Shown: positions 1-64,000 of the stretch, one piece after another | How the letters are laid out: every line of letters begins with the position of its first letter | How positions within the stretch are numbered: position 1 is the first letter of the stretch | Assembly (NCBI GenBank): GCA_021604105.1 | Contig: BQIW01000002.1 | Location: 1 to 64,000, forward strand | Reading direction: 5' to 3' | Source of the DNA: Nitrospirales bacterium | GTDB taxonomy: Bacteria; Nitrospirota; Nitrospiria; Nitrospirales; UBA8639 | DNA: 64,000 nt | Notes under the pieces: generated by a model | What the model was told of the DNA's origin: nothing | Seen by the model: the letters and a program-made list of their open reading frames with translations, nothing else | Database searches by the model: none | Position numbers and translations under genes: made by a program

Positions 1-2
1 AT

Positions 3-110
3 GAGCTTGAGACCTTGCTCAGGCACTGTCGCAAACATCGCCAACGCTCACGGATGACCACGCTGGAAATGCTCGAAGCGGGCTTCGATCCGAAACTCCA
101 CAGGGGATAA
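3..110 (+). CDS. C-terminal fragment of an unidentified protein (cut by window edge)
   Basis: An open frame runs from the left edge to a TAA stop and encodes 35 residues ending in FDPKLHRG. It is basic and rich in Arg and His. It could be the tail of a chromosomal gene or of a transposase. I do not recognise the family, and the frame may also be non-coding. Confidence 0.25.
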   Translation, partial: ELETLLRHCRKHRQRSRMTTLEMLEAGFDPKLHRG

Positions 111-169
111 GGCCAAGGCTTAGCTTAACAGCTATGGGCCGAAACCCGGCGACTTAAAAACCACGAATC

Positions 170-1372
170 ATGCAACCTGCACCACTTCAAAGACATTCGT
201 TCTCACATTTTGAGATGTCCGAAGAGCGCGGCTTTTTGCCTGTCCCCGACCCTCTTTCTTCCTGTTCTCTCTGCCCTGAGTTGGAATGGCTCGGGCAGCA
301 ACTGCCAAAGCTACTTGCGGCCCGCCAACTCCGGAACACCATCCCCACGATGCAGGAACTCATTCCCCGCAAGAAGGACGACTGGACCCTCGCCACCTAC
401 CGTTACGCCAATCGCATCCTTTCCTTTGCCGCGCATGGCTACATTTGGGAAAATCCGGACCACCCCCTCGACCGTCTCCCGGCCAACCTGGCCGTGCCCT
501 GGTGTGAGGTGTCACGCCGGTTAGGCCGACCTCCCGTTTTGTCGTATGCCTCCTATGCCCTGGACAACTGGCGTCGTCTCGATCCTAAACGCCCCATCGA
601 ACTCGATAATATCGTATTGCTGCAAAACTTTCTGGGTGGATTGGATGAAGAGTGGTTCGTGGCCGTCCACGTGGACATTGAAGCGAAAGCGGGCCCGGCC
701 ATGGCCGCCATTCTTCGCGCGCAGGAAGCTGCTGAACGGGATCATGCCGATGGAGTAACGAATGAATTATCTTCTTTAGGCTCAACACTGGAAGGCATGT
801 GCCGGACGCTGGCTCGCATGCCCGAGCGGTGTGATCCTTATATGTATTATCACCGTGTGAGACCGTTTATTCACGGCTGGAAAAACAATCCGGCTCTTCC
901 CAATGGGCTCGTGTATGAGGGTGTGGAAGAGTACCGGGGAGAACCGCAATATTACAGAGGAGAAACCGGAGCCCAAAGCACGATTATACCCACGCTGGAT
1001 GCCGCACTAGGCATTACCCACGCGGAAGATCCCTTAACTGTGTATCTCGCCGAGATGCGCCATTACATGCCGCCTGCCCACCGCGCCTTTCTCGAACGGT
1101 TGGAACATCAACAGGACCATGCCGGCCGTCCCTTGCTGTCCGGATATAGTATGGATCACAAATCCAACAAGCCCGACTTATGGCAAGCCTATCACGAATG
1201 TGTACAACTTCTGGCACGGTTTCGTGCCACACATCTGGACTATGCCGCGACCTATATTCATCAGCAAAGCGAGAAACAATCCACTAATCCCACCTCCGTA
1301 GGCACCGGCGGCACCCCGTTTATGGAATACCTGAAGAAACACCTGGAAGAAACAAAGCCAATCGGGCAGTGA
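170..1372 (+). CDS. Indoleamine 2,3-dioxygenase family heme protein
   Basis: The family opens the indole ring of tryptophan with O2 to give N-formylkynurenine, using a heme cofactor in the cytosol. Seen here: a 400-residue protein of typical IDO length; the block RPFIHGWKNNP (about 231-241) followed by YRGETGAQS (about 262-270); YMPPAHRAFL (about 299-308); FRATHLDYAA (351-360), in which His355 sits where the proximal heme ligand lies in IDO; and the late glycine-rich GTGGTPFMEYL (about 378-388). The start is uncertain. ATG at 170 has little Shine-Dalgarno support, and an in-frame ATG at 215 (MSEERG) would also leave the fold intact. No other kynurenine-pathway gene is adjacent, although nadC (quinolinate to NAD) lies at 57.5 kb. 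Family assignment is firm; the substrate is inferred. Confidence 0.9.
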   Translation: MQPAPLQRHSFSHFEMSEERGFLPVPDPLSSCSLCPELEWLGQQLPKLLAARQLRNTIPTMQELIPRKKDDWTLATYRYANRILSFAAHGYIWENPDHPLDRLPANLAVPWCEVSRRLGRPPVLSYASYALDNWRRLDPKRPIELDNIVLLQNFLGGLDEEWFVAVHVDIEAKAGPAMAAILRAQEAAERDHADGVTNELSSLGSTLEGMCRTLARMPERCDPYMYYHRVRPFIHGWKNNPALPNGLVYEGVEEYRGEPQYYRGETGAQSTIIPTLDAALGITHAEDPLTVYLAEMRHYMPPAHRAFLERLEHQQDHAGRPLLSGYSMDHKSNKPDLWQAYHECVQLLARFRATHLDYAATYIHQQSEKQSTNPTSVGTGGTPFMEYLKKHLEETKPIGQ

Positions 1373-1486
1373 TCCAGCGTGTAAACCCCTTATTGGGTCA
1401 ACCGCTCATCCAGTGCCCTCCCTCCAACATCGAACCGCCACGGCCCCCTTCAACCCCGTCAGCATACTTTCCGACAACTGCGGTCC

Positions 1487-1590
1487 GCTGAACTGATCAT
1501 GTTTCAGCGGCGGGCGCCCCGAGAAGCTGAGCTGGCGCGACATGGGAAACGAGCCCGGGGCGCCCTTTCGTCTGCAAAAATTTGTTAGAC
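1487..1590 (-). other. attC-like recombination site following the SIR2 cassette
   Basis: On the minus strand the site begins GTCTAAC (1590-1584), a match to RYYYAAC, and ends GTTCAGC (1493-1487), six of seven to GTTRRRY. Inside, GGGCGCCCC and GGGGCGCCC form a 9-bp stem, extended by CAG/CTG. The TAA stop of the SIR2-like gene (1585-1587) is embedded in the first simple site, a common arrangement in integron cassettes. The distal simple site is degenerate, so the site may be inactive. Confidence 0.5.
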
Positions 1591-2556
1591 AGCGCGAACG
1601 CCAGGATACCCAGCTGACACCCACTGATCGAAGGTCTGCGGAATCGGGACGATGCCACATTCGTAGTCAAAAGAGAGTTGGGCTGCAGTCACGGCAGCGT
1701 CCGGAGCGACCACAGTCAGCTTGCCCCCAACCCCCGCGATCACTCTTAGGAGAGCATCGTAAGATTGCCGATCAGTCAAGCCAAACCGATAGCCGATTGC
1801 AACAAGGTGCTCAACGTCATGCAAACGCTTCAATGCGGCGTCATATGCGGCCCTCACATACGCCCCCGCAAGCCCACTTGCTTTGTTGGGAACCGGGGCT
1901 ATGAAGCGCCTGTCTGGACGCGAGTACAAAAGGCCTTGCTCTCCCTTCGTGAATGGTAAGAACAAATCGACATTCGTATCCGGGTCAAACACAAATGCCA
2001 CCTTGTCCTTTATGGTCAGCCATTCAGTACCGAAACTGTCTGGTGAACTGACATCGAACTCTCGCGGGTAGAGGTATAGCGAGCCATGCAGGTGCACAAC
2101 GACCGCAGATGAACGTTCAGATAGGCGGCCGATCGCTGATGGGTATGCCGTAACCGCCGGAACTCCGAAACCGTCGGTCGGTGCCCACCTTCCGAGGCGC
2201 ATCAAGCCCTGTTCTACAAGTCCGTCATAGTTGAACGTAAGATATGTCTCAGCGGGCAGGTCCGTGAGGAACTGGTACAGATTCGAACTTGGGTCGTCAG
2301 CCGCACGACGACCAGGGCAATGGTCGGCGCTCTGAATCGCGTCAACGAGTCGCGCGATCGGTTGATTATCCGACCGCCCGATTGCTTCCTGGAAAGCAGC
2401 TTCGACGCCCAAGGAGGTGTTGTACGAAGAATCGAAGCACAGACCGACTAATTCGTCGCCAAGAGGATACGGCCCGCAGATGCCCTCATCCGCCGGACGG
2501 AAATATGCGTTCGCCGTCCGTGAAAACCCTGCGCCGAGAAGGTAGGCGGTGGTCAA
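1585..2556 (-). CDS. SIR2-like domain protein, candidate NAD-consuming defence effector
   Basis: A 323-residue stand-alone protein of the SIR2-like family. The nucleotide-binding start LLGAGFSR (about 6-13), the TFNYDGLVE block with Asn109, HLHGS with His157, and a late VAIGYRFGLTD block followed by LTVVAP give the family's Rossmann outline. In characterised SIR2-type antiphage proteins (ThsA, DSR and pAgo-associated SIR2) the corresponding Asn and His are needed for NAD+ hydrolysis; both are present here. The start is TTG at 2556, because a TAG stop lies two codons upstream and no ATG precedes the glycine-rich loop. The stop lies inside an attC simple site, so this looks like a gene cassette. 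The next cassette upstream encodes an RX4H HEPN-like protein. A role in abortive infection is inferred from family and context only. Confidence 0.8.
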   Translation of the reverse strand: MTTAYLLGAGFSRTANAYFRPADEGICGPYPLGDELVGLCFDSSYNTSLGVEAAFQEAIGRSDNQPIARLVDAIQSADHCPGRRAADDPSSNLYQFLTDLPAETYLTFNYDGLVEQGLMRLGRWAPTDGFGVPAVTAYPSAIGRLSERSSAVVVHLHGSLYLYPREFDVSSPDSFGTEWLTIKDKVAFVFDPDTNVDLFLPFTKGEQGLLYSRPDRRFIAPVPNKASGLAGAYVRAAYDAALKRLHDVEHLVAIGYRFGLTDRQSYDALLRVIAGVGGKLTVVAPDAAVTAAQLSFDYECGIVPIPQTFDQWVSAGYPGVRAV

Positions 2557-2573
2557 ATTCTAGGCCTCGCGCT

Positions 2574-2663
2574 GTCTAACTGTCAGCTCAGACGCCGCCA
2601 ATTGAAGTGAGGGAACACAAAATCGTAGCGATTTGGCAGCCGTTCCGGAGCTGATTGTTAAGT
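2574..2663 (-). other. attC site between the HEPN-like and SIR2-like cassettes
   Basis: This is the clearest recombination site here. On the minus strand it starts ACTTAAC (2663-2657, RYYYAAC) and ends GTTAGAC (2580-2574, GTTRRRY). The arms fold back: TAAC-AA-TCAGCTC on one side pairs with GAGCTGA-CA-GTTA on the other, including a perfect 7-bp TCAGCTC/GAGCTGA inner stem. It is 90 bp long, within the usual attC range. It starts 15 bases after the HEPN-like stop and ends 17 bases before the SIR2-like start. Confidence 0.75.
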
Positions 2664-2678
2664 TTTTTTTGTCTCATG

Positions 2679-3242
2679 TTACGATAGGTAGAGCGGGGGT
2701 GGCATACGAGCCGCAGGCTGATTGAGGTTTGGAAAAGCAGGACGTTCCGTCTTTTTATTGGCCTCATGCAATACCCATATGAGTAGGTTTGACGCGTATT
2801 CGAAGTACGCGAACTGAGCTTGAAGATGTTCGACCGAAACATGACGAACACTCATTCCTCGTAGGTCTTTCACGACTTCGTTCAGTTTCGCGATTTCTTC
2901 AAAGTTTGCAAAAGCAAGCTGCCCAGTGTTGTCATTCCACCAGATGCAGTGGGAATACTGGTTTCGAATTTTCATGCAGTGACGGATCGCACCGAGGCCC
3001 ATCTCGAACTGGGTCCCAAGTTCGAGTGCTCGGTAGGCTTGACGACCGAATGCGTCCGCGATGTCGACGCGCTGCGTTTCTCCGCGCGCGCGGAACATTG
3101 CTTTCAGTACTGTGTCCATATCCTCACGCGCGGACTTGACGCAGTTCATGAGGGCAAGCTCTAGATCGGTATAGCCAGCTAAAATCCGACCAATGATGGC
3201 CGCTTCGGCCGGAAATTCAGCAAAGGCTTGGGAAATGTTCAT
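2679..3242 (-). CDS. HEPN-like RX4H protein in a gene cassette
   Basis: A 187-residue, mostly helical protein that I cannot place in a named family. It carries IRNQYSHC near residue 92. This Arg-Asn-X3-His arrangement is the RX4-6H motif that supplies the catalytic Arg and His of HEPN ribonucleases. Conserved aromatic residues follow (CIWW). The ATG at 3242 is the natural start. The gene sits between two attC sites (3274-3360 upstream, 2574-2663 downstream), so it forms a one-gene cassette just ahead of the SIR2-like cassette. HEPN proteins often act as toxins or antiphage RNases. The motif alone is short and could occur by chance, so the activity is a hypothesis. Confidence 0.6.
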   Translation of the reverse strand: MNISQAFAEFPAEAAIIGRILAGYTDLELALMNCVKSAREDMDTVLKAMFRARGETQRVDIADAFGRQAYRALELGTQFEMGLGAIRHCMKIRNQYSHCIWWNDNTGQLAFANFEEIAKLNEVVKDLRGMSVRHVSVEHLQAQFAYFEYASNLLIWVLHEANKKTERPAFPNLNQPAARMPPPLYLS

Positions 3243-3273
3243 AGCGAAAGCGGCTCAATGGTGAATGGTTTTG

Positions 3274-3360
3274 GCCTAACGACTTGCCGATAACCCGCGC
3301 GGAGGAAGCAAAGCAACGAGGGAACCGCATAGCGTCGGAAGGTTCATTGGCGTGTTAGAT
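3274..3360 (-). other. attC site upstream of the HEPN-like cassette
   Basis: On the minus strand it starts ATCTAAC (3360-3354) and ends GTTAGGC (3280-3274), full matches to RYYYAAC and GTTRRRY. The next bases on each arm are partly complementary (GCCAATGAACC against GGTTATCGGC), with the unpaired bases expected of attC. Length is 87 bp. It should mark the end of a preceding cassette whose gene would lie above 3360, but that side is occupied by a transposase remnant. Confidence 0.65.
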
Positions 3361-3487
3361 TCTCCAGTGAAAGCGTATAACAGCTTGCCATGACCCGATT
3401 ACAAATGATGCAAGAGTACAAACGAGGAAACGGGGTCAGGTCGCGATTCAAGAAAAATGGGTGTGCACACAAAGAGGTTATGTCCAT

Positions 3488-3532
3488 AACTACGGGTTCT
3501 TATTCTTGCGAAGAATAACCCCTACCGTAGTT
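3488..3532. repeat. Two-tier perfect hairpin at the end of the transposase remnant
   Basis: Outer arms AACTACGG (3488-3495) and CCGTAGTT (3525-3532) and inner arms TTATTCTT (3500-3507) and AAGAATAA (3511-3518) are each perfectly complementary, with a 3-base loop (GCG). The hairpin overlaps the last codons and stop of the RAYT-like fragment. Hairpins near element ends are recognised by Y1/HUH transposases of the IS200 and RAYT groups, so this may be an element end or REP-like structure. That role is inferred. Confidence 0.5.
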
Positions 3533-3882
3533 GGGTGCAATGTATGGTACTCTCCGTTTTCTCTTTGGCTATATGCTCCTGTTTTGTGGGCGGCAATGAT
3601 CGCTGTTTTCCGGTCTTTCACTTGCGCTGCAATCTCAGACAACGGCTTTGCCAGCGGTCGCTTTTGCTGCTTTGGAATATTTAAATCATCTTGTTCCGTC
3701 CCAATCTTTTTCTGCATTTCAGCCACGAAAGCTTCATCTCCCAAATAAATTTGGCGCGAAAACATTTTGCATTTGGAAATTCTAAACGGAGTGGTCTTGT
3801 CATCGAAGTGCAGGCTTATTTGTGCAATGTCTCTTTCCCCAGTAACCCTCATTGGTCCGACCTTTGGCATCTGGTAACTCAC
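3490..3882 (-). pseudogene. RAYT-type (REP-associated tyrosine) transposase, C-terminal remnant
   Basis: From about residue 38 the frame reads like the C-terminal part of RAYT transposases: IYLGDEAFVAEMQ, an Ile-Pro-Lys-Gln stretch, then a helix-turn-helix ending HPTTVGVILRKNK. The catalytic Y1 domain (HUH and tyrosine motifs) is absent, and the first ~37 residues do not fit the family. The nominal GTG start overlaps the upstream gene's stop and is probably not real. A motif that I recall as common beside such transposases, GGGGTCAGGTCGCGA, lies about 55 bp downstream near 3433-3447. The element seems to have inserted between an attC site and its former gene and then decayed. Confidence 0.6.
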
Positions 3883-4865
3883 GCAGAGGAAGCCTCGAGG
3901 TTACGCGCTACGAGTGTAAGGGTGGCGAATACACGGTTATTGAAAATTTTAATCAGACTTGGGAGGCGCAAGTTTATCTTGTCTTCACCCCCATAAAATA
4001 GATTTCGATTCACGTATTTTTCCAAACGTCCGTTCGGACCGCGATCGGGAAGGAGTACGTACTTCTCGACTATGCGACTTGATTCTACCACTTGATATAC
4101 CTTCGGAATGTCATCCAGCAAACCATCGTGAATAATATGGTTCCGGTACGTTTCGATCTCGATGATCTCGTCGCAGGATTCGAAGACTGTACCTGGAGCA
4201 TTGCCAATCGAGATGTGCTTCCTATTTCCGAATAGTATCTTGTTAGACCTGAGCCTTGGATAAGCCTCAAAGCCGCCTCTTTGAAGGTGATCTACCTCGT
4301 ATGTCAGCTTAGTAACATAGTCAAGAAGACTATGAAGGCGAATAAAGATGAAGCCCAATACTGCATGGATTTTAGTCACCACAGGCGAAGTAAACAAACG
4401 AACTCCATCCTGCTCTGTAACGGGTGAATATAACAAAACATCAAGATTGAGAGCACGGTAGAACTCCCCTCGAAGATGAGTAATTTCTTTGGTACATTCC
4501 TGAATGTTCGAAACCAACTTACCACAGTCAATAAGATACAGGAGCCGATTTATATCCCTTTTTGAACCGGCGATTTTTAACACTTGTTCAAATTTTGCTT
4601 TTGGCAACGACGACTCTGAATTCAATCCCGTCGAGAAGGCGAAATTTGGCGCAAGACACCGGGCTTTATGGTATTCCTCAAGAGTTCCAAAGACGGCACC
4701 AGCCAAGGCATCATACATACGCACGCAGATCCCCTCAACTTCAAACGATCCGTCGTCGATACTTGATACCCATGCCCCTTGGGGATCTAAAAGGAACACA
4801 ACCTCGTCCTTTTTCGTAGGACCGTCTGACGGTACCCCCTTTAGTGTGAGATATACCCCATTCAT
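3879..4865 (-). CDS. Large RX4H (HEPN-like) protein of unknown function
   Basis: About 328 residues from ATG 4865 (the frame extends to a TTG at 4895; GAGAG precedes the ATG). I do not recognise the family. In the C-terminal half it has IIEIETYRNHIIHDG, in which RNHIIH is an RX4H motif like that of HEPN ribonucleases and of HEPN-like scaffold proteins. It follows a long helical segment (VVTKIHAVLGFIFIRL onward). The N-terminal half looks beta-rich. No signal peptide or membrane segment is evident. Its base composition is more AT-rich than the neighbouring SIR2 cassette. It may be an effector in the accessory island. Together with the 2679-3242 gene it makes two RX4H proteins within 2.2 kb. 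Confidence 0.55.
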   Translation of the reverse strand: MNGVYLTLKGVPSDGPTKKDEVVFLLDPQGAWVSSIDDGSFEVEGICVRMYDALAGAVFGTLEEYHKARCLAPNFAFSTGLNSESSLPKAKFEQVLKIAGSKRDINRLLYLIDCGKLVSNIQECTKEITHLRGEFYRALNLDVLLYSPVTEQDGVRLFTSPVVTKIHAVLGFIFIRLHSLLDYVTKLTYEVDHLQRGGFEAYPRLRSNKILFGNRKHISIGNAPGTVFESCDEIIEIETYRNHIIHDGLLDDIPKVYQVVESSRIVEKYVLLPDRGPNGRLEKYVNRNLFYGGEDKINLRLPSLIKIFNNRVFATLTLVARNLEASSA

Positions 4866-5288
4866 TCGAATCTCTCGGCGGTTGACACGAAACAATTCGC
4901 AAGGAATTCTGGTGGTAACTGCCGGCAGATTTGCATAAGAGCTGGAACAACACCTTTCTGTCTGCCCAACATGCCATCACTGCATTTGAAAAACCCGATA
5001 TTGCGATAATTGTTCACTCAGGGCAGGACACCCTAATTCTTTTTTTGTATATCCGCGAATCACCAGCGCCACACAAAGAAGCCGACCTCAATGTAAGGGA
5101 TTCTTGAACAAGGGAAGAATAATGTCAAGAAATCTTCGATGGGTATTCAGATGAATAGTTGAGGAAGGCAGAGATCATTCAGAATTTATGACTCTGGCTT
5201 TACAGCTTACGATCTGTATTGGAAATCCTTTTGACGTTTAACAGGAAAAAAGCTCTGGTAGGTAAATGCATCGCACGTATGTACCCAG
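4866..5288. other. 423-bp spacer, no gene recognised
   Basis: Short frames only, none with a ribosome-binding site or recognisable family. The part downstream of the small antitoxin-like gene (5289) was searched for a partner toxin and none was found. No attC pair meeting both consensus ends was seen. Confidence 0.5.
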
Positions 5289-5471
5289 TCACAACTCGAG
5301 CCGACGCTTGACCTGGTCATGCGAAATGCCTTTTCCCGCATCAAGGTCAGCCAAGCCTGCATCAATCTTGGCGAGAAAGACAAGTCGTTCGATAGCCTCG
5401 TCATGGGTCGCATCAGATGGCAAATTCTCCAAGGACTCCAGAATGCGGTCTCGTATAGTTTCAGATGACAT
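5289..5471 (-). CDS. Small antitoxin-like protein without a visible toxin
   Basis: A 60-residue acidic protein with ATG at 5471. It resembles the short antitoxins found beside RelE/ParE-type toxins: an N-terminal helix, then AIERLVFLAKIDAGLADL, then KGISHDQVKRRL, where the ISHDEV-like motif marks the DNA- or toxin-binding tail. Such antitoxins normally overlap or abut a toxin gene immediately downstream, but the next ~80 bases encode no toxin start. It may be an orphan left after loss of its partner, or may act alone. It lies between attC-like half-site A and the RX4H gene. Confidence 0.55.
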   Translation of the reverse strand: MSSETIRDRILESLENLPSDATHDEAIERLVFLAKIDAGLADLDAGKGISHDQVKRRLEL

Positions 5472-5521
5472 GTTCCAGTTATACCTTTCCCCTACCGCGA
5501 ATTATACTGTCAGAAGCGTCC

Positions 5522-5571
5522 GCCTAACGAAGTCCGCAGTTGTTTGGCGGTCTGGAGGCCCGTCGATTCGA
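5522..5571 (-). repeat. attC-like half-site A (50 bp)
   Basis: The plus strand begins GCCTAAC; on the minus strand this is GTTAGGC, a full match to the terminal GTTRRRY site of attC. It is followed by GTCCGCAGTTG and a CCCGTCGATTCGA block. A related copy with 38 of 50 bases identical lies at 6258-6307 in the same orientation. The opposite RYYYAAC arm is not found, so this is a half or decayed site. Confidence 0.5.
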
Positions 5572-5679
5572 GCCACGCGTTCCGCTGCCACAGGTGGCTA
5601 ACGGAGGACTCCAGACACAAATTCGGTTCAGGAGTGGGCGACTAAAAGGCGATCCGCTTCAAGCGGCGATTCTCCTGTT

Positions 5680-5934
5680 TTATTCATAGGGTGTCCACAT
5701 TCGGATGATTTTTACAGTTTTGATGTCGTCGAGAACTTGGTAGATGAGACGATACTGAATATTGATTCTTCGGGAGCACGCTCCCGCAAGGTCTCCAACA
5801 AGCTTCACATAGGACGGTGAGGTTTGGTAGGGATATTTGGACAAAATTTCGAGAAGTTTTTGTGCTTGGGGCTTAAGACGAGACCGCGAAACCTTTTTCG
5901 CATCGCGCCTGGCCTGACTGATTGTTATAGACAA
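5680..5934 (-). CDS. yoeB: YoeB/Txe-family toxin, probably frameshifted at its 5' end
   Basis: Members are ribosome-dependent mRNA endonucleases of the RelE fold. The frame has AKKVSRSRLKPQAQKLLEIL, then KLVGDLAGACSRRINIQYRL, and ends IIRMWTPYE, which is typical of the family's catalytic C-terminus. The predicted start is an unusual TTG at 5934 with no clear Shine-Dalgarno. In the +1 frame, a GTG overlapping the antitoxin stop (GTGA) would read V-S-W-T-L-V-Y, the family's usual N-terminus, before breaking off. One extra A near 5924-5927 would explain both. The toxin may therefore be inactive, or the sequence may hold an error. It is 9 bp downstream of the antitoxin gene. Confidence 0.8.
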   Translation of the reverse strand: MSITISQARRDAKKVSRSRLKPQAQKLLEILSKYPYQTSPSYVKLVGDLAGACSRRINIQYRLIYQVLDDIKTVKIIRMWTPYE

Positions 5935-5943
5935 GCGTCCAAC

Positions 5944-6186
5944 TCACCATGCAAGTTCCGTTTTGCATTTGTCAGCCGGCGTCTTTAATCCTTTGACTAG
6001 CGATTCACGCATGCCGGGAATCGACGTGAGATATAGCGTTTCCTGGATGGCACGCCAATCATCTTCCGACACGAGGACAGCGGAATGGCGTTTACCGGTA
6101 ATCTGAATCGGCTCATGCGTATCCGCGATATCGTCAAGCAGCGCGTAGAGCTGCTTGCGGGCTTCCGTGACAGTGATGCTTGTCAT
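5944..6186 (-). CDS. yefM: YefM/Phd-family antitoxin
   Basis: 80 residues starting MTSITVTEARKQLYALLDDI, the Phd/YefM N-terminal DNA-binding fold, followed by HSAVLVSEDDWRAIQETLYL, a hallmark of YefM. These antitoxins neutralise the cognate YoeB toxin and repress their own operon. The ATG at 6186 is preceded by GGAGAT, so the 65 further residues open upstream are not part of the protein. It is co-directional with and just ahead of the YoeB gene. The pair lies between two attC-like half-sites, as expected for a toxin-antitoxin cassette. Confidence 0.88.
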   Translation of the reverse strand: MTSITVTEARKQLYALLDDIADTHEPIQITGKRHSAVLVSEDDWRAIQETLYLTSIPGMRESLVKGLKTPADKCKTELAW

Positions 6187-6511
6187 CGTGATATCTCCAT
6201 CAGATTGCGTACGAATTAACGTGCGCCATTTGCCCCACTGGGTCAAGTGCCCATATTGGCCAACGGCGTCCGCAGCTGACCGGCGAGCCGGAAGCCCGTC
6301 GATTCGACCTGTCTGCGTGCGTTCATGCGGAGACAAGTACCACCCGCTTGTAACTGCAGGAGGCATCACTTGGACTGGCATCCTGAGCTAAGGGCCAAGG
6401 ATCTGTGCCCAGTTCAAAAAACCCCTCAGCTCAGCGCGATCCTCCGTTTCCCTCAGGATGACATTGCTTCTCAGTGTGTGTTTTGCCCGTTAAAAGCATC
6501 CTCCCTGCCGC
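6187..6511. other. 325-bp spacer ahead of the toxin-antitoxin genes
   Basis: Contains the attC-like half-site at 6258-6307 and presumably the promoter of the YefM-YoeB pair. The remainder up to the end of the acyl-CoA dehydrogenase gene has no credible gene. It probably holds the junction between the accessory island and the core chromosome. Confidence 0.4.
6258..6307 (-). repeat. attC-like half-site B (50 bp)
   Basis: Direct repeat of half-site A (38/50 identical, same orientation). It shares GTCCGCAG and CCCGTCGATTCGA. Its terminal simple site is GGCCAAC (minus strand GTTGGCC), one mismatch from GTTRRRY. It lies upstream of the YefM gene in the reading direction, where the attC of a preceding cassette would be. 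Confidence 0.4.
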
Positions 6512-8497
6512 CTACAGGCGATCAGGCATGGGGGTGAGGACAGTTTTTTCTGAGTGTTGCTCGTGATAAGCGTCCTTCTTTGAACGAGGTGCTTCCGGCT
6601 CTGGAGCCAAATAATCGCTGAGTCCACGCTGAATGATGCCGTGATTGAGAAATGGGTATTGCCCCAGGAACGCCCGCTTGCCGACCGATGCGGCGACGGG
6701 ATCGTCATTGTGGATGATTTCCGGAACCATCCGGTCAATCCGCTCACGAGCGGTATGAAATACTTCATCCGACAAGTCCCAGACACGGGGATCCCCCTCC
6801 CGGCTATATTGCCTTTCAGCCCATAACGCCGTGGCCGCAATGATCAATATATCTTCCCCCACCGACTCAATCCTATTTTGCCTGCCCTGATCATCACGAA
6901 TCCCTTCCTGGTGAATGGCCAGAATGTAGAAAATGGCTCTGGCCAGACGGCGGCTTGCCCGTTCGACATACGTGAGGTGCTTGCGGACTTTGGGATGATC
7001 TAACGCTGGACGGGAAGGGAGTGGTTTCCGTTTCCACAGATCAAGGTATCGGGGAAGATACCATTGCGCGACCTGGACCCCTTCACGGATGCGTTCCAGA
7101 GCTTTGCCTTTTGCATCCAGATAATTCCTGGCTTGTTCCAAATGCGGGTTCAGGGCTTCACGGGCCACAAAGGGTCGCAGAATATCCGTGGCTCCCTCCC
7201 CGATACGATACATTTCGATATCTCGAACCAATTGTTCAATCCCGAAGGCCGGCTCTCTCCGAACCCGCTTGGAATCGGCCTTTTCGTATCCCATTCCTCC
7301 AAAGATTGTTTGCGCACCTTTAAGAAAATTGATTGCCTTTTCTGAACACGCAATTTTGGCAATGGCCGCTTCAATACGAATGTCATACGCATGTTGATCG
7401 GCCATACACCACACCAGCCAGGACAGGGCCTCCATGGCAAAAAGATCCGCAGCCATCTGTCCTACGCGCCTCATTTGGGTTTGCCGCTGGCTTAGCGGCT
7501 GCTGAAAGGTCACGCGTGCATTTGCCCGATCCAACGTGGGTTGCCAGGCTTGCTTGGCCATCCCCAGACACACAGCCGGTATACTGATGGCCCGCCCGAC
7601 GTTCAAGATGGTCAACGCATATTTCAAGCCTTTCCCGATTTCTCCAATGAGGTTTTCCACTGGAATTTGCACGTCGGTGAATGTCATATGGGCGTTTTCA
7701 ATGCCCCTGCATCCCTCGAATTGACATCGTTGCTGAATCTTCACGCCGGGGCTGGCCATGTCCAGGATGAACGCCGTGTGGACGGAAGCCTCTGCCCCCT
7801 TTCCTTCTGGCACAGGCACCCATTTGGTCTTCCCGTCCAGGAATATTTGTTTTGCCGGCACGCGGGCCACCAGTGTTATCAGGCTGGCGAGGGAACCATT
7901 CGTGCACCAAAGTTTATCGCCGTTGACCACAAAATGTGTGCCCAATGCATTTAGGACGGCATTCGTTTGAATATTGGCCGCATCCGATCCAGTGTCCGGT
8001 TCCGTGAGCGCAAAAGCCGAGATTTCCTTTCTCGCCACCCGCGGGAGAAAGACCTTTTTTTGCTCCTCGCTTCCGAAGAGAAGAATCGGCATGGCGATCC
8101 CGATGGACTGTGGCACCGCAACTGTAAGGGCCAGGATATTGCTCCAGCTGGCGATCAGCATCAGCACCCGCCCGTAGTTCGTATACGAGAATCCCAGCCC
8201 GCCATATTCTTTGGGTATTTTCATCCCGAATGCCCCAAGGTCCAGCAGGCCCTTGAGCACATGCTCCGGGATTTTAGCGGTTCGTTCGATGTCGTCCGGA
8301 TCCACATGCCGCTTCAGAAATTCTTCAATTTTCTGGCAATATTCTTCGCCGATTTGCTTTTCCGCGTCTGGCTCCTCCGGCGGAAACAGCAGGTTGAAGT
8401 CCGGGTTTCCCATGAACAGGCCCGCCATAAAACTCTCTCCGGCCATTTCCTGGCGCGCTTCTTCTATTCGCTCCATGCCTCTGAAAAGTTGTGACAT
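6512..8497 (-). CDS. Acyl-CoA dehydrogenase with C-terminal extension (VLCAD/ACAD9-like)
   Basis: A flavoenzyme that oxidises acyl-CoA to trans-2-enoyl-CoA in beta-oxidation. The 661-residue length exceeds the ~380-residue core and matches the VLCAD-like group with a C-terminal helical extension. Seen: FALTEPDTGSDAANI (about 165-180, flavin-binding signature), an arginine/glycine-rich FGGMGYEK (about 405), and MYRIGEGATDILR, whose Glu is placed like the catalytic base of the family. Long N-terminal and C-terminal segments flank the core. A strong Shine-Dalgarno (AAGGAGGT) precedes ATG 8497. It is divergent from an enoyl-CoA hydratase gene, the next enzyme of the pathway, across a 264-bp intergenic region that should hold both promoters. 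Confidence 0.9.
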   Translation of the reverse strand: MSQLFRGMERIEEARQEMAGESFMAGLFMGNPDFNLLFPPEEPDAEKQIGEEYCQKIEEFLKRHVDPDDIERTAKIPEHVLKGLLDLGAFGMKIPKEYGGLGFSYTNYGRVLMLIASWSNILALTVAVPQSIGIAMPILLFGSEEQKKVFLPRVARKEISAFALTEPDTGSDAANIQTNAVLNALGTHFVVNGDKLWCTNGSLASLITLVARVPAKQIFLDGKTKWVPVPEGKGAEASVHTAFILDMASPGVKIQQRCQFEGCRGIENAHMTFTDVQIPVENLIGEIGKGLKYALTILNVGRAISIPAVCLGMAKQAWQPTLDRANARVTFQQPLSQRQTQMRRVGQMAADLFAMEALSWLVWCMADQHAYDIRIEAAIAKIACSEKAINFLKGAQTIFGGMGYEKADSKRVRREPAFGIEQLVRDIEMYRIGEGATDILRPFVAREALNPHLEQARNYLDAKGKALERIREGVQVAQWYLPRYLDLWKRKPLPSRPALDHPKVRKHLTYVERASRRLARAIFYILAIHQEGIRDDQGRQNRIESVGEDILIIAATALWAERQYSREGDPRVWDLSDEVFHTARERIDRMVPEIIHNDDPVAASVGKRAFLGQYPFLNHGIIQRGLSDYLAPEPEAPRSKKDAYHEQHSEKTVLTPMPDRL

Positions 8498-8761
8498 GTC
8501 CGGACCTCCTTACTGTGAATTCCGAAGGAAACCAGCATACATCTGACTCTCCAATTCTCGCCGAATACTGGACAGGTTTTTTCAGCCAGATGGTCTGTAG
8601 AAAATTCCTTTTTTACAGTCCGCAATCAATGACATTGAACTACTAATATTCTATCATTATGATAAGATAAATTTATATTATCAAAGTGTGGCCCCATGCA
8701 TCACGGATTCGGTTAAGAGATGCAGGCCAAGGATGCACGACTCTCCAGAGGAGACAAAACC

Positions 8762-9550
8762 ATGAGCGCACTTCCTCGCATATGGCTCACCGAACAGGTA
8801 GCAGATCATGTCGCGACGGTGACGATCAACCATCCTCCCGCAAATGTGCTTACACCCCAAGGGCTGAGTGGACTCGAATCAACCCTGGACGATCTGGCCA
8901 ATGATGATCGAGTCAAGGTCATCATCATCACCGGAACAGGACGGTTTTTCATGGCAGGAGCCGATATCCGGATGTTGGCAGATATTGGGTCCAGGCCAAA
9001 AGGCAAAAAACTGGCCATCACCGGCCAAAGAATTTTCAATAACATTGCGACGTCGCCGAAACCCATTATCGCAGCCATCAATGGCATCTGCCTCGGCGGA
9101 GGCTTGGAATTGGCATTGTGTTGTCATCTCCGACTAGCTGCTGAGGGAATTCAACTCGGGCTACCGGAGGTGAATCTTGGCCTGATCCCTGGGTTCGGGG
9201 GGACCCAACGCCTGCTTCGTCTCATCGGCCAATCGAAAGCTACTGAAATGATTCTGACCGGGGATTCTCTCTCGGCAGAGGATGGCAAAACATGTGGACT
9301 GATATCTGAGGTTTTCTCTGATAAAGATTTGATGCCTCAGGCTATCGGACTCGCCAGTCGGATTGCCTCAAAAAGTCAAAGTGCTGTTCGAGCAGCCCTT
9401 CAGGCCATTCAAAGAGGATCGGATTTGAAACTTCGGGAGGGACTGCTGGTAGAAGCAACTTTGTTTGGGAAACTTTGCGAATCCGAAGATAAACAAGAAG
9501 GGCTGGCGGCTTTTTTAGAAAAGCGCACTCCGCATTTCAAAGACCTCTGA
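8762..9550 (+). CDS. Enoyl-CoA hydratase/isomerase family protein
   Basis: A crotonase-fold enzyme that probably hydrates 2-enoyl-CoA to 3-hydroxyacyl-CoA. The 262-residue protein has the oxyanion-hole segments FMAGADIRML (about 62-71) and GICLGGGLELALC. The latter carries the first catalytic Glu position, and GLPEVNLGLIPGFGGTQRL carries the second, as in mitochondrial enoyl-CoA hydratase. Both glutamates are present, which favours hydratase activity. The start is ATG 8762 because AGAGGAG lies just upstream; an earlier in-frame ATG at 8720 lacks one. It is divergent from the acyl-CoA dehydrogenase gene, so the two probably work in fatty-acid degradation. Confidence 0.9.
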   Translation: MSALPRIWLTEQVADHVATVTINHPPANVLTPQGLSGLESTLDDLANDDRVKVIIITGTGRFFMAGADIRMLADIGSRPKGKKLAITGQRIFNNIATSPKPIIAAINGICLGGGLELALCCHLRLAAEGIQLGLPEVNLGLIPGFGGTQRLLRLIGQSKATEMILTGDSLSAEDGKTCGLISEVFSDKDLMPQAIGLASRIASKSQSAVRAALQAIQRGSDLKLREGLLVEATLFGKLCESEDKQEGLAAFLEKRTPHFKDL

Positions 9551-9643
9551 TATCCCAAGTGTTTTAGCGAACCTGACAGGAATCGAAGGGGGATGGATCA
9601 GTTGGTTTTGAAGAATTCCTGCTCAATCTAATTTTCACTTTTC

Positions 9644-9832
9644 CTACATACACAATAACCGGGAGGTAGTGATAGGCTCATGAATTTCATGAAGGGGAAG
9701 CACACGTTCAAGTAAACTGACCCTTGCTTTGCCGTTCGACTTCAAAGATAGTCCAATCACACCGTTGTTTTGACATGCCTGTTGTTCTTCAATAGCCCAT
9801 TCACTCGTTATTGATGTGGTGGGCGTCCCCAT
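9644..9832 (-). CDS. Possible 62-residue hypothetical protein
   Basis: A short frame beginning MGTPTTSITSEW, preceded by CAAGGAAC as a possible ribosome-binding site. It has no recognised domain and could be non-coding. The rest of the 9551-9984 spacer shows no other credible gene. Confidence 0.25.
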   Translation of the reverse strand: MGTPTTSITSEWAIEEQQACQNNGVIGLSLKSNGKARVSLLERVLPLHEIHEPITTSRLLCM

Positions 9833-9984
9833 TGGTTCCTTGTCCTTTTTGGCAAATAGTTCACATTCTATGTCGTTTCGATAAATCCACCCATTCCCCC
9901 GTCGCAAGCAATATGAGCACATACCGATACAGAGATTGCAAGGATAGTCTCGAACTCATTCAGGAGAGCAAAGGAGTACTGACC

Positions 9985-10239
9985 ATGACTTTACCGGAAA
10001 TAGGTGCGATTCAGTTTCTGCAACCCGCATCATCTGGGGATCATTCACGAAAACAGGTGACCGCCGTGAGTTCCGATGAGGAGAGTGGCAAAGCCAAAAG
10101 CCATCGGGAACGAGGTGCCTCATCTCCTATCCAGGACCAGGTGACTTTGTCAAAGGAGGCTCAGGCACTATCCACATCAAGGCATCCCGCCTCAAAAGGC
10201 AATTCATTCCAGCAACCCTCTTCCCCCTTTGATCGCTGA
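9985..10239 (+). CDS. Small hypothetical protein with VTLSKEAQ motif
   Basis: 84 residues, hydrophilic and probably disordered. An AAAGGAG Shine-Dalgarno eight bases before ATG 9985 sets the start, so the open frame upstream is not translated. The segment DQVTLSKEAQAL resembles the motif often seen in short FlgM-like or flagellum-associated small proteins. A second small protein with a true FlgM-like helix lies at 15012. No function can be assigned. Confidence 0.5.
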   Translation: MTLPEIGAIQFLQPASSGDHSRKQVTAVSSDEESGKAKSHRERGASSPIQDQVTLSKEAQALSTSRHPASKGNSFQQPSSPFDR

Positions 10240-10260
10240 GGATTGTGAAAGGGCCATGAT

Positions 10261-10288
10261 CCGGCAAATGGGAGGTCTCATTTGCTGG
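10261..10288 (+). terminator. Hairpin after the small 9985 gene
   Basis: CCGGCAAATG and CATTTGCTGG form a 10-bp stem with one G-T pair and an 8-base loop, 21 bases after the stop codon. A short TTTT follows nine bases later, so termination is plausible but the U-tract is weak. Confidence 0.4.
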
Positions 10289-10375
10289 CATCGGATTTTA
10301 AGCAAGACTCTCCGCATTGTTTAATATTCTCCTTATCCACCTCCATTTGTGCTTTCCTCAATGTATCCGTTTTTC

Positions 10376-11053
10376 TCACCGTCGTTCGTAGAGCAGTTCA
10401 CACGCTTGTTCGTATCCTTGGATCCATCCTTCCTGATACGCCTGGCCCAAACTTCGTCGAACCTGATCCATTTGATCTTCGCCTCGAAACGAACCTGGAA
10501 CTGCCGAGCACACCATCTCCACCGCTATATCCACGAGTCGCTCCCGCCGCTGTGTGAGTTCCGCGGACACGAGTTCATCTAACACTTCCTGCCCCCGCTG
10601 TAGGACAATTTTTTCCAGAAAAGTATCATACCCCTGCGCACGAATAACCCGTTCCCGAATAATACCTAATTCGTCTTTGATTTTTTGTGTATTGCGTATC
10701 AAGACCATAAACAATTGCTTGCGAGATTCCTCTCGTAAGGTATCTTCCATTCGTTGCAAGGCCACTGACGGAGTAATGGATTCTTCCGGCTCGGGTTCCG
10801 GATCCCTATCCCGACGGTGCACCATTGGCTCGACATAGCCCAAACGCATTCGATCATACGTTTTTCTGGCATCCGGATCGCCCAAGATTTCATAGGCTGC
10901 ATTGACTTCACGAATTTTTTGTTCAGCCTGACGATTTCCTCGATTGCGGTCGGGATGATATTGAAGGGCCAATGCGCGATAGGCTTTTTTTATCTCATCT
11001 TGCGATGCTTGAAGAACGACTCCGAGAACCGCATAATAATCGACAACTGGCAT
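10376..11053 (-). CDS. J-domain (DnaJ-like) co-chaperone
   Basis: The N-terminal ~70 residues are a complete J domain: [20 protein letters not shown], then the HPD motif in [11 protein letters not shown], then [18 protein letters not shown]. The HPD triplet stimulates the ATPase of DnaK. No G/F-rich region, zinc finger or DnaJ C-terminal domain follows. Instead there are about 150 charged, helical residues with no family I recognise. It is therefore a class III J protein that may recruit DnaK to a specific client. The canonical dnaJ lies at 62.8 kb. Confidence 0.88.
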
Positions 11054-11164
11054 TCAAATGTTCCTTACAGAAGAAAATTCTTTACCTGATTATTCCCACT
11101 GTTTTCTACGATTATTAAATTTTATTGGTCCCTAAAATTTTTTCTGAAAAACAACGTTTCTTAC

Positions 11165-11692
11165 ATGACCATTTTTTCAAAAATTCTGTTGATTGGAGGA
11201 TGGGCTGCTCTCCTGTTCGTTGGGACAGACATTCCCCATCAACCGGCATTTCCCTTGGCAGTTTCCCAGGAGGGAGTTACCCCGGCACCATCCATACCCA
11301 GGCTCCTCTGGCCACTCTCGTCTCCCCTCCCCTCCTCCACTTTTACCACATCACCCGAACTTGTCTCCATTGCCATGCTGCTCGGTCAACCAGCTTCCTA
11401 TCATCAACAACTCGTGGCCGTTCGTGGAGTGGTCACTCAACCGGAAATGCACCTGACTGACTCAGAGTTAGCCATACGCTTTGTGTTTCGCCTGGCCGAG
11501 GGTGAACAATCCATTGTCGTCTTTGGTCAGCACGATCGCACGCAAGGCGCACCGTCAATTTCACTGGATCTTTCCGTGGAAGTGATCGGGGTCTTTTGGA
11601 AAGAACGAGAATTGAACGCATCACGTGTCTTCAATACAATTGAAGCCCTTACGGTCTCTCCCTACCCCTCTCTGATCCCGGATAGTGCTTGA
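11165..11692 (+). CDS. Exported protein with an OB-fold-like domain
   Basis: 175 residues. An N-terminal hydrophobic segment (about 5-20) looks like a signal peptide or anchor. It is followed by a proline-rich linker and a beta-rich region, SYHQQLVAVRGVVTQPEMHL onward, ending in SVEVIGVFWKERELNASRV. The alternation of strands with a V-x-V-R-G-V-V entry resembles OB-fold modules of periplasmic proteins. No catalytic residues can be named. Placed downstream of the J-domain gene, divergently oriented. Confidence 0.5.
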   Translation: MTIFSKILLIGGWAALLFVGTDIPHQPAFPLAVSQEGVTPAPSIPRLLWPLSSPLPSSTFTTSPELVSIAMLLGQPASYHQQLVAVRGVVTQPEMHLTDSELAIRFVFRLAEGEQSIVVFGQHDRTQGAPSISLDLSVEVIGVFWKERELNASRVFNTIEALTVSPYPSLIPDSA

Positions 11693-11715
11693 AAAGATGC
11701 CCGGCCCGTTTCTCT

Positions 11716-12804
11716 TCAGCACGACAAATATGTTTTTAACTGGCGAACCACGTCACCCGTGCCCGGCGACGGAAATGACTCAGATGGAACCTCTACGTTG
11801 AGCACAGCGCGAAGCGTCGGTTCCCAATTGCCCGATTCAAAGTCATCACGGGATAACTCCATTCCTCGACCATGCCGATGGATATAATCCACTAAACTCT
11901 GTTCGTCAATGAAATTATTACGACGGACGTAGACCAGTGCCGTCTTATCCTGGACCGCAGCGATCACGGTGCCATATCCCGGCTTGGTCATGATAATATC
12001 CGCCTGTTGACTGATTTCCCCAAATGGCATCCCAAGATCTTCGACACGATGCACACAGGCATAAGAAGACGAAGATGGGAGTTCGCTTATTAAAAAGTGG
12101 AATCCGGCCATTCCGGACATCTGCTCAAGGGGAAGACGGTTGAGCGGCACCCCCCCAAAGGCAATGAGGACTATCAATTCATGCTCTCTCACCCCCAAGG
12201 CTTTTCGCAGGTCATAGCCATTCGGTCTCATTAAGGGTGCCGAAGGTCCCACATCAACCGTCGAACTAAAAGCCGGCATCTCGATACCCGGATGAAGGCG
12301 GATAAGAGAATCTGCCAACGCATAGCTGTTACGAATGGTTTCAAGAATCGAACTATGAATAGCGGAATCGGCTTGCACAAAGGGCTCTAACACCCGATCC
12401 CACGATAGCGAGGCAATGGCCACCACCGGGCACTTCGCGTGAGCTGCCCCAGCTATGGCAAGAGGCGAAATATTGGATATCACTAGACGCGCCTTGGACA
12501 ATCGAATGGCCTGGGCTTCCTCCTCAACCTTGGACTCCCACTGTGTATGAAATTTGGTGTAAGCCTCCCACGTTTCCGCCACATCAATATCCAGAGGCCC
12601 TCGCTGGACACATCCAACATCTTGTTGGACATCTTGCAACTCCCAGCTCACGCGGAGATGACGTTGAAAGAAATCGGCAGGTACTTGCGTCCGTAGAATC
12701 ACATGCAAGTCACCGACTGCTTCACCTAATTCATTCAAAATTGGCATTAATTGCGCGGCATGCCCAAATCCATGGGCCGAGATTGAACACCACAGGACCG
12801 TCAT
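11716..12804 (-). CDS. GT-B fold glycosyltransferase-like protein
   Basis: 362 residues with the two-domain GT-B outline. The N-terminus, SISAHGFGHAAQLMPILNEL, has the gly/his loop of MurG-like and UDP-sugar transferases. A C-terminal donor-site segment, ADIIMTKPGYGTVIAAV, is followed by ALVYVRRNNFIDEQSL. That tail resembles the glycosyltransferase-like N-terminal half of plant L-arabinokinases and related bacterial proteins. Donor and acceptor are unknown. No polysaccharide genes are adjacent. The start ATG 12804 is followed directly by the first beta strand. Confidence 0.7.
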   Translation of the reverse strand: MTVLWCSISAHGFGHAAQLMPILNELGEAVGDLHVILRTQVPADFFQRHLRVSWELQDVQQDVGCVQRGPLDIDVAETWEAYTKFHTQWESKVEEEAQAIRLSKARLVISNISPLAIAGAAHAKCPVVAIASLSWDRVLEPFVQADSAIHSSILETIRNSYALADSLIRLHPGIEMPAFSSTVDVGPSAPLMRPNGYDLRKALGVREHELIVLIAFGGVPLNRLPLEQMSGMAGFHFLISELPSSSSYACVHRVEDLGMPFGEISQQADIIMTKPGYGTVIAAVQDKTALVYVRRNNFIDEQSLVDYIHRHGRGMELSRDDFESGNWEPTLRAVLNVEVPSESFPSPGTGDVVRQLKTYLSC

Positions 12805-12962
12805 CGGTAATTCTTCTCCATTAAAAAAAGTGCAATGAGTTGGTTTTTGATAAATGATAACCTGGGGAGTTCACTTGCGAGAACAGTCCCAGAGTTCATA
12901 GAATCCCTCTGGATTTCAATTCCCGGCCTTTTTGTAAGATGCGTTGTTCAGGGTGTAATTCT

Positions 12963-13430
12963 ATGTACCGGAATATCCAAGCTGTTTTTAGGATGATGTG
13001 GACCATCATGCTTTTGATCGGCCTACTCACCGCATGTACCTCCCGTTCAAAAACTCCATCGCCTTCTCGATCCTCGCCTCCGGCAACAACCGGAGAATCA
13101 CACACCTCTGCGTTAGAAAACCAGCTATTAGCCACGGTTAAACACGCTGAAGGGTTAGGACCGGGTAATCCCCTGCTCTTAAGTAGTCTGTATAGTTTGG
13201 CCACCTATTACGAAGACCGGAAAGAATATGACAAATCCGCTGCGCAATATGAACGGGCCCTCAAAATAAAGGAAACCTCGAATGGTCCAAACCATCCCGA
13301 CGTGGCGGCCATTCTTCAACGATATGCTCGAATGTTGCAAGCGGCTAATCGACCATCGGAAGCAGCCAATCTCCGCCTTCGTTCTGAGGCCATCCTCTCT
13401 CGCCCTTCGACTTCCATTCCCAGGCAATAA
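12963..13430 (+). CDS. TPR-containing lipoprotein
   Basis: About 155 residues from ATG 12963. The signal sequence ends in the lipobox LLTAC, whose Cys would be lipidated. After a Ser/Pro-rich linker come two tetratricopeptide units, recognisable in LYSLATYYEDRKEYDKSAAQ and YARMLQAANRPSEAANLRL, of the NPHLLSSLYSLA kinesin-light-chain-like type. TPRs mediate protein contacts, and an outer-membrane or periplasmic scaffold is likely. The Shine-Dalgarno is weak, and a start at 12939 or 12990 is also possible. Confidence 0.65.
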   Translation: MYRNIQAVFRMMWTIMLLIGLLTACTSRSKTPSPSRSSPPATTGESHTSALENQLLATVKHAEGLGPGNPLLLSSLYSLATYYEDRKEYDKSAAQYERALKIKETSNGPNHPDVAAILQRYARMLQAANRPSEAANLRLRSEAILSRPSTSIPRQ

Positions 13431-13443
13431 TCTTTAGCCCGCC

Positions 13444-13496
13444 AACAGGGCTCCAGCTCAGCATTTTTGGCCCTGTTCCTCGGGTAAATTTTACCC
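13444..13496. repeat. Two consecutive perfect inverted repeats
   Basis: AACAGGGC (13444-13451) pairs with GCCCTGTT (13470-13477) over an 18-base loop. Five bases later, GGGTAAA-T-TTTACCC (13482-13496) is a perfect 15-bp palindrome. They lie after the TPR lipoprotein gene. The first could end its transcript; the second looks more like an operator for the zinc-ribbon gene downstream. No T-run follows the first hairpin. Confidence 0.4.
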
Positions 13497-13627
13497 AGTG
13501 TCAGCCTTCTTTCTCCTATTTCTAGGTCGTTATTGGGCTTTCCTGTCACTTTTTCCTCTGAAATTTTGGCACAGGAATTGGTTATATCCAGGTGAGTTCT
13601 TCTATTACCTTGACCAAGGATTCATTC

Positions 13628-13912
13628 ATGAAAAAGTCAGTACAGCCGGACCAACCAATCGGCAGGGCACGCAAGTCCTCTCCCAAAAAGACCGTGAACC
13701 AAAAGGTCTCCACCGACAAGTATCCTCGTTGTTCTCGATGTGGGTCACGAACAGTACACTTAGAACAGTTGGAGCAGGAACTTCTTGTCACACTCAGTTT
13801 GCACTGTCTGATTTGTGGACATTATACCTTTCTTGGTCGCCCCGTGATCCGATTATTACGCCGCCCCAATGTCACGATTCCCAATTCCATTACACGGCCC
13901 GCAGGGGAATAG
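13628..13912 (+). CDS. Small zinc-ribbon protein
   Basis: 94 residues from ATG 13628, chosen because AAGGA lies eight bases upstream. A basic N-terminus (GRARKSSPKKTV) precedes a two-knuckle ribbon with CSRCGS and CLICGH about 25 residues apart, a four-cysteine zinc site. The role is unknown; such proteins bind nucleic acid or other proteins. The convergent FNR-like gene ends 46 bp away. Confidence 0.6.
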   Translation: MKKSVQPDQPIGRARKSSPKKTVNQKVSTDKYPRCSRCGSRTVHLEQLEQELLVTLSLHCLICGHYTFLGRPVIRLLRRPNVTIPNSITRPAGE

Positions 13913-13958
13913 GGCATCATCCACAACAAATTCCTCTGCCTTTCAGCATGGATTTTTT

Positions 13959-14858
13959 CTACCAGGACTCCGTGCGCAACGTCAGCGGAATCAACCCGCC
14001 TTGCTCTAGTCCAAGAGTGAGCTGTCGGCAGGCCGTGACGCTCCCACATATCCGTAGATGCGATTGGGCTAAATTCGGCACAATAGTTTGAAACGGTGAA
14101 ATGTCGATTTGCTCGTTTCCGGACACGGAGTGAACCACTCGCTGGATTCGACCTTTCGGATATTCCCAGGAAACCGGCCAGGATCGCGTTAACACTGGTT
14201 GATATCGAAAATGTTCGGGGAATTGTTGCTCAAGAGCAACCATTTCCTCATGAAGCATTAACTGCCCCTCATGGCGCACACTCGCCACCAGCGTCAGGTG
14301 GGCTCCAACTCTCCCTCCATTTTGACCGAAGTTTTTGGCTTTTAAATATCGGGCATACGATAAGAATGGTGTAATACCCGTGCCGAAGGCAACACAGACC
14401 ATTCGCATTCCTTCCCATATCCCATCGTCTTCCAGGCGAAGATTCGTAGCCTTACATACCTTGGTATTTTCATACACCAACACACCCCCCTTCTCTTCAT
14501 CCATTTCAAGACGAACTTCTACAGTTTTTCCCTTCTCAAACCAGTCGGTTGCCATTTCCGATTGCCACCAACTGGAGGTATCAGACTGGTCGAGATGGGT
14601 AAAATTGATGAACGTCTCCAACAATCGTGGCTCGTTGAAGGAGGCATTTGACCGTGTATACATTCGTCTTCGATATTTGCCCGTCCGGTCTCCCCAGGGT
14701 TTTGCGAGAAAGGCTGTTCCTGGACGCATGGTATCTCGGAGGGCATATCGTTTTCCGGCTATTTCAACCTCCTCAGGCAGTGCCAACTGGATCAACCGGA
14801 TTTCTCCTGGATCAATGGTCCGTAACTGATGAATACGTGCGCCGACAACATGTTCCAT
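13959..14858 (-). CDS. Ferredoxin-NADP+ reductase-like flavoprotein
   Basis: 299 residues. The FAD-binding domain contains RRMYTRSNAS (about 64-73), the RxYS-type flavin motif. The NAD(P)-binding domain has VAFGTGITPFLSYARYL (about 156-172), and near the C-terminus RICGSVTACRQLTLGLEQGG corresponds to the family's C-G-x-x-x-M nicotinamide segment. It lacks any iron-sulfur or heme domain, so it should be a soluble reductase passing electrons between NAD(P)H and a small carrier. The partner is not evident; a 2Fe-2S ferredoxin is encoded at 26.4 kb. Confidence 0.8.
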   Translation of the reverse strand: MEHVVGARIHQLRTIDPGEIRLIQLALPEEVEIAGKRYALRDTMRPGTAFLAKPWGDRTGKYRRRMYTRSNASFNEPRLLETFINFTHLDQSDTSSWWQSEMATDWFEKGKTVEVRLEMDEEKGGVLVYENTKVCKATNLRLEDDGIWEGMRMVCVAFGTGITPFLSYARYLKAKNFGQNGGRVGAHLTLVASVRHEGQLMLHEEMVALEQQFPEHFRYQPVLTRSWPVSWEYPKGRIQRVVHSVSGNEQIDISPFQTIVPNLAQSHLRICGSVTACRQLTLGLEQGGLIPLTLRTESW

Positions 14859-15011
14859 TATTTTTTCAATCCTCTATGAGAACCACTCACAAGGTGACAA
14901 GGGATTTCATCGGAAGAACTAGACGGCCAGGAGGGACGACGATGCCATTTGATTCTTCTGTTCATATTTATTTAAGATTTCATCTCACCCTGGGATACCC
15001 TATAAGAACCG

Positions 15012-15353
15012 ATGGACCAACGTTCCTCCACCCCACCAACACCCACAGGAGATTCCTCATCGTTTTCTCCTAAGAAAACGGCCCTGTCATCTCCCGATGT
15101 TAGCCACGAGGTTTCCGCTTTAGCTCCAGACTCTACCAAGGATGAAAAAATATCCCTTTCCACTCCCAGCCGAGAGGTTTCTTTTTATCTCGAACAAATG
15201 TCTCAGGTTCCGGATGTTCGACAAGATAAAGTCGCATCTTTTCAAAAAGCCATTGAATCACAAAACTATGGCATTTCTGCTGAAAAGTTAGCGAATTCAC
15301 TCCTTAAAGAACTTCATCCTCACCCAAAAGAAACCCGACCGCCAACCACATAA
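15012..15353 (+). CDS. FlgM-like anti-sigma-28 factor
   Basis: 113 residues with a long Ser/Pro/Thr-rich, probably disordered N-terminus. The C-terminal VRQDKVASFQKAIESQNY-GISAEKLANSLLKEL matches the sigma-binding helices of FlgM (VRxEKVxxLxxxIxxGxY...AEKLAxxLL). FlgM holds FliA until the flagellar hook is complete. Other flagellar genes are not in the window, but the next gene encodes a PilZ protein with a flagellar-brake-like layout. Confidence 0.7.
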   Translation: MDQRSSTPPTPTGDSSSFSPKKTALSSPDVSHEVSALAPDSTKDEKISLSTPSREVSFYLEQMSQVPDVRQDKVASFQKAIESQNYGISAEKLANSLLKELHPHPKETRPPTT

Positions 15354-15571
15354 TAATTTCAGGGCCACTTAACAGCAGAGTCTTTCCCATACTGCCCTTC
15401 CAAGCCGATGGAATGTCTTTTCTCGCCTGGGCAATAAGCCATCAAAAAACATTCTAGATTTTTTGCCCTGTTCTTGTACATTAAGGTCAGTCTTTTTCTG
15501 TTATCTCCTTCTCATCTTGTTGGTCTGGAATTGGCCTTGTAACATGGCCTCACACAACCGAAAGGAGAATC

Positions 15572-16231
15572 ATGAATTCGCCATCTTCGCACCTTGCCAT
15601 AGGTTCAAATGTAATTTGGTTGACCTTTCCCTCCACACCTGAGAAATTGTTAATCCAAACCTATTTATTGGGCCTAGGAGCGGATCACTCCCTCCTCTGT
15701 GCCCTTCCCAAAGATCCGGCACTCAGCAATCTAAGATGTGGGATTCCTTGTAAAGGTCGTTCATGTATCGATGAAGACATTTATGAATTTGAAACAGTCA
15801 TCCAAGAAATTCTCACACAGCCTACGGCTATTCGATTAGCTGCCCCATCTAACGTGTCACGTCAACATCCTCGTTCATTTCCACGGTTGACGGTCAATTT
15901 GACTGGAGCCGTTCGCCCCCTCAGTGACAAGGGAAAAATCCTTGCCGTGCTACCGGTTCACCTCAGCAATCTTTCCCCGACAGGTTGCCAGTTTCGTGTC
16001 GCCCCTTCCGCCTGGCCACTTGTTTCCTCCTCACATCTCCACATCAATTGTCGTTTGCCGGGATTCAACCATTTTTCCAAATTTTCGGGATCTATTGAAT
16101 GGGTTGACCCCACGACGGATTTAATCATTGGTACCAAGTTTTTATTTACCTCTACTCAAGACCCCGCCAATCAGGATGTCATGCGGTGGTATACATCTCA
16201 ACAAGCCAATCTGATAAATACCACAGCGTAA
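15572..16231 (+). CDS. PilZ-domain c-di-GMP-binding protein (YcgR-like)
   Basis: 219 residues. The N-terminal ~95 residues form a beta-rich module comparable to the YcgR N-terminal domain. A PilZ domain begins with the RxxxR-type motif (RQHPRSFPRLTV, about 93-104) and continues with NLSPTGCQF, the (D/N)xSxxG motif. Together these motifs wrap c-di-GMP. YcgR-type proteins slow flagellar rotation when c-di-GMP is high. The FlgM-like gene lies about 220 bp upstream in the same direction. ATG 15572 has AAAGGAG just upstream. Confidence 0.8.
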   Translation: MNSPSSHLAIGSNVIWLTFPSTPEKLLIQTYLLGLGADHSLLCALPKDPALSNLRCGIPCKGRSCIDEDIYEFETVIQEILTQPTAIRLAAPSNVSRQHPRSFPRLTVNLTGAVRPLSDKGKILAVLPVHLSNLSPTGCQFRVAPSAWPLVSSSHLHINCRLPGFNHFSKFSGSIEWVDPTTDLIIGTKFLFTSTQDPANQDVMRWYTSQQANLINTTA

Positions 16232-16525
16232 CAGGTTATGCCTTCTTTAAGACCTCCCTCATGGCCCTCCCAAAACCCAGTGCCTGGATTCATGCCCATT
16301 CGAATTCCCGGGAATTTTTCTACCTGCCTCTCATCTCGCCCTCTTTGCACGGTATTGATAGCGAATCTCACCAACCCTGATCATTAGTGGCGTTTCACAG
16401 ATTGCCATGGACAGTTGCCTGGAAATAGGTTTCTTATTACAATGTTGTGAATTCCCGCATAATTCGGTTACGGTATTTCATTCTGCAATTTCAGATATTC
16501 TTTCATATTACCCAGGACGTGTCGC

Positions 16526-17602
16526 ATGGCCGAACCCATTAACAACCGAAACATTATCGATATTTCTCCACTTCCTACACCAAAACAGATGCAGAGGACA
16601 CTCCCCTTGCCCGAAAAAACCGGACAGATGGTTCTTCAATCCCGGCAAGCCATTCGAGATATTCTTCATGGACGAGATTCACATCGCTTATTAGTCATTA
16701 TTGGTCCGTGTTCGGTACACGACCCGGAAGCGGCCATTCTCTATGCTGAACGTCTCAAACGGGTCGCTGATCGCATTCAGGAACACGCACTGATCGTTCT
16801 TCGAACCTATTTTGAAAAGCCGCGCACAACGGTGGGCTGGAAAGGACTTATCAACGACCCCCATTTGGATGGCTCCTGCGAAATTGGGGGAGGATTTGAA
16901 CTGGCTCGTTCGATCCTACTCCGGATCAATGATTTAGGATTGCCATGCGCCACGGAATTTTTGGATCCTGTCACGCCCCAATATATATCCGACTTAATTA
17001 GTTGGGCGGCAATTGGAGCCCGAACCACCGAAAGTCAAACCCATAGGGAAATGGCCAGTGGCCTATCCATGCCGGTTGGCCTCAAAAATGGGACGGATGG
17101 AGGGCTACAAGTCGCACTCAATGCCATGATTGCAGCCCGACATCCTCAAAGTTTCATCGGGGTGAACGCCGACGGTCTCACCTCAGTTATCAAGACAAAT
17201 GGCAATCCAGACCGACACCTTGTTCTTCGTGGTGGCGGTGGACGAGTCAATTATAACCCGGAAGATATCTCTGAGGCCGTGCGTTGCTTAATGAATGAAG
17301 GGATCCGTCGCCCGATTATGGTTGACTGCTCTCATGGCAATTCAGAAAAAGATCATACGCGTCAGATTCCCGTGGCTCGATCCGTTATCGAGCAATTCAC
17401 CAAGGGCCAACTTGCCATCATGGGCTTGTTAATTGAGAGTAATCTGAAACAGGGCAATCAAAAATGGGAAGCAGGGAAACCCTTGGAGTGGGGAGTATCA
17501 ATTACGGATGCCTGCATCGGGTGGGAAGAGACAGAACAACTTCTTGACGATTTGTCGGAAGCCATGGATAAGTCGGCTAAAAGCAAGATTTTGACTTCTT
17601 AA
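16526..17602 (+). CDS. aroG: 3-Deoxy-7-phosphoheptulonate synthase (DAHP synthase, AroFGH type)
   Basis: Condenses phosphoenolpyruvate and erythrose 4-phosphate, the entry to the shikimate pathway. The 358-residue length is standard for class I-alpha. Seen: LVIIGPCSVHDPEAA (about 52-66, metal Cys), VLRTYFEKPRTTVGWKG (about 90-106, substrate Arg/Lys), IGARTTESQTHREMASG, GLKNGTDG, and VDCSHGNSEK with the metal-binding His region. These are all hallmark blocks. Paralogue identity (F, G or H) and the feedback amino acid cannot be read from sequence here. AGGA precedes ATG 16526. The 294-bp upstream spacer has no other gene. Confidence 0.95.
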   Translation: MAEPINNRNIIDISPLPTPKQMQRTLPLPEKTGQMVLQSRQAIRDILHGRDSHRLLVIIGPCSVHDPEAAILYAERLKRVADRIQEHALIVLRTYFEKPRTTVGWKGLINDPHLDGSCEIGGGFELARSILLRINDLGLPCATEFLDPVTPQYISDLISWAAIGARTTESQTHREMASGLSMPVGLKNGTDGGLQVALNAMIAARHPQSFIGVNADGLTSVIKTNGNPDRHLVLRGGGGRVNYNPEDISEAVRCLMNEGIRRPIMVDCSHGNSEKDHTRQIPVARSVIEQFTKGQLAIMGLLIESNLKQGNQKWEAGKPLEWGVSITDACIGWEETEQLLDDLSEAMDKSAKSKILTS

Positions 17603-17824
17603 CCGATTTATTGTTCCTTGATGAGTATCGAGAATCTTCATGAGCCCTCTTAGTTACTCATGACACCTACCCCCATTTTATAAACGGGCGTTTCAATCCA
17701 AACCCTCACATACCCCCCACAGGCCTCGATTCCGGATAATAATGAAACACCGTGATTCCGGAGAATTAATAAAGAAAATTTCATTAGATGAAGCCTTCGG
17801 TAAACAAGCTAAAGGTATGGAAGC

Positions 17825-18310
17825 TTAAGAATTGGAGGATAAATCAGGGAGGGGTTGAATTTTAGAACCGCTTGTTTCATGCGTATTCTCATGAGTATGG
17901 CAACCTAAATGGTGGCATAACCTTCGATTCCAAAACCCGGCCAGTGCGATCATGGAGGCACCAACCACATCAAAAACCATCTCTACCCCACCGCCTGATT
18001 CAATCAAAAGATGAGCGGTCATTAAAACCATAAGTCCGCAAGCCGTCAATAGAGCAGGACGGCCATCTCGATGCCTAGGATAGGTCACCAGCAATCCAAA
18101 GCCTGCCAACAAGGCAATCACCCCCAAAAATATCCATTCAGTAGTATCGGCCCAAAAGACTCCTATCATTCCATCAAGACCATCCCAAGAATGTGCAGCT
18201 ATGACGGGAAGGGCCAGCAATGCCAAAGGTGTCAAAGCGCAGTGCACAGCACATACCAGAGAAGCGATAGAGCCAGCTTTTGAAAGCCTTGGTCCAAGAG
18301 TTTTTATCAT
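17825..18310 (-). CDS. MerC-domain inner-membrane protein
   Basis: 161 residues with four predicted membrane helices. The first carries CAVHCALTPLALLALP, the cysteine-pair signature of MerC-type mercury or metal carriers. A His-rich C-terminal tail (CHHLGCHTHENTHE) could bind metal. There is no merA or merR nearby. The gene starts 12 bp after the stop of a Fur-family regulator, so the two are almost certainly co-transcribed and the protein probably handles the metal sensed by that regulator. Confidence 0.8.
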   Translation of the reverse strand: MIKTLGPRLSKAGSIASLVCAVHCALTPLALLALPVIAAHSWDGLDGMIGVFWADTTEWIFLGVIALLAGFGLLVTYPRHRDGRPALLTACGLMVLMTAHLLIESGGGVEMVFDVVGASMIALAGFWNRRLCHHLGCHTHENTHETSGSKIQPLPDLSSNS

Positions 18311-18322
18311 CTTATTGGTATT

Positions 18323-18751
18323 TTATTGGCACTGTGGACACAATCCTGTGAACTCCAAGGTATGATCATCCACGATAAATTGTGTCCGTTGTTCAATCAA
18401 TTTTGTGATTTTTTTTAACGGGCATAACAACAAATCCTCGATCTGACCACAGATCTGACAACGAATATGATGATGATGTTCGCGCCCTTCTTTAAGTTCA
18501 TATCTTGCGAGACCTTCCTGGTGAAGGTCTAATTGGAGCACCAGACCTAAGTCTTTCAGCACATGCAGGGTTCGGTACACAGTCACTAGATCAATTGCCA
18601 CTTTTTCCTGGTGCAATTGTTCAAAAATTTCAGTAGCGCTTATTGGATGGCGAGTCCTTTGCAATAACGCAAGGACGGCTTGGCGAGTACGGGTCATGCG
18701 TCGCCCTGTGGCTCGCAGATCTTTTTTGATGTTAGGTTCCAATTTTAACAA
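18323..18751 (-). CDS. Fur-family metalloregulator (Zur/Fur type)
   Basis: 142 residues. The N-terminal winged helix has TRTRQAVLALLQ and VAIDLVTVYRTLHVLKDLGL (recognition helix). The dimerisation domain shows the metal cluster HHHHIRCQICGQIEDL (about 92-107) and the second Cys pair GLCPQCQ at the C-terminus, forming the structural CxxC...CxxC zinc site. The His-rich run fits the Zur or Fur sensory site; which metal is sensed cannot be decided. A TTGCAA-N5-TTGCAA palindrome lies 30 bp upstream of the start, and a near copy precedes a TonB-receptor operon at 24.9 kb, so autoregulation and control of that operon are likely. Confidence 0.9.
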   Translation of the reverse strand: MLKLEPNIKKDLRATGRRMTRTRQAVLALLQRTRHPISATEIFEQLHQEKVAIDLVTVYRTLHVLKDLGLVLQLDLHQEGLARYELKEGREHHHHIRCQICGQIEDLLLCPLKKITKLIEQRTQFIVDDHTLEFTGLCPQCQ

Positions 18752-18780
18752 GAGGTGTAGGCCTGATTGAAAAATTTCTT

Positions 18781-18799
18781 ATTGCAAGTTTATTGCAAT
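18781..18799. promoter_or_regulatory. Putative Fur/Zur-type operator, regulator copy
   Basis: ATTGCAAGTTTATTGCAAT: two TTGCAA hexamers with starts 11 bp apart, 30 bp before the regulator's start codon. It differs at two of 19 bases from the site at 24885-24903. Spacing and symmetry suit a Fur-family dimer site, but the sequence is not the classical Fur box. Confidence 0.65.
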
Positions 18800-19049
18800 T
18801 ACCATATCGGCATCTGATTGTCAATTACGAGGCGCAGGAAAACCGATTCAAAACTTCTCTTCATTGAGAAAGATTCTCGGCCTCATATTGATCGCATAAA
18901 AAACCATTTACGAATTGAGCTCTCAAGTATTGATTTGGACCTGGGAAATTCCAGAAGAAAGGTTGGAAGATGTTTTAGGTGGGAATTCTTAAAAAACTCA
19001 ACCTCATTTATCGCGACTAGCGGAAGGGCTCTTACCCGTGTAAAAAGCT
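18800..19049. other. Spacer between the Fur-family gene and the Pal-like gene, no gene recognised
   Basis: No frame with a start signal and no known family. Any plus-strand transcript from the operator region would enter this stretch, but I see nothing it would encode. Confidence 0.4.
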
Positions 19050-19604
19050 TTACTCCAATAGCAAGTCAGCACGTCGGTTAAATTGATGGCATTGATGTTC
19101 GTCATCAACCTCACATAGAACCAAGGTATTCCCAAAGGAAACCACATCAAGACGTTTACGTGAAATTCCTAAATTAGCCAGATATTCTTTGACGGCCTTT
19201 GCTCGTCGTACCCCTAGAACCATATTATAACTTTCTGTTCCACGTGCATCCGTATGTCCCTCAATTATGAGTTCATAATTTTGAAAACGATTCATCCAAC
19301 TAGCCGTGGCATCCAGACGATCTTGAACTTCTGATGAAATTTCCCAACTATCGAAGGGAAAGTACACTGTAGGAAAAGGATCTATTGAGGGCTTTTCACG
19401 AGATATTCCCGTCTTCGGGCCCTGAGGAATGCTCATGAGTTGGGAAAGTGACGAGGAACCTTCAGCTTCCGCGGTCGAAAGAGAGGTCAAAGTGGCCGGT
19501 GGTGGCCCTGAAGTCAAGACATTAAAAGACTGATCAGTCATTGAAAGCGATTCACATCCCCATGTTGCACATACTAGAAGGATTCCAAGAAATCGTAACA
19601 ACAT
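19050..19604 (-). CDS. OmpA-domain (Pal-like) outer-membrane lipoprotein
   Basis: 184 residues. The signal peptide ends in a lipobox with Cys17 (LVCATWGC). A Ser/Thr/Pro linker of about 65 residues precedes an OmpA-like peptidoglycan-binding domain: VYFPFDSWEI, LIIEGHTDARGTESYNMVLG and VRRAKAVKEYL, the diaminopimelate-contacting region of Pal. The ending FNRRADLLLE corresponds to the NRRV strand. It should anchor the outer membrane to the cell wall. No tol genes are adjacent, so it may be a Pal paralogue rather than the Tol-system one. Confidence 0.85.
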   Translation of the reverse strand: MLLRFLGILLVCATWGCESLSMTDQSFNVLTSGPPPATLTSLSTAEAEGSSSLSQLMSIPQGPKTGISREKPSIDPFPTVYFPFDSWEISSEVQDRLDATASWMNRFQNYELIIEGHTDARGTESYNMVLGVRRAKAVKEYLANLGISRKRLDVVSFGNTLVLCEVDDEHQCHQFNRRADLLLE

Positions 19605-19876
19605 ATCTAAACGCCCTCCTTTTTTCTATTATTTTCGGCAACGCACCCTCAAGACTTAAGATTTTAAGATGATAGTCATTTTTTACATGGCCTATCTGAA
19701 CCCATGTACCAATGATTTTAGGAGAAAAGCCCGATCACCACCCCGAAGAATTCCACAACCCTTTTCAGGAATTACCGGGTAATAAAATCAGATTGTTTTT
19801 AAATGCAGGACAGAAAAGCACATGGAAGGTTCAACCCCGGAGGACAAGGCCCCAAGTAACGGTAGGGACTTTCTAC

Positions 19877-20065
19877 TTATGGGTGATTCAACAGGTCATT
19901 CTTCAATGGAGCCGATAAAAAAGCATGGTTTAGCCCCGAAAGACCATCAAACACATTAGTGCCTAAGGCCTGAAGAGATCCGACAATGACCATGCCGATT
20001 AAACTTAGAAGTAGGGCATATTCCAGCATTGCCGCCCCATGCTCTTTGGAAAAAAAACTACCCAT
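19877..20065 (-). CDS. Flp-family type IVb pilin
   Basis: 62 residues: a short positive leader, then GAAMLEYALLLSLIGMVIVG, the Flp pilin signature with prepilin cleavage after Gly and the conserved Glu-Tyr pair, then a short variable tail. Mature Flp subunits form tight-adherence pili. An AAGGAGGTT Shine-Dalgarno lies ahead of ATG 20065. No tad/cpa assembly genes are in the window, so this is an isolated pilin gene served by machinery elsewhere, or a paralogue. Confidence 0.85.
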   Translation of the reverse strand: MGSFFSKEHGAAMLEYALLLSLIGMVIVGSLQALGTNVFDGLSGLNHAFLSAPLKNDLLNHP

Positions 20066-20596
20066 TTTCGTAACCTCCTTCTAAACCACTTTTTCTCTGT
20101 TGTAGGAGTTGTTGTATCCAATCCATTATGCAAATGGTAAACCGAACACCAAGGACACTGCCTTTCCATCAATTCCCCTTGCTTGTCTGAATGCTTTTCT
20201 CCGACCTAGTCCTTACGGGGAAGACATTAAAACAGCTTTCCTTTTCTCTTTTGGCAAACACCTCGACGCATCCAGGGATCACACAGATAAGCCCACCAAC
20301 ATCTAAAAAGAAGTTTCTGATAGTCAATAAAACAGCCACAGAAACTGTTAACGAACATGACGAATTGGGAAAAATTCCCCCCAAAAGCCTGGTAGAGACC
20401 CACGAGTTCACGCCACAGGGTCCTCGGCGCCGACCTTGGTAGATAAAAGGGTTTGAAATAAGAGCAAAAGACATAAAAAAATGAATAAAAGTTGATAATC
20501 TCTCATAGCAAATTGAAATTCGTAGGATGAACTCTGAAACTCCGTGAATTTTGTGGACACGAAAAAAAATACTGAAAATGTACTTAAGGAGGTGTC
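20066..20596. other. 530-bp stretch without a convincing gene
   Basis: On the minus strand a frame begins MRDYQLLFIFLCLLLLFQTL near 20506, looks like a signal peptide, then stops at 20408. A neighbouring frame continues for ~80 residues without recognisable features, so this could be a frameshifted exported protein. The right end abuts an IS3-family remnant. Confidence 0.35.
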
Positions 20597-20843
20597 TATG
20601 AGCAGAACAGGCTGGTGGTTAACGTGAAAGCGGTGCATCAACCCAGTCAGCCAGCAGACTTAGCCCACGGGTTCATGCGGCTCTGAAGACCAATGGAATG
20701 ATCCCAGCAACCATTGGGTGGCCCAACTGATACACCGGCATGGAGTGACCTTCCGGCACGAGCGAAAATTCCGGGCGAAGGCCAACTCCAGGCATCAGCA
20801 TTCCGTCGCTGACAACTTGTTCGAACAGCAGTTTACGGTATGA
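20597..20843 (+). pseudogene. IS3-family transposase (OrfB) fragment
   Basis: Pieces of the OrfB N-terminal region survive in different frames: PRVHAALKTNGM, then NHWVAQLIHRHGVTFRHE and RKFRAKANSRH, then VADNLFEQQFTV. Together they match the segment just before the DDE core, with several frameshifts and stops. The DDE domain itself is missing. A strong Shine-Dalgarno-like AAGGAGGT lies just upstream, but no intact product can be made. Confidence 0.65.
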
Positions 20844-21064
20844 AGATCCAACCCCTGGTGGGTGTCAGGATGATGGTGATCCTTCAGAGAATTAAATATC
20901 TCTTGTCTTTGATTGGGGAAACATTCTTGTGGTATTTCTCCTCCGTCCCATCCAGGATTCAAGTGATTCATGAGCTCTAAGAAATACACAGAAATGCTGG
21001 ACAGATGAGTCAGTCGATTTTTTAATGTCCGACGGCCTCAAAACAAAGCCAATTAAATACAAAA

Positions 21065-21466
21065 ATGCTGAGGGTTAGATCAAGGCTGTCAACATCAGAA
21101 CAATTGTTAGCAATCTTCGCTGATCAGGAAAATCAAACACTGGGAATGGAACAGAAAAAAGACAGTTTCATCGGCCGGGTCAGAAAAACCATGCGTGCAA
21201 TCACGAGGAAGAACGTCAAGAGATTCAATGATTTGTTATCTCAAACAATTGAATCACAACCCAATCAACCACAAAGAAAAAAAATACCCTATACTTTTAC
21301 GTCTCAAATAAAGGTTATCCAAGGCTACAACATGGACGCATTGGTTGCGGAAAAAAGCTCTTCTCAGGACTCTACAACACCATTGGACCATTCACACCTA
21401 AAAATCTTGGGAAAAATGATCTGTCCCCCGAACAAAACCTATAGGAGATTAGAAAAGATTTACTGA
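21065..21466 (+). CDS. Doubtful hypothetical ORF
   Basis: A 133-codon open frame rich in Lys, Gln and Ser, with no Shine-Dalgarno at its first ATG and no recognised domain. Its end overlaps the 3' end of the convergent TonB-type gene. An internal ATG at 21146 (MEQKKDSF) is an alternative start. The 20844-21064 stretch before it holds nothing I recognise. Confidence 0.25.
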   Translation: MLRVRSRLSTSEQLLAIFADQENQTLGMEQKKDSFIGRVRKTMRAITRKNVKRFNDLLSQTIESQPNQPQRKKIPYTFTSQIKVIQGYNMDALVAEKSSSQDSTTPLDHSHLKILGKMICPPNKTYRRLEKIY

Positions 21467-21906
21467 GTACGAAAGTGAATACGGAGTGAGACTTCACCAT
21501 CAATAGGTTCATCGCCACTCATTTGAGGCAAAAAGGTCCACTGCTTTAGAGCCAGTATAGAAGCTTGAGTGAGTTCGCGATGTGCCGCAGGTTGAAGAAT
21601 GACCACCGTCACATCTGAATTTTTACTGACCAATATTCGAGCTTTAAGCCAATCATCTAAAATTTGCCCATCTAGGGTAGATGGAATCGTGGGCCAGGGA
21701 GTTCGTTGTGGGACCGGCCCATTTTGTTGATCTTTATTGAGTCGTAGCCCATGGACATGTACCGTGTCGAGAGTTTCCACCTGTACGTCTTCTTCATGGT
21801 CAGATTGATGCGTCGCGAAATCTGATTCGGACGCATAGGAAAGCAATGGACCACTGACAAGCCAGAGCATATGCATGCAGAAACCCAGATTTCTGGAAAC
21901 GCTCAT
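21460..21906 (-). CDS. TonB-type C-terminal domain protein
   Basis: 148 residues from ATG 21906, only four bases after the stop of the TonB-dependent receptor gene. An N-terminal signal segment (MSVSRNLGFCMHMLWLVSG) is followed by an acidic His-containing linker and a C-terminal domain, DWLKARILVSKNSDVTVVIL to WTFLPQMSGDEPIDGEVSL. The pattern (V-x-V-x-x-S, A-x-x-A-L-x-x-W-x-F-x-P) is that of TonB C-termini. It lacks the usual proline-rich spacer, so it may not span the periplasm as true TonB does. It may act as an accessory coupling or sensing partner for the receptor. Confidence 0.65.
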   Translation of the reverse strand: MSVSRNLGFCMHMLWLVSGPLLSYASESDFATHQSDHEEDVQVETLDTVHVHGLRLNKDQQNGPVPQRTPWPTIPSTLDGQILDDWLKARILVSKNSDVTVVILQPAAHRELTQASILALKQWTFLPQMSGDEPIDGEVSLRIHFRTQ

Positions 21907-21910
21907 GGAA

Positions 21911-24355
21911 TTACCCACCAAAAAAGAATTGCCCACGAAAGAAAAAAGAACGGGGCATGTTAGCATGCGCCACACCAAGGCCAATACTCCCCTCCCCATC
22001 ATTTAGAAAGACTTGTTGGTCCAGGAGATTGATGACATCAAACCCCAAAAGCGCTTTATAGTTATCCCAAAGAGGGAGAAGATGTTCGATAGAAAGATTG
22101 TACGTGGTATAGGACGGGCTGTGAGTAGCGTTTGTCTTTCCACCGGGATCGGATGACCGAAGTCCCGATCCGAACAACATTTGTCCGGTAATGGTAGTAT
22201 ACGCAAAAGGGTGATAGGTAAGCACAGCCGAACTTGTAACCAATTGCATATGATCACAATATACTCCGCTGTGAGAATTTATATCATCAATTTCGTTTTG
22301 CTCCAACAAAAAATAACCTGACTGTAGTTTTTTCCCTCGACACTGACCCCAAGCGACATTACCGCGCCCGTACAGGTTTTCTAAAAATTTAGCCTTAACC
22401 GTCAAATCGACCCCCCGCTGCCAGCCCCGCTTAAACGCAAAATAATTAAGAAGCGGAGTAGTCCCGAATTGGCCCGCATCTGATAGATTTTTATTCAATT
22501 TATAATAACCGGTTAATTCTATGGCCAAGGAATCCCCTAAGGCATGAGCAGAGCCGACTTCGAAATAATGCGCTCGTTCGGGTTCCACGGTTCGATTAGT
22601 CAAGTTTTCTGGTTGTGCGGTAGTACCCAGGGTATTCAGCTGAAGGAAAGGAACGGATTCAAGATTTGGAGGAGTAAATAATCTTCCATAAAAGGCATGA
22701 AAGACATGATTTGGAGTCATGGCATACGTGGCTCCTACCCGTGGACTTATTTGCCCATCATTGGTCAAGGCCTGGATTTGATCGAAGCGAACGCCCAGAT
22801 TAAAGGTCCATTGAGCCCAGGGGGTCCATTGATCTTGGATCCAGAACTCCTCGCGCCATCCAATGGTACGATTATCGGCATTTCGAGAAATGACTCCCCC
22901 TATGGGATCGCCTGCTCCATCCCTCAAAAAAGCCGATAGCCGGGTTTTATTGACAGCCTGGGTCCTTTGAATCTGAAATCCCGTTTTTATTAAATGGTCA
23001 GGATTTAATCGATGACTGTAATCTAACCGTATCCCGCCAGCATAGGCCCACCGGTCCTGATCGCTTGCTGAAAAAGGCTCGTCAGTATCTTGCGTATAGG
23101 ATAGGGCATTAAAAGGGTCGGTCTGGAAGGTGGCTCGGGAATGCTGAAAAAACCCAGACATACTGAGAAACTGATCCTGACCCCAATCATGCCGCCAAAC
23201 CAGGTGTGAATATTGATTGTTCTCCTTCTGGTATTCATCAATATGTTGGGAACCAACCGGTTCAAAACCCGGATCAGTCTCTTGGATAAGCCCGACAATA
23301 GTGGGATTTGCCACTAGCCCTGGTTTTGTTGGAATTTGAAATTTGGCCACTGAGTTTAGAAATAGCCACGTCACGGTATTCTGATTATCGATTTGCAAGT
23401 CCCCCCGCACCATAGTTTGATTTTGGTTACTTTGATCATGAAAAATCGTTTTTCCCAAGGTCGGAGGGTTAATCCCTCGGTTTGTGGATGTAAAGCTATT
23501 TTGCAGATAGTAGCGAAAGCTTGATCCTACCGTACCCCCATACTCAAAAGCCGGATTAATGGTTTCATTCGAACCTCCAAAATATTGGACAGACCCAAAG
23601 CCAGGCTTGGTCCCGCTTTTGGTGGTCACGTCGATAACGGCTGCGGTTTTATTCCCGAATTGCGCCTCCGGTCCACCTAAAATAATGTCTGCACGCTCCC
23701 AGGTTCGTGGAGAAATGACATCCGTAAACACCGAAGAGACGGTATCGGGAATCGGAACACCATCAACCCGGAATTGGTAATTGGCGTGATCTTGACGAAT
23801 GTGTACTTGTTTCAGTCCCCCATCTACCGCACTGGGAAGGGTTAAAAGCAGATCATTAAGAGCAATATTATTCCCTCGGGGTAATTCCTCGATATCCTTG
23901 CGACTCACCGAATAGGATTCTCCCGAGAGCCGATGCTGAATAGGCGGCAAAGAGGCCACAATCTCAAGAGAAAGCTCCTGACGATGTGCCAGGGTTAACT
24001 TGACCTCAAGTAATGGATCCTTTTCAATCTTAAGAATCGTTGATTCGCTCGATAGGTCTGACTGAATTGCTCGAATAGAATAAACACCAGACTCAGGAGG
24101 AGCTAAAATAAACTCACCCTCTTCATTTGTCACTTGAGTCTCAATGATCGAGCCTTCTTGATCCCGCAATTCTACTGTTGCCTGAGGAACACGGCGAAGA
24201 TCCTCATATTGCACTAAACCGGTTACAATCCAGACCTTTTTGTTATTGTCTTTTTCCAGAGCTTGAACAAGGCTAACATCGACAAACGTCCCCAATCCGA
24301 AAATCCAGAGAACAAGTCCACACCACTCCCCCCATTTACCATTCCCAGTCAACAT
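21911..24355 (-). CDS. TonB-dependent outer-membrane receptor with N-terminal CarboxypepD-like domain
   Basis: 814 residues. After a signal peptide (about 1-35) comes a carboxypeptidase-regulatory-like beta sandwich (WIVTGLVQYEDLRRVPQATV to about 125). A plug domain follows (DIEELPRGNNIALNDLLLTL to VIDVTTKSGTKPGFG, about 155-250), then a 22-strand barrel ending in alternating aromatics (SFFFRGQFFFGG). It imports a scarce ligand using the proton-motive force. It is second in an apparent operon: a His-rich exported protein lies upstream and the TonB-type protein follows. A Fur-family-type box in front of the operon points to a metal or metal chelate, with zinc or iron both open. No periplasmic transporter is adjacent. 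Confidence 0.9.
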   Translation of the reverse strand: MLTGNGKWGEWCGLVLWIFGLGTFVDVSLVQALEKDNNKKVWIVTGLVQYEDLRRVPQATVELRDQEGSIIETQVTNEEGEFILAPPESGVYSIRAIQSDLSSESTILKIEKDPLLEVKLTLAHRQELSLEIVASLPPIQHRLSGESYSVSRKDIEELPRGNNIALNDLLLTLPSAVDGGLKQVHIRQDHANYQFRVDGVPIPDTVSSVFTDVISPRTWERADIILGGPEAQFGNKTAAVIDVTTKSGTKPGFGSVQYFGGSNETINPAFEYGGTVGSSFRYYLQNSFTSTNRGINPPTLGKTIFHDQSNQNQTMVRGDLQIDNQNTVTWLFLNSVAKFQIPTKPGLVANPTIVGLIQETDPGFEPVGSQHIDEYQKENNQYSHLVWRHDWGQDQFLSMSGFFQHSRATFQTDPFNALSYTQDTDEPFSASDQDRWAYAGGIRLDYSHRLNPDHLIKTGFQIQRTQAVNKTRLSAFLRDGAGDPIGGVISRNADNRTIGWREEFWIQDQWTPWAQWTFNLGVRFDQIQALTNDGQISPRVGATYAMTPNHVFHAFYGRLFTPPNLESVPFLQLNTLGTTAQPENLTNRTVEPERAHYFEVGSAHALGDSLAIELTGYYKLNKNLSDAGQFGTTPLLNYFAFKRGWQRGVDLTVKAKFLENLYGRGNVAWGQCRGKKLQSGYFLLEQNEIDDINSHSGVYCDHMQLVTSSAVLTYHPFAYTTITGQMLFGSGLRSSDPGGKTNATHSPSYTTYNLSIEHLLPLWDNYKALLGFDVINLLDQQVFLNDGEGSIGLGVAHANMPRSFFFRGQFFFGG

Positions 24356-24483
24356 TCAGCTCCCCCCAGCATCTAACAATCGATTAGCCGGATGTCTCCC
24401 CTCTCGTCATTCACAAGCACCCTTCCGTTTGGAAGTCTGCGAAAGGATGAATCGACGGTGAAAGACAGTTGTAAAAAATAAAA

Positions 24484-24825
24484 TTAGGAGAAAAAAGAAG
24501 CTGGAGGACCGCGTGGGTTACCGAGGGAAAGGGCGAGAGACGTATACGTCTCATCTCGATCAAGGGAAAAGAAACCGGCAACGAAAAACCAATGGGATAA
24601 ACCCGAGGCCTCCCAAATTAAGGAATTGGAAGTATGGTGTTGTACCCATTGGCATACATCATCATCAGAATGCTGATGCCCATCATAATCCACCTCAGCA
24701 AATACATGATGGATTCCTAAGGCCTGCACAAGCGGCATTGAACTCAACAACACCAAAGCAAGTGCTAGGACCAAGCTAAAATTACATTGAAAGATGAGAG
24801 GTGGCGATTTTCGAATCATGAACAT
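24484..24825 (-). CDS. His-rich small exported protein
   Basis: About 113 residues from ATG 24825 (or 24819). A signal or membrane helix (SLVLALALVLLSSMPLVQAL) precedes a metal-binding-looking stretch, IHHVFAEVDYDGHQHSDDD and VCQWVQHHTSNSL, with six His, one Cys and several Asp. I recall similar short His-rich proteins next to TonB receptors, but cannot name a family with certainty. The long upstream open frame crosses the operator and is not coding. The gene is first in the operon and 60 bp downstream of the 24885-24903 box, so metal-controlled expression is expected. Confidence 0.65.
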   Translation of the reverse strand: MFMIRKSPPLIFQCNFSLVLALALVLLSSMPLVQALGIHHVFAEVDYDGHQHSDDDVCQWVQHHTSNSLIWEASGLSHWFFVAGFFSLDRDETYTSLALSLGNPRGPPASFFS

Positions 24826-24884
24826 TTTTGCCAAGTAAATCCTTGCGGCAAAAATACCAAAGGCCCTTAGGCGTGTCAACATTA

Positions 24885-24903
24885 ATTGCAATTTAATTGC
24901 AAT
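24885..24903. promoter_or_regulatory. Putative Fur/Zur-type operator, receptor-operon copy
   Basis: ATTGCAATTTAATTGCAAT contains TTGCAATT-T-AATTGCAA, a perfect palindrome with 8-bp arms. It has the same TTGCAA-N5-TTGCAA design as the site before the Fur-family gene (17 of 19 bases identical). It lies 60 bp upstream of the His-rich gene, where RNA polymerase would bind. Confidence 0.65.
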
Positions 24904-25152
24904 AAAGACTTTCCGGCCAAACGGCAAACAAAGCCTTCCCTTCCAGAAAACGCCTCTAATGAAACTCCGGACAACGGTAATAATATTGATAAAATTCACA
25001 CACCACTCATCAAGAAAAACCGACCCCATTTCCAAAGTTCAAATCATTTTTTAAGGTCTTCAAGACCTGATCCACACCAACCGAAAAGCCTACTGAGGCC
25101 CATCCTAAGGATACAACTGTGAAATCCGCTCTGTGGTCAAGGATTTAAGCCA
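24904..25152. other. Divergent promoter region between metal operon and protease gene
   Basis: AT-rich DNA with no gene. It carries the promoter of the His-rich gene on one side and that of the aspartic-protease gene on the other. Confidence 0.35.
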
Positions 25153-25701
25153 TTGGGAACTGCCAATAAACTTTTTATTACCTGTATGGTATTAGCGATT
25201 GGTACCGTGGTGGGCGTGCATGCTTTTCTCAGTCAATTATCTTTAGACCAATCGCTTCTTCCCACTCGTTCGCATCCTCCCAAATCAGCCCAAGTGACTG
25301 CTGGCAGCGAAGATTCTGTAATTTCCCTTGAACATTTAGGAGGTGTTTGGGTGGCCCGGGTGGAGTTGAATGATTTCCATGAAGCCAGACTCATAGTTGA
25401 TACAGGTGCAACCTATACAACAATTTCAGAAGATTTGGCATTTGATGCGGGGATTCGGTCAGATACGGCCAATTCGCCGATTAACCTGCATACTGTAGGG
25501 GGAAGGATTCAAGCCGAGCTAGGCGTCGCACGAAGAATCCGTGTGGGTAATACAGACAGAGATGATGTCCGAGTAGTCATACATACCATACCGAACCTCC
25601 CCGATGGGATCGACGGCCTACTCGGCCTCAGCTTCTTTGATCGCTTCCTGGTTCGTCTGGACCACTCCAACCAACAATTATATCTCACGCCAAGGTCTTA
25701 A
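25153..25701 (+). CDS. Retropepsin-like aspartic protease, membrane-anchored
   Basis: 182 residues. A hydrophobic N-terminus (LFITCMVLAIGTVVGVHAF) is a likely anchor. The protease core has LIVDTGATYTTIS (about 93-105) with the catalytic Asp-Thr-Gly, and DGLLGLSFFDRFLVRLD near the C-terminus, the second hallmark of clan AA single-domain bacterial proteases, which work as dimers. Start is TTG 25153 with AAGGA just upstream; no ATG precedes the membrane segment. Substrates are unknown. Confidence 0.85.
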   Translation: MGTANKLFITCMVLAIGTVVGVHAFLSQLSLDQSLLPTRSHPPKSAQVTAGSEDSVISLEHLGGVWVARVELNDFHEARLIVDTGATYTTISEDLAFDAGIRSDTANSPINLHTVGGRIQAELGVARRIRVGNTDRDDVRVVIHTIPNLPDGIDGLLGLSFFDRFLVRLDHSNQQLYLTPRS

Positions 25702-25717
25702 ACTCCGGAATCTCTTC

Positions 25718-25739
25718 CAGCCCTGCCTGGCTGTTTTTT
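25718..25739 (+). terminator. Rho-independent terminator
   Basis: CAGCC (25718-25722), a six-base loop, GGCTG (25729-25733), then six T (25734-25739), 16 bases after the protease stop codon. Textbook hairpin plus T-tract for the upstream gene. Confidence 0.75.
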
Positions 25740-25936
25740 GGTTATTGATCTTGAGCTAGATCCCATTTTCCATCCCTTAATTTGCAGGTTGAGGGACGGG
25801 CACAACCTTTTCTCCGGTCCTTCCTAAACAGACAAAAAATCTCCGACCTTAGTAGGATAGAGAGAATCAGTCCTTGACAGCTCTCGAAGGCAGTATGGTA
25901 ATACTACCTTTCCCCTAAACAGACAGGACTTAACCT

Positions 25937-26380
25937 ATGCGATTCTTCATTTATGCAGACAATTTGAATCCCACGCAGCTCAAACGACGTGCTCCCGAAG
26001 CACAATTTTTATTTCAGGCATATGTACCAGACCACACCATCAAATTTGGGCGATGGTCCAACCAATGGCGCTGTGGATTAGCCACCATTGCCCCTTCTGC
26101 TGGTGAGCGGGTGTGGGGCGGAGTTTTTGAGCTCACTCAGGAGGACGTCCAAGAAATGGACAAGTTCGAGGGTGATCTTCCAGAAGGAGCATTTCGCCAT
26201 GTTGAAGTCCATGTGTTCACCAAGGATGAAGAAAAAGAGTTCGTAAGCACGCACGTAGCCCAAAGCATTGGAAAGTTTAAAGCCAAAGATCATTATTTAG
26301 ATTGGATTCTTGCGGGAGTTAAACATTGGAAACTACCGGAAGAATGCGTAGACATGTGGAATTTGTTTCGCTCGCAATGA
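25937..26380 (+). CDS. Gamma-glutamylcyclotransferase-like (GGCT/AIG2 fold) protein
   Basis: 147 residues. The N-terminal FIYADNLNPTQLKRRAPEA is the substrate-phosphate-type loop of the fold (Y-x-x-L). RWSNQWRCGLATIAPSAGERVWGGVFEL is followed by EMDKFEGD, which places a Glu where the family's catalytic acid lies. Members cyclise gamma-glutamyl dipeptides or act on related amides. Substrate not predictable. Confidence 0.75.
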   Translation: MRFFIYADNLNPTQLKRRAPEAQFLFQAYVPDHTIKFGRWSNQWRCGLATIAPSAGERVWGGVFELTQEDVQEMDKFEGDLPEGAFRHVEVHVFTKDEEKEFVSTHVAQSIGKFKAKDHYLDWILAGVKHWKLPEECVDMWNLFRSQ

Positions 26381-26445
26381 GCCTTTTGTTCTTTTTTTCG
26401 ATTAATTGTATCTCTCTTTTACCTATTCGTTAAGAAGGAGCATCT

Positions 26446-26772
26446 ATGCCAAAACCGAAGTATCACATTCTGGTGTGCACGAATTCCCGCCCTCCTGGAC
26501 ATCCCAAGCCTTCTTGTGGAGCTGCGGGTGCGCAAAATTTATTGATGGCACTTAATATGGGCTTGATTGAACGTGGCGTTCAACCTGGCGAGGTATTAGT
26601 CACTGGGACAACATGTCTCGGGCCTTGCGAAAGTGGCCCTAACGTTGTCGTCTATCCAACAGGAACCTGGTACTCTCAGGTCAAAGACTCCGATGTGGCG
26701 GTAATATTGGATGAGCATATAAAAAAGGGAGAGCCTGCTGCCCAGCTCAAACCGGACTCCGTCTGGTCTTAA
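26446..26772 (+). CDS. Thioredoxin-like [2Fe-2S] ferredoxin
   Basis: 108 residues. Four Cys line up as in Aquifex-type 2Fe-2S ferredoxins: Cys11 (LVCTNSRPPG), Cys24 (KPSCGAAG), and the pair TTCLGPCESGP at about 57 and 61. It should shuttle electrons in the cytosol. AGAAGGAG precedes ATG 26446. The MoaB gene follows in 28 bp on the same strand, so the two may be co-transcribed. Confidence 0.88.
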   Translation: MPKPKYHILVCTNSRPPGHPKPSCGAAGAQNLLMALNMGLIERGVQPGEVLVTGTTCLGPCESGPNVVVYPTGTWYSQVKDSDVAVILDEHIKKGEPAAQLKPDSVWS

Positions 26773-26799
26773 TTTTCAGGTTTGCCCCATAGGCTAAGC

Positions 26800-27357
26800 A
26801 TGGATGAACCCCAACATCATGAAGGACATGGATCACATTCCGACCACTCTCAACCGTCTCATCTCACACACAAAACACAGGTGCCATCCTCCTTGGTCTG
26901 CATGGTGCTCACATGTAGTGATACCAGGACGCCAGACTCCGATACCAGTGGAAAGTTAATCTGCCATCTTTTAAAAGAACAGGGGCACTCCATCTCAGAG
27001 TACCGAATAATTAGAGATGAACCGGCCGAAATCAAAGCCATCCTCCTCCAAGCCAGAGGTCAGGAAGCGCTTCAGGTTATCATAATCAATGGCGGGACAG
27101 GTATTTCCCGGCGGGACTCCACGTTTGAAGCTGTTGATGGCTTATTGGAAAAACGGCTTGATGGATTTGGAGAGCTTTTCCGGTATTTGAGCTATCAAGA
27201 TATCGGATCGCCCGCCATGTTAAGTCGAGCCACTGCAGGCACCTATGGAAAACTGGTGATTTTTTCTATTCCGGGTTCCCAGGGGGCTGTCCGTCTTGCC
27301 ATGGAGAAGCTTATTCTATCTGAAATAGGGCACATAGCTGGAGAATTGACCAAATAG
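26800..27357 (+). CDS. moaB: MoaB/MogA family molybdenum cofactor protein
   Basis: About 185 residues from ATG 26800 (TTG 26782 is an alternative). After a His-rich leader (HHEGHGSHSDHSQPSH) comes the MPT-binding fold: LTCSDTRTPDSDTSG, IIINGGTGISRRDSTFEAV (the GGTG loop that binds molybdopterin or its adenylate), and FSIPGSQGAVRLAMEKL. The family adenylylates molybdopterin. The His-rich leader is unusual and could bind metal. Follows the ferredoxin gene. Confidence 0.88.
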   Translation: MDEPQHHEGHGSHSDHSQPSHLTHKTQVPSSLVCMVLTCSDTRTPDSDTSGKLICHLLKEQGHSISEYRIIRDEPAEIKAILLQARGQEALQVIIINGGTGISRRDSTFEAVDGLLEKRLDGFGELFRYLSYQDIGSPAMLSRATAGTYGKLVIFSIPGSQGAVRLAMEKLILSEIGHIAGELTK

Positions 27358-27441
27358 GCACCTTCAGACAATCACCCTTCCATTCCCATTCAGACAACCT
27401 TCCCTTAAGCATGTAGAGTAGCCGAGAAACAATTTTATAGG

Positions 27442-28374
27442 CTAATAGACCATCTTTCCTTCCGCTACCATTACCACCTGGCCTCCCACTTTAATTTCTT
27501 TAATCACATCATCATCAGAAAAAATCTGCACCAAAATACGGGACGGCCGGTCAATTTCATACCCCTGCTCCATAACCACTTCAGTAGTCGGACCAACTTC
27601 TACGACTCCATTCTTGACTAAATAGGCACCAAGGGCGCCACTTGCGCTGCCTGTTGCAGGGTCCTCCGAAATACCAATGGGATCGGCAAACATTCTCGTG
27701 TGAACAGTGGCGCTTTCCTCCACTGTCATCGTTGTAAAGATCATAATTCCATTAGCCCCAAATCGAGCACAAATCTCTAAAACTTCAGAATGATCAACCT
27801 CCATGGATTTTGCGGCTGTCAGGCTCCGAATGGGCACAATTAGGACCGGCAATCCTGTCGAGACCAATTCAACCGGGAAAAGAGTATCGGCAATGAGCGA
27901 TCTATGAATCCCCAAAGCCTTGGCAATATCATAAATGGCTTCCGCCTGTGTGATGACATCTATAAATTGCGGAAAGGGTTGCGACATAATGACCTGTTCA
28001 ATTTGTCCCTTCAGGACAATAAGGTCAAGCGGATACAAGCCTAAAGTACATTCATAAAAAACCTTCGTCACGGGCTCCTGCAAGGTCAGATGCTTTAGTG
28101 TTCCAAGCACATAAAATGTGCCCAGAATAGGATGGCCCGCAAACGGAATTTCATGGAGAGGGGTAAAGATTCTTACTTTGGCGGCAGCCTTGGAATCGGT
28201 AGGCGGGAGGACAAAAACCGTTTCAGACAAATTCATTTCACGGGCAATTTGTTGAAACTCCCGTTCGCTAAGCTCCCCTGCGGACGGAAACACCGCCAAA
28301 GGATTTCCTCCAAAAGGCTCACTTGTAAAGACATCAACCTGATAAAATTGAAGCCAGTTTTTAGAAGAGTCCAT
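27442..28374 (-). CDS. PhzF-family isomerase/epimerase
   Basis: 310 residues, a diaminopimelate-epimerase-like double barrel. Seen: QFYQVDVFTSEPFGGNPLAV at the N-terminus, EMNLSETVFVLPP with the catalytic-type Glu, FTPLHEIPFAGHPILGTFYV, and EDPATGSASGALGAYL (second half-site). PhzF itself isomerises a phenazine precursor, but no other phenazine genes are present, so the substrate is unknown. ATG 28374 is chosen over a TTG two codons earlier. Confidence 0.88.
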   Translation of the reverse strand: MDSSKNWLQFYQVDVFTSEPFGGNPLAVFPSAGELSEREFQQIAREMNLSETVFVLPPTDSKAAAKVRIFTPLHEIPFAGHPILGTFYVLGTLKHLTLQEPVTKVFYECTLGLYPLDLIVLKGQIEQVIMSQPFPQFIDVITQAEAIYDIAKALGIHRSLIADTLFPVELVSTGLPVLIVPIRSLTAAKSMEVDHSEVLEICARFGANGIMIFTTMTVEESATVHTRMFADPIGISEDPATGSASGALGAYLVKNGVVEVGPTTEVVMEQGYEIDRPSRILVQIFSDDDVIKEIKVGGQVVMVAEGKMVY

Positions 28375-28469
28375 AATCAACGTGAAAGCATTTCAAGAAG
28401 GATTAGAATCAGGTTATACGAATTTCAAAAATACAAAATGTATATGGACTTACATCACATAGGGAAATT

Positions 28470-28682
28470 TTACTGGCCTCCTGTAATCATGCATTCCTCA
28501 TAAGCTCTTTGCCAGCCAGGAACTCCTCTCCCTCCCATTCTCGCATCAGTTATCTTTTCACACATTAAGGAATCGTTTTCTTTTTTTTGTTGACTGAATG
28601 CCTTCTGGCTTTCCAAATTTCCGGAACACCCTATGGCCCCCACTAACAACAAAAAAAAGAACAATCCTCTTACTGTTTTCAT
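28470..28682 (-). CDS. Small lipoprotein
   Basis: 70 residues: signal peptide LFFFLLLVGAIGC with a lipobox Cys, then a charged, Gln-rich mature part with CEKITDARMGG and a second Cys pair spacing (C-E-K ... E-E-C). No family recognised. It lies about 95 bp upstream of the PhzF gene in the same direction. Confidence 0.55.
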   Translation of the reverse strand: MKTVRGLFFFLLLVGAIGCSGNLESQKAFSQQKKENDSLMCEKITDARMGGRGVPGWQRAYEECMITGGQ

Positions 28683-28769
28683 CAGCATAACCCCAAAATC
28701 CTTGATTGGTTCGGTAGTTCTGGAGTACTAATTTTTCCATCAACTCTTTTTATGAAATATTCCACCAGC

Positions 28770-30008
28770 CTACGCTATTAATGAAGTCGCTTCAAAAGAA
28801 CGTGCCAAGGGATTACGCACATAGTCCTCCACATAGTTTTGAAGTGACCCATTTCGATACAATCGATTATTGGCAAACTTCGTGCTGATTTTTGGCAGGA
28901 TTCTCACCTTCACTCCGGTCTTATTTACAAAGTCGTCAACATGAACCCCGGCAATATCGCGATTCGGACCTCGTCCGGACTCCACAATACATTGAGGGAC
29001 ATAAATATACTTCTCTTTGGTCAGACGTTTGGCAATGTCATTCAACGTCAACAGGACCGTACAATCAGAATCCCCTCCAAGGGTGGCATTCGGCACATGG
29101 AGAAACCTTGCTCGATTTTTCCTGAACATAGACAATATCCGATACACACTGCCTGCCATGACAATCGAATCCCGTTTTTCTAATTCTAAAGAATCAAATA
29201 GACTAAGAATTCGCTTTCGGTTCAAAAAAGCCGTCACATAAGCTTCCGTATGAATCGTCGTAAGATTTGGAAGGCCGGCATCGTATATCCTTTCCGCCTC
29301 AACAGCAAGATAGTTTCGACCTTGCCTCATCACACGACTTGTTGCCTCTTGAATTCCACCCACCGGCGTCAAACATCCCATCCACAGGACACAACGAGAA
29401 TTGATATTGGAAATCGTTTTCGCATCTGTAGACATCGTGTTTTCATCAAAGGCATAAAAATTTGCAGAGGAAACTGCAGGGCCATCCAAGACTTTCATCA
29501 GATGTTTAACAGAGGGAGCATGCGGCATCAGTTTTTGTCGATACTCCCCAAGGGTAATGACGGATAACTCAAAATTTATTCTCCCGGGATATTGCTCCAC
29601 CAACCGATGAATCTTCGGTACATGGACAAAACCAACCGTGAAAAATTGAATATTTTTATCAGTAAATTTCAAAAAATCTTCGATCCATTCCATGGCTTTT
29701 GGATGAAGAAACAAATCGGTCCATTCCATGTATTCATTACCACCCAAACACCAGAACTGAAGAGGATCTGTTGGCTTGGAATTTATATAATTCAACATGA
29801 ATTGCCAGTCTTCCTGGGAGGTTTTTGGTGGGTCCAGGGTTTCCCGATAGGAATGGTCTAATTCATAACAAAATGCACATTTGACCGGACATTCTTTCCC
29901 TAAACTCAACGGAATTTTGCCTCCATCTATTTCCCGCTTCAATACTTCGCGGTAATCCTGGCTGGCAAATAACTTGGGAGGTTCTAAGATATGGAGTTCA
30001 CGCAGCAT
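28770..30008 (-). CDS. Radical SAM protein of unknown function
   Basis: 412 residues from ATG 30008, set by AGGAAG upstream. The cluster motif is KECPVKCAFCYELDHSY near residue 40, a canonical CX3CX2C that binds the 4Fe-4S/SAM centre. After the partial TIM barrel there is a ~150-residue C-terminal region with C-W-M-G-C and VPQCIVESGRGPNRDIAG segments, whose Cys might hold an auxiliary cluster. It is followed (in map order) by two B12-binding radical SAM genes on the same strand; a 96-residue J-like gene on the other strand interrupts. A joint pathway is possible but unproven. Confidence 0.8.
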   Translation of the reverse strand: MLRELHILEPPKLFASQDYREVLKREIDGGKIPLSLGKECPVKCAFCYELDHSYRETLDPPKTSQEDWQFMLNYINSKPTDPLQFWCLGGNEYMEWTDLFLHPKAMEWIEDFLKFTDKNIQFFTVGFVHVPKIHRLVEQYPGRINFELSVITLGEYRQKLMPHAPSVKHLMKVLDGPAVSSANFYAFDENTMSTDAKTISNINSRCVLWMGCLTPVGGIQEATSRVMRQGRNYLAVEAERIYDAGLPNLTTIHTEAYVTAFLNRKRILSLFDSLELEKRDSIVMAGSVYRILSMFRKNRARFLHVPNATLGGDSDCTVLLTLNDIAKRLTKEKYIYVPQCIVESGRGPNRDIAGVHVDDFVNKTGVKVRILPKISTKFANNRLYRNGSLQNYVEDYVRNPLARSFEATSLIA

Positions 30009-30143
30009 CGTCAAAACTTCCTAAAGAAAAGACCTGTTGTAGGTTAGTCTGAAATCCAATTGACAGTATCACCGCTCTTTTGAAACACTTGGGAAATCCA
30101 ATCAGGCTGGTGAACATCATAAAACTTTCTTAATGGAAAATTC

Positions 30144-30434
30144 ATGATTTCCTCAAGCGACCCAAACTCAATGACCGTAGAACACGCACTACTGCTGCTG
30201 AATCTTACAGAGCCATTTTCGCCTGATGCCTTACAGCAACGATATGAGGAAGCCAGGCGAGTCTGGTATCCGTCACGTTACGCAGGCCTCACCAATAACC
30301 CAGCTAAGTATATGGAAATGTACAAAAAGGGAGAGGCCAAAACTAAAGAAGTTCATGCAGCCTATCAAATTCTATCCAATCACCTACTGAATAGCCGTTC
30401 CTCTTCACCACAAGATGATCATGGAGCAACATGA
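30144..30434 (+). CDS. J-domain-like small protein lacking the HPD motif
   Basis: 96 residues. Helical pattern of a J domain is visible: LLLNLTEPFSPDALQQRYEE, then VWYPSRYAGLTNNPAKYMEM, then KTKEVHAAYQILSNHLL. Where a DnaJ partner would have HPD there is PSR, so it should not stimulate DnaK. It may be a structural mimic or bind a client. It lies between the radical SAM genes, with its 3' end overlapping the tail of the larger one by 16 bp. Confidence 0.55.
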   Translation: MISSSDPNSMTVEHALLLLNLTEPFSPDALQQRYEEARRVWYPSRYAGLTNNPAKYMEMYKKGEAKTKEVHAAYQILSNHLLNSRSSSPQDDHGAT

Positions 30435-32389
30435 CTGACCACACGGGACATTCCGGGCTCACCTTTTGAATTATTTTCGGAAGGCGCATTAGATACAGGC
30501 CAGGTAATGAGACCTTGAACTCCATCAGTTCGTGGTTCATCCTGCCCGGCTTTCATCGCATAGATTTGGGGCAGGTAATTCGTGCCAAATTTAGAAATAT
30601 AGAGGAATACATGTTCGCGAGCATTCACTCTCACAGCCCATGGCTCAAAATCCTTCTGATAAAACTCCTCTGCCAATTGCATCGCCTCTAAACAAGTGAT
30701 TCCACCTGGTTCTTTCAGTGTGTAATAGTAATCAAGAGGCATATCATACTCTTCCTGCTTATGAATAGTGATACCAAATTTATCAGGATTCCGAACCATT
30801 GGTGTATGTCGGTAGGCTACAAAATAAAATAATTCCACCGAATGAATATACCGCTTATTTTCCAGGAGAAATTCCCGTGTCTCCTCCGCTTCATCCCGTG
30901 TTTCGCCAGGAAATCCATAGAAAGCCATCACATGATTCCAGATCCCGGCTTTGGCGGCTTCCCGTAAATTATTTTCAATCACCGCTTTCTTTGCATGCTT
31001 ATCCATCAGCTCCAGTACACGCTCATTGGCTGATTCCATCCCATAATACAGCGTGCAACAGCCCGCTTGAACGGCTTGTTTCCATATTTCAGGATCCTGC
31101 AATGATTCTTCAAACCTGATTAAGGTCGTCCATTTTATTCCCACCTGTTCCTCAATCAACAATTGCGAAACCTTTTTTAATAACGCGGGAGGATAGGATT
31201 CATCTGAAAATAAAAAGTGTTCTGCCTGGTATTTCTCCTTCAAGGCTTTGATTTCCCGGACTACATCATGAGCGGGTTTTCCACGGTACTGATCAAAATA
31301 TCCCTGTCCATGATCACAAAAGGTACATCGTCCCCAGTAACATCCTCGAGTGGCCAAATAGGGTAAAATCCGAACCGGGACAAAGTAGGCATCCAAGGGT
31401 AACCCCTCAAAATCCGGAAGAGGCAAGGCCGTCGTCTTTTCGGTATATATTTCATCATTTACACGAATCTCCCCATCTTGATGCCACATCAAGTTAGGGA
31501 CCTTGTCCCAGTCTCGTTCTCCCGCTAGGGCCTCCAGCAACCACACCAACGCATGTTCGCCTTCATACAAAATTGCCGAATCAAAAACCTGGGTGAAAAA
31601 TTGCTTCCGTTTGGGGAGATCATCTTTTAACCGGGTAATCACGTTGCCACCCACGGTCACATGAATATCAGGAAATTCCTCTTTAATCATTTTACAAAAG
31701 GTCATGCCCGCCAAAAGTTGCATTTGGGTTCCGACAGAAACTCCTATCACTTCAGGTTGTTCCTTCTGAATAGCAGGAAGCACTAACTGACGGCACACAT
31801 CCCGATACACGTTGACAAGTTCGTCATCCAGGCATGCCAACACTTCATTCGACACTCCCGAGCGATATCCCAGATTACTTTCCATGGGATAAAATACGAG
31901 AGAAGCGGGGAAATAAGCGGCAGAAATAAATTGCATAACATCGCGAAATGTTTGTAAGGCCCATTCCAGTTTTCCCGCATCATAAAATGACTCGCCTCGC
32001 ACAATGGCTTTAGCTTCTACAGCTCGTTCAGCCAGTTCCATCACATCTATAGCATCTTGCGAATTCAAACACGCCAGTCGGTCTCGTTCCAAATCGGTTA
32101 ATTCATTTCGGGCTTTCCGTTCGTTCAAACCTCGCCGCTGCTGATCCATTCGAAGCTTTACCCAGATCAAATAGGTATCACTGAAAAACCAGTCGTACAT
32201 TTCAATGTTGACATCTTTCTGCACTACCTCATGGCCATAGGAGCGGAGTACGGCAGTCAGACTTGGCAGAGCAAGATATGGCGCGGTAGGAACCCATTCC
32301 GGAGGAAAGAGCAACATCGTTTTAAACGTCCGTCTGGATTTATCGATCGAACCACCACTACGCTCGATTTCAATTAAGGTATCAGACAT
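30419..32389 (-). CDS. B12-binding domain radical SAM protein, paralogue 1
   Basis: 656 residues. N-terminal cobalamin-binding Rossmann domain (about 20-290) starts LLFPPEWVPTAPYLALPS and contains VIGVSVGTQMQLLAG and VTVGGNVITRL. The radical SAM domain carries RGCYWGRCTFCDHG with Cys350, Cys355 and Cys358, a CX4CX2C spacing. Further barrel motifs: HFLFSDESYPPALLKK and MAFYGFPGETRDEAEET. Members methylate or rearrange unactivated carbons in natural-product, tRNA or lipid pathways; the substrate here is unknown. AGGAG precedes the ATG. The adjacent upstream gene is a paralogue, so the pair arose by tandem duplication. Confidence 0.85.
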   Translation of the reverse strand: MSDTLIEIERSGGSIDKSRRTFKTMLLFPPEWVPTAPYLALPSLTAVLRSYGHEVVQKDVNIEMYDWFFSDTYLIWVKLRMDQQRRGLNERKARNELTDLERDRLACLNSQDAIDVMELAERAVEAKAIVRGESFYDAGKLEWALQTFRDVMQFISAAYFPASLVFYPMESNLGYRSGVSNEVLACLDDELVNVYRDVCRQLVLPAIQKEQPEVIGVSVGTQMQLLAGMTFCKMIKEEFPDIHVTVGGNVITRLKDDLPKRKQFFTQVFDSAILYEGEHALVWLLEALAGERDWDKVPNLMWHQDGEIRVNDEIYTEKTTALPLPDFEGLPLDAYFVPVRILPYLATRGCYWGRCTFCDHGQGYFDQYRGKPAHDVVREIKALKEKYQAEHFLFSDESYPPALLKKVSQLLIEEQVGIKWTTLIRFEESLQDPEIWKQAVQAGCCTLYYGMESANERVLELMDKHAKKAVIENNLREAAKAGIWNHVMAFYGFPGETRDEAEETREFLLENKRYIHSVELFYFVAYRHTPMVRNPDKFGITIHKQEEYDMPLDYYYTLKEPGGITCLEAMQLAEEFYQKDFEPWAVRVNAREHVFLYISKFGTNYLPQIYAMKAGQDEPRTDGVQGLITWPVSNAPSENNSKGEPGMSRVVSHVAP

Positions 32390-32408
32390 AGGGTCAACGC
32401 TCCTGACA

Positions 32409-34304
32409 TTAGACAGAGGCTAATTTCGTTGAGGAATCGTGGGAGTCGAGCCGAAATTGCAACGATGGTAATTTATTGGTCCCGAAGTGGGCCACGTATA
32501 AAAACACATACTCCCGTACGAAAATTTTCAAATCCCACCCGGCATAATGATTCTGCTCAAATTCTTCGAATACCCGTTCGGCATCCTCAATACTCAATCC
32601 TTCTTTCACCGTAAAATAGTAATCCAGGGCCAAATCCCATTCCGGATTTTTATAATAGGTGATGCCAAATTTTTCAGGATTTTTGGCGACGGGGGTATGT
32701 TTGCTTAAATCAAAGGTCCCAAATCCAATCGAATGGACATGTTCTCGATTATCTTCTAAAAATTGAATAGAGAATTTGGCTTCTTGATAAGTTTCACCGG
32801 GAAATCCAAAAAATCCCATGACATGATTCCAAACCCCATGTTTAGAGGACAACTCCAAGCTTCGCTGAATCACCTCCGTTGTGGTTGCCTTATCCATGAG
32901 TTGAAGCACACGCTCACTTCCGGATTCATAGCCCATATGGAGGAATTTACATCCCGATGTCCGGGCATCCGCCCAAACTTGATCCTCAAGAAGACTCTTT
33001 TCGAAACGAATATGTGTGGTCCAGGCAATATCTAAATTTGACTCAATCAATTTTTTGGTGAGTTTCCGAAATAAGGCCGGAGGATAGGACTCATCGGTAA
33101 AATGAAAATTTCTAGCCTGATACTTATTTTTCAAATAAGTGAGTTCTTCAATAATCTGCCAATCCCTTTTGGTCCGATACCCTGCGGTATAACCTTCACC
33201 ATGATCACAAAACTCACATCGCCCCCAATAACATCCGCGAGTCGCTAAATAGGGAAGAATCGGCTCAGGTACAAAGTATTTCTCTAGTGGCAAGCCTTCG
33301 AAATCTGGAGGAGGTAACTCGCCCATATTTTCCGCGTAGGATTCGGAATTCACATGAATCCCCGCTGCATCTCTGAACAATAAATTAGGAACATGTGATA
33401 AATCTCCATCCGAGCCAATGGCTTCCACTAATCGCAATAGGGCCGTTTCACCTTCATAGACAATTGCGCTATCAAATAATGCGAAGAGATTTGGAATTTC
33501 TGGAAGCACTTCTCTCAGGCGGGTGACGGTATTGCCTCCGATGGTCACATGAATATCGGGAAACTGCTCTTTAATGAGTGCACAAAATGTCATAGAGGAA
33601 AACAATTGTTGTCGAAGAACAATTGAAATTCCAATGACATCAGGATTTTCCGCAAGAATAGACGGTTTCAGGATTTCCTCAAACACATCGCGATAAATAT
33701 TGACTTGAGTATCTTCAACAGCCTCAAGCACTTCAGACGACATAAACAGTTTATAGGATAAATCGGTTTCCATCGGAGGCATGCAAATTCTTGCCGGGGC
33801 ATACACCAAGGATATCGTGGCCGTTACTTCCCTGAATGTGTTCATTACCCATTCCAGTTTGTCACTTTCGTAAAACTCTTGGCTGCGCACAATTGCTTTG
33901 GCTTTCTCAGCTCTGTCAGCTAAATCACTGATGTAGCCCCGGGTACAATTGCAGAGAGCTAACTGAAGGTCCACTTCCTCATCAGTTAATTCACGACTTT
34001 TCCTTATCTTTTTGAGACGATCAAGTTGCTGGGGAACTTTTTTAAGAATGCGACGGAGGAAATCCCGGCTAAAATACCAGTCGTACATTTCTAAATTGAC
34101 ATCTTTTTGGACTACGTCATGGCCGGCAGATCGAAGAAAAGCCGTTAAGGTCGGAAGGCTCAGATAGGGTTCTGAGGGGTACCAGTCCGGGGGAAAGACC
34201 AGCAGGATCTTGGCCTTCCTGGATGACTCCTTAAAAGTAGTCATTCGTGGTTCTTGAAGTTTAGAAGGACGAATCAACCCACCTTTATCATAATTTATCC
34301 TCAT
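32409..34304 (-). CDS. B12-binding domain radical SAM protein, paralogue 2
   Basis: 631 residues, closely parallel to the 30419 gene across both domains (LLVFPPDWYPSEPYLSLPT, then ATRGCYWGRCEFCDHGEGY with the same CX4CX2C spacing, then FHFTDESYPPALFRK and GFFGFPGETYQEAK). Located 20 bp upstream of paralogue 1 on the same strand and surely co-transcribed. AGGGTG six bases upstream supports ATG 34304. The two may act on successive or alternative substrates or form a heterodimer. Divergence in the extreme C-termini may set specificity. Confidence 0.85.
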   Translation of the reverse strand: MRINYDKGGLIRPSKLQEPRMTTFKESSRKAKILLVFPPDWYPSEPYLSLPTLTAFLRSAGHDVVQKDVNLEMYDWYFSRDFLRRILKKVPQQLDRLKKIRKSRELTDEEVDLQLALCNCTRGYISDLADRAEKAKAIVRSQEFYESDKLEWVMNTFREVTATISLVYAPARICMPPMETDLSYKLFMSSEVLEAVEDTQVNIYRDVFEEILKPSILAENPDVIGISIVLRQQLFSSMTFCALIKEQFPDIHVTIGGNTVTRLREVLPEIPNLFALFDSAIVYEGETALLRLVEAIGSDGDLSHVPNLLFRDAAGIHVNSESYAENMGELPPPDFEGLPLEKYFVPEPILPYLATRGCYWGRCEFCDHGEGYTAGYRTKRDWQIIEELTYLKNKYQARNFHFTDESYPPALFRKLTKKLIESNLDIAWTTHIRFEKSLLEDQVWADARTSGCKFLHMGYESGSERVLQLMDKATTTEVIQRSLELSSKHGVWNHVMGFFGFPGETYQEAKFSIQFLEDNREHVHSIGFGTFDLSKHTPVAKNPEKFGITYYKNPEWDLALDYYFTVKEGLSIEDAERVFEEFEQNHYAGWDLKIFVREYVFLYVAHFGTNKLPSLQFRLDSHDSSTKLASV

Positions 34305-34645
34305 TTTAACACCCTAGGTAAGATTATTTATCCCTGTGTAAGTCAATCAAATCGAAATGATGAACAAACTATTCATCCCAATTTCTAATCATAAAATAAC
34401 CCATTGATTTTCATTAGTTTTTTCCATTAGATAGATTCACCATTCTAAGTCCTTGAAAAAACGATGGTCAAGGCCAATCGCACGGTTAAACAATATTGAA
34501 AGAAATTAATATTTGACCCAATAATATCTCCATATTAAAATCACTCATCTGCCCTTGGAACTCCTTCCTTGTCTGGTAGCGTATTCTTCAACAACAACTC
34601 TAAATCTTCTTAGGATCTCTAAGAAATGCCTGTGAGGAAATGATC
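34305..34645. other. AT-rich divergent promoter region
   Basis: 341 bases between the radical SAM operon and the 34646 gene, markedly AT-rich. No gene and no convincing riboswitch fold seen. It must hold the promoters for both directions. Confidence 0.4.
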
Positions 34646-35158
34646 ATGAGCAATACTATCATGCCTGAATGTCGCAACTGGATGTCGTACCTAATGGATT
34701 CGCTAGTCAATTCTGGGACGATGCCCTCATGGGAAGCCCTTCAATATCTAGTGACTAACCTGCTAGGTGAAACGCCAAATCCCAACCTCCATCAAAGCAA
34801 ATCGCCTTATGAAACGACACAACAACTCCTCCACCGTATTTATGGACCAATCGTTGAAGCCGCTTCCCGCACAGTTGAACTTCCAGCCAAAGCCATGATT
34901 CATATGTTTACGGATATCAGTCTCATGGGAAAATCGGCAGTTTTGGTAGTGTATTTTCCTGGACAAAACGCTCCCCACCAGTTGTTGCTGTTGGACTCGG
35001 TTCCCGCCTGGGACTTGGTATTTGAAAATTCTTCTGCGTTCGATAATTGGGCTGAAGAACGATATCAATGGATCGTGAAAGCCCTTCAGAGCATTACCCA
35101 CCCTATTGAACCTTCTATACTTGAATGCCCCGACAACCTCCAACCGATCCTGGTCTGA
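34646..35158 (+). CDS. Hypothetical protein
   Basis: 170 residues from ATG 34646, chosen because GAGG lies eight bases upstream. Mixed alpha/beta, no signal peptide or membrane helix. Features: MPECRNWMSYLMDSLVNSG at the N-terminus and a central IHMFTDISLMGKSAVLVVYF strand. No family recognised. Confidence 0.55.
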   Translation: MSNTIMPECRNWMSYLMDSLVNSGTMPSWEALQYLVTNLLGETPNPNLHQSKSPYETTQQLLHRIYGPIVEAASRTVELPAKAMIHMFTDISLMGKSAVLVVYFPGQNAPHQLLLLDSVPAWDLVFENSSAFDNWAEERYQWIVKALQSITHPIEPSILECPDNLQPILV

Positions 35159-35435
35159 TCATGCTGATCAGGACCTGGACGGTAGAGCCAAGTTGACTAA
35201 AAATTTTCCGCTATTGTGACAAAAAAGAAATTTCGCTAAAACACTACTATCCCATGACCTAAATTTTCATACGGTTCGATAAGAACACTCTACCCCAGGT
35301 ACCACAGAAGATCTCACTCAGGTGGGATTTCACTACCAGCCATTCTAGCGAAAAAAGTCCATTCCTTTATCAGACTTGACAGCCCTGGTGAGGAAACGCT
35401 ATCCATGAAGCCATACGATACAACATGAGGTGAAT

Positions 35436-35654
35436 ATGCCAATCAATGTATTACTCAAAAATTCCCCGCGAGGACGAGGCCCAGAACCCAGCCAAGCTCT
35501 CTTAAAAGAAATTCAGGAACTACCAGAGGGTGAAGAGCGGACGAAAGAAGCGGATTTGGCCGCTCAAGAAATTCAGGCCTTATGGGAATCTCAAGAAATT
35601 GGAATCAGCCGTTGGTCGGGTGAAAGCGGCCAGCGATATTCTGATCCGGATTAG
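35436..35654 (+). CDS. Small hypothetical acidic protein
   Basis: 72 residues from ATG 35436 with GAGG five bases upstream. Charged, Glu-rich, probably helical (LLKEIQELPEGEERTKEADL). No family recognised. Confidence 0.5.
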   Translation: MPINVLLKNSPRGRGPEPSQALLKEIQELPEGEERTKEADLAAQEIQALWESQEIGISRWSGESGQRYSDPD

Positions 35655-35696
35655 CACTCGTAGATTTCACACAAACTTCATAATACTCCTCCTTTC

Positions 35697-35720
35697 CCTC
35701 TCTTAAAGGTTTAAAAGAGG
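35697..35720. terminator. Possible hairpin between convergent genes
   Basis: CCTCT-C-TTAAA and TTTAA-A-AGAGG form an interrupted stem between the ends of the 35436 and metH genes. No T-tract on either side, so evidence for termination is weak. Confidence 0.25.
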
Positions 35721-35764
35721 AATCCCGCTACTCACAAAAATTGAAATTAAAATTCTCCATATCC

Positions 35765-38700
35765 TCAAGTAGGGTCATAGGACAAGTTTGGGGAAAGCCA
35801 GCGTTCCACCACAGAGACATCCATCCCTTTCCGCTTGGCATAATCTTGGATTTGATCCTGCTGCACTTTTCCAACGGAAAAGTATTTGGCTTGGGGATGC
35901 GCAAAATAGAAACCACTGACTGACGCGGCGGGATACATGGCAAATGATTCGGTCAGCTGAATGCCTACGGTTTTTTCAACCTGCAACAACTCAAACAAAT
36001 GCTGTTTTTCAGTATGGTCTGGACAGGCCGGATACCCCGGCGCGGGGCGAATTCCACGATACTTTTCTTGAATGAGATCCTCGTTGGTCAATTGCTCATC
36101 TTGGCCAAATCCCCATTCCTGTCGCACTTCACGGTGGAGCCATTCGGCAAAGGCCTCAGCTAACCGATCGGCCAAAGCCTTAGCCATAATAGCGTTATAG
36201 TCATCATGATCCTGTTCAAACCGCTGACAGAGGGCTTCGATCCCGAGGCCGGCTGTGACGGCAAAACCACCGATATAGTCCGACTTTCCGCTGGCCTGCG
36301 GGGCCACAAAATCAGCCAATGCATAATAAAAATCCCCTTGAGGCTTTTCTACTTGCTGGCGCAAAGTATGAAAGACTGACACACGGTCTGAACGCGTCTC
36401 ATCTTTGTAGATGATAATGTCATCGCCCTGACTATTGGCTGGAAATAATCCATAGACACCTTTGGCCGTCAGCAATTTTCGATCAATGATTTCTTGCAAG
36501 AGCTTTTGAGCATCGTCAAAGAGTTCTTTGGCCTTAGGCCCAACCACGGAGTCTTCAAAAATTTTCGGAAATTTCCCGCGCAATTGCCATGCGTGGAAAA
36601 AGGGGGACCAGTCAATTATAGGAACAAGCGTTTCAAGTGCCACATCCTCAAGAACTTTGCAACCAAGAACACTAGGTTTGGCAATGGAAGCCGTCTCCCA
36701 ATGAATGTGGAAGGGCTGCTTTCTCGCTTCTTCCAATGATACAAATTTCTTGGTCGTTGTCTTGGATAGATAGGCTTCCCGCGTTTTCTGTTGTTTCGCC
36801 TGCACATCCTGCACAAAAGCGTTTTTATCATCCGGGCTCATTAACTTGCGTACGACATTAACCGCTAAGGACGCATCTAATACATGCACAACGGGGCTGG
36901 TATACCCAGGCGCAATCTTCACCGCTGTATGGGCCTTGCTGGTGGTGGCTCCGCCAATTAGCAGAGGAATGGAGAAGCCTTCTCGGGTCATTTCTCGAGC
37001 ATTATGAACCATTTCATCCAAGGAAGGAGTAATCAGTCCACTAAGGCCAATCAGATCCACTTTTTCTTGGCGAGCGGTTTGTAATATTTTGTCACAGGAA
37101 ACCATCACACCCAGATCGAGAACCTCATAGTTATTGCAGGCCAGCACGACACCGACGATGTTTTTTCCAATGTCATGCACATCGCCCTTTACTGTGGCGA
37201 GCAAAATTTTACCCTGACTGTGACTTTCGCCTTCAACTTTTTCCGCATCCATAAACGGCAACAAATACGCCACGGCCTTTTTCATGACTCGCGCGCTTTT
37301 GACCACCTGAGGCAAAAACATTTTCCCCGCGCCAAACAGCTCTCCGATCACATTCATCCCATCCATTAAAGGCCCCTCAATGACATCCAGCGGCTTATGG
37401 TATTTCTGACGGGCTTCCTCCACATCGGCATCAATGAATTCAACAAGTCCCTTCACCAATGCATGCGAGAGACGTTCTTCTACCGTGCCCTGGCGCCACG
37501 CATCATCAATCACAGTCACTTTGCCCTGTTGCTTGACCGTCTCAGCAAAGGCAACCAATTCCTCAGTAGCTTCCGGCCGACGATTCAACAAAACATCTTC
37601 TACTAACTTGAGGAGGTCTTTGGGAATTTCTTCATACACTCCCAATTGACCGGCATTCACAATTCCCATGTCCATCCCCGCCTTGATGGCATGGTAGAGA
37701 AATGCAGAATGTATAGCCTCCCGCACCGTATTGTTTCCTCGGAAGGAAAAGGAAATATTGCTGACTCCACCACTGACTTTGCAAAAAGGTAATGTGGCTT
37801 TGATTTGCCTCGTGGCCTCAATGTAATTCACGGCATAGGCATTGTGTTCCTCCATACCAGTTGCGACTGTCAAAATATTGGGATCAAAAATAATGTCCTC
37901 CGGCGGAAAGTCCAGCTTCTCAGTCAGCAGGCGATAGGCCCTGGTACAGATTTCTACTTTTCGGTCAAGCGTATCTGCTTGACCTGTTTCGTCAAATGCC
38001 ATAACTACCACGGCAGCCCCAAAGCGACGAATTTTCCGACCCTGCTCCAGAAATTGGTCCTCGCCTTCCTTAAGACTAATGGAATTGACGACACCCTTGC
38101 CTTGAATACACTTGAGTCCTGCCTCAATGACCGACCACTTGGAGCTATCAATCATAATAGGCACACGGGCAATATCCGGTTCGGATCCAATGAGATTCAA
38201 AAAATCCACCATGGCCTTTTGGGAATCCAATAGCCCTTCATCCATATTCACGTCGATAATTTGCGCACCTCCTTCGACTTGCTGGCGCGCTACGGCCAAG
38301 GCTTCCTCAAGATTCCCACTGAGAATTAATTTCGCAAATTTCGGTGAACCCGTCACATTAGTACGTTCACCAATATTGACAAAATTCCCTTCTGGACGAA
38401 TAGTTAATGGTTCAAATCCGCTTAACCGAGTAAGACGCGGAACATGCGTTTTTTTGTGCGGAGCATAATCTTCGACCCCTTTGGCAATCGCTCGAATATG
38501 ATCGGGCGTACTTCCACAGCACCCACCCACAATATTGACCCACCCTTGGCTGGCAAAATCGCGGAGATCTCCGCCCATTCGTTCCGGCGTTTCATCAAAT
38601 CCGCCGAAAGCATTGGGTAAACCAGCATTGGGATAACAACTGATATAGACGGGCGCCACTTTTGATAGCTCTTCGATGTAGGGGCGCATTTGTTTGGCTC

Positions 38701-39436
38701 CTAACGCACAATTAATTCCCACACTCAAGGGATTGGCATGAGAAATGGAGTTCCAAAACGCTTCGATCATTTGACCCGATAACGTCCGGCCACTCAGATC
38801 CGTTATCGTCACCGAGGCCATAATAGGAAATGACCGGTGCACTTCTTCGCAATATTGGTCGATAGCATAAAAAGCGGCCTTCGCATTCAGCGTATCAAAA
38901 ATGGTTTCCACCAGGAGAAGGTCGACGCCACCCTCCACCAATCCCCGAACCTGCTCATAATAGGCTGCAGCTAAACCATCGAAGGTGACCGCTCGAAATG
39001 CCGGATTATTCACATCAGGCGACATTGAAGCAGTTCGATTAGTGGGGCCTAAAGCCCCGGCAATCCAACACGTCCGGCCAGGTTTCTCAGTCTGCACCCG
39101 AGCCACTGCACGCTTGGCCAACTGTGCCCCCGCCAGATTTAAATCATAGGCTAAATCCTCCATATGATAATCGGCCAGAGAAATGGCATTGGAATTAAAG
39201 GTATTGGTTTCAATGATATCGGCGCCGGCCTGAAGATATTGCACATGGATATCTTCAATAATTTTTGGTTGGGTCAGGCTTAGCAGGTCATTATTGCCTT
39301 TGACATCACAGGCATGATCCGCAAAACGCGTCCCGCGAAAATCTTCTTCTTTCAGATTATGAGTTTGAATCATCGTACCCATAGCGCCATCCAGCACAAG
39401 GATTCGAGATTCCAACGCCGCTTCTAATGTGCTCAT
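35765..39436 (-). CDS. metH: Cobalamin-dependent methionine synthase
   Basis: Transfers a methyl group from 5-methyltetrahydrofolate to homocysteine through cob(I)alamin. About 1223 residues, full length. Order: homocysteine domain ([13 protein letters not shown] near the N-terminus, zinc Cys in [11 protein letters not shown] and [15 protein letters not shown]), pterin domain ([26 protein letters not shown]), cap and B12 domains ([15 protein letters not shown], whose His ligates cobalt), and the C-terminal AdoMet activation domain ([18 protein letters not shown]). ATG 39436 is used because GAGGGGG lies upstream; the open frame extends 16 codons further. No cobalamin riboswitch fits in the short upstream gap. 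Confidence 0.97.
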
Positions 39437-39571
39437 TCTTACCCCCTCTTCAGTCAAAAAAACATCGCAACTTACGGTCAACAACTCAAGGCTTGTCAGC
39501 CATTACTCATCCCCCATTCTTGACTTCTAGGAATTTCAAGAAATAGGATTACGGAATCCACTATTCTTCTT

Positions 39572-40381
39572 ATGACATTTTCCTTCCCACTTTGTAAAAG
39601 GCCGATTTTATGGGTGGCCTTAGCCGCATTCGTTACAATACCTTGTAGCATAGGGGGGATCTTGTGGCCTACCCCTGGTTCAGCCAAACCCTATTTCGAA
39701 GACGGTTATTTGGGTTTAACGCAAGAAGAATTACGTCAAAAACTAGGAACTCCGATGGCGGTTCGATCCAGAAAAGCCGCACTCCGTGTTTTCAGCTATT
39801 ATACGTTCCCCGATTGGGAAAAATATTTCAAAAATTTGGTTTCCCCAGGAAATGGTGAAGATGTATACACCTATGCTCGGAATGGCATACAAGTACGCTA
39901 TTCCTTCTCCTATACTCCTGATTTAAATGAAGGCAAGAATATTCCGACCTTGTATGTACAGAGATGCGAAGTGGAGTTTTCCCCTGCGGTTCCCTTAGAT
40001 ACTATTCCTTCCCTTGTCCCTGAATTTGTTCCTCCGACAGAACCCTCAGCTCCAACCTTCCGATCCAATCTCTGGGTCCTGCTGTTTAAGGGGTCTCCTT
40101 CACCGGAAGCCGATTTCATTGTCAAAGAACAAGGAAAAGAAAAGCTCACATGGTCGCTGGCCTACCAAATGTTCGCCATTAATGGAATCCCCAATACCCT
40201 CTCTGTCGACATCCCGATTGACCGGTTAGAAATCACGACACAAAGCCTGCAACTCGTCAGGAATCAGCAACGATTAACTCATGAACCCATCCTTAACCCC
40301 TTTTCACCCGAATTCGAGACAAATCTTCCTGCTCCATCGGCACCGATCAAATCCGTTCCTCAACCCCACTATGAGGATTGA
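39572..40381 (+). CDS. Exported hypothetical protein with BamE/SmpA-like repeat
   Basis: 269 residues. Signal peptide-like N-terminus (ILWVALAAFVTIPCSIGG). The segment GYLGLTQEELRQKLGTPMAV resembles the SmpA/BamE helix-turn (G-x-T-x-x-x-V-x-x-x-x-G-x-P). The C-terminus is proline-rich. Unknown function, likely periplasmic or envelope-associated. Confidence 0.55.
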   Translation: MTFSFPLCKRPILWVALAAFVTIPCSIGGILWPTPGSAKPYFEDGYLGLTQEELRQKLGTPMAVRSRKAALRVFSYYTFPDWEKYFKNLVSPGNGEDVYTYARNGIQVRYSFSYTPDLNEGKNIPTLYVQRCEVEFSPAVPLDTIPSLVPEFVPPTEPSAPTFRSNLWVLLFKGSPSPEADFIVKEQGKEKLTWSLAYQMFAINGIPNTLSVDIPIDRLEITTQSLQLVRNQQRLTHEPILNPFSPEFETNLPAPSAPIKSVPQPHYED

Positions 40382-40422
40382 TCTTTCCCAGGTTTTGTTT
40401 AGACATTGACCCTTCGTCGACC

Positions 40423-40776
40423 TTACTCAAATCGAAGATCCTGTTCTTCTCCTAATGATAAATAGCCCTCGCCCCATTGATTGGCATCTCCGATATTCCA
40501 ATCGTTGGTATCGCTTGCGGGTTTTAGTCGAATACCCCAGTTTCCTCCAAAAACAATAAAGGCTGCGCCTGCGCCTGAATCTTCTACCTTTTGCGCATAA
40601 GCAGGACAGAGTGGTTGATCAGGATTATCACACCACCCCGTCACCACGTACCATTCTCCCCGGGAAATCCGATCATAGGATTTTACCTGGAACACCCGCC
40701 GGGGAGGCCCTAATTCCTTAAACCTCATGAAATAGGAACCATCAAAATTCGGGTTCTGCTCAACTTCTAGATACAT
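40423..40776 (-). CDS. Hypothetical beta-rich protein
   Basis: 117 residues with AGGGAGA before ATG 40776. No signal peptide. Rich in Gly, Trp and Tyr (WGIRLKPASDTNDWNIGDAN). Two Cys (WCDNPDQPLC) could pair. No family recognised. Confidence 0.5.
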   Translation of the reverse strand: MYLEVEQNPNFDGSYFMRFKELGPPRRVFQVKSYDRISRGEWYVVTGWCDNPDQPLCPAYAQKVEDSGAGAAFIVFGGNWGIRLKPASDTNDWNIGDANQWGEGYLSLGEEQDLRFE

Positions 40777-40838
40777 CCAGTTCTCCCTTGACCCGCCTTG
40801 AAATCCACTGTTAGATTAGTGAGTAAATTACCTTAATT

Positions 40839-41279
40839 ATGATAACACACGAAAATCTAAAAATGTCTTCACCGTCTCTATCCGCGGAGAGAAACATTTC
40901 CCGTCCGGAGACTGAGCAGCTCTCCCAGCCAACAAGGGAGGATTCTCAAATTACGCCATGGATCTGTCGACGCCCGGTTCGGCTCACCATATATGGTTTT
41001 TTGGTAGCTTTTGGGCTCTGGATGATCGGATGGGGCGTTGTACCACGATTACTTGATCCAACCTTTGAACAGCACCTACAAGATAAATCAGTCATGGCTG
41101 GGATGAGTCGTGAGCAAGTGATGGATGCCTGGGGCTCCCCTTATCAAATGAATGTGAGCTATACAGAAAAAGGGATACGACGAGAAGAATGGATCTATGA
41201 AGACTGGCTGGATTCAAGCACAATTAAGCACAGATATCTCTACTTTGAAGAAGGGAAATTAATAGGAGGCTGGTATTGA
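40839..41279 (+). CDS. Single-pass membrane protein with BamE/SmpA-like domain
   Basis: 146 residues: a cytoplasmic N-terminus, one membrane helix (LTIYGFLVAFGLWMIGWGVV, about 49-68), then VMAGMSREQVMDAWGSPYQM and REEWIYEDWLDSS, the pattern of SmpA/BamE-type repeats. It lies 1.3 kb from another protein with the same pattern (39572). Possible envelope assembly role, inferred. Confidence 0.55.
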   Translation: MITHENLKMSSPSLSAERNISRPETEQLSQPTREDSQITPWICRRPVRLTIYGFLVAFGLWMIGWGVVPRLLDPTFEQHLQDKSVMAGMSREQVMDAWGSPYQMNVSYTEKGIRREEWIYEDWLDSSTIKHRYLYFEEGKLIGGWY

Positions 41280-41381
41280 GAAACGTTCCGCTCCAATAAA
41301 AGGTTGGAGTGAAACACAACTATCAGAAAAAAGTAGGCCATTCCTCCCTAATCCTAAATCTTCATCAAAGTTTAGATATGC

Positions 41382-41666
41382 TTAAGGAGTTTCAGTAATT
41401 TGGGCCCGCCTTTCTTTTCCTGTTCCTCCAGAAATAATTAAAACCCGTTTCCATTCGCGGATTTGGTAAATCCCCCAGGCATTGGGTTTTCCCTGATAAA
41501 ATGCCAGAGGATCTTCGCCTTTGGCACTTAGGTACGTGGGCTCGGTAAATCCCTCATCCATTACGTATTCCATTAAATTTTCGGCAGTAACTCCTTCGCC
41601 GCGTAGAGTCACATTTGCTAAAAACTCTAAAATGGCATCAGGATCGGCTAGGTTAATTGGTTGCAT
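41382..41666 (-). CDS. Small hypothetical protein
   Basis: 94 residues from ATG 41666, set by AAGGAG nine bases upstream; the 22 codons further upstream are not used. Reads DPDAILEFLANVTLRGEGVT then a WGIYQIREWKRVLII strand. No family recognised. Confidence 0.5.
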   Translation of the reverse strand: MQPINLADPDAILEFLANVTLRGEGVTAENLMEYVMDEGFTEPTYLSAKGEDPLAFYQGKPNAWGIYQIREWKRVLIISGGTGKERRAQITETP

Positions 41667-41805
41667 TGTTACTGACTCCTTGGATATGTGATAATGTTCT
41701 CTCAATACATAGGCACTTACAATGTCTATCATAATCCCATATTTAATAAAAAGCCCACCTTTTCATTTCAAGCCAATAGATTGTAATAAGGGATAACCCC
41801 TCTGT

Positions 41806-42552
41806 ATGAGAAAACTTTCACCAGAACAATTTCGTGACCGAATATTTGATGTATTGCGCCGAAAACACCATTGGGCCACTCCCTTTCTGGAAGGTAGCAC
41901 CATTACCAAAGAAAAATTGAATATCTATTTTCATCAAGAATACGTCGTCTATGTTCGTGACTTCTCAGTTCTACTGGCTCAGATTCTTGGAAAAAATCCT
42001 CCATGGGAAGCACGCCGGCTGCTTGCCACAATTATCTATGAGGAAGAAACCGGAGGATATTCACTGGGACAGCCTCACCAAGAACTATTTCTCCACATGA
42101 TGAATGGACTGGGATTTGATAGGGCTGGATTCCGTGATGTGGAACTGTTGGCATCAAGCCGTGGATATCGAGAATGGTTAAATCAAATATGCCAGGAAGA
42201 AGAGTGGTCTGTGGGAGCGGCCGTTCTCTCAATTTTCATAAAAGGAACGGCAAACGACCCGGAAGAAGTGCTATATCCCAAGCCAGCACAAAACCAGGAT
42301 GAAATTGAAGATATCGTCCGGAAATATTATCTAAGTCAGCACCAAGGCTTATCCCCTGCATTTATGGATTATATTCGTGCCCAACATATGTTTTCCGCAG
42401 GATCCCGGAAAACGGTGTATGACATGGTGACGCATCATACGGATGAAAGCGGTGATCAGGTCAAGGTGCTCTCGCTATTGGAAGAGGCATTGAACTTGTG
42501 GTCACGATATCAGGAGGGAATTGCCCGTGCCTGTGGTATTCGCCAAGTCTAA
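41806..42552 (+). CDS. Heme-oxygenase-like diiron/iron redox enzyme (CADD/PqqC-like family)
   Basis: 248 residues, all-helical. The segment IIYEEETGGYSLGQPHQELF (about 78-97) has the Glu-Glu...His pattern typical of the iron-containing heme-oxygenase-like oxidase family, and YDMVTHHTDESGDQ (about 206-219) gives further His/Asp ligands. Relatives include PqqC and the CADD protein that makes p-aminobenzoate; a CADD homologue is also known in the ammonia oxidiser Nitrosomonas. Ligand spacing differs from CADD, so the reaction is open. No pqq or folate genes are adjacent. Confidence 0.7.
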   Translation: MRKLSPEQFRDRIFDVLRRKHHWATPFLEGSTITKEKLNIYFHQEYVVYVRDFSVLLAQILGKNPPWEARRLLATIIYEEETGGYSLGQPHQELFLHMMNGLGFDRAGFRDVELLASSRGYREWLNQICQEEEWSVGAAVLSIFIKGTANDPEEVLYPKPAQNQDEIEDIVRKYYLSQHQGLSPAFMDYIRAQHMFSAGSRKTVYDMVTHHTDESGDQVKVLSLLEEALNLWSRYQEGIARACGIRQV

Positions 42553-42607
42553 TCACCATACGGCTGTCACAAAAATTCTGACTCTCGTTTCCTGAACACC
42601 AGTCGAA

Positions 42608-43462
42608 GTGATCCAAGCACAGCCACATTCATTCACACCGTCTTTAGGCTATTTCAAACCGCTAAAATGCACTAGACAATGTTTGATTATCGCTACACTG
42701 GTAATCTTCAATTTGCAGTGCTCTTGGACTCCAGAAGTAGAAACGGTTCTTTATGAGGGGCCTGAGTGCGTTATTTCCCTAAAAACATCTCACGCTCTGA
42801 AGCAGACTCCAAAGCATCCAGCACTTCTTTCTGAATCTCTTATTGCCAAGATTTTAAATGGCATGACCATCAGCCAAGAAGAAGGCGTCCTTCAACAATT
42901 ACTGCTTTCAAATCACCACCCCGCTCCAGCATTCTCTCCATCTCAAATAGACTTTTTGGCACTCCATGTACCCTTGGCATTTGCTCAGGTCACACCAGAG
43001 GAAATTATTCATTTTAATTGTCCACCGACGATTGAACAGCAATTTCCGATCCAGGGAATGCTCGCCGTTTTTCCTCCCTCTTCTCTTCTGTTGACATTGG
43101 ATAATTTGAAACCCGACCCTGTGGCATCTCCAAAATTACAAAATTCCTCTCAAAAACTCCAGCCGATCTCTTTAGTCTTTTCCCACCAGGAAGCTATCAT
43201 AGGGAAAGAAGAGGTCCAAACCTTCATGACAATTCCTTCTACGTCCCATGGGATTGCCATCAACTATCAAAGTCTCGAATATTTCACCCCAATCACCAAA
43301 GAAAACCAACAAACCCAACCTGGCACCCAGTCGACCCCTCACAAAAATACTGAAGGGCCCATGACCATAGATTCACTGAACTCCCGGTTGCGAGATCTTC
43401 AAAAAATAGTAGACCAACAAGCTGAAGAAATTCGACGTCTTCAAGACACCTCTGCTCCATAG
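42608..43462 (+). CDS. Putative lipoprotein, unknown
   Basis: 284 residues from GTG 42608 (no in-frame ATG precedes the hydrophobic segment). A signal-like stretch, CLIIATLVIFNLQC, ends in a possible lipobox Cys. The C-terminus is a short coiled-coil (LRDLQKIVDQQAEEIRRL). No family recognised. Confidence 0.5.
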   Translation: MIQAQPHSFTPSLGYFKPLKCTRQCLIIATLVIFNLQCSWTPEVETVLYEGPECVISLKTSHALKQTPKHPALLSESLIAKILNGMTISQEEGVLQQLLLSNHHPAPAFSPSQIDFLALHVPLAFAQVTPEEIIHFNCPPTIEQQFPIQGMLAVFPPSSLLLTLDNLKPDPVASPKLQNSSQKLQPISLVFSHQEAIIGKEEVQTFMTIPSTSHGIAINYQSLEYFTPITKENQQTQPGTQSTPHKNTEGPMTIDSLNSRLRDLQKIVDQQAEEIRRLQDTSAP

Positions 43463-43589
43463 AAAAAAATCATGATCCGGAATCAATAGATGGATCGCGC
43501 CGGTATGAGTTGGAACCCATTTATTGGACAGAAAACTCAACTGTTACATGAAATTTTTACGGTATACACACTGCAAACACATAGCGGAA

Positions 43590-43989
43590 GCCGGCAAAAC
43601 GGACCCGACGCAATTTACTCCGGCGTTTAAGGCCAACGTATCTTTTGGCGTCGTGTGTCGGGGGATCACACCTCGGCCGAATTGCCTAACCGTTTGCTGT
43701 GCCTCCCAATCAGATCAAGAACGGTAAGAAGCAACTGCTCGCCAAGGCAAAGAATGTGTTTCGAACGCCCTTGAGTCCACCGCCGGTGCGTAAGCCCTCG
43801 ATGAAGCTCTATTGCACTATGAAGCCCCCGCCATCTTCAATATAAAGAAGGGTTTCCACCAAACCAGTGAGGTGTTCATAACAAGGCTCAAAGCCGATGG
43901 AGTAAAGATCAGCGGGGATGGTAAAGGTCGGTTCAGTGATCAGGTCTTTGTCGAACGCCTATGGCGCCGCGTGAAATACGAGCATGTGT
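43590..43989 (+). pseudogene. Decayed IS3-family element (OrfA and OrfB pieces)
   Basis: OrfA remnants such as TQFTPAFKANVSFG and IKNGKKQLLAKAKNVF are split among frames. They are followed by the end of OrfB: ALDEALLHYEAPAIFN, SEVFITRLKADGVKISGDG, and FVERLWRRVKYEHV, which includes the final DDE Glu region. Most of the DDE domain is deleted. It joins head-on with the next IS3 remnant. Confidence 0.7.
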
Positions 43990-45215
43990 AATGCATACCT
44001 GACATCAATCCACCTGTAGGTCTTGTTCCCGACGATATTGCTGAGGGCTCCGATACTGTAGCGCCTGATGAGGGCGTTCCTCGTTATACCATCGCATCCA
44101 GGAATTGATCCTTTGCGAGGCTTTTTCGAAACTGCCAAATTGGTGTTGCCACACGCACGCTTCTTTGAGACTGCGAAAGAAGCGTTCAATCAGCCCGTTT
44201 TGTTGCGGGGTATACGGCGTAATAAATTCTTGAGGCAAGCGGTAGTCGCGACAGGCTCGTCGAAACCGCTTGTTCTGGAAAAACAATCCGTTGTCACTAC
44301 GCAGGACCGGTGTGGCCCCAACGGGACGCAGTGCGCCGAAGCGTCTAAGGCAAGCCGCTTCGATGGCCCGCTCAGCTTCCTGAGCTCGGCCACGTCAGGC
44401 AAACTCATAGCCCATAATCTCGCGATCATGACAATCGATGACGGCCGTCAGATGCCCCCAGCCGTCCTGTCCACAGGGGATATGGGTCACATCCATGGCC
44501 CAGCGATGATTACTCTGCGTCGTCCGACTCCGACGAACTTGCACACGCGGGCGTGGGGTGGCAATCCGTTGATGCACTAACCACCGCTTCAGGCGTAAGG
44601 CCCGATCACTGCTTTGCGATTATGCCGGTGCCCGTGCCGGAATCGTAACAGAGCCCACAGACGACGATACCCATACGTTGGATACGCTTGAATCAGTGGT
44701 TCCAGGTGATCGACGAAGCTCTTAGAGAGAGTGGCCCAAAGGGTTTCCCCTTTAGGCTGCCGAGAGAGGCTCGATCACGGGACGCGAAGAAGGCGACAGG
44801 CTTTGCGTTCAGAGATGTCCGCCACGGTCGCTCTCACGCGTCGGACATCTCCCGCGCTAAAGGGTAGGGTTTCAAGGCCTCCCGTCACACATCATTCTCC
44901 ACCACGAACTCCCCAATCTTTTGTTTGAGTTTCTTGATCTGCTCCTCTTTCAGCGCCTCGTCGTCTTTGGGCCGCCGCCGCAAGCCATTCTCCGCGGCCC
45001 GGAGAAACCGGTCAGGCCAATGCTCTACGTCGGCCACCCTCAGCCCATGTTACCGAGCGGCTTCCGCCTTCGAGGTCTCACCCTTCACCATGCGAATGAC
45101 AAGAGCGGCTCGGCGTTTGGCCGTCCAGCGCTCAATCGGTTCATCTTGATCCTGTCCCATCCTACCTTCCTCCTTTAAGATGTGAGTTATGTCTTAAAGA
45201 TGGTCTCACTTTCAA
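43990..45215 (-). mobile_element. IS3-family insertion sequence remnant
   Basis: Extent of the element carrying the pseudogenes above. The promoter-side end contains TGTGAGTTATGTCTTAAAG then ATGGTCTCAC (about 45181-45211). A matching inverted repeat at the other end is not clear, so the left boundary is approximate. Confidence 0.5.
43998..45160 (-). pseudogene. IS3-family transposase genes (orfA-orfB), inactivated
   Basis: OrfA begins at ATG 45160 after AAAGGAGGAAGG: MGQDQDEPIERWTAKRRAAL, with in-frame stops in the helix-turn-helix region. OrfB then covers ERKACRLLRVPRSSLSRQ, PTYGYRRLWALLRF, and the DDE core: WAMDVTHIPCG (first Asp), RSDNGLFFQNKRF (second Asp), and PQQNGLIERFFRSLKEACVW (Glu). 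A TGA at codon GYEFA-stop (near 44398) interrupts the core, and other frameshifts lie upstream. The catalytic residues survive but no full protein can be made. Confidence 0.8.
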
Positions 45216-45680
45216 GGGGAGCAGTATACATGTGTATCGATAGGCCCATGCCCCGTCTCACAACAACCCGCAAGGGACTCACACACTCATGTCAGTTTTT
45301 ATAATATGGAACGCCACCAAAAGACGTTATTGCCAGACACCCGATGCGGGGTATTTGTTCAATCTGAGGCAAAAAAGGGCAGCTTAATGACAGGCAGAAA
45401 TTTCACATATCTGTCCAAAAATCGGGAACTATTGCTCAGGGTCTCACGTTCGTGGGCACTCATGTGTAGGTAGCATGTTGAGTTTATGGAAACACCTTTC
45501 CCCATTCAGGCCTGAAGTGTTGTACTTGGAGTTAGAACCCAACCAGGCAAACGCGGGAACAGCGTCTTGAGGCCAAACTTAATTTCCTATCCATTTTTCA
45601 CATTCTGACCATACAACCTGAATGCTTGAATTGAGGGGCTATCTTCATGCCCTATAAAGCCTTTAAGACAGCCAAAAATC
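45216..45680. other. 465-bp spacer after the IS remnant
   Basis: No intact gene. A 32-codon plus-strand frame starting at ATG 45474 (MLSLWKHLSPFRPEV) looks like the beginning of a protein cut off by a TGA; it may be the 5' scrap of a gene broken by the insertions. Confidence 0.35.
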
Positions 45681-46112
45681 TCATTCGTCCGAAGACCCAG
45701 ATTGAAGAATTTTGTGTAATACAGGGATATCTGCGGGAGGAAAAGCATAGGAATTTAATTCATACCTGAATACCCACGCGATCTCAGCGCAATCTAGCGC
45801 TTGAGGAATGCCCTGTGTGATGGAACAGGTAAAGAAATTCAATTCCACCACTTTTTCCGGATAGTGATAATGGAGAACATGGAACGGAAGGGGCTCACTA
45901 ATTTCTACCCCTAACTCTTCCCTCACCTCCCTACGCAAGCACTCTTCCAGAGTCTCTGCAAATTCTTTTTTCCCTCCAGGAAACTCCCAAAGCCCCTCTA
46001 GATGGGATCCCGGTTTTCTCCTTGCTAAAAGAACCATATCTTTCTGGCAGATAATGGCGGCAGCCACAACAATAGGTGACGGCTTCTGCAGATCCTTATC
46101 TTTATCTTTCAT
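45681..46112 (-). CDS. mutT: MutT-type Nudix hydrolase
   Basis: 143 residues with the full Nudix box GGKKEFAETLEECLRREVRE-ELGV (G-x5-E-x7-REVREELG), which binds the metal and cleaves nucleoside diphosphate bonds. LLARRKPGSHLEGLWEFPGG matches MutT/8-oxo-dGTP diphosphatases. It overlaps the upstream mutY gene by 11 bp, so translation is likely coupled. Known MutT proteins remove 8-oxo-dGTP from the pool, complementing MutY. Confidence 0.88.
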   Translation of the reverse strand: MKDKDKDLQKPSPIVVAAAIICQKDMVLLARRKPGSHLEGLWEFPGGKKEFAETLEECLRREVREELGVEISEPLPFHVLHYHYPEKVVELNFFTCSITQGIPQALDCAEIAWVFRYELNSYAFPPADIPVLHKILQSGSSDE

Positions 46113-46818
46113 CCGAAGAAACGGTAAGGCAAATACTTTTCATTGGACACAATAAACAAATGGGCTTTCGGGCCGTACACATCATGGCCCCAAAATCCAT
46201 TAACGCCTGATTAAAATCATACCCTTTGCCTCTGGGAATAAGTGTTTCAGAGAGAACCCATAACTCGGTCTTCTGTTTTTTGGCCTCCCCTTTCCCAATA
46301 AATATCCGATGCAATACCCGCATCACGTTAGTGTCTAAAATAGGCGCATCTTTATTAAAGGCAAATGATCTGATGGCCCCTGCGGTATACCGACCAATGC
46401 CCTTGAGAGAAAGGAGCTCTTCTGCCTTACTGGGAATAGCTCCGCCATAACGCTCAACCGCCTCACAAGCAATGCCATGAAGACGGTATGGTCGGATATT
46501 GTACCCGAGGGGATACCACGTCCTGCGAATATCATCCGGGTGAGCTACAGCTAGATCCTGCAAAGTGGGATATCTCCCTAGAAACTCATGGAATTTAGGA
46601 ATAACCCGATCCACCTGTGTCTGTTGCAACATGACCTCAGAAACCAGAATCTTATACGGATCGGTAGTTCTCCTCCACGGAAGATCCCGACCGAATTCCC
46701 GATACCATGCCAGAAGGCGTTTCCGAAATTGTGTTTTTTTTGATTTTGGAATGCCCTGAATGGCCTCAGCATTGGGGCTAGATCTTTTTTTACTCTGATT
46801 TTTTTTTATCTTCGCCAT
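46102..46818 (-). CDS. mutY: A/G-specific adenine glycosylase, catalytic domain only
   Basis: 238 residues. Helix-hairpin-helix GPD core: LPWRRTTDPYKILVSEVMLQ with the catalytic Glu, QTQVDRV, LLSLKGIGRYTAGAIRSFAF, and ILDTNVMRVL with the catalytic Asp. The 4Fe-4S loop C-x6-C-x2-C-x5-C ends the protein (CTARKPICLLCPMKSIC). Usual MutY is ~350 residues because it also has a Nudix-like C-terminal domain that reads 8-oxoguanine; that domain is absent. A separate Nudix hydrolase follows, overlapping by 11 bp. A Lys-rich N-terminal tail may help DNA binding. ATG 46818 preferred over TTG 46821. Confidence 0.9.
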   Translation of the reverse strand: MAKIKKNQSKKRSSPNAEAIQGIPKSKKTQFRKRLLAWYREFGRDLPWRRTTDPYKILVSEVMLQQTQVDRVIPKFHEFLGRYPTLQDLAVAHPDDIRRTWYPLGYNIRPYRLHGIACEAVERYGGAIPSKAEELLSLKGIGRYTAGAIRSFAFNKDAPILDTNVMRVLHRIFIGKGEAKKQKTELWVLSETLIPRGKGYDFNQALMDFGAMMCTARKPICLLCPMKSICLTVSSDER

Positions 46819-47391
46819 CAACCAGAATTTTTCAAGTTTTGATTCGAGCCCAAACAGGTCAGAAGGTCACCACATTCGGAATACATTTTACATTTCTACA
46901 CTACGCAAATTAAAAAATTAAACTAAAACATCATTTTATTCTAACAGGCAATAAATTATCATCCAACACATGAGTTTTCATGAAACAGGATATCATCACA
47001 TAAATTTTTCTAGACAGACGGCTCTAAGATCGGGTAATGTCCCACTTCATTAATCAGGATCGCTTCATTCCCTTTCATGTGCTCCTACTTTTCATTTTCC
47101 AGCCTTTATAACAGATACCTAAAAATCAACGATTGCCCTTGATTTCTTTTAACTTGCACTAATCCGCCATCATTCAGGAATCCCGGGTCTTTGTCCAACT
47201 ATGCGGACGAATTCCGGACCAGGAACTTTCCCTCTCCTACCCCCTCTCGGGGGAACATTCAGATATTCTTCCGTTCCTAATTTTTTCCCATTTTCATTCC
47301 GTGCATCCCAGTCCCTATCGTCTTTGACGTTTAGGGATATGTTTAATGTTCAACATTATATTTCTCTCAACCAACAAACAGGAGGTTTCTT
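46819..47391. other. 570-bp AT-rich intergenic region
   Basis: Divergent promoters for mutY and the methyltransferase gene. No gene and no clear RNA fold recognised. A strong ribosome site (AGGAGG) for the methyltransferase lies at its right end. Confidence 0.4.
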
Positions 47392-48345
47392 ATGCTCCCA
47401 CACACAATCCCACTTTCCCAATTTTATCCAAGTGGAGCCACAGAGATTCAAAAACTTGTCCAAAACACGGCTGAACTCATTACGGGATTCTCAAAAAAAG
47501 GAGGACCCGACCGAACAGACTATCCTTTGCTAAACACTCTCCTTCAACAGTTTTCTCGAGAAAATATACACAAGATCTTTTCCCCTGATCAATTAGGATT
47601 GATTCGAGGAGCCTTTGGAGAAGCCCTTTCGCCCGCAACCATTCAGGGTTGGGCATACCATAAACCGTTAGGATATGCAGGCGATTATCAAATTATTGAA
47701 AAAATATACAATTACTATACATCTTCGGACCCGCATTTATCGAAGTGGGACGAATTTTTTCATACCCAAAAAGCACCCAAGGCAGTCCGAAACCGATTAT
47801 CATTTTTCCTTGACCAATTATGGAAAACCAAAATGGAAACCCCGTCAACCAGCCAGATTCTCAACTTAGCCTCTGGTCCTGGACGGGACATGTATGAAGC
47901 TCTCAAGGTTCTTGGGACATCAAAACTCGAGATTGATTGCGTTGATCAGGACGCAAATGCCATTCATTATGCCAAGAATCTATGCCGTGACTTTTTTTCT
48001 CATATTCAGTTTACGCACAAAAATGTGTTTCGTTTTTCACCGACTAAATCCTACCACCTTATTTGGTCGGCCGGATTATTTGATTATTTCAATGATAATA
48101 TCTTCAAGCGCACTTTAAAAAAGTTTTTTACTTTTCTGAAACCAAAAGGAAAGATAGTGATTGGAAATTTCAACACTGAGAATCCCAGTCGCGGTTATAT
48201 GGAACTTTTTAAATGGGATTTATTTCATCGCAACAAACTTCACCTTCATATGCTGGCGCAGGAATGCGGATTTACAGAAAATCAAATCCGTATTGAACAA
48301 GAACCTGAAGGGGTCAACCTATTTTTGGTTATCACAAAGAATTAA
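47392..48345 (+). CDS. SAM-dependent methyltransferase, PhcB-like (3-OH-PAME synthesis) group candidate
   Basis: 317 residues. The N-terminal helical half has HKPLGYAGDYQIIEKIYNYY, a signature I associate with proteins annotated as 3-hydroxypalmitate methyl ester biosynthesis (PhcB of Ralstonia). The C-terminal Rossmann domain has ILNLASGPGRDMYEALKVLG (motif I, SAM-binding) and IWSAGLFDYFND. PhcB methylates 3-hydroxy fatty acids to make a diffusible signal. Two sensor-kinase genes follow on the opposite strand, reminiscent of phcB-phcS-phcR, but the kinase types differ. Functional assignment is tentative. Confidence 0.65.
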   Translation: MLPHTIPLSQFYPSGATEIQKLVQNTAELITGFSKKGGPDRTDYPLLNTLLQQFSRENIHKIFSPDQLGLIRGAFGEALSPATIQGWAYHKPLGYAGDYQIIEKIYNYYTSSDPHLSKWDEFFHTQKAPKAVRNRLSFFLDQLWKTKMETPSTSQILNLASGPGRDMYEALKVLGTSKLEIDCVDQDANAIHYAKNLCRDFFSHIQFTHKNVFRFSPTKSYHLIWSAGLFDYFNDNIFKRTLKKFFTFLKPKGKIVIGNFNTENPSRGYMELFKWDLFHRNKLHLHMLAQECGFTENQIRIEQEPEGVNLFLVITKN

Positions 48346-48421
48346 ACAGGAACGAAGGGCCTCTCCTTCCCTACAGCTGAACGATGCGAATGGCCTATTT
48401 TGGACAGTAACAATAGAAAAG

Positions 48422-48449
48422 GGGGAATCCATTACCATATGGATTCCCC
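48422..48449. terminator. Bidirectional terminator-like hairpin
   Basis: GGGGAATCCAT (48422-48432) and ATGGATTCCCC (48439-48449) pair perfectly over 11 bp around a 6-base loop, between the convergent methyltransferase and kinase genes. On the minus strand it is followed by CTTTTC, on the plus strand by CGTTT, so it could stop both transcripts. Confidence 0.65.
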
Positions 48450-48509
48450 ACGTTTAGAAGAACACATATTCAAATGCCAAGACACCCCACCCAGAGCCTA
48501 TGATGTCGT

Positions 48510-50828
48510 CTACTCTAAAACCGAATGAAGTACAACACTGAGATCTACAAGGTTGAAAGGCTTTGCAACTCTCCCCTTGAAACCATAATCCTGATAATTG
48601 GCAAGGACAGGGTCATTTGAATAACCACTCACCACAATAGCTTTGACTTTGGGGTCTATAGTTAATAGCCGACTGATGACTTCTTTCCCTCCTACCCCCC
48701 CTGGAATGGTTAAATCCAGAATGACGGCGGAAAAAGGAGAACCCATTTCTCTTGCCTCACAAAAATTCCTCAAGGCTTCGTCTCCGTCTTTGGCTGTTTG
48801 GTAGCTGTATCCACAGGTTTCTACCATCTCCCCAAGAACTTTTCGAATTTGGATTTCATCATCCATGATCAGAATTTTGCCTTGCCCTACTTTCACTCTT
48901 CGCTCCGGCACTTCTTGAGGCATTTCTTGAAAAGAGATAGCCGGAAGAAATAAAGAAAAGGTACTACCTTCCCCGAGTACGGACTTCACGGCCAACACAC
49001 CTCCATGATTTCTCACAATGGAGTAGGACGTTGCAAGACCTAACCCTGACCCCGTGGACTTTGTCGTAAAATAGGGATCAAATATTTTTTCTAGATTGTC
49101 CTTTGAAATTCCAATCCCATTGTCAATGAAGCAGATTTCAACCCAATCCTGAGCTGACGGAGGTATTGGTCCTAGACCCGATAGTTCAATCCCATCCCCT
49201 GTAACATTGTGAGCTTGAATGATACATTCCCCACCCGCTTCCATCGCCTGCCTCGCATTGATCACAAGATTATGAATTACCTGGCAAATTTGGCCTGCAT
49301 CGATAGTGACTGGCCACAAATCATCCGAAATGTTAAAGATCGGACGGACATTAGATCCCGCGAGCACCAAACGGACATTTTCATGCAATATCTCCTTTAA
49401 GGAAACCGTCTTTTTCACTGGGGCCCCACCCTTAGAAAAAGTTAGGAGTTGCCTCGCAATTTCTTGTGCTCTTAACGAGGCATGTTCGGCCTCAGAAATC
49501 CGATCAAGGAGCGGATTAGATGAGTCCAATGTGTATTTCGCCAAAGACAGTTGACCTAAAATAGCCGTAAGCAGGTTATTAAAGTCATGGGCAAGCCCTC
49601 CAGCCAAGAGTCCAAGTGATTCGAGCTTTGCCCCCCTCAACCTCTCTTCCTCCCATTTTTTTCTTTCCGTCACATCCTGAGCAAGCCCAATGACCCGGTA
49701 TACCTTCCCTAATGAATCCTTCACCGGAAATGTTCGGTTATGAATCCAGCGTAGCTCCTGATGACGAGTGACGATTCGATACTCAAGATCAAGGCCTTTT
49801 GCATCTATTCTCCTCAAAAACAAATCTTCTACCTTGGCTTGATCTTCCTTTAATACAAAGCGTAACCAATCGAAGTGGTTATACATGAGTTTTTGGGGAT
49901 CCCCGCCCCAAAGTCGTTTGTACGCAGGACTCACATAGACTATTTGCTGTACGTCTACATCCCAGATCCAAAACACACTATCCACAGTTTCGGCCAATTG
50001 GCGAAATTTTTCATCACTGTCTCTAAAAGCCAACTCAGCCATTCGAATATCTGTCACATCACGACAAATCAACAAAACAGTTAAAATCTGTCCACCAATC
50101 GTTGGCTCGGGGCAAAATCGAATCTCAAAATTTTTCAGTCCCTGTCGAGTAGGATGCGAAATCTCCAGAGATTCGGACATGCCATTTTTACAAACCAATT
50201 GTATTTTCTCCTCAAAAATACCTGCGACCTTTTGAGAAACCCCCAATTCGATGATTTCCTTACCCAAATACTTTTCCGGGGGAAATGGGTCATCGCTATC
50301 CCACCACCGATTTAAATACATCACACGATTTCTGCGATCAATTCGTCCAATAATATCGGGAAGATTGCCGGTCAAGGATTGAAGCTCTCGATCCCACCGC
50401 TGTATTTCCTCTTTAATATGTTGGTGATCAGGGATTTCGATTAACGCGCCATGGCAAATCATTTCATTTTGGGTGTCCCCTTGAGACATCACACTATTTT
50501 CTTGAACCCAAACCACACGAGTCCCTTCACCGAGCATCCGATACTCTAATCGAATGGTGGCCGGCAAATGGGTGTGTTTCTCCCAAGCTCTCAAAAACAT
50601 ATTCCGGTCTTCAGGATGAATTCGACAAAAAAACGCTTTAGGATCTTGGATTAGTTGCTCCGGAGTTAGGCTTAGCAGGGAATATATGAACGGACTCACA
50701 AACTCAAATTGCCGATCAATTCCCTGTTGAATGCACTGATAGACAACCAATGGTACATGGTCAAAAACGGAACGTTCATTTTGAGAGAAGCTTTTCATAA
50801 AGGAAGAATGACGCAATTGGACCACCAA
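48510..50828 (-). CDS. PAS-PAS-PAS hybrid histidine kinase with receiver domain
   Basis: Up to 772 residues, no membrane segment, so cytosolic. Three PAS folds (about 20-130, 150-260, 272-390), then a HisKA domain with the H-box GGLAHDFNNLLTAILG (His414), then HATPase motifs (LVINARQAM N-box, DNGIGISKDNLEKIF, STGSGLGLATSYSIV), then a receiver domain (ILIMDDEIQIRKVL, acceptor Asp in AVILDLTIPGGVGG, KPFNLVDL). The H-box type (HDFNN) is NtrB-like. It should autophosphorylate and pass phosphate to its own Asp. The start is uncertain (TTG 50828, GTG 50825 or ATG 50798). It is downstream of the multi-TM kinase-like gene on the same strand. Confidence 0.88.
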   Translation of the reverse strand: MVVQLRHSSFMKSFSQNERSVFDHVPLVVYQCIQQGIDRQFEFVSPFIYSLLSLTPEQLIQDPKAFFCRIHPEDRNMFLRAWEKHTHLPATIRLEYRMLGEGTRVVWVQENSVMSQGDTQNEMICHGALIEIPDHQHIKEEIQRWDRELQSLTGNLPDIIGRIDRRNRVMYLNRWWDSDDPFPPEKYLGKEIIELGVSQKVAGIFEEKIQLVCKNGMSESLEISHPTRQGLKNFEIRFCPEPTIGGQILTVLLICRDVTDIRMAELAFRDSDEKFRQLAETVDSVFWIWDVDVQQIVYVSPAYKRLWGGDPQKLMYNHFDWLRFVLKEDQAKVEDLFLRRIDAKGLDLEYRIVTRHQELRWIHNRTFPVKDSLGKVYRVIGLAQDVTERKKWEEERLRGAKLESLGLLAGGLAHDFNNLLTAILGQLSLAKYTLDSSNPLLDRISEAEHASLRAQEIARQLLTFSKGGAPVKKTVSLKEILHENVRLVLAGSNVRPIFNISDDLWPVTIDAGQICQVIHNLVINARQAMEAGGECIIQAHNVTGDGIELSGLGPIPPSAQDWVEICFIDNGIGISKDNLEKIFDPYFTTKSTGSGLGLATSYSIVRNHGGVLAVKSVLGEGSTFSLFLPAISFQEMPQEVPERRVKVGQGKILIMDDEIQIRKVLGEMVETCGYSYQTAKDGDEALRNFCEAREMGSPFSAVILDLTIPGGVGGKEVISRLLTIDPKVKAIVVSGYSNDPVLANYQDYGFKGRVAKPFNLVDLSVVLHSVLE

Positions 50829-50883
50829 TGGTCTGACTCAGAGGGAGTCAGCATCCAACAACCAGGATTCTACCAGTTTTGTT

Positions 50884-53103
50884 CTACGGAAAAAGATGGC
50901 CAGCCTCTGGGGTTACCTTCACTTGCTTAAGAGGAATGGCGGGGTTACGAAAGGAAGTCAAGGAAAACTCTTTGTCATCGGGTAGACTGATGGGCAGTTG
51001 GATTTGAAATCCAAGAATGCCACGCCTATTGGTCAAAAGCTGAAAACGTCCAGAATGACGTTGAATAATGTGATGAGCCAGGATTAACCCTTGGGTAGCG
51101 GAAGGATCAGGCTCATCAATTAACCAAGTATCAAAGTCCCATTCCTCTATTGAAACCAGTTCAGAATACATCGACGTTTTTTCAGCTTTCCACCACACCG
51201 CAATTTGAAGCCAATTTTGCCCCAAAACCTGTCGATCCGATTCTGTTTCAATTCGCAAAGTTCCGGACAAATGAGAGGGATCCTTTAAAAGAAATAACAG
51301 CCCGTTGAAAATGGCCTGCATGAGCCCTTGGCGATCTACAGAGACCATCGGTACATCGGGACTAAATATCTTCTCAATCATCGTTTTATAGTAAGCAGGA
51401 TTGCTTGCGACAAACAAAAGACAGGAATCAATGATCTCGTGAATATGGGCTTTTGCATTCAATGATCCCGATATGGGTTTGACATATTCTCTGATCTCTT
51501 TTGTCAACGCCTCTATTTTTGCAAGATCTTCTCCCACTATACGATGTAGCCTATCCATAAATTCCCCGTCATGACGCCGCAATTCAGCTACTTGAACAAA
51601 CGCTTTAATTGAGACTAACGGACTATGAAGTTCTTGAGTCAATCCATTCGCCATGGCTTCGAGAGACCGTAGACGATCCACCTGGCAAAGTAAATTTTGG
51701 GATCGGTGAATTTCTTCTCGCAAAATGGCATTTTCTAAAGCTAAGGCAGATTCCTGAATGATCGTATTCCAAAAGGTTTTCCCACCCATTGTTCGAATAG
51801 CTTCACTGGACGTAGGGCCAAGAGCCAAAACACCCAATAATTGGTTATTCCCAAAGATTGGATAGAACAACTCTAATCCGGCATTTTCTAATATTTCAGC
51901 TATGCGCCTCTCACCGTCATTTGCGTCTAAACTTTTTAAATCCCCAATGGATACCTTTGCCTGCGTAAATAGCAATAATTGTGGCAGATTATCGGAGATT
52001 GCCCATCCGTTCTGGATAACAGGATGATCAGGAGAAAACCCAAAATTTGAAACTGCCCGATACCGATTTTCTTCAACATGCAAAACAAAGATTGCAGCCT
52101 TCGATGCTCCCGCACTTCTTCCTACCGTTTCCAGAATGGCCTGTCCCAAATCATGTACATTGTGCATGCTAGCAACTTTGGATGAGAATTTGGAGAGGGC
52201 GTGAGTCCTCAATTCCCTACCTTTGAGTATGGTTCTCGCGACCGCGCCTTTCGTTCCCACTTTCATCTGATAAACTCCCACAACCGTCAGGAGATGCAGG
52301 AGAAGTTGCACGACGGAAAACCTGACATTTATGACCCCAAGGAGGGATTTCTGCGCCAGTAGGAGCATTGGGTACACAGGTTGTGACACAAACAATAAAA
52401 TAGCAAAATAAGATAATCCCTTTTCAACGTAGACTGAAAATTCCAACCAGTGAAAACGCAACAAGGTATAGGCTACGATTGAAATATAAACCGCAAAACC
52501 AATGGTACCGTAGGGTAATATTTCAATCCCATACCACAGGGGATAATTCGTGGCCCCACCTATGTATCCGATTCCAGAGCCTACGAGGAGATACAAAAAT
52601 TGCCTTCGACGCAATCCTTTTTCCTTCACATAGGCTTGAAGAAGAAGAAGATGCGCAAAGATTACAAGACCCACCCACCAAATCAAACAAAAATGAAAAA
52701 CCAAACCAGGCACACCCCAAAACGGAAAGATAGAAATTGGGCGGACACCTTGAATGAAGAAAGGCGTAAAATCGGCAAGAAGGAATACCCCACCCACAAG
52801 GTAATTCAATTTAATAGTCGTTCTATAAACATTCTCCTTCCGAAGTAAATACAACACATGATGCAGAAACGTAATGGGAATAAAAATAGCGCCGGCCATT
52901 AAAATCCGGAGATTGAGGAGGGCAAAAAATTCGGATTCAGTGACTTGCCAGGCAAAGTACCCAAAACTCCACAAAGCAGTGGTAATTCCAAATAAACCAA
53001 ACGTCCAATGCCTGGGATCCTTTGGAGCGCGGAAGTAGACAAAGGACGCCAACCCGCTAGCGGCTAGTCCATTCAACAATCCACTAATGGCAAAAAATTC
53101 CAC
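50884..53103 (-). CDS. Multi-TM, GAF-containing histidine-kinase-like protein with degenerate H-box
   Basis: 739 residues. About eight membrane helices (to ~275) resemble the 7TM sensor region of kinases, then a GAF domain (~320-455), then a dimerisation helix and an ATPase-like domain. At the H-box, where kinases have A-H-E-x-x-N-P, this has NGLTQELHSPLVSIK: Gln490 replaces the phosphoacceptor His. The DxGxG box is not recognisable, though a G2-like segment (QGLILAHHIIQRHSGRF) remains. It is therefore probably a pseudokinase that senses a signal and regulates a partner, possibly the hybrid kinase encoded just downstream. Ends 56 bp before that gene. Confidence 0.75.
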   Translation of the reverse strand: MEFFAISGLLNGLAASGLASFVYFRAPKDPRHWTFGLFGITTALWSFGYFAWQVTESEFFALLNLRILMAGAIFIPITFLHHVLYLLRKENVYRTTIKLNYLVGGVFLLADFTPFFIQGVRPISIFPFWGVPGLVFHFCLIWWVGLVIFAHLLLLQAYVKEKGLRRRQFLYLLVGSGIGYIGGATNYPLWYGIEILPYGTIGFAVYISIVAYTLLRFHWLEFSVYVEKGLSYFAILLFVSQPVYPMLLLAQKSLLGVINVRFSVVQLLLHLLTVVGVYQMKVGTKGAVARTILKGRELRTHALSKFSSKVASMHNVHDLGQAILETVGRSAGASKAAIFVLHVEENRYRAVSNFGFSPDHPVIQNGWAISDNLPQLLLFTQAKVSIGDLKSLDANDGERRIAEILENAGLELFYPIFGNNQLLGVLALGPTSSEAIRTMGGKTFWNTIIQESALALENAILREEIHRSQNLLCQVDRLRSLEAMANGLTQELHSPLVSIKAFVQVAELRRHDGEFMDRLHRIVGEDLAKIEALTKEIREYVKPISGSLNAKAHIHEIIDSCLLFVASNPAYYKTMIEKIFSPDVPMVSVDRQGLMQAIFNGLLFLLKDPSHLSGTLRIETESDRQVLGQNWLQIAVWWKAEKTSMYSELVSIEEWDFDTWLIDEPDPSATQGLILAHHIIQRHSGRFQLLTNRRGILGFQIQLPISLPDDKEFSLTSFRNPAIPLKQVKVTPEAGHLFP

Positions 53104-53170
53104 GGGTTTCGTGTTATTGACGAAGGAAGGTTGACCGACGCATCCACACCTGAAAAGAATTCATCATGTC

Positions 53171-53195
53171 AAAAAAGGCCGCACCAGCCTTGCGG
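53171..53195 (-). terminator. Rho-independent terminator (minus strand)
   Basis: On the minus strand CCGCA (53195-53191), a 7-base loop, and TGCGG (53183-53179) are followed by CC and six T (53176-53171). It lies downstream of the HAD phosphatase gene and upstream of the 7TM kinase-like gene. The rest of 53104-53451 has no gene. Confidence 0.6.
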
Positions 53196-53451
53196 GGTTT
53201 ACTTTGATTTTAAACCGTAACCTGAATGGCTAAAATGGTCAAGTATTCGCCATTCTGATTTTCAGCGGGTTCCCAAGGAACAACTTTCGAATCGTGAAGG
53301 ATGCCCAGGGGGTTTGATGCCTAACCATTGGCCCCATTCGGGTTTTTAGAATCCCCCCTCCTAACCTCCGTCGATTGGAAAAAGCCATGAGATGTTTGGC
53401 CGTAAATTCGCATTCGGCAGGGTTGTGAAAAATTGAGTGACGGGTGTGTTA

Positions 53452-54174
53452 TTAGGGATGCAAGAGGTCATATGAAGACAGTTGAATCAAACTTGAAAGG
53501 GTCTGTGGATGAGGAAGGATATTTATAGAACGATCAATTAAGACGGCATGAAGACCAGCTTGTTGAGCCCCCTCGAAATCCTCAATAGGGTGGTCTCCCA
53601 CATGAAGTGCTTCTTGTGGGATTACCATATGCTCATCGAGTGCATGAGTAAAAATATTTTTGGCCGGTTTGGCAGCTCCGACCAAACTGGAAATTGTCAC
53701 AGAATCAAAAAACGTATTGAGACCAAGCCCACGCGAAACCTCAAAGAACCGACTATCAAAATTGGAAATAATTCCGAGTTCAAAGCCTTGCCCCTTCAGC
53801 TCAGCTAATATGTCGAGTGTTTCAGGAAACAACTCCCAATGGGTAGGCTTCCCAAACGCCTCGAATACTTCATCAAAAAAATCGTCAAATCCTTCGAACA
53901 TCCCTACCCGATAAAAAACAGCATGCACAACGTCAAACCACCACAGCCGCTCGCACTGTTTGAGTTTTTCAGGCCGCTCCACAGAGAAAATCGGAAGGGG
54001 CATGTCTTTCATGGTTTGCTTGAAAGCGGCATTCAATGCCTGCTGAGTGCGTTCGGTGACCGGGACCCCGTATTTTTTGGCATACGTTAAATAGACTTCC
54101 CCTACCGATCCTTTCACATCGAATAAGGTCCCGACGGCATCAAAAAAAATAACTTTTATGGTGGAGGAACTCAT
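53452..54174 (-). CDS. HAD-superfamily hydrolase (HDHD3-like)
   Basis: 240 residues. Motif I VIFFDAVGTLFD with the nucleophile Asp, motif II GIISNFDSR, motif III Lys in SSLVGAAKPAKNIF, and motif IV LHVGDHPIEDFEGAQ. The helical cap lies between I and II (about 20-100). Predicted phosphatase of a small phosphoester; substrate unknown. ATG 54174 chosen over the codons upstream. Confidence 0.85.
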   Translation of the reverse strand: MSSSTIKVIFFDAVGTLFDVKGSVGEVYLTYAKKYGVPVTERTQQALNAAFKQTMKDMPLPIFSVERPEKLKQCERLWWFDVVHAVFYRVGMFEGFDDFFDEVFEAFGKPTHWELFPETLDILAELKGQGFELGIISNFDSRFFEVSRGLGLNTFFDSVTISSLVGAAKPAKNIFTHALDEHMVIPQEALHVGDHPIEDFEGAQQAGLHAVLIDRSINILPHPQTLSSLIQLSSYDLLHP

Positions 54175-54442
54175 GCAATACAATGAGGTGAGAAAAGAAT
54201 CGAGGGCTGAGAAACCGTTAACCTGGCCTCTCCCAAAAATGGCTCGGTGGATTCAATAAAAGACCCCCGCCGATAGATGGCGGGGTACTCGACGGAAGAT
54301 GTCTCTCACACTTTCAATCGGTAACCTATCTAGCCAGCTAATGGGAATAGAAAGGTCAATCAAACGAAAACCATAAGGGAGGAAATTCAAGGAGAGAAAT
54401 GCGGCTCTATGGAATAAGGCCAAGGCATCAAAAATCATGCTC

Positions 54443-54553
54443 TTATTTCTTTTTGCCCTTTTCGCGGCGGGCAACTTCTAACCCCTTTACCCGCTGTTGA
54501 TTTTTTCGATGTTTTCTTCGCAAATCACGATCTTTTTGCCGACCACGTGGCAT
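54443..54553 (-). CDS. 36-residue strongly basic protein
   Basis: MPRGRQKDRDLRRKHRKNQQ, then RVKGLEVARREKGKKK and a TAA stop. CAGGAG lies seven bases before ATG 54553. More than half of the residues are Arg, Lys, His or Gln, as in small ribosome-associated or nucleic-acid-binding proteins. It is too short for usual ORF calls. I know of no family name. Confidence 0.55.
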   Translation of the reverse strand: MPRGRQKDRDLRRKHRKNQQRVKGLEVARREKGKKK

Positions 54554-54718
54554 GGGTGATTCTCCTGAGTGAATTTGAAAATGTTTGAATTTAAGGAATG
54601 CCATTTTTACCATAGGCATCCTAGGAGGAACAAGAGGTCGTATTGCAGGGCTGTAGGGCCCATGATAACATCGGAGACTTTTTTGCCAATTCTGAAATAT
54701 CCTATTAATTAAAGAAAT

Positions 54719-57505
54719 ATGCCATCTTCACAGTTAGAAAAAACATACAATCCCAGCCAAGTCGAGCAACGCTGGGGATCTTATTGGATGGAGCACAAAC
54801 TCTTTCAGCCTGACCCCGCAAACCTTTCTCAATCATTTTGCCTGGTCATTCCCCCTCCCAATGTCACCGGATCCCTCCACATCGGTCATGCCCTCAATAC
54901 GACCATCCAGGACATTATCGTTCGATGGCGACGTATGCAGGGACTAAAGGCTCTTTGGGTTCCTGGGACAGACCATGCGGGAATTGCCACGCAAAATGTA
55001 GTCGAACGGCAACTCACCCAGGAAGGTCAGTCACGAGAACACCTAGGGCGCTCAGCCTTCATCGACCGGGTCTGGAAGTGGAGACATCAATCAGGAGACA
55101 CTATTATCGACCAATTAAAACAGTTAGGAGCCTCCTGCGATTGGTCTCGTCTCCGGTTTACCATGGACGAAGGACTTTCCCGGGCGGTTCGGGAAGTGTT
55201 TGTCCGCCTTTACGAAGAAGGTCTCATATACCGAGGGGAACGTTTAATAAATTGGTGTCCGCGGTGCTTGACAGCGCTGTCTGACATTGAAGTCGAGCAC
55301 GAACCCATCAAAGGCAAGCTCTATCACATTCAATATTTCCTCGCCGACGATCCAACACAATCTCTCAAGGTGGCCACAACAAGACCAGAAACCGTTCTGG
55401 GAGATACCGCGGTGGCTGTCCACCCTGAGGATCCTCGCTACCAACAGTACATTGGCAAAGAAGTTCGCGTCCCTTTGACGACACGAACCATTCCCATTTT
55501 AGCTGATCCGATATTAGTTGACCGGGAATTTGGAACCGGAGCCGTCAAGATTACGCCTGCGCACGACTTTAATGACTTTGAAGCAGGCGAGAGACACGGT
55601 CTTCCACGCCTGGCCATACTCGATTTCCAAGCTCGAATGAGCCCATCAGGACTTCAAGAAGCCCAAGCAGACTCCAGACTTCAAACTATACTCAACCTCA
55701 AGTCGGTCCAGGAAGCCCGGGCAATAGTGATAGAAGCCCTCGAGAAGCACGAACTTCTCTTAAAAATTGAAGACCACGCCATGGCCGTCGGGAAATGTTA
55801 TCGATGCAAAACGGTTGTCGAACCCTATCTTTCACCGCAATGGTTCGTCAAAATCCAACCTTTGGCAACTCCTGCCATCCAAGCGGTTGAAACCGGACAC
55901 ATTCGAATTATTCCCGATGGATGGAAAAACAATTATCTGGGCTGGATGCGCCAGATCAAAGATTGGTGCATTTCTCGCCAAATCTGGTGGGGACACCAAA
56001 TTCCCGCCTGGTACTGTCCAACCTGCGACAAGGACAAGTTACTCGAAACTAGCCAGATGGGCGGGGTCCCTGGCGACAAGGGGATTTCTTCCGACCCCCT
56101 CACAATAAGCTGCTTAATCACTTCTGATGCCCAACCCATCGTATCGAGGACTCCACCACAATCCTGTCCAAGATGCGGCGAGACCAACCTTTTTCAAGAC
56201 CCTGATGTATTGGACACCTGGTTTTCATCGGCTCTCTGGCCCTTTTCTACCCTCGGGTGGCCGGAAAACACAGAAGACTTCAAATCATTTTACCCAACGG
56301 CAACGCTCGTCACCGGATTGGACATTCTCTTCTTTTGGGTTGCCAGAATGATCATGATGGGCCTGAAATTTACGGGGCAAGCCCCATTCCGCGAGGTGTA
56401 CATTCATGCCCTGGTTCGGGACGCCGAGGGTCAGAAAATGAGCAAATCAAAAGGCAATGTGATTGATCCCCTAACCAAAATGCAACAATATGGAACGGAT
56501 GCCCTGAGATTTACCCTGGCCTCAATGGCCTCTCCTGGACGGGACATTAAACTGGCCGAAGAACGCATTGAAGGATATCGAAATTTTGTCACCAAACTCT
56601 GGAATGCCGCACGGTTTATTCATCTTTATGCGGACGGTCCACGGGCATCACACGCAGCAGAGCTCCGACCTTTTCCGGATCGCTGGATTCTCAGCCGACT
56701 GAACCATACGATCCGTGAAGTGACCAAAGCCTTTGAGGGCTATCGCTTTGACCAAGCCGCCTCCGCCCTCTATCAATTTTTATGGCATGAATATTGTGAT
56801 TGGTTCTTGGAACTCTCCAAACCTTGCCTCCAACAGGAGAACCATCCTGATGCGCCTGCCACACGCCAGACTCTCTTGGAATCATTTGAAATCATCCAAC
56901 GGCTGTTACACCCCGTGATGCCGTTTATTACCGAAGAAATCTGGCAATCCTTCCCGCACGACGGGCCATCAATCATGACGCAACCCTTTCCCAATGAAAA
57001 GCCGGAATGGATCAATGCTGAAGCCGAACAGACTTTTTTGCTTCTCCAAGCGTTTGTTAACACGGCGAGAACCGGCCGAGCCCTCCTGAATATTTCCTCC
57101 GCTCAATCCCCTTCGATCTACGGAGCGAGCAGCCAGGCCAATGACACAGCCCTTCTGACCTTTCTTTCGCCCTATATCGAGTCAATTCTGCGCTCATCGG
57201 TTATCACAGACAAGGGCATTCCACCTCTCCGCACATTACAATTGCCTTCTGGTCATTTCAGCACTGTTGGAATCCCCGTTCCCAATGAAATTGACCTCCA
57301 GGGAGTTGTCAAAAAAATTCAGAAACAAATTGGAGAAAAAGAAAAAGAAGTGCAGCGCCTTGGCAGTCGGTTATCCTCTCCTGAATTCAGGGAGAAAGCG
57401 GAGCCTTCCGTGATCCAAGAATCAGAAGCCCGCCGCACCAAGCTGATCGATGAGTTGGCAATTCTGAATATGACCGAGCAACAACTGGTTTCCATGACGA
57501 CCTGA
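54719..57505 (+). CDS. valS: Valyl-tRNA synthetase
   Basis: 928 residues, full length. Class I signatures: PPPNVTGSLHIGHALN (HIGH) and GQKMSKSKGNVIDP (KMSKS). An editing CP1 domain (TTRPETVLGDTAVAVHPED) hydrolyses mis-charged Thr-tRNA(Val). Zinc-knuckle-like Cys pairs (CPRCLTAL, CYRCKTVV, CPTCDK, CPRCGE) are present. The C-terminal coiled coil (KKIQKQIGEKEKEVQRLGSR) is typical of ValRS. nadC overlaps its stop by one base. Confidence 0.98.
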   Translation: MPSSQLEKTYNPSQVEQRWGSYWMEHKLFQPDPANLSQSFCLVIPPPNVTGSLHIGHALNTTIQDIIVRWRRMQGLKALWVPGTDHAGIATQNVVERQLTQEGQSREHLGRSAFIDRVWKWRHQSGDTIIDQLKQLGASCDWSRLRFTMDEGLSRAVREVFVRLYEEGLIYRGERLINWCPRCLTALSDIEVEHEPIKGKLYHIQYFLADDPTQSLKVATTRPETVLGDTAVAVHPEDPRYQQYIGKEVRVPLTTRTIPILADPILVDREFGTGAVKITPAHDFNDFEAGERHGLPRLAILDFQARMSPSGLQEAQADSRLQTILNLKSVQEARAIVIEALEKHELLLKIEDHAMAVGKCYRCKTVVEPYLSPQWFVKIQPLATPAIQAVETGHIRIIPDGWKNNYLGWMRQIKDWCISRQIWWGHQIPAWYCPTCDKDKLLETSQMGGVPGDKGISSDPLTISCLITSDAQPIVSRTPPQSCPRCGETNLFQDPDVLDTWFSSALWPFSTLGWPENTEDFKSFYPTATLVTGLDILFFWVARMIMMGLKFTGQAPFREVYIHALVRDAEGQKMSKSKGNVIDPLTKMQQYGTDALRFTLASMASPGRDIKLAEERIEGYRNFVTKLWNAARFIHLYADGPRASHAAELRPFPDRWILSRLNHTIREVTKAFEGYRFDQAASALYQFLWHEYCDWFLELSKPCLQQENHPDAPATRQTLLESFEIIQRLLHPVMPFITEEIWQSFPHDGPSIMTQPFPNEKPEWINAEAEQTFLLLQAFVNTARTGRALLNISSAQSPSIYGASSQANDTALLTFLSPYIESILRSSVITDKGIPPLRTLQLPSGHFSTVGIPVPNEIDLQGVVKKIQKQIGEKEKEVQRLGSRLSSPEFREKAEPSVIQESEARRTKLIDELAILNMTEQQLVSMTT

Positions 57506-58413
57506 TGGGTATGCCTTCTCTCGCGGCCCCTCCTCCTCTTTTCTCCATGCGGCGCGTAATCACCGCTGCGCTGGAGGAAGACCTTGTTTACGGAGACCTG
57601 ACCTCGACTCTGCTCATTCCACCAACCCTGTTAATTCGAGCCGACATCATTGCAAAAGGCCACATGATCGTGGCAGGCGTAACCCTTGCCAGGGAGGTGT
57701 TTCAAGCAATCGATTCAACTGTCGCACTCACCGCGCATTGCAGCGATGGAACTAGGGTGCGCCCGGCCACCACCATCCTCACCATGAAAGGGAAAGCGCA
57801 GTCGCTCCTTCAAGGAGAACGAATCGCACTGAATTTCCTCCAGCGGCTTTCGGGAATCAGCACCCTCACTCATCAGTTTTGTGAGGCTGTCCGCGACTAT
57901 CCCGTCGCAATAGTAGACACCAGAAAAACGACTCCAGGACTTCGGGCATTAGAAAAATGGGCTGTCCGTCTTGGCGGCGGAAAAAATCACCGATTTTCCC
58001 TCCACGATGGCATACTCATTAAAGATAATCACCTGCTAATCATGGCATCTCAACGTATGAACATCACACAAACCTGTCTCCTGGCCAGACAACATGCTCC
58101 GCATGGCCTTCGAATTTGCGTGGAAGTCGAAACGGTTGCTCAGGTCCGACAGGCATTGAAGGGAAAAGCTGATGTCCTTTTACTGGATAATATGACCCCC
58201 GATCATGTTAAACAGGCCATAGACATCATTCAAAGGCAGGCCTTGGTGGAAGTATCAGGAGGCATAACATTGAATAATGTTCGAGATATGGCAGAAGCGG
58301 GACCGGATTTCATCTCGATTGGAGCGCTCACACATTCCGCCCCATCCACGGACCTTTCCATGGAGATCGTTCCTCTCCGAACAAAAAGACGTCCCCAAAA
58401 GCACCAACCATGA
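57505..58413 (+). CDS. nadC: Nicotinate-nucleotide pyrophosphorylase (quinolinate phosphoribosyltransferase)
   Basis: 302 residues. Makes nicotinate mononucleotide from quinolinate and PRPP in NAD synthesis. Hallmarks: DTRKTTPGLRALEKWAVRLG (substrate Arg/Lys), GGKNHRFSLHDGILIKDNHL, EVETVAQVRQALKGKADVLL, and LVEVSGGITLNNV. The start ATG overlaps valS (TGATG), so they are translationally linked; birA and coaX follow. Confidence 0.95.
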   Translation: MGMPSLAAPPPLFSMRRVITAALEEDLVYGDLTSTLLIPPTLLIRADIIAKGHMIVAGVTLAREVFQAIDSTVALTAHCSDGTRVRPATTILTMKGKAQSLLQGERIALNFLQRLSGISTLTHQFCEAVRDYPVAIVDTRKTTPGLRALEKWAVRLGGGKNHRFSLHDGILIKDNHLLIMASQRMNITQTCLLARQHAPHGLRICVEVETVAQVRQALKGKADVLLLDNMTPDHVKQAIDIIQRQALVEVSGGITLNNVRDMAEAGPDFISIGALTHSAPSTDLSMEIVPLRTKRRPQKHQP

Positions 58414-58444
58414 GACCGGTTTTCCTCTAACCCCTGACTTATCA

Positions 58445-59269
58445 GTGGTATCCTCCACAAAACTAGCTGCCCTTCTCCCCTCAAAAAAAATTGGCGAGAC
58501 TCTTTATGTTTTTGACGATTTAGCCTCAACCAATGCATTTGCCATGGAAAGAGCCAAGAACCAAGCACTTTCTGGAACCGTTATTCTGGCCGACAGACAA
58601 ACCGCAGGACGAGGTCGTTTAGATCGGTCCTGGTTTTCTCCAGGGAAGTCCAATATTTACGGGTCTCTCCTTTTTATTCAGGAGACACCCATTCAATATT
58701 TAGGGTGGGTTCCCCTCATGGCCGGGATGGCCATCGCCGAGGCACTCGAACAACAGACAGGGATTCATATCGATCTTAAGTGGCCTAATGACTTAATTAT
58801 CGGAGGACGGAAATTGGGAGGCGTTTTATGTGACTCCTTTCGGAATCCAAGGCACCATTCCTGTGTGGTAATCGGATTTGGGATTAACGTTAATCTCTCT
58901 CAATCGGAATTCCCAATAGAACTTCAAACCAGTGCGACTTCTCTACAGATCCATTGTCATTGCGCTGTGGACAGAGAAGAGCTCATCATGAAGATGATCA
59001 CATCCTTGGAAAAAAATTGGGAAAACCTGAGGTCCAGCGGGCCTCCGTCTTATATTAGAGAATACACACGTTGGTGTGTCACCATTGGACAAACGATTCA
59101 GGTTCAGTTTCCTGATAGGAGCCAACTACAGGGGCGGGCTCATTCCGTAGGAGAACATGGCCAACTTCGAGTCATTCCCTCCCCTTCCGACTCAAACAAT
59201 CAATCAGGAAGAATCCGAGATATTCATTCCGGCGAAATCCTTCATGTTCGCACAACCGCCGAACAATGA
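58445..59269 (+). CDS. birA: Biotin-protein ligase, short form
   Basis: About 274 residues from GTG 58445; the open frame reaches back into nadC (58277), but that overlap would be unusually long and lacks coding sense. Catalytic core: DRQTAGRGRLDRSWFSPGKS (biotin/AMP loop), LKWPNDLIIGGRKLGGVLCD (lysine nucleophile site), and IGFGINVNLSQ. There is no N-terminal helix-turn-helix, so it should biotinylate carrier proteins without acting as a repressor. Followed by coaX after 41 bp. Confidence 0.9.
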   Translation: MVSSTKLAALLPSKKIGETLYVFDDLASTNAFAMERAKNQALSGTVILADRQTAGRGRLDRSWFSPGKSNIYGSLLFIQETPIQYLGWVPLMAGMAIAEALEQQTGIHIDLKWPNDLIIGGRKLGGVLCDSFRNPRHHSCVVIGFGINVNLSQSEFPIELQTSATSLQIHCHCAVDREELIMKMITSLEKNWENLRSSGPPSYIREYTRWCVTIGQTIQVQFPDRSQLQGRAHSVGEHGQLRVIPSPSDSNNQSGRIRDIHSGEILHVRTTAEQ

Positions 59270-59310
59270 CCCATCTCTGAAGAAAGGCTTAAAAGGAGGG
59301 ACCCATTTTT

Positions 59311-60087
59311 ATGCTTCTAGCCATTGACATTGGGAACTCACATATTGTCTGTGGAGTTTTTCACAACAGCACTCTGATCTCACATTGGCGCTTATCCACC
59401 GACCATTCCAAGACTCCTGATGAATATAGTATTGTTCTTGGCTCCCTCCTGCAATCTCATAAAATCCAGCCAGAAGATATTTTAGGTTGTATTGTCACTA
59501 GTGTGGTCCCCCCTCTCACACACATATTCGACTTGTTGGCCCAATCGTTAATTGGACAACAACCTCTTATCATCACCAGTGCATGTCCTCATGGCCTGAT
59601 TCTCCGATACAGTAATCCCGAGGAAATTGGGACAGACCGTCTCGTCAATGCGGTTGCGGCATTTGCCAGCTATAGGCGTTGTGTGATTATTGTAGATTTT
59701 GGGACCGCAACCACATTTTGTATCGTCACTCAAGAAGGCGAGTACCTAGGTGGAACCATTGCCCCTGGCCTAAAAAGCGCAGCAGATACGCTACACACAA
59801 AAACCGCAAAGCTTCCAAAAGTTGACCTGGTTATTCCGGCATCCGTGATTGGCAAAGACACGACCTCCAGCATGCAGGCAGGAATCATGTATGGATATGC
59901 CGGTTTGGTTGATGAAATCGTAAGGAGAATTCAACAGGAAATCGGAGAATTCCCGGTTGTCATTGCGACAGGTGGATTGGCTCAAACAATTGTTCCAATT
60001 TCGCACACTATTCAGGAGGTTAGACCAAACCTTACATTGGAAGGCTTAAAGCTCCTCTATGATCGCATGACTTCTTCCTGTGGATAA
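59311..60087 (+). CDS. coaX: Type III pantothenate kinase
   Basis: 258 residues. First enzyme of coenzyme A synthesis. Motifs: MLLAIDIGNSHIVCGVF (phosphate-1), GTDRLVNAVAAFASY, IIVDFGTATTFCIV (phosphate-2 region), and GGTIAPGLKSAADTLHTKTAKLP. AAAAGGAGG lies upstream of ATG 59311. birA-coaX adjacency is common because the two are cofactor enzymes. Confidence 0.95.
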   Translation: MLLAIDIGNSHIVCGVFHNSTLISHWRLSTDHSKTPDEYSIVLGSLLQSHKIQPEDILGCIVTSVVPPLTHIFDLLAQSLIGQQPLIITSACPHGLILRYSNPEEIGTDRLVNAVAAFASYRRCVIIVDFGTATTFCIVTQEGEYLGGTIAPGLKSAADTLHTKTAKLPKVDLVIPASVIGKDTTSSMQAGIMYGYAGLVDEIVRRIQQEIGEFPVVIATGGLAQTIVPISHTIQEVRPNLTLEGLKLLYDRMTSSCG

Positions 60088-60151
60088 CTCCGCTCCTGAT
60101 TATTCACTCCTCTCCCTTTACTCAAAATCATAAGAAATTTAAGAGGATGGG

Positions 60152-60179
60152 TTGACTTGCCGGATGAAGTGACTATCTA
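60152..60179 (+). promoter_or_regulatory. Sigma-70-type promoter for grpE-dnaK
   Basis: TTGACT (60152-60157), 16-bp spacer, TATCTA (60174-60179), about 75 bases before the GrpE start. No sigma-32 (CTTGAA...CCCCAT) or CIRCE element was found. Confidence 0.55.
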
Positions 60180-60197
60180 AATTGCGACAAGCAATTT
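60179..60197. promoter_or_regulatory. Inverted repeat next to the grpE promoter
   Basis: AAATTGC-GACAA-GCAATTT: perfect 7-bp arms around a 5-base centre, starting within the -10 element and spanning the expected transcript start. This is where a repressor would act. It is not CIRCE (TTAGCACTC-N9-GAGTGCTAA). Confidence 0.5.
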
Positions 60198-60254
60198 GAA
60201 ATGTCCTCTTCTTACTGGTCATTCATGACGCAACAACCGGAAAAAGGTAAAACC

Positions 60255-60860
60255 ATGTCCTCAACAGAGGAAACTACTGAAGAAGTGACTACAGAAGAAG
60301 TCAGTCCTCAAGAACAATCGACCGAGGACACCATAAAAAGTACTTCTGAAAATGGCGGAACGCCAGAAGAAGAACTCCAAATTTTCCAAGATAAATATTT
60401 GCGCTTGGCCGCAGAATTTGAAAACTACAAACGCCGATCTCAGCGGGATCAGAGCGATTCTATTCGGTTTGGCAATGAATCATTATTGAAAAATTTACTG
60501 CCCATTATTGATAACCTTGAGCGAGCCATTCAGTGCGCGAAAGATGCAGGAACCAGTGGCCCCTTACTGGAGGGAGTAGAGCTTACCCACAAACAATTTC
60601 TAGAAACCGTTGGAAAAGTTGGCGTTCGACAACTAAACACCACAGGGCACTCTTTTGATCCAGCTATTCATCAAGCCGTGACCCAGGTTGAATCTGAAAA
60701 TATTGAGCCGAATACCGTTATCGAAGAATTTCAAAAAGGATATTTTTTACACGATCGCATTTTACGCCCGGCTATGGTAAGCGTAGCGAAAGAAAAATCA
60801 GAACTGACAGAACCTGGTTCGACTGAGGAATCCGGTGAAGAGGGAGGAATACACGTATGA
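60255..60860 (+). CDS. grpE: GrpE, nucleotide exchange factor of DnaK
   Basis: 201 residues from ATG 60255. An acidic, low-complexity N-terminus precedes the coiled coil ([20 protein letters not shown], then YKRRSQRDQ) and the beta-domain ([20 protein letters not shown], then [19 protein letters not shown]). It releases ADP from DnaK. Overlaps dnaK by four bases (ATGA). Confidence 0.93.
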
Positions 60861-62788
60861 GCAAAATTATTGGTATTGACTTAGGGACAACAAATTCATG
60901 CGTCGCAGTGATGAGTGGGGGAGACCCGACTGTCATTGCCAATTCAGAAGGGGGACGGACCACCCCTTCGGTTGTGGCTTTGACCGACAAAGACGAACGA
61001 TTGGTCGGACAGATTGCGAAGCGGCAAGCCATAACCAACCCAGAAAACACTATTTATTCGGTGAAACGCCTGATGGGAAGAAAACATTCTTCTTCTGAGG
61101 TCAAAAATGCGGCAAACCGGCTTTCCTATAAAACAGCCGAAGGTGCTAATGGAGATGCCCACGTCATCATTCGAGGCAAAAGCTATAGTCCAGCAGAAGT
61201 TTCAGCCATGATCCTTCAAAAAATGAAGCAGACAGCTGAAGACTACTTAGGGGAAAAGGTGGTCGATGCTGTCATTACCGTCCCCGCTTATTTTGATGAT
61301 AGCCAACGGCAGGCGACCAAGGACGCAGGTAAAATCGCAGGGTTAAATGTCTTGCGCATCATTAACGAGCCGACTGCGGCGTCACTCGCCTATGGACTCG
61401 ACAAGAAAAAGGATGAACGCATCGCCGTTTACGATCTTGGTGGTGGCACCTTTGACGTTTCCATTCTAGAAATCGGAGAAGGTGTCTTTGAAGTCAAATC
61501 CACAAATGGTGATACTTTTCTGGGCGGAGACGATTTTGATCTTCGGGTCATGGACTGGTTGGTTGAAGAATTCAAAAAAGATCAAGGAATTGATTTACGG
61601 AAGGATCGAATGGCTCTTCAAAGACTGAAAGAAGCAGCCGAACGGGCAAAAATCGAGCTCTCCTCCTCTCAAGAAACTGAAGTCAATTTGCCCTTCATCA
61701 CGGCGGATGCGAGCGGACCAAAACATTTGGTACTTAAGCTGACCAGGTCCAAATACGAGCAATTGGTGAATGATTTAATTGAGCGAACAATCGAACCTTG
61801 CAAAAAAGCCCTTGCCGATGCCGATCTGACCACCAGCGACATCAAAGAAATTGTCCTGGTGGGCGGGATGACTCGGATGCCAAAAGTGATTGAGCGAGTC
61901 AAGCAATTTTTCGGCAAAGAACCGCACCGTGGCGTGAATCCTGATGAGGTCGTGGCAATCGGAGCGGCCATTCAAGGCGGAGTCCTCAAGGGGGATGTGA
62001 AGGATGTCTTGTTATTAGACGTTACCCCGCTTTCACTCGGCATCGAAACATTAGGGGGGATCTTCACGAAACTCATCGAACGCAATACCACCATACCCAC
62101 AAAAAAGAGCCAAATTTTTTCAACCGCCGCGGACAACCAAACTGCCGTGACCATCCGGGTCTTCCAGGGTGAACGAGAAATGGCCAATGATAATAAACTA
62201 TTGGGACAGTTTGATTTGGTAGGCCTTCCAATGGCACCCAGAGGTGTTCCGCAAGTTGAAGTCACTTTTGATATCGACGCTAACGGAATTGTGCATGTCT
62301 CAGCCAAAGATATGGCGACCCAAAAGGAACAGTCAATCAAAATCACGGCATCCAGCGGATTAAGCAAGGAAGAGGTTGAGCGTCTCGTTAAGGAAGCGCA
62401 AAGCCATACCGAAGAAGACAAAAAGAAGCGGGAATTGGTCGAAGTTAAGAATCAAGCCGATACCCTTATTTATAGTACCGAAAAGAATTTGAGTGAACAT
62501 GGAGATAAGATTGAGGAATCTGAGAAATCCAACATCACGGGAGCCATTGACGCACTTCGTAAATCCATGGAGGAAACGGATATCGAAGCCATTAAAACCG
62601 CCATGCAAAACCTAACTACTGCCTCACATAAATTAGCAGAGGAAATGTACAAAAAGGCTTCTACCGATGCCTCTGCCAGCGGTTCTGGACCAGAAGACGG
62701 CCCTGGGACTACTGGCGGTGAAGGCGCCGGCAGTGAGGAAAAAGTTGTGGATGCAGAATTTGAGGAAGTTGATAAAGGCAAGAATTAA
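60857..62788 (+). CDS. dnaK: Molecular chaperone DnaK (Hsp70)
   Basis: 643 residues. ATPase domain: [67 protein letters not shown]. Substrate domain from about 390 ([13 protein letters not shown]), then a Gly/Ser-rich lid tail ending [19 protein letters not shown] upstream. Part of grpE-dnaK-dnaJ. Confidence 0.98.
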
Positions 62789-62844
62789 ACACCTTTCGAA
62801 CAGATGAATCTAGGCATACATTATTTCACCTTTGGAAAACGCTG

Positions 62845-63966
62845 ATGGCACAAACCAAAAAACGAGATTATTATGAAATTCTCGGGGTGGATCGTAATGC
62901 CTCGGAAGATGAAATTAAAAAAGCCTTTAGAAAGCTGGCCAGACAACATCACCCAGACTTGCATGCCGATCCAATTCAGAAAAAAGCGGCTGAGGAAAAA
63001 TTCAAGGAAGCTGGCGAAGCCTATGAAGTTCTAAGCGACTCGGACCGCCGAAAAAAATATGACATGTTTGGTCATGCCGCGGCTGGCCAAGGAGGAGCCG
63101 ATGGGTTCGGGTTTGGAGGTGGCGGCTTTGGAGATATGTTTGGGGATATCTTTGAAGACTTTTTCGGTGGAGGCAGGGGACAAAATCGGGCTGAACAAGG
63201 CAATGATCTTCAATACAACCTAGAAATATCCTTTGAAGAAGCCATCAACGGCAAGGAAGCCAAACTCAAAATTCCTCGTTGGGAAGTCTGTGAAACCTGC
63301 CATGGGACCGGTGCGAAATCCAATCAGGCCGTTAAACCCTGTTCCGCATGCCGTGGGGCCGGGCAAATACGATTACAACAAGGCTTTTTCACCATTAATC
63401 GAACCTGTGGACAATGCCAAGGATCAGGTCAGGTTATTGCTGACCCATGCAAAACTTGTAGAGGGCAAAGACGGGTTCACAAGGAACGGCTCTTGGCAGT
63501 CACCATTCCTGCTGGAGTCGAAACCGGCATGAGACTTCGGCTTTCTCACGAGGGCGAACATGGTATGAATGGTGGTCCCCCTGGAGATTTGTATGTGGCC
63601 ATTAATGTACGGCCTCATCCACACTTTCAACGGAAGGGCCAAGAGATACTCTATGACCTTCGTTTGGATTTTGTAACGGCCACCCTTGGGGGAAAAGTCG
63701 AGGTGCCTACTTTAAGTGGAACCACCATGGTGAAGATCCCTGCAGGGACCCAACATGATCAAATTCTCCGCCTCAAAGGGTTGGGCGCTCCTGGGCTTAA
63801 ATCGCAAACTCGTGGCGATCAACTGATTCGGACTAAAATACAAATTCCTACCAAACTGACTCCCAAGCAACACGAACTCCTTTCTGCCTATGCTGAAGAG
63901 TGCGGAATATCTACGGACACGCAAGGAGAAGGCCTGTTCGATAAAGTTAAAAACATGTTTGATTAA
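62845..63966 (+). CDS. dnaJ: Molecular chaperone DnaJ (Hsp40)
   Basis: 373 residues. J domain ([25 protein letters not shown]), G/F region ([20 protein letters not shown]), four zinc repeats ([36 protein letters not shown]; the last lacks the second glycine of the usual motif), and the C-terminal domain. Class I J protein. 56 bp after dnaK; no terminator between, so co-transcribed. Confidence 0.97.
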
Positions 63967-64000
63967 CCTGCCTCTTTTACTTCTCCCTATTCTCACGGAA

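Follow-up and report, generated by a model that had tools for sequence, protein, structure and literature searches.

Two operons in the window (the whole 64,000-nucleotide stretch of Nitrospirales DNA that was analysed) are preceded by near-identical palindromic boxes of the form TTGCAA-N5-TTGCAA and, as judged from sequence, they are a real two-operon regulon, which is probably of the Zur type and dedicated to zinc uptake. This reading draws on the two sites and their uniqueness in the genome, their conservation at both operons, the geometry of the promoters and the link of both the box and the regulator clade to zinc-type genes in relatives, all of which were observed. The features concerned are the following.

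17825..18310, minus strand: MerC-like membrane protein of 161 amino acids (PF03203, 65.4 bits), 12 bp downstream of the regulator gene
18323..18751, minus strand: FurX, Fur-family regulator of 142 amino acids with a TTG start (PF01475, 93.7 bits)
18781..18799, minus strand: regulator box 1, ATTGCAATAAACTTGCAAT in gene-ward reading, overlapping the likely -10 of the regulator gene by its 5' edge
21460..21906, minus strand: TonB_C-like exported protein (22.7 bits, just below the Pfam cut-off of 24.6); the listed ORF starts at 22002
21911..24355, minus strand: TonB-dependent outer-membrane receptor of 814 amino acids (PF00593, 91.2 bits)
24484..24825, minus strand: HisX, small His-rich exported protein (IHHVFAEVDYDGHQHSDDDVCQWVQHHTSNSL), first gene of its operon, with its ATG at 24825 and no Pfam match
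24851..24879, minus strand: likely promoter of the uptake operon, TTGACA-N17-TATTTT with a TG ahead of the -10, the best promoter-like match of the region
24885..24903, minus strand: regulator box 2, ATTGCAATTAAATTGCAAT in gene-ward reading, with the -35 hexamer 5 bp downstream

These genes agree with the calls of an earlier, sequence-only reading of the same DNA (Fur-family regulator, MerC-like protein, His-rich exported protein, TonB receptor and TonB-like protein), with the TonB_C match staying below cut-off. The MerC-like gene is probably co-transcribed with the regulator gene, and the TonB_C-like protein likely starts next to the end of the receptor gene, not at the start of the listed ORF. 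Pfam searches returned no credible family for HisX, and a sequence search at E 0.01 gave no solved structural relatives of the receptor. ZnuA was found in the window genome neither by protein search nor by PF01297, positive controls being detected in the family search.

Positions 18781-18799 read ATTGCAAGTTTATTGCAAT and positions 24885-24903 read ATTGCAATTTAATTGCAAT, and direct comparison showed identity at 17 of the 19 positions, as the sequence-only reading had counted. Its distances of 30 and 60 bp between boxes and genes also hold (the likely starts, TTG at 18751 and ATG at 24825, are about 30 bp and about 60 bp away), and it was correct in stating that this is not the classical Fur box: the sites differ from the classical consensus quoted in PMC545781 and are not of the GATAATGATnATCATTATC type recognised by the iron regulator Fur. 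A search for TTGCAA-N5-TTGCAA in the window returned these two sites only. The genome-wide scan for further sites that the same reading had proposed covered 4,903,122 bases in 217 contigs and yielded exactly two matches, both in the window, so that the numerous chance occurrences in coding DNA that it had named as a refutation are absent from these 4.9 Mb. By chance, about 0.15-0.4 exact boxes would be expected per genome (about 0.36 with the base composition of the window, 47% G+C), and the box pattern read backwards, which served as a control, matched nine times in 59 genomes. Ten sites with one mismatch were present in the window genome, nine of them within reading frames and the tenth in an intergenic region of contig C33 with no metal gene adjoining. 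Relaxing the core to TGCAA-N5-TTGCA added three places in the genome, none of them convincing (coding DNA in contigs C11 and C188, and an intergenic site without a metal gene in C33). No box was found beside the starts of the main COG0523 gene and of the ZIP genes of the window genome.

Conservation was followed in 59 related genomes. FurX orthologs (58-99% identity) are present in most of the family, with the exact box just upstream of the regulator gene in the great majority of them and a one-mismatch box in most others. The 20 genomes of the window's genus contain 40 exact boxes, 36 of which stand directly before a FurX or HisX ortholog at the loci read; the other four lie inside coding frames (two in G002 and one each in G010 and G011). 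In all HisX operons read, the box leads straight into HisX, which in close relatives of the window genome is followed by the receptor and TonB-like genes, and the pair of regulator and MerC-like gene is likewise conserved in the family. In a phylogenetic tree, FurX of the window grouped with its orthologs from the family and with the COG0523-linked regulators of Nitrospira, including that of N. moscoviensis, in one clade (support 97/89) with the fur2/fur3 paralogs as its sister (98/95 for the whole group), and the other Fur-family proteins of the genome (contigs C12 and C71) fell outside the FurX clade. Uniqueness in the genome and conservation at both operons thus support the earlier proposal of one metal uptake circuit under one box. 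That reading had left the metal unnamed and the type of box unrecognised; the box has in fact already been published, and the ZnuABC, COG0523 and ZIP genes of relatives point to zinc.

The position of the boxes relative to the promoters bears on the sign of regulation. The likely promoter of the regulator gene in the window is TTGACA-N17-TAATTG, and in most of the 16 regulator promoters inspected a TTGACA-like hexamer is separated by about 17 bp from a TA(A/T)TTG hexamer downstream. Because the latter forms the start of the box, the box covers the likely -10, a placement that is typical for repression. In the HisX promoters (n = 19) the palindrome lies against the -35 instead: a spacer of 2-5 bp separates the box from TTGAC(A/T), with a one-letter variant in 2 of the 19, and about 17 bp after this -35 comes a -10 that in most copies is preceded by TG. 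Since over these 19 copies the -35 is consensus-like and the -10 mostly TG-extended, the HisX promoter should need no activator. A regulator that represses its own gene from the -10 and nevertheless activates the HisX operon, in either its metal-bound or its apo form, is a rather unlikely alternative. All 19 HisX promoters do have the box 2-5 bp ahead of the -35, and Zur is known to activate from upstream of the -35 in Caulobacter (PMC4176598) and in Streptomyces (PMC6103462). However, the -35 and the TG-extended -10 are near consensus, across so small a gap a Fur-family dimer bound to the box would be expected to cover the -35, and zinc-bound activation of ZnuABC would be physiologically senseless. 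The consensus-like promoter and the gap of 2-5 bp therefore favour repression of the HisX operon over its activation.

The identity of the metal is suggested by the genes that the box accompanies in other genomes. Six genomes of the family (G005, G008, G020, G023, G030 and G033) have this box ahead of HisX, after which a porin-like gene (BBP2) follows. Where the locus could be read to its end, ZnuA (PF01297, 161.8 bits), the ABC ATPase ZnuC and the ABC-3 permease ZnuB (PF00950, 100.9 bits) come next. This ZnuABC form of the operon occurs in sister genera. Both forms of the operon having been seen, and the window genome being without ZnuA, the slot led by HisX is occupied by one of two modules, the TonB receptor set or the porin together with ZnuABC. 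The loci of Nitrospira proper, those of N. moscoviensis (L164) and N. defluvii (L162) among them, show the order Fur, a HisX-like gene, COG0523, WD40 and again COG0523, with ZIP-like genes nearby, and in many of these genomes a one-mismatch box, ATGCAA-N5-TTGCAA, is present at the promoter of the ortholog. Receptor and TonB-like genes lie farther down in L164 and L157, and in L143 HisX and the receptor come directly after Fur. In Patescibacteria (L167 and L173), boxes of this type are also found ahead of Fur-family genes that adjoin ZIP-like genes, and they occur with a Fur-family gene and a weakly MerC-like neighbour in three MAGs labelled Armatimonadetes, Chlorobiota and Bacteroidetes (L165, L166 and L168, respectively).

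ZIP genes are Zur targets. COG0523 and znuABC are standard ones as well (PMC6103462), and all three classes are found with the box in relatives, the window genome's own target being the TonB receptor. The Fur-family gene is linked to the uptake genes that it would regulate, namely the HisX-receptor operon or, in relatives, HisX-ZnuABC. Because the box accompanies ZnuABC, COG0523 and ZIP genes in relatives, the metal of the regulon is most likely zinc.

The sensor itself is unusual. Alignment of the FurX orthologs showed an invariant HHHH stretch (92-95), an invariant Glu85 and two CxxC pairs. Alignment to structures placed an invariant proline, Pro36, at the position of the His that in Fur and PerR is a metal ligand; we take this position to belong also to the four-His site of Nur. 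The Fur/PerR-type His is missing as well from the actinobacterial Zur proteins (3mwm and 2o03), and the sensing site of Zur is made up of Cys plus His. The position of the Zur sensing Cys, in the alignment to these two proteins, is occupied by a residue other than Cys in every FurX ortholog. In profile comparisons, Zur structures did not match FurX better than those of Fur or PerR did. FurX may thus have a metal site of its own kind, with neither the Fur-type His nor the Zur-type Cys, and we regard it as Zur-like, its membership in Zur proper being putative.

A regulator of the same architecture that responds to manganese, iron or cobalt appears improbable. In its favour, Mn2+ or other metals can also be transported by ABC systems of the ZnuA/TroA type and by ZIPs, and the best-scoring NCBIfam model for FurX is Bacillus Fur, though at 99.6 bits it remains far below its cut-off of 220. 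Naming the metal from the NCBIfam models was rejected, all scores being far below the cut-offs. Against this possibility, the COG0523 GTPases and the WD40 partner gene of the orthologous operons fit zinc best, and the genome has other Fur-family proteins (those of C12 and C71) outside the FurX clade.

A further alternative is a Nur-type regulon that senses Ni2+ and whose receptor operon imports nickel for urease or hydrogenase, which we consider quite improbable. Nickel enzymes are present in nitrite-oxidizing Nitrospira and count in its favour, and the published Nur consensus tTGCaa-N5-ttGCAA (PMC3919588) agrees with the box at every letter, which, taken by itself, would speak for nickel. However, the box and the regulator accompany ZnuABC, COG0523 and ZIP in relatives, and the boxes examined have no recognisable gene for a nickel transporter, NiSOD or a nickel enzyme beside them. 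Nickel transport or Ni/Fe superoxide dismutase genes are the targets expected of Nur, and the exact box occurs in the window genome only at fur-merC and at HisX-receptor-TonB. Moreover, the M site of Nur consists of four His (PMC7055735), whereas FurX orthologs have the invariant Pro at the conserved Fur-family His position, which is presumably part of that site, and by profile Nur (3EYY, 60.7 bits) scores below Zur (3mwm, 73.5 bits). Finally, a chance likeness of two AT-rich palindromes is ruled out by the whole-genome counts and the conservation. TTGCAA is palindromic in itself and simple, and shuffling of the window yields several two-mismatch matches, but the box is unique genome-wide to these sites and kept at both promoters across divergent genera.

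Taking the zinc-uptake regulon as the preferred reading, we infer a circuit in which metal-loaded FurX, most likely with Zn2+, would bind the TTGCAA-N5-TTGCAA palindrome as a dimer. On the box over its own -10 it would shut the fur-merC operon (autorepression), and on the box against the -35 of the second promoter it would shut the operon of HisX, the TonB receptor and the TonB-like protein. Once zinc becomes scarce, apo-FurX would come off both sites and both operons would open. The receptor and the TonB-like protein would then take zinc or a zinc complex across the outer membrane, and HisX would bind zinc in the periplasm. Because no ZnuA was found in the genome, we propose that the MerC-like protein or a ZIP permease would move zinc inward. 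A broader and more tentative picture, possible but less likely than the regulon as such, is that of a Nitrospirota branch of zinc sensors with a sensing chemistry of its own, with a ZnuA-free route made up of TonB receptor, HisX carrier and MerC-like importer, and with a HisX-led slot in which the TonB-receptor module and the porin-plus-ZnuABC module are swapped.

Zur-like zinc-uptake regulons that include a TonB receptor are a known kind of system, and the class of box is known as well. In Desulfovibrio a Zur box, ATGCAAC-N3-GTTGCAT, was predicted before znuABC-zur in 2004 (PMC545781). The predicted Zur_D of that system resembles the present one in that a Fur-family regulator is tied to zinc uptake genes and in the common core TGCAA-N5-TTGCA, but there it is a single operon, znuABC-zur, whereas the present regulon is spread over two operons and includes a TonB receptor module, a His-rich leader and a MerC-like partner. 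Nur of Streptomyces coelicolor (PDB 3EYY) is a Fur-family protein with the identical box consensus, tTGCaa-N5-ttGCAA; unlike FurX, it is a Ni2+ sensor with nikABCDE and sodF/sodN as targets, while here the relatives have zinc-type targets and the conserved Fur-family His is replaced by Pro. Zur-repressed TonB receptors for zinc have been proven in Caulobacter (PMC4176598). The regulon of C. crescentus, where Zur represses several such receptors and an ABC transporter, is like the one proposed here in placing TonB-dependent zinc receptors under a Zur repressor, but it has the box GTTA-N5-TAAC and is larger, and no HisX or MerC-like partner has been described for it. The classical Zur-znuABC/COG0523 regulons (PMC6103462) share the target classes znuABC and COG0523 with the sister genomes, yet they use other boxes, and the sensing Cys of Zur is absent in FurX. 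The gene after the regulator matches the MerC mercury transporter family in sequence (PF03203, 65 bits); no mer operon is seen, however, and the MerC-like gene stands beside the Fur-family gene across the whole family of relatives. No description of a Zur regulon in Nitrospira was found in the open-access literature. New here are the HisX family, the MerC-like partner, the unusual sensor site and the exchange between a TonB-receptor module and a Znu module. The regulon offers a sharp, testable starvation response, to zinc or another metal, for the nitrite-oxidizer phylum, and it flags an unannotated family of His-rich proteins, HisX, as likely metal carriers. As the box of a nickel regulator recurs here with zinc-type genes, the shape of the box alone cannot assign the metal.

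Several additional observations were made at the loci read. G033 (L079, 11959-14992) has the box-HisX unit twice in tandem, with the porin-like gene after one copy and ZnuABC after the other, which is a duplication of the regulated leader. In G005 (L078, 5743-11876) a CopA-like P-type ATPase lies between the regulator and HisX together with a remnant TonB-like gene, as if the porin module had replaced the receptor module. The MAGs labelled Armatimonadetes (L165) and Chlorobiota (L166) carry near-identical Fur proteins by MerC-like genes, on very short tree branches, which suggests either a binning error or a recent transfer.

Paralogs of the regulator also occur. Contig C163 of the window genome (L092, 1521-3308) bears a second Fur-family gene (53% identical) with a second MerC-like gene and a small HisX-like protein, and no box with two or fewer mismatches was present before this fur2-merC2-HisX-like cluster; a cluster akin to this paralogous set was seen in L095/L096. 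A third type of Fur paralog (42-45% identical) accompanies a MerC-like gene in L109, L110 and L111, with a ZIP-like gene and one further MerC-like protein in the neighbourhood.

Divergent from HisX, positions 25153-27357 of the window contain a conserved run of genes that many relatives also have in synteny with the HisX operon. By eye, we take these genes to encode a retropepsin-like aspartic protease, a gamma-glutamylcyclotransferase-like protein, a small ferredoxin-like protein and a MogA-like molybdenum cofactor protein, the ferredoxin-like one being up to 100% identical between species. The divergent gene starts about 250 bp from box 2, which may have an effect on it.
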